From Karstenula rhodostoma CBS 690.94 (Eukaryota > Ascomycota > Dothideomycetes > Pleosporales > Didymosphaeriaceae): a stretch of DNA of 17,074 bases. The notes beneath the pieces were generated by a model. The model saw nothing but the letters and a program-made list of their open reading frames with translations. It did no database searches and was not told the origin of the DNA. Below are positions 1 to 17,074 of the stretch, in pieces (within the stretch, counting starts at the first letter, position 1; each line of letters begins with the position of its first letter). The stretch spans positions 52,365 to 69,438 of the forward strand of contig MU001507.1 of the NCBI GenBank assembly GCA_010093485.1. Direction: 5' to 3'. The translations under genes were made by a program, and so were the position numbers.

Positions 1-130
1 TAAGATCTTGGTATATTTTAGTAACTAAAATTATTTTTTTTAATTTAGGCCTAGGTATTTTTTTACTTTAGCGAATGTACAGGCCATTATTTTCCCACTT
101 AGGGCCCTAAAGTAAGGAGGCCTATATATA
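1..130. other. Less-RIPed left flank
   Basis: This short stretch differs in base usage from the rest of the window. It keeps two TpG (9-10, 76-77), three CpA (80-81, 85-86, 96-97) and one CpG (72-73), whereas the next 16.9 kb keeps five CpA/TpG in total. The last of these is at base 97, and homology between the two long direct repeats starts at about 131. I read this as the edge of the repeated, RIP-mutated block, with single-copy or less affected sequence to the left. No gene can be called in 130 bases. A 12-base palindrome at 99-110 (TTAGGGCCCTAA) looks like two head-to-head telomere units, but it is a single copy and probably chance. Confidence 0.6.
46..124. repeat. Imperfect inverted repeat at block edge
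   Basis: The left arm has TAGGCCT (46-52) and TTACTTTAG (63-71). The right arm has CTAAAGTAA (107-115) and AGGCCTA (118-124), the reverse complement in the correct order. The arms differ in internal spacing (10 against 2 bases). The enclosed 35 bases hold most of the surviving CpA, TpG and CpG. It could be a small inverted-repeat element or the terminus of a larger one. Only this copy is visible. Confidence 0.5.
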
Positions 131-140
131 TAGACTTAGC

Positions 141-2490
141 TAGGAATAATATAAATTAAAAATAATAAAAATTAAAATATAAATTAATTAGAGATATAGG
201 GGTACTATATAGTTTAAATAGAATTTCTATAATACTAGTAGAAGGTACTTTAAATTAGTAGGTTATACTAAGGTAGGTAAATAGGGGTAGAATAGAAGAA
301 AAAAACTATTAGCTTATAACTATTTTAATATAGTTAGAGTACTAAAAATAGTATTTAATTATACTATTATAGAAATAACTATAGATTATATAACTATTAT
401 ATAGGTAAATAAATATATTATATTTTATAGTAATTCTAGTAATAATTAAGCTATATATATTATAGTAATAGCTATTACTATATACTAGTAGACTAGAATA
501 AAGTATCTTAGCCTTAATAAAAATAGTAAAGTTTTTATAATTTTATAAAAAAAAATAGTTATTAAATAAATTATTTACTAATTTTTAAATTTTATATCTT
601 TATTTAGATATAGTAGTATTATAGTACTCTCTACTAAAGTAAAAAAATACCTTATTAAAAAAAAAAATATAGTAATATAATATATAGAATATAAAGTTAT
701 AAGCTTTATTAAAATAAATAAATATTACTTAGACTATAGTAAATAGAGGAGGTAGCCTTAATTTTAGCCCTAATCTAGATTAAAATTAGTAGGCTACTAA
801 AGTAAAGGGAATATATAGTACTATTTAATTTTAGCTATAGTCTAGACTAAAATTAAATAACTACTAAACTAAATTAGAAAAATATTATATATTAGTATAT
901 AATAAGAGTAATATAACTATTAGTATTAAATAATAAATATATTAGTAATAATAGTATATATACTATTAGATATTTATAAAGAAAAGAAACTAATTAAGAG
1001 TAATTTACTAAATATACTATAGTATATATATAAAACTATATATTTTAGGGGCCCTATATATAGAGAAGTATATAATAAAAATAGTTCTACTAGTAATATT
1101 TTTATAGTATCTATACTAGAGGATATAGTATAATAGGTATATTAATATACTTTAAAAAAGAATATTATCTAGTTTATTATATAAAAGTATAAGAGTTAGA
1201 TAATAAAAAATAAAGAAATTAATATTAAAAAAATATATAAAAACGCTAGTAAGATTAGTACTAAAAAAAGGTATATTAAAAAATAGAATAATAAAGAGGA
1301 GGACTAAGGTATAAAAAAAAAAAAAAAGGAATAACTAAAAAAAGTTAATATAAAAGAGGTAAATAAAAGACTAAAATAGAAGTTAAAAGAGGTAATAATA
1401 TAAAAAGTAATAAGTATATAAAATTTATCTATTATAATAGCTAAAAATATTATAATAAATAAAGAGGAGTAAAGGTATAAAAAGTTTATTTAGAGTTTAC
1501 TAGAAGTAGATATAAATATAATAGGTAATATAATTAGTAGAGTTATAGTAATTAAAGTAGTAAACTATTTATAGGATTAGAAAATAGTATTATAGGTATA
1601 AAAAGTATAGTATAAAAAAGGAAAAAGGTTCTTTACTAATATAAAAAATAAAGTAAGTAAACTTATAATAAGGGAAGGCACGTTATTTAGAGAAAATAAA
1701 AAAAGTAATATAAATTAAAAATAAGACTAGCTAGTATTATTATAGTATTTAAAATATATATATATAGAGTCTAGCCTTATAGGGGGGGATATAGTAAGGT
1801 TTATATTATTATATATAATAATAAAATAAGGCTAGACTATTAGAATTATTAGGGAGATAAGATAGTAATAGATATAAATAGTAATTTAGATAGAATTTAA
1901 AATAGTAGAAATAATAATATAGGAGTAAAAAGTATTATTTAGTAAATAAGGAAAAGGCTATATAACTATAGTAAAGGAATACTTATTTAAAGTTTTATAT
2001 TATATAGTAGAAGGGGAAAAAGCTATAAAATATATAGATTTATTTATATAAAAAGAGTTTAGAAAATAGCTAGAAATAGAAAAGAGGTAGTATATACTAA
2101 GGGTAAAGTTTAAAATTAAAATATTTATAATTTTATTTTAGAATACTATTTTAAATATATATATTAAAAGAGGTATAACTATAGTATAGTTTAGTTTTTA
2201 AATAAATATAATTATAAAGTATAATAAGGAGGTATTTAAAAGTTCTATAATAATTAAGGATATATATATTACCTATATAATAAATAGACTACCTCCTAAA
2301 AAATTATTACTAGAGAAACTATTAAATAGTAACTTAGTAAGATATAACTTAGTAAAAGGTTTATAGCTAGTATATTATACTATTAAAAAGGAAAATTTTA
2401 GTAATATTAATATATAGAAGGATATACCTTATAATAGGGGTTAATAGAAAAGTTTAGATATATATAAAGGATTATACTAAGAGGGGCTAT
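141..2490 (+). pseudogene. RIP-killed ORF of about 770 codons in copy A, function unknown
   Basis: One frame (codons starting at positions divisible by 3) can be followed from about 300 to 2480 if TAA/TAG are read as former CAA, CAG, TGG or CGA. Stops are unevenly spaced, with long clean runs at 603-670 and 2220-2340. Residues 375-440 or so (1263-1440) are Lys/Glu/Gln-rich with no proline, suggesting a coiled coil or basic nucleic-acid-binding region. The C-terminal part contains a Leu-Pro-Pro-Lys-Lys stretch (about 2289) and a Leu/Asn-rich helix-like segment. No ATG survives, so the start is a guess at the repeat edge. The end is placed before the palindrome at 2484. Copy B carries the same frame. 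I do not recognise the family and see no zinc-finger, DDE or RT signature, but RIP erases Cys, His, Gln and Trp codons, so absence means little. Confidence 0.45.
752..857. repeat. Two adjacent hairpins sharing one stem sequence
   Basis: Hairpin 1 (752-797) has outer arms GTAGCCT (752-758) and AGGCTAC (791-797) and inner arms TAATTTTAG / TTAAAATTA. Hairpin 2 (824-857) has perfect 11-base arms, TTTAATTTTAG (824-834) and CTAAAATTAAA (847-857). Both stems use the same TTAATTTTAG sequence and both loops contain TCTAGA or a near match, so they look like a duplicated palindrome. Both persist in copy B (about 15202-15307) with RIP-type changes. They lie inside the long frame of copy A. They could be a terminal or binding repeat of an older insertion. 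Confidence 0.6.
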
Positions 2491-2519
2491 AGAAAAGTTA
2501 TAAACTTTTATAATTACCC
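2484..2519. repeat. GC-capped palindrome at the 3' end of copy A
   Basis: GGGG and CCCC cap an interrupted inverted repeat with arms GAAAAGTT and AACTTTT. It is a member of the dispersed palindrome family described in the findings. The copy B counterpart (about 16932-16968) is more perfect and lacks two bases in the loop. It sits between the end of the long frame and the tandem array, and could act as a transcript-end hairpin or be a mobile palindrome. Confidence 0.6.
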
Positions 2520-2540
2520 CTATTATAATTTCTAGATATT

Positions 2541-2859
2541 AGGTATTAGTTAATAGAATAATTAGTATTAGTTAATAGGATACTAGATATTAGTTAATAA
2601 AATAATTAGTATTAATTAATAAAATATTAAATATTAGTTAATAGAATAATTAGTATTAATTAATAGGATATTAAGTATTAGTTAATAGAATAATTAGTAT
2701 TAGTTAATAGAATATTAAGTATTAGTTAATAGAATAATTAGTATTAATTAATAGGATATTAAGTATTAATTAATAGGATAATTAGTATTAGTTAATAGAT
2801 AGAATAATTAGTATTAGTTAATAGAATACTAGATATTAATTAATAGGATATTAGGTATT
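2541..2859. repeat. Tandem array with alternating 23- and 21-base units (44-base period)
   Basis: Fourteen subunits begin AGTATTAGTTAATAG or close variants. Lengths alternate strictly 23, 21 for the first ten subunits (2541-2760), giving a 44-base higher-order period. The last subunits depart from this (23, 26, 21, 22). Differences between units are mostly A/G and T/C, as RIP would leave. Copy B shows the same array starting at about 16989 with a different unit order, and it is cut by the window end. The array is non-coding and lies just downstream of the long plus-strand frame. Confidence 0.85.
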
Positions 2860-3142
2860 ATTACTTTATATATATATTACTTTTTATAGGATATATAGTA
2901 TATATTCTATAATTTAATATACTTAGTAATTATTTTAAGTTATATAGGGTATTATAATAATATAGAATATAGTTAATAGGTTTATACTATTTAATATCTA
3001 TATATAATCTTCTCTACTTTTACTAGAATAATTACCCCCTATTAATTTATAATTTAAATACTAATACTATATACTAACTATATTTATATATACTTTAAAT
3101 ACTAATACTATTTATACTCTAAATACTAATACTATTTATATA
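2860..3142. other. Gene-free AT-rich spacer
   Basis: No coding frame stands out. The stretch lies between the tandem array of copy A and the minus-strand relic that ends at about 3143, so two relics converge here. A short degenerate repeat with AAATACTAATACTAT appears at 3056, 3097 and 3121, the last two being 24 bases apart. The C/G-rich islands are short runs such as CCCCC near 3034. Confidence 0.5.
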
Positions 3143-4020
3143 CTAATATTATATATTATATTATTATATTATACTTAGAATTAGATAGGGGGTTTATAGG
3201 AAAGTTTACTATAAGCCCCCTAGCTATATTTAGTCTACCTATTATTTATAAAGATATTTAGATTTTTTATAGTATATATTCTAAAATATTTATATATATT
3301 AAAGTTATTACTAGTATTATTATAAGGGTAGTTACTAAGCTTATTTATTATAAATAATAAATTACTAGAATATCTAAATAGTTACTTTTTTTTTTCCTTT
3401 TTAAGTATATATTTTTTAAATACCTATATCTACTTCTTATCTAGATTACCTAATTCTAACTATATAAACTAGTTTACTAAATTAGTAAAATATATATTTT
3501 TAATTATTTAGACTATATTTATTATAATATCTATAATATACTTATTATACTTCTTTTATAATATTATCTATTTAAGACTATCTTCCTTATAATTATAGAG
3601 GTAAATAAACTCGTCCTAGTTAGTTTTAATATCTATATTATTAAAGAGTAAAGTAATACTATACTTTTTTTTTATAGGTAGTACTACTTAGTACTATATT
3701 TATATAAATAGGTTTAGGGGTATTAAAACTATAAATACCTCTAATTAACTAGACTAGAATTTAGTAGTATAGAAAATTACTTTTTAATTCTCTATTATAT
3801 CCCTAAAAATACTAAATTCTATCTAGTTATTTAGAAAAAATAAGTAGTATATATTATTAAAAAAAAAAGCCTTTTATACTTTATAAATTATACTAATAAT
3901 AGTATAGATATTATTTTATTATTAGTAATTATAAGTCTTCCTTATAGGTTAGTTAGTAGAGTACTTATTAGAATTAAATAATCTATAAAAGAGTTAAAAT
4001 ATATTATATACTTATATTAT
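3143..4020 (-). pseudogene. RIP-killed ORF, about 270-290 codons, function unknown
   Basis: On the minus strand one frame (codons starting at positions divisible by 3) runs from about 4020 to about 3239 and may continue to 3143. Stops are all RIP-convertible. The start is placed at two ATA codons (4020-4015, presumed former ATG) because a 45-base purine-only tract (CT-rich on this strand) lies just upstream, as is common in fungal promoters. The C-terminal part has a Lys-rich segment, KKYILKKEKKKQLFR in the mutated reading (about 3421-3360). A GC-capped palindrome (3189-3221) lies near the 3' end. Splice-like signals there (GTAGAC at 3238) are weak, and reading through is also possible. I do not recognise the family. 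The same strand carries two more relics upstream. Confidence 0.4.
3189..3221. repeat. GC-capped palindrome
   Basis: GGGGG and CCCCC cap arms TTATAG / CTATAA around GAAAGTTTA. It belongs to the dispersed family with core AGAAAAGTTTTCT. It lies near the 3' end of the minus-strand relic at 3143-4020. Confidence 0.6.
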
Positions 4021-4057
4021 AGAATAGTAGGTAAAAAAGTAGTTTAGAAAAGATAGT

Positions 4058-4102
4058 AGAGAGGAGAGAGAGGGGAAAAGAGAGAAAAAAAGAAAAAAGA
4101 AG
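4058..4102 (-). promoter_or_regulatory. 45-base purine-only tract (CT-rich promoter-like on minus strand)
   Basis: Every base from 4058 to 4102 is A or G on the plus strand, so the minus strand has an unbroken pyrimidine tract with CTCTCTCC-like runs. Pyrimidine tracts just upstream of start sites are common in filamentous fungi, and this one lies 38 bases before the presumed start of the 3143-4020 relic. RIP cannot alter such a tract, since it has no pyrimidine-purine step, so it may simply be a preserved original. It could also form a triplex structure. Confidence 0.4.
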
Positions 4103-4374
4103 TTATAAAATAATTACTAAATTATAAATAAATATTTTAATAAATCTACCTATATAATAGTATATAAAATATTACTAGATTATACTATTTAAAATAAAGA
4201 TTATAGTAAAGACTACTATAGTAGATTTTTAATACTATAATAAAAAAATATAAGTAAATAGTAAAATATATTTATAAATTAGAACTATCTATACTAACTA
4301 TTATTATATAGTTCTAGACTATAATCCTACTTTAATCTCTATTACTATTATTTTATAATTCTAGACTATAACTC

Positions 4375-4488
4375 TATTTTAATTTTTATTCTTTATTTTA
4401 GTTTCTATTTCCTATTTTAGTTTTTATCCTCTATTTTAGTTTCTATCCTCTATTTTAATCTTTATCCCCTACTTTAATTTCTATTATA
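4375..4488. repeat. 19-base tandem repeat, six exact-length units
   Basis: Units start at 4375, 4394, 4413, 4432, 4451 and 4470, all near TATTTTAGTTTCTATCCTC. A related 47-base duplication lies just before it, with TTCTAGACTATAA at 4312 and 4359. If the minus-strand frame from upstream continues through, three units make 57 bases and encode a basic Lys/Gln/Arg-rich tail with a 19-residue period. Otherwise it is a 3' untranslated repeat. Differences between units are mainly C/T. Confidence 0.85.
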
Positions 4489-5483
4489 CTATAATTATAT
4501 AATACTACTTACTATTTTTTCTTTCTACTACTTCTATTAGACTTCTTTAGTACTATAATTAAATAGTCTATATTTTTTAAATTCTTATAGGCCTTAACTT
4601 ACTTTATAATCTAACTATATTTTTATATATTTAGAGGTATAAGATTACTAAAAGATAGATAATATATTAAATATTATTTTATATAATTAAGTATATTCTA
4701 TATACTATACTTATCTAGATACTTTTTAATATCTAATATTTACTTATTAGAACTCTACTCTATATTAGCTTTTTAGGTAGCCTTAAGTATTTCTATATAG
4801 GTATTATTAAATATCTAGAAACTATTATATTATATAGAAATAATAGTTAGATAAGTATTTTATAAATCTATTCTAGTATTTTTAGTATATTTATTAAGTT
4901 TTATCTATATTCTAAATAGTATATTACTTACCTTTAAAATATAGTTTATAAAGTAGGCTATATTAGATTTTTTTTTCTTTTTAGGTATAGATTTAGTATA
5001 GAAGATATTATTTAAATTAAAACTATATTTCTCTATTTAGACTACTTTATATATATTTAATTTTAACTACTCTAATTTAATAATATCCTCGGTAAAGTTA
5101 TTTAAAAAACTAGATATTTTAGTAATAATTCTAGTAAAAGTAGAGGCTATAAGAGTATATATTATAATAGAAAATAAAACTAAAATAGACTACTATTTAA
5201 AAAAATACTTATAGTTTTTATACTCCTTTTTAATAAACTTTATAGTATATTTACTAAAGATAAAGAGATATTTATAGTTAGTATTATTAAAGGCTATATT
5301 ATACTTAGACCTTTTAATAAAAGTATCTAGTATATTTTTATATACCTAAGTAATAATATTCTCTAGAATATTAAAAATTTTAGTAAACTCCTTAATATTA
5401 TTTTCCTTAATAGTATAGTTAAAGAAAGTAGATACTAATACTAGTAAAGTAAGTAGGTTTTTACTAGAAAAGTTAGTAAGGAT

Positions 5484-5516
5484 AGTTATTATATAGGGGG
5501 TATATAGAAAAGTTTC
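5484..5516. repeat. GC-capped palindrome motif inside ORF2
   Basis: GGGGG (about 5497-5501) is followed by TATATAGAAAAGTTTCTAGA. It is a dispersed-family member whose right cap is missing. On the minus strand it reads as part of ORF2 (Thr-Phe-Leu-Tyr-Thr-Pro). It lies between a GTAAGT (5544-5539) and a TACTAAC (5478-5472) followed by CTAG, so an 81-base intron is an alternative reading that also keeps frame. Confidence 0.5.
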
Positions 5517-6630
5517 TAGAGTATCTCTAAATAAATTAACTTACCTATATTACTAGATATTATATATTCCTTAGATAGTAATATAAAAGAAATATATATT
5601 TAAATATTAATTATTTTAGTATTAATATTTAAAAACCTAGTCCTCTATATTTTAGTTTAAGGGAAAATCTATAAGAGTACTAATATAATTATTATTCTAG
5701 AGGTTATAGCTAGTACTAAATATCTAGAAAAATATAAAGAAAATATAAATCTTAGTTTTAGTACTATTCTAAAGAGATTAAACCTAATTATACTAAATTA
5801 TACTATTAGAGGAGTAAACTAAAAATAGTATATACTTTAATAATTTAAGAATCTTTTAAATAAGCTTCTAAATTAGAAGTATAAAAAACTATAAAATAAT
5901 CTTTTTATTATAAACTAGAGTCTAGTCTATAATAAGGGCTATAATTACTTATATTTTTAGTAAGTATTTAAGAAACTTATAGATAAGCTAGATATTATTA
6001 AGCTTATTCTAGTTAATATTATTAGAAATAGTATTATAACCTATATCTAGTATCTTTTTAAATAATTACTAAATATAATTACCGTATTCTTTTAGACTAT
6101 CCTTAGGGAGTATATTATATTCTTTAAAGAGGGGGAACTAGTTATAAAATTAGAATTTATAGTCTAAGTTATACTTTAGATTAAAGTAATTATTACTATA
6201 TTTATATATAGAGTTTTTAGATTACTTTTCTATATTAACCTTAATATATAGGTATCTAAAAAAAGGGTAAAACTTAATAATTTAAATAGTTTTTTAAGTA
6301 TAGATATTAACTATAGAAATATTTTAATTACTAGAACTTTTATATATTATAAATATATATTTAGACTAATATATAAACTAGTTATTATAGATATACTTAT
6401 TTAATAGTATAAATATTTACTTAATAGTATAATAATATTTTAGTAGAATAAACTAGCTAATAATATTTCTAAATTTAGAAATAATAATACTATTAAAATT
6501 ATATTTAAATACGAAATATATTATAGTTAATTATATAAGTTTTCCTTAAGTAATCTATTTATTATAAGTAGGGCTTAGGATATTTATTATAAACTCTATC
6601 TAGTTACTATATAAAAATCTAAAGTACACG

Positions 6631-6700
6631 CTATATATTATTAATATATATTAAAGGGGAATATAGAAAAGTTTTCTAATTTCCCTATAGGGGAACTTAC
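6631..6700 (-). other. Candidate 70-base intron joining ORF1 to ORF2, containing the palindrome
   Basis: The donor is GTAAGT (6700-6695, minus strand) and the acceptor is TATATAG ending at 6631. A weak branch-like ATTAATA lies about 15 bases before the acceptor. Removing these 70 bases (not a multiple of 3) joins the two long frames exactly: codon AA|C then GTG, TAC, TTT and so on. The segment holds a dispersed palindrome, GGGG-AATATAGAAAAGTTTTCT-AATTTCCC (6656-6686). Alternatives are two separate overlapping genes, or a frame-shifting insertion of the palindrome. Confidence 0.45.
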
Positions 6701-7534
6701 TTAAAATCCTCCTTATTAAATAGGTAGGGGTTATTATAATCTAGATAGAACCCTATAATATAGCTAGTTTTAGCTAACTCTTTATAATATTTATCCTCCT
6801 ATTTAGTAAACTTATTAAAGAGGTTTAGATCCTCTAGTAATTTTAAATAGTTTTTAATATTTTCTATACTCCTAGATATAGAATAGCCTAATAATAAAAA
6901 TAATTTATATAAATATAACTATAAAATAGTCCTTTATATAGAGCTCTAATTTTATAGAAAGTTTTATACCTTATTATAAAATATTAGCCTAAACTTATAA
7001 TTAAAAGTATAGATATACTTACTTAGGGGTTTAGTTAATAGGAAATTAGGCTATATCTTATAGTCCTAAAAGTTAAACTTATCTAGCTTAAAACTATTCT
7101 TTTTAGTAAATAATTTAATATTCTTCTTAATATAGGACTAGAAAGTATAAGGGCCGGTAAACTTAGCTATATAATTATAGGAGGCTATAAAAATAGTATA
7201 CTAATTATAAAAATTTTTATAGTTTTAAATACTTAAATTAGTATTAGAAAAACTAGTAACTACTTTAAAACTAGATATAACTAATAACTTATTAGAGAAG
7301 ATTATAAAGATAGTAAAGTAAATTAATATCTATATAAGCTTAGTTATTATTTAATAGTAAAGTCTAGCTAAAATAAGATAAAAAAAGGGCCTAGATTTAT
7401 TTCTAAACTATTTATAATTTAAGTTTATAGTAGGCTAGATAGATTACTTTTTATAAATATTAGTAAGCTTTAGATTAAGGTAATATTTATAATCTAGTAT
7501 AATTTATAATAAGTTAGTAAAGTAAAATAAAGTA

Positions 7535-7570
7535 TAATTAGAGGGTTTATAAAAAAGTTTTCTATAAATC
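7535..7570. repeat. Palindrome-family copy inside ORF1
   Basis: GAGGG-TTTATAAAAAAGTTTTCTATAAATC has arms TTTATA / TATAAA around the AAAAGTTTTCT core. G/A changes in the left cap are as RIP would make. It is in frame in ORF1 as Arg-Lys-Leu-Phe-Tyr-Lys-Pro, a different frame from the copy at 5500. Confidence 0.5.
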
Positions 7571-9202
7571 TACTAGAAATATATTTTAAATATAATTACC
7601 CCTACTTAAATAGTTTTATTTAATTTAATTATATTAGTAATAATTTTACCTTTAATAGATACTACTTTATTAATACTAGCTAGTATATTAGTTATTTATT
7701 TTATAGTAACTACTTATTACTATTTAAGAGAGAATATTATATATAGTATTAATTTATATCTTATATTAATAATATATATAAAGGTATAAACCTCTTTAAG
7801 GTATATTAGAATAAATATACTATTATTACTATCTATTTTAAAAATTTCCACGCTATAGTTATTAACTTATTTAATAGGAAGAGATATTATATTAGCTATT
7901 TTATTTTATTTACTTCTTTATAATATATTATAATTATCCTCTACTATAATATTTTTAATATTCTTATAAATTATTTCTATTTTCTCTTTAGTAATTACTT
8001 CTAGTATATAAGATACTAATATACCGTCCTCTACTATAGGCTAAAAAGCTAGTAGAGTAATTTTTAAGTATTTTTAATAAAGATTATTAGTTATATAGAT
8101 AATTAGATTTTTAATATAATTAAAGTCTATAATAGTCTTAATATTATATAAATAATACTTTATATACTTCTAGAGTATATTAATAAAAACTCTATATAAC
8201 TAGTATTTTATAGTATCTATATTTATTATATAAACTATTATTAGGTATAAATATATAAACTTTTCTAGCTAGGTCTTAGTAGTTAGATTTTATAAAGTAC
8301 GAGTATTTTATTTTTTAATATTAGCTAGAAAAGATATAAAGACTTCCTTATTTAATATTTCTTAGATATATTATAGCTCTATTATATTAGAGATAGTATT
8401 ATTATAGATAAATAAATTCTCCTCTAGCTTAGAAATTAAATTAGGGTTACTAACCTTTAACTATTTTATAGCCAGGTAAGAAGATATACTTTAAAAGCTA
8501 ATATTATTAACTATCTTTTATATAGCTTATATATTTATTTTTCTATTCTATACTCTAATAATACTAAATTATATTTATATAGTAAGGGTCTTTATATAAC
8601 CCTTTTAGATTAATATTACTAAGTTTTTAAAAATATATACTTTATTAAGGGGTTAGTTTAACTATAAAATAATTTTATAACTAATCTATAGGTATATAAG
8701 GATTATATCTTCTTTCTTAATTTTTACTTAGTTAAAAAATAATTATATAGGTTAGGTAAAAATATACTCTACCTTTTTTATAAAATAGGCCTAATAGAAT
8801 ACTAGATTTTAGAACTATTATACTTTAAATAAAGTAGTAAGTAATAGAATTTTATCTATCTTTAAAATACCCTCTTTAACTATTCTATCTAAACTTAGTA
8901 ACTATTTACTAAATTTAATATACTATATAATTTCTTTATAAACTAAAGTAATAAGTAGGTTTATAATATATATTTAAATAAAGATATTAGAAAATATAAT
9001 AAATATCTTATTAATAAAATCTCTAGAACTAGTAATCTATTTTAAAAAAGGTATTAAGTCTAATATATATAGAATTTTATTTATATAGACTAAAATTATT
9101 TTTATTTTATTAATTACTATATTCTCTATATCTCTACTATTACTATAATTAAATATTTTATTTTTAAAAAAAGTAATAGATATATTATCTAGTAGTTAAT
9201 TA

Positions 9203-9225
9203 TTAGGGGGGTAATTAGAAAAGTT
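9203..9225. repeat. Palindrome-family copy inside ORF1
   Basis: GGGGGG-TAATTAGAAAAGTTTT keeps the left half of the palindrome. The right half has decayed to AAAAAG. It reads as Asn-Phe-Ser-Asn-Tyr-Pro-Pro in the ORF1 frame, the third frame used by this DNA motif. Confidence 0.45.
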
Positions 9226-9490
9226 TTAAAAAGTATTTATATATCTAACTTATACTATAGAAGTAGAAGTATATAGATTTAATAATTTAGTATACTTTTA
9301 TTTTATAGCTAGATTAGGTATAATAAAACTAACTTTACTTAAGTCTAATTAAGATAAGAGAGGCTAGTTAGAGTTTAAATTATATTAGTTTAGAAAACTA
9401 AATTTATTAATATATTTCTTTAAATCTAGAATACTAAAAAAAGAGATTTCTATATTAGATAATATATTATAGGTATATAGAAGGTATTTA

Positions 9491-9700
9491 GAAAACTTTT
9501 TAATATTTCCCCTTAGACTAGTATAAAAGTATAATAATTATAAATATATAAAAATATATAGAAAACTTTTTAATATCCCCCCTTAGACTAGTATAAAAGT
9601 ATAGTAATTATAGATATATAAAGATATATAGGAAACTTTTTAATATCCCTCCTTATACTAGTATAGAAGTATAGTAGTAATAAATATAATAAGTATATTA
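9491..9700. repeat. 70-base tandem repeat, three copies, each with a palindrome half
   Basis: GAAAACTTTT begins at 9491, 9561 and (as GGAAACTTTT) 9631, exactly 70 apart. Each is followed by TAATAT, a C-run and CTTAGACTAGTATAAAAG. The unit is the dispersed motif in the opposite orientation to the copies in ORF1 and ORF2. Units differ mainly by transitions. The array lies at the presumed 5' end of ORF1, so it may be a promoter or leader repeat. Each unit also begins GTATAA and ends ACTAG, so tandem intron-like units are a remote possibility. Confidence 0.8.
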
Positions 9701-10321
9701 AACTAGTATAATTTTATAAATAGAAAAGAAGAAATAATAAAGAGAAAAAAAAACTATATACTAAATAATATTAGTAAATTAATTTCTATTATAATAGATT
9801 CTAATCTATATTAAGTTAGTAGTTACTATAAAAATTTATAGAAAAGTTTCTAGCTTATTACTTATTTAGTTAAAAGTAGCCTATTAGCTAGGGCTATATT
9901 ATTTAAGAATTCTTAGGAAAGTTTAGTATATCTAGTATTTTTTCTAGCTAAATTTAGTTAGTTACTATACTTATAATACTAGAGATATTATAATAGCTAA
10001 GGGTAATAGAAATAAAAGCTATAATAGAGATAGTAAAAGAGTATTAAAAAATAAAGTAGATAAGAATAGAGAGTAGAAAGGATAAAGAGTTTAAATAGTA
10101 TATATTTTATTTAAGTACTCTATTTATTTACCTATACTAAGCCTATATTATATAACTAGTATATTACCTAAATAAAAGACTTAAGTAAAAAATAATTATA
10201 CTTTATCTAGAATTAAATAGAGTATTAACTTATCTATATCTCCCTATAAAAGTATTTCTTATATATTACCTAATTATTAGTTTAGTAAAGTATAGATATA
10301 TAATATTACTATTCTTTCTAT
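9511..10321. other. Divergent intergenic region between ORF1 (-) and the plus-strand relic
   Basis: Reading frames here have more stops than in the flanking relics. The region holds most of the 70-base array, purine-rich patches (about 9722-9752 and 10020-10090, CT-rich on the minus strand, promoter-like for ORF1), and one core of the palindrome family at about 9834-9850. It would be the shared promoter region if the two large genes were divergently transcribed. I see no tRNA or other RNA gene. Confidence 0.4.
9806..9861 (-). other. Intron-like segment in the ORF1 leader
   Basis: On the minus strand GTAATAAG (donor at 9861), a perfect TACTAAC (9821-9815) and an ATAG acceptor (9807-9806) are spaced as in a 56-base fungal intron. 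TAGAAACTTTTCTATAAA, the dispersed motif core, lies between donor and branch site. It is upstream of the placed ORF1 start, so it could be a 5' leader intron. Other TACTAAC sites in this window lie inside coding frames, which lowers confidence. Confidence 0.3.
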
Positions 10322-13300
10322 TATATATCTAGTTCTCCTATATTCTAGTCCCTATTTTAGATATATAGTAGAAGTAGTTAGTTATATTATTCTAATATAA
10401 GGTATATTTTTATAATCTAGTTTAGTTTTAAAATAATCTTTTCTATTTTATAATTATCTCTAAAATTAACTATTTTTATAAAATATATTTTAAAATTATA
10501 TAATAAGTTTATATTCTATTTATCTCTTTTTATTTTCTTAATTTTATTAATTTATTTAGAGTATATAGCTTTATATTTATTCTAAAGGATAGTCTAAATA
10601 TTACGAATTATATATTTATTAATATAAAGACTTTATTAGGCTAGAATAATCCTTACTTTACTTATTTCTAGAAATATTTACTTTAGATAGTAGTTAATAG
10701 ATATTAGATAAAACTAGTAGTTATTTTTTATTTATTTATTATCTATAGTATATTAATAGGTTATAATAGTATTTTTAATATATTTAATTTAGCTATTATT
10801 AGTACTAGTATACTAATTTTATCTATATTTAAATAGGTTTTCTTTAATAAAGTAGGTAATATAGTATAGTCTCTAGTAGGCTATATAAATAGGTAATTTA
10901 TTATAAAATAATTTAGTATATAACTTACTAGTATTATTAGTATTTTATATAAAGAAGTTAAGTTTTCTTTTTTATTTAGTAGAAATAAAAGGTATATATA
11001 ATAGGGAGTTTACTATTTATAAATTAGAGTAGTATATTAGGGCTATATAGGTATAAATTTATCTTAGAAAAAGAATTATTTTATAAATATTATTATATCT
11101 CTATAAGTATAATTATAGGATATTAGAGTATATAAGGATAATAGACCCTAGTATATTAATATTAGTATTAATACTACTAATAGCTATCTTTTTAGTTAGA
11201 GAATTTATAATACTAAATAGAGTTAGTTTATATAAAAGAGTAGAATTTTAGTATATAAATATTATAAGGTTATTTAAAAGGGATATATATTATTCTTAAG
11301 GTATTACTATCTAGAAAACTATTAATAATAATATAATAGTAGACTTTATTTAGAGACTAGAGTTATATATAGATAAGAATAAATATTTTTACTATATTAC
11401 TAGCCTTATTAAAATATATATTAGGGATAGTATCTACTAGTACTAGTCTAGTAAGGCTAGATTTACTATTCTAACTAATTTATTTATTTATCTAAATAAG
11501 GCTATAGAAGTTTACTAGTAGTATAAAATATAGTATTATATATATATTTAATATATCTAGGCCTTTTATAAAGATACTTATAGCTATTATAGTATTTATT
11601 TCTAAAATTTAGAATTATACTAGACTTATAAATTATTCTTTTTTTTTTATTTTTCTATAGTACTTAGAATAGTTAAGCTATAGAACTAGTATATCTATAA
11701 TTATAATAAGGTTAATATAAATAAGGACCTTTTTATATAATTAGAAAATCTCTTTAATATATTTTACTATAGCTATTATAGGGTCTATACTTATTATATA
11801 TAAAATATAAATTTTATACTAGATTTTAGGCTAAATAGTAGACTCCCTAAAGGTTATAATATTAGTAGAAAGTTTAAGAAATTAAAAGGCTTAACTCTAT
11901 TTAATAGGTAGTAGAGTTATAGAGAAAAGTATAAGAGGAATATAATATTTAATAAGTATATAAAAATTATAAAAGTAAAAATAATAGATTATATTTAAGA
12001 AAATAATATAATAGAATTTATCTACTATAATCCTTTCTAATACTTCTAATACTTTTTACCTAGTAATATAGGCCTAGAAGAAATTATTTAAAATACTTTT
12101 AGAAGTTATTAGAATAATAGATACTTACTTATTATATACTCCTTACTACTATATAATAGTTTTAATTTATAATTTAGAATAATAATAAAAAAGGTTAGAA
12201 TAGAATACTACTAGTAAAATAATAATAATAGTCTAACTATAGTCTAGAAAATAAGTAAAAAGGAGAAAAAGAAGATTTTTACTAAATTTAGTACCTATAA
12301 TATAGATAACTATACTCTCCCCTATTAAAATTATATAGAAAGCTTACTTTTATTATTTTCTAAACTAGGTTAACTTTCTAAAATTCTTTTATAATAGTTA
12401 TACTATATTAATACCTAAATAATTAGAATAAATAACTTTTTTAACTTTCTAGAGAACCTCTTTCTTTTAGATTAAAAGAAATTCTAGAGTCTTATACTAC
12501 TTAGTAGATATCTTAAAATATACCTCTAAATTATTAAACTTATAAGTAAAAATTTTTAAGATATCTAGAATATAAATTATATAGGCTATTTCTAGTAAAT
12601 AGCTAGCTTATATTTTATAGACTTCTATTTCTACTTTATCTATTATTTTATTAACCTTCTTCTTTAATAGTTTCTATAATAGGTAATTAGTAGTAGAAAA
12701 CTTTTTACTAAAGATAATAAAGAAATAATATATTATATTAATATTAATTTCTTTTTCTATTTAATAAAGTATTACCTACCTTATAATATAACTAAAAGTC
12801 TAAAAAGTAATTTATTACTTACTAAGTAGGTTTAGTTAAAATAGATAGCTCTAGACTTAATTATAGTAATAGTTATATATCTCTTTATTAATTTATCCCT
12901 ATATAATAAGGTAGAAAGGACGAATAAGCTAGATATACTAAACTAAAAAACTATCTACTTTATAAAAAAAAAAATAGTAAATAGTCTTTATAGACTTATC
13001 TCTATTATAGCCCTTATAGAATTAAAAAATAATAATAATAAAATTATTATAGAGAAATATATTCTAGATACTAGTTATATAACTATTTTTAAGTTATAAG
13101 TTTAATACCTTAATACTATAGCTAGACTAGCTACTTATAAAGTATATAAAATCTAAAAATATACTAAAAAATTTTTAAATAAGGTTATAGTACTATTATA
13201 CCTAGGTATAGTTTTTAATACTAGTAAGTAGATAACCTTTAGAGCCCTTTATATTAAATAACTATAAAAGCTATTAAATAATAAAACTAATATTATACTT

Positions 13301-14560
13301 AAGTTATAAATTATCTATATTAAAGATACTAAAACTAAGAATTATATTTTTTAGATTTTCTTTTAGTATATTCTATAGAATAGAGGGTAGCCCTACCTAT
13401 ATTTATATAAATACTAGCTAGTAGAGAAGGATAAATACCTTCTTAAATAGGTTATTTACTATAGAAAAGAATAAAGTAAGGTTTATTCTAATTTTATAAA
13501 TAGTTATATTATCTCTATTCTAGTAGATAAAGGCGTCTAAATTCTTCCTATATTAAAAAGTATTAAGAAAGTATACTATATTAATAAACTAATTTATAGA
13601 GATAGAATACTCTATAGTAAGATAATTATATATTTATATTTTAAATATATTATATAATTCTCTATTCTAATTCTCTACCTTATAATTATCTAGCTTAGTA
13701 ATAAAAAAGCTAGCCTCCTTTTAAAAAACTAGTAAATTAGAATTAAAATAATCTAGAGCCTCTATAAATACTATATAGAGAAGTATATTTTAAAAATACT
13801 ATAAACTAGTAAATCTATATATTTTTTTAAGAGCTAATATATTAGTAATAAAATTATAAACCTCTTAAAATTTATTACCTTAGGGAAAGAGACTAAGGAA
13901 GGCTATTAGAGTAATAAGAATAAGTTTAAACTAAATAGACTAGTTAATTTATTCTAGTAAGGAGAGTTAGAAAGTATAATAATATTTTTTAAATAGATTT
14001 AAATATATATAGTTATAGTACTTTTTAATAATAAAGGGAACTTCTATTATATCTAAATAGGTTATAATCTATTTTTAAACTAGTTACTAATATTTTTATA
14101 AATAAAGGGTTTTAGGTTATATAGCCCTAGAAAATAAAGTATAAAAAAAAAAGAGGAAAATTTTCTAAAAAGGGTTAGTATAGTAAAAAGTAGAGTTTTA
14201 GTAAGATTTAATAAAAACTATAGGAATATTATATTTATACTTTTATATTATTTAGATTTATATAAAGTAGAAGGTTTTTATTACTATATTTTACTATATA
14301 TAAGCTATACTCTTTATAATAGTATATAGATAAAAAAGCTTAGATTTAAATTTAACTTTAGATATAGTAATAAATACTAGATATACTTACTATATAATAA
14401 TACTAGTAAAGACCTCTAAAAATCTAATATATACTATCTATAGGTTTATAGATATAGAAGATATACTAGATATAAATTATAGTTATTATTTCTATATATA
14501 CTATACCTATACTAAAGTATATTATAGCTAGAACTTTAAAAAAAAGGCTATACTATAATT
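10322..14560 (+). pseudogene. RIP-killed ORF of about 1,400 codons, function unknown (ORF4)
   Basis: One plus-strand frame (codon starts at positions equal to 2 modulo 3) is continuous from about 10322 to 14560 when TAA/TAG are read as former Gln, Trp or Arg codons. Stops thin out in the middle: 12722-13080 has only a handful in 120 codons. Clear protein-like runs include FLENLFLL (about 12449), KNNNNNKIIIEKYILDTSYI (13025 onward) and FKLNRLVNLF (about 13924). The region 10900-11250 is Leu/Ile/Val-rich in the mutated reading, but RIP turns Ala, Thr, Ser and Pro NCA codons into Val, Ile and Leu, so membrane calls are unsafe. I do not recognise the family. The start is uncertain (all ATG lost). 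The end lies just before copy B begins. Divergent from ORF1. Confidence 0.45.
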
Positions 14561-14590
14561 TAGTTATATAGTAGAAGTAATAGGCTTAAC

Positions 14591-16930
14591 TAGAAATAAT
14601 ATAGATTAAGAGTAATAAAAATTAAAATATAAATTAATTAGAAATATAAGAGTATTATATAGCTTAAATAAAATTTCTATAATACTAGTAAAAAGTACCT
14701 TAAATTAGTAGGTTATACTAAGGTAAATAAATAGGGATAGAATAGAAGAAAAGAATTATTAGCTTATAACTATTCTAATATAGTTAAAATACTAGAGACT
14801 ATATTTAATTATATTATTATAGAAATGGCTATAGATTATATAACTATTATATAGGTAGATAAATATATTATACTTTATAGTAGCTCTAGTAATAATTAAA
14901 CTATATATATTATAGTAATAGCTATTATTATATACTAGTAGACTAGAATAGAATACCTTAGCCTTAATAGGGATAATAAAGTTTTTATAGTTCTATAAAA
15001 AAGAATAGTTATTAGATAGATTATTAACTAATTCTTAAATTTTATATTTTTATTTAGGTATAATAGTATTATAGTACTCTCTACTAAAGTAAAAGAATAC
15101 CTTATTAGAAAGGAAAGTATAATAATATAATATATAAAATATAAAATTATAAACTTTATTAAAATAGATAAATATTACTTAGGCTATAATAAATAGGGAA
15201 GATAGCCTTAATTTTAGCCCTAATCTAGATTAAAATTAGTAGGTTATTAAGGTAGAGGGAATATATAGTATTATTTAATTTTAGCTATAATTTAGACTAA
15301 AATTAGATAACTACTAAGCTAGACTAGAAAAATATTATATATTAATATATAATAAGAATAATATAACTACTAATATTAAATAATAAATATATTAGTAATA
15401 ATAGTATATATACTATTAGATATTTATAAAGAAAAGGAACTAATTAAGAGTAATTTACTAAATATACTATAGTATATATATAAAACTATATATTCTAGGG
15501 GCCCTATATATAATAAAGTATATAATAAAAATAGTTTTACTAATAATATTTTTATAGTATCTATACTAGAGAATATAGTATAATAGGTATATTAATATAC
15601 TTTAAAAAAAAATATTATCTAGTTTATTATATAAAAGTATAAGAGTTAAATAGTAAAGAATAAAAAGACTAATATTAGAGAAATATATAAAAGTACTAAT
15701 AGGATTAATATTAAAAAAAGATATACTAAGAGATAGAATAATAAAGAGGAGAACTAAAGTATAAAAAAAAGAAGAAAAAAGTAGCTAAAAAAAGCTAGTA
15801 TAAAAGAGGTAAATAAGAGATTAAAGTAGAAGTTAAAAAAGATAATAGTATAAAAGGTAGTAGGTATATAAAACTTATTTACTATAATAGCTAAAAATAT
15901 TATAATAAGTAAAAAGGAGTAAAGGTATAAAAAGTTTATCTAGAATTTATTAGAAGTAGGTATAAATATAATAGGTAGTATAATTAATAGAACTATAGTA
16001 GTTAAAGTAATAGACTATTTATAAAATTAGAAAATAGTACTATAGATATAGAAAGTATAATATAAGAAGAGAAAGAGGTTCTTTACTAATATAAAAAATA
16101 AAGTAAGTAAACTTATAATAGAGAAAGATATATTATTTAAAAAAAATAAAGGAAGTAATATAAATTAAAAATAAGACTAGCTAGTACTATTATAGTATTT
16201 AAAAGGTATATATATAGAATCTAGTTTTATAGGAGGGGATATAATAAGGTTTATATTATTATATATAATAGTAAAATAGGACTAAACTATTAGAATTATT
16301 AGGGAGATAAGGTAGTAATAGATATAAATAGTAATTTAAATAAAATTTAAAGTAATAGAAATAATAGTATAAGAGTAAAAAGTATTATTTAGTAAATAAA
16401 AAAAAAGCTATATAACTATAATAAAGAAATACTTATTTAGAGTTTTATATTATATAGTAGAAGGGAAAGAAGCTATAGAGTATATAGACCTATTTATATA
16501 AAAAGAGTTTAGAAAATAACTAAAGATAGGAAAAAAGTAGTATATACTAAAAGTAAAGTTTAAAATTAAAATATTTATAATCTTACTTTAGAATACTATC
16601 TTAAATATATATATTAAAAAAGGTATAATTATAATATAGTTTAGCTTCTAAATAGATATAATTATAAAATATAATAAAAAGGTATTTAAGGATTTTATAA
16701 TAATTAAGGATATATATATTACCTATATAATAGATAAATTACCTTCTAAAAAATTATTACTAGAGAAATTATTAGATAGTAACTTAGTAAGATATAACTT
16801 AATAAAAGGTCTATAGCTAGTATATTATATTATTAAAGAGGAAAGTTTTAGTAATATTAGTATATAGAAAGATATACCTTATAATAGAGATTAATAAAAA
16901 AGTTTAGATATATATAAAGGATTATACTAA
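14591..16930 (+). pseudogene. RIP-killed ORF in copy B, same frame as copy A
   Basis: This has the same long frame as in copy A with no net frame-changing indel over about 2.3 kb, which argues the frame was intact when the copies arose. Differences from copy A are nearly all G/A and C/T. Where one copy has G or C and the other A or T, the G/C state is the likely ancestor, so the pair allows partial reconstruction of the unmutated protein. The Lys/Glu/Gln-rich middle is at about 15713-15890. No family is recognised. Confidence 0.45.
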
Positions 16931-16931
16931 G

Positions 16932-16968
16932 GGGGGCTATAGAAAAGTTAAACTTTTCTAACTACCCC
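16932..16968. repeat. GC-capped palindrome at the 3' end of copy B
   Basis: GGGGGG and CCCC cap arms GAAAAGTT / AACTTTTC, with a single A between. It is the best-preserved symmetrical member of the dispersed palindrome family. It matches the copy A site apart from two loop bases and several transitions. Confidence 0.65.
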
Positions 16969-16988
16969 TATTATAGTTTCTAGATACT

Positions 16989-17074
16989 AGGTATTAGTTA
17001 ATAGAATAATTAATATTAGTTAATAGAATAATTAGTATTAGTTAATAGAATATTAAGTATTAGTTAATAAAATA
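16989..17074. repeat. Start of tandem array, copy B
   Basis: Units of 20-23 bases starting AGTATTAGTTAATAG correspond to the array at 2541-2859. The second unit (22 bases) differs in length from its copy A counterpart (21), so units have been shuffled or resized between copies. The array runs off the window. Confidence 0.75.

What the first reader, a model, noticed from the sequence alone, without database searches (positions are those of the whole stretch)
2484..9850. Dispersed GC-capped palindrome with core AGAAAAGTTTTCT
Sites near 2484, 3189, 5500, 6656, 7541, 9206, 9835 and 16932, plus three in the 70-base array, share a C- or G-run, TATAGAAAAGTTTTCTATA and, at the best sites, the opposite run. 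In frames it is read in three different phases, so it spreads as DNA, not as a protein domain. It is absent from ORF4 as far as I see. It resembles in form the short mobile palindromes of fungal mitochondria, but here in RIPed nuclear-type DNA. It could be a mobile mini-palindrome, a protein-binding site or an intron-borne element.
Basis: partly seen in the sequence, partly recalled or inferred. Interest (0 to 1): 0.75.

Follow-up and report, generated by a model that had tools for sequence, protein, structure and literature searches.

The report
Fossil intron hairpins at chromosome ends
A short mirror-image DNA motif repeats inside a heavily mutated repeat at a fungus's chromosome ends, and it may well mark the remains of related introns that multiplied inside one now-dead gene rather than a mobile palindrome.

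Summary
The palindromes are real: 8 G-capped arms at 7 window sites against a mean of 0.02 in 300 shuffles; genome-wide, 239 matches to the capped arm against 1 for the reversed control. They do not look like a free repeat. The 100 rows listed of those 239 all lie within 150 kb of contig ends, and the fetched ones sit at fixed sites of one RIP-mutated subtelomeric repeat with at least 40 copies, some next to the telomere. No aligned copy has a gap at six sites checked. The conserved arm has one orientation, opposite to a dead minus-strand gene. In the least mutated full-length copy fetched, branch-point and acceptor motifs follow three of six sites on that strand, none on the other. At a fourth, a predicted 70-nt intron matches the gene's clearest frame jump. 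I read them as fossil, hairpin-cored, introner-like introns multiplied inside one transcription unit. Against: no RNA or intact relative, one predicted intron of the wrong length, several sites without good splice motifs, deeper coding dips elsewhere. Confidence about 0.5.

The parts
2437..2455 (-). Capped half-site in repeat B (GGGGTTAATAGAAAAGTTT on +)
   Evidence: the same half-site is listed about 14.1 kb from the ends of C1, C2, C9 and C10
2483..2520 (.). Palindrome at the end of repeat B; second copy at 16931-16968; no minus-strand acceptor signature
   Evidence: (D1, 84% between the two copies)
3188..3220 (-). Best-preserved palindrome in the window (33 nt, caps on both sides), about 434 nt from the contig end in telomere-adjacent copies; next to the end of the downstream coding signal
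3225..3985 (-). Stretch with periodic coding signal (second dead frame), mapped from L057 470-1230
4556..9506 (-). Main dead gene with periodic coding signal (mapped from L057 1770-6720); clearest frame jump at the 6631-6700 intron candidate
5464..5544 (-). Candidate intron 1 (81 nt: GTAAGT ... palindrome ... TACTAACTTTTCTAG)
   Evidence: its length does not fit the frames called on its two sides
5496..5531 (-). Palindrome inside candidate intron 1
6631..6700 (-). Candidate intron 2 (70 nt: GTAAGTT ... palindrome ... ATTAATAATATATAG); length mod 3 matches the frame jump; no CTAAC branch point
6655..6685 (-). Palindrome inside candidate intron 2
7504..7605 (-). Candidate intron 3 (102 nt; acceptor ACTAACTTATTATAG in L057, mutated to TATAA in this copy); the 5' end was chosen to fit the frame
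7541..7572 (-). Palindrome inside candidate intron 3
9203..9231 (-). Palindromic half-site in a weak dip of the coding signal; intron status unresolved
9481..9653 (-). Three palindromes in a 70-bp tandem array upstream of the main coding signal
   Evidence: (D3); caps seen in L057 and L058
9806..9861 (-). Candidate intron 5 (56 nt: GTAATAAGC ... half palindrome ... ACTAACTTAATATAG)
9906..9931 (-). Further half-site, 75 nt from the previous one
   Evidence: capped form listed at C10:7141
16931..16968 (.). Palindrome in the second copy of repeat B

Best explanation
The palindromes are the hairpin cores of related spliceosomal introns (introner-like introns) in a gene carried by a fungal subtelomeric repeat and transcribed towards the telomere. 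Each core is an oriented arm with a more variable partner arm. In sense it reads roughly GGGG..TATAG-AAACTTTCC-TATAAACCCC, and it lies between the 5' splice site and a branch point followed by TAG. The unit multiplied within the transcription unit, leaving dispersed copies in the gene body and a tandem 70-bp array plus further copies at its 5' end. RIP killed the gene, and the dead repeat stands at many chromosome ends, with the palindromes at the same places in each copy. Shown: the repeat, its subtelomeric position, the fixed oriented sites, a periodic coding signal on the minus strand. Inferred: that the sites were spliced, that they multiplied as introns, and the order of events.
For: Oriented arm: + hits 9, 8, 7 and 8 in four long sequences, - hits 2, 1, 2 and 2, each - hit being the partner arm of a palindrome already counted; one + hit (window 1784) is not a palindrome. 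Periodic coding signal on the minus strand with its clearest frame jump at site 6656, matching a predicted 70-nt intron mod 3. Coding signal is low at the four palindromes of the gene body (cross-validated, permutation P about 0.005 by best frame, 0.03 by labelled frame). CTAAC plus YAG 15-50 nt downstream on the minus strand at 3 of 6 sites in L057 (random mean 0.13, P 0.0004), 2 of 6 in each of L058, L059 and the window; plus strand 0, 1, 0 and 1 of 6. Of 4 such acceptor signatures on the minus strand of L057 (10 kb), 3 are at palindromes and share ACTAACTT. Of 15 pairs of candidate segments 9 beat all 300 shuffles, several alignments running past the palindrome to the branch point or acceptor.
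Against: No transcript, intact gene or relative was found, and the gene is unidentified. Candidate intron 1 (81 nt) has the wrong length mod 3 for the frames on its two sides. In the window copy only 2 of 9 minus-strand acceptor signatures are at palindromes, and 2 of 5 on the plus strand lie at or next to palindromes too; one of 7 on the plus strand of L057 overlaps a palindrome. Candidate intron 2, the one with the frame match, has no CTAAC. Sites 2437, 2484 and 9206 lack good splice motifs. The coding signal has deeper dips elsewhere (L057 3042, 5262, 5840), and other 90-base blocks away from palindromes also leave the main frame. The 5' parts of the candidate introns are not clearly alike. 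Folding is notable only for intron 3 (z -3.3) and intron 1 (z -2.0). The splice pattern was first seen by eye and tested on the same sequence and its homologous copies, so the P values are optimistic.
Confidence: 0.5

Rival explanations
1. A short non-autonomous mobile palindrome (a tiny MITE-like element) inserted at many places in the ancestral repeat, surviving mostly in introns and flanks.
For: About a dozen sites per unit, mostly not in tandem; near-perfect palindrome at the best sites; 4 of 6 two-capped sites in L057 are flanked by TA on both sides.
Against: One orientation; no aligned copy with a gap at six sites; capped matches listed only within 150 kb of contig ends (100 rows of 239); TA also stands before 9 of 14 other G-runs and after 7 of 9 C-runs in the window.
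Confidence: 0.18
2. A protein-binding or replication/chromatin site repeated within the subtelomeric repeat, conserved as DNA.
For: Palindromic form, same places in each aligned copy, found at chromosome ends.
Against: The second arm is poorly kept at several sites; some sites track features of the gene (frame jump, acceptor motifs); caps and core decay in many copies, also in this window.
Confidence: 0.15
3. Ordinary internal duplication of a noncoding piece (such as the 70-bp array at the gene's 5' end) by recombination, with no splicing or mobility involved.
For: Tandem array of three copies and two more copies 75 nt apart.
Against: The dispersed sites lie inside the coding signal, and no repeat of 40 nt or more joining them was listed.
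Confidence: 0.12
4. In-frame coding inserts, as with palindromic elements of some bacteria (recalled), read as peptide in different phases.
For: Two of the three phases of the motif have no stop, the third has one only in its TATAAACC form; at 9206 the frame can run on.
Against: Coding signal is low at the sites and a frame jump occurs at one of them.
Confidence: 0.05

Closest known systems
Fungal introner-like elements of Dothideomycetes (Collemare et al. 2015, PMC4457414: passages seen)
   Same: Related introns at more than one position of a gene; fungal; degeneration of copies; symmetry or stable structure as summarised in PMC8469720 (passages seen)
   Different: Here found only in one dead subtelomeric repeat family, not shown to be spliced, and only the hairpin and 3' part are clearly alike
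Symmetrical sister stwintrons and cropped sister introns of Hypoxylaceae (PMC8469720: outline, abstract and passages seen; PMC9024468 and PMC12403724: outlines and abstracts seen)
   Same: Introns built around a central palindrome, multiplied at new positions, no target duplications
   Different: Their palindrome is WTTCTAGAAA within 45-55 nt inverted repeats and the host genes are many; ours has another sequence, G/C caps and one host gene
TE-derived introners (Gozashti et al. 2022, PMC9860276: passages seen)
   Same: Multiplying introns; the paper calls ascomycetes an outlier for transposon signatures
   Different: No target duplication beyond a background TA here; no sign of spread over the genome
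Mobile palindromes of fungal mitochondria
   Same: Short GC-capped palindromes in AT-rich DNA
   Different: Nuclear, subtelomeric, one orientation, one repeat family

Membership tests
Fungal introner-like elements | Copies are spliceosomal introns with donor, branch point and acceptor | tested here: inconclusive
   Acceptor motifs at 3 of 6 sites in L057 and a frame jump at a fourth site; no RNA
Fungal introner-like elements | Clear sequence similarity between introns at non-homologous positions | tested here: inconclusive
   9 of 15 pairs beat 300 shuffles, mainly over the hairpin and 3' part; two segments had guessed bounds
Fungal introner-like elements | Spread over many genes of the genome | tested here: not met
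   Capped arm listed only within 150 kb of contig ends (100 rows listed of 239); an uncapped, diverged family elsewhere is not excluded
Fungal introner-like elements | Intron positions absent from orthologues | not testable with these tools
   No relative of this genome is held; protein search on the called frame empty
Hypoxylaceae sister stwintrons | Nested [D1,2] twin-intron structure | not tested
   Not searched for
MITE-like mobile palindrome | Presence/absence polymorphism | tested here: not met
   No gap in 10, 30, 33, 33, 3 and 3 aligned rows at six sites; one one-base gap in 3 rows of the array; repeat B sites not checked
MITE-like mobile palindrome | Target-site duplication | tested here: inconclusive
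   TA at 4 of 6 two-capped sites of L057 (one of them TATA), none at 2 of 6; TA is the usual flank of such runs here
MITE-like mobile palindrome | Both orientations | tested here: not met

The most novel reading that the evidence does not exclude
An introner-like intron family that multiplied only inside one subtelomeric transcription unit, between a tandem array at its 5' end and several positions of its own gene body, with a GC-capped palindrome as its mobile core, preserved as a RIP fossil and present at many chromosome ends.
Probability: 0.27. Interest if true: 0.65.

Novelty: new member of a known kind. Interest (0 to 1): 0.42.

Why it matters
How fungal introns multiply is open, and symmetric hairpins are a suspected part of it. 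A case in which dispersed copies sit in the same gene as a tandem array of the same unit would let source and target of intron multiplication be compared. RIP-mutated repeats could hold dead introner families that surveys of annotated introns would not see.

Tried and rejected
Free mobile palindrome: rejected as the leading reading because of orientation, fixation and the places listed. Near-matches of the core away from the repeat: 22 places in 20 fetched regions; none has G before and C after; 21 lie in AT-rich DNA (GC 0.15-0.26), several with shared flanks, and one (L047) in GC-50% DNA looks like chance. Some other listed places away from contig ends were not fetched, among them C3:2357070, C13:1254674 and three on C14 and five one-mismatch places of TAGGAAAGTTTCCTA on C3, C6, C9, C16 and C22.

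Gene identity: Pfam gave 0 families in 12 read-through frames; the plus strand of window 1-9800 and the minus strand of 1-2499 were not scanned. The first homologue search used a wrong frame (no hit). The second, residues 1-930 on the frame called, found nothing at E up to 10. A count of stops kept in every copy did not help, because stops stay in all copies in every frame.

Outside the genome: one exact pattern found 0 matches in viral and in prokaryote contigs; no fungal collection is open here. Eight literature searches, judged from listings and abstract starts, showed no palindrome of this kind in subtelomeric introns; most subscription papers are not in that library. PMC3510045 was seen in passages. 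The van der Burgt 2012 paper was seen only as a reference.

Target duplications and TA flanks: not informative. A both-caps regex was wrong and found 0.
Full report
Where it is. The window is C16:52365-69438 of a 44.3-Mb genome in 29 contigs. The DNA is about one unit of a subtelomeric repeat. Window 130-429 recurs at 14580-14879 with 89% identity, and the stretch from 2482 recurs with its palindrome at 16930 with 84%, so the unit is about 14.45 kb. Window 2925-12785 aligns in one piece, at 88% identity, with positions 170-10000 of contig C26, which starts with CCCTAA repeats. A 241-bp probe finds 40 places (40 scored of 52 candidates); a second probe 40 full-length places plus 2 weak partial ones (40 scored of 59 candidates).

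The core with up to two mismatches: 13 matches on both strands against 3.06 expected, 6 on + alone against 1.71 with a shuffle maximum of 7. The capped arm: eight (seven sites) against 0.02. Genome-wide, TAGAAAAGTTTTCTA with one mismatch gives 80 + 81 matches against 2 + 4 for the reversed control; the palindrome counts on both strands. The fully capped form gives 19 matches at 10 places against 0. The capped arm gives 124 + 115 against 1 + 0, with longer G-runs counted twice. Only 100 rows (87 places) of those are listed, on contigs C1 to C13; all lie within 150 kb of a contig end. The other 139 were not seen, and not each listed place was checked to lie in the repeat. TAGGAAAGTTTCCTA occurs exactly at 16 places, and with one mismatch 33 + 35 times in all against 0 + 1, so AGAAAAGTTTTCT is likely a further mutated version. 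A composite best form would be GGGGGTTTATAGGAAA-G-TTTCCTATAAACCCCC; this is an inference from several copies.

It does not look like a free repeat. Twenty regions with near-matches away from the repeat were fetched; of 22 matched places none has the two caps. In the repeat itself the palindromes are at fixed places: no gaps in 10, 30, 33, 33, 3 and 3 aligned rows at six sites, and one one-base gap in three rows of the array. Some rows may come from the same copy, and the sites of repeat B were not checked. So the palindromes were probably there before the repeat spread.

It is oriented. A scan for GGGGTTTATAGGAAAGTTT with up to four substitutions gives 9, 8, 7 and 8 hits on + in three 10-kb copies and the window, and 2, 1, 2 and 2 on -; each minus hit is the partner arm of a palindrome already counted, and one + hit (window 1784) is not a palindrome. 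A mobile palindrome should not care about strand. A transcript feature should.

There is a dead gene on the minus strand. Unsupervised three-periodic models, given only the sequence of three copies, find one frame over L057 6720-3930, another over 3840-1770, and a third over 1230-600. Within these, four 90-base blocks of L057 prefer another frame: those starting at 4830 (palindrome of site 7541), 4650, 4200 and 2850 (next to site 5500). The clearest jump, between 3930 and 3840, is where the palindrome of site 6656 lies. The splice motifs there predict an intron of 70 nt (L057 3914-3845), which shifts the frame by one, as seen. Sixty-base windows show no supported frame at the palindromes of sites 5500, 6656 and 7541 and little at 9206. 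A cross-validated version gives a permutation P of about 0.005 for the four sites by best frame and 0.03 by the labelled frame, but deeper dips occur elsewhere (3042, 5262 and 5840 in L057), so this is supporting evidence only.

Splice motifs. On the minus strand of L057 there are four CTAAC-N-YAG acceptor signatures in 10 kb. Three follow palindromes and read ACTAACTTAATATAG, ACTAACTTATTATAG and ACTAACTTTTCTAG; on the plus strand there are seven, one of which overlaps a palindrome. With six sites placed at random, 0.13 such signatures are expected within 15-50 nt downstream; three are seen (P 0.0004). In L058, L059 and the window it is two of six each (P 0.003 to 0.005). On the plus strand it is 0, 1, 0 and 1 of six. 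The copies are homologous, so these are not independent tests, and the pattern was first seen by eye. Asking for a GTA[AG]G donor upstream as well leaves 2, 1, 0 and 1 of six (P 0.0018, 0.027, 1 and 0.029). In the window itself two of nine minus-strand signatures are at palindromes, as are two of five on the plus strand; the acceptor of site 7541 reads TATAA instead of TATAG.

Likeness of the candidate introns. Of 15 pairs among six segments, nine score above all 300 shuffles (I1-I2, I1-I3, I1-I5, I1-I6, I2-I5, I2-I6, I3-I5, I3-I6, I5-I6). Several of these alignments run past the palindrome to the branch point or acceptor. The five pairs with the 9206 segment do not reach this, nor does I2-I3. 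The segment bounds for 9206 and 3188 were guesses. Folding z-scores are -3.3 and -2.0 for two segments and between -1.4 and -0.2 for the other four. The 70-bp array upstream of the main frame contains the same hairpin three times.

What does not fit. Candidate intron 1 is 81 nt, but the frames called on its two sides (frame 2, then frame 1) need a length of 2 mod 3; a later TAG would give 104 nt, but that acceptor lies far from the branch point. For candidate intron 3 I chose the 102-nt form because the frame is the same on both sides, so it is not independent support. Candidate intron 2 has no CTAAC. The sites in repeat B (2437 and 2484/16931) have no minus-strand acceptor. At 9206 the frame can run through.

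Comparison. Symmetric, multiplying introns are known in Hypoxylaceae (PMC8469720: abstract and passages; palindrome WTTCTAGAAA, no target duplications), and introner-like elements in Dothideomycetes (PMC4457414: passages). The survey of introners calls ascomycetes an outlier with respect to transposon signatures (PMC9860276: passages). The present motif has a different sequence and G/C caps and was found only in one dead subtelomeric repeat. If it is an introner-like family it would be a new, local one; the defining features 'spliced' and 'absent from orthologues' could not be settled.

Verdict. A real, oriented, repeat-borne hairpin motif, best read as the core of fossil introner-like introns in a RIP-killed subtelomeric gene. 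Moderate interest; the decisive evidence is an intact relative or RNA.

Noticed in passing
L021 about 95-190; also L017, L024, L026, L027: A short GC-rich stretch that largely escaped RIP sits directly between the telomere repeats and the AT-rich repeat at these five contig ends.
   Followed up: no
L024, telomere end (C24): Variant telomere repeats (GGGTTGGCAAGGGTTAG) interrupt the TTAGGG array near its inner edge.
   Followed up: no
window 2533-2860 and 16992-17074: A 22/44-bp tandem satellite lies between repeat B and the telomere-side end of the next unit; in telomere-adjacent copies telomere repeats and a GC-rich stretch stand at that place.
   Followed up: partly
L037, L038, L040, L044, L045, L048, L049, L054: Another AT-rich dispersed family with a conserved TAGAAAAGTTTACTA core but without caps on both sides.
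   Followed up: partly
window 10000-14500: Periodic coding-like signal continues beyond the palindrome region without a capped arm; gene unidentified.
   Followed up: partly
copies of the repeat fetched: CA and TG are very rare in the copies fetched (for example 45 CA and 9 TG in 10 kb of L057, the least mutated of three), so RIP is nearly saturated; copies still differ by about 10%.
   Followed up: partly
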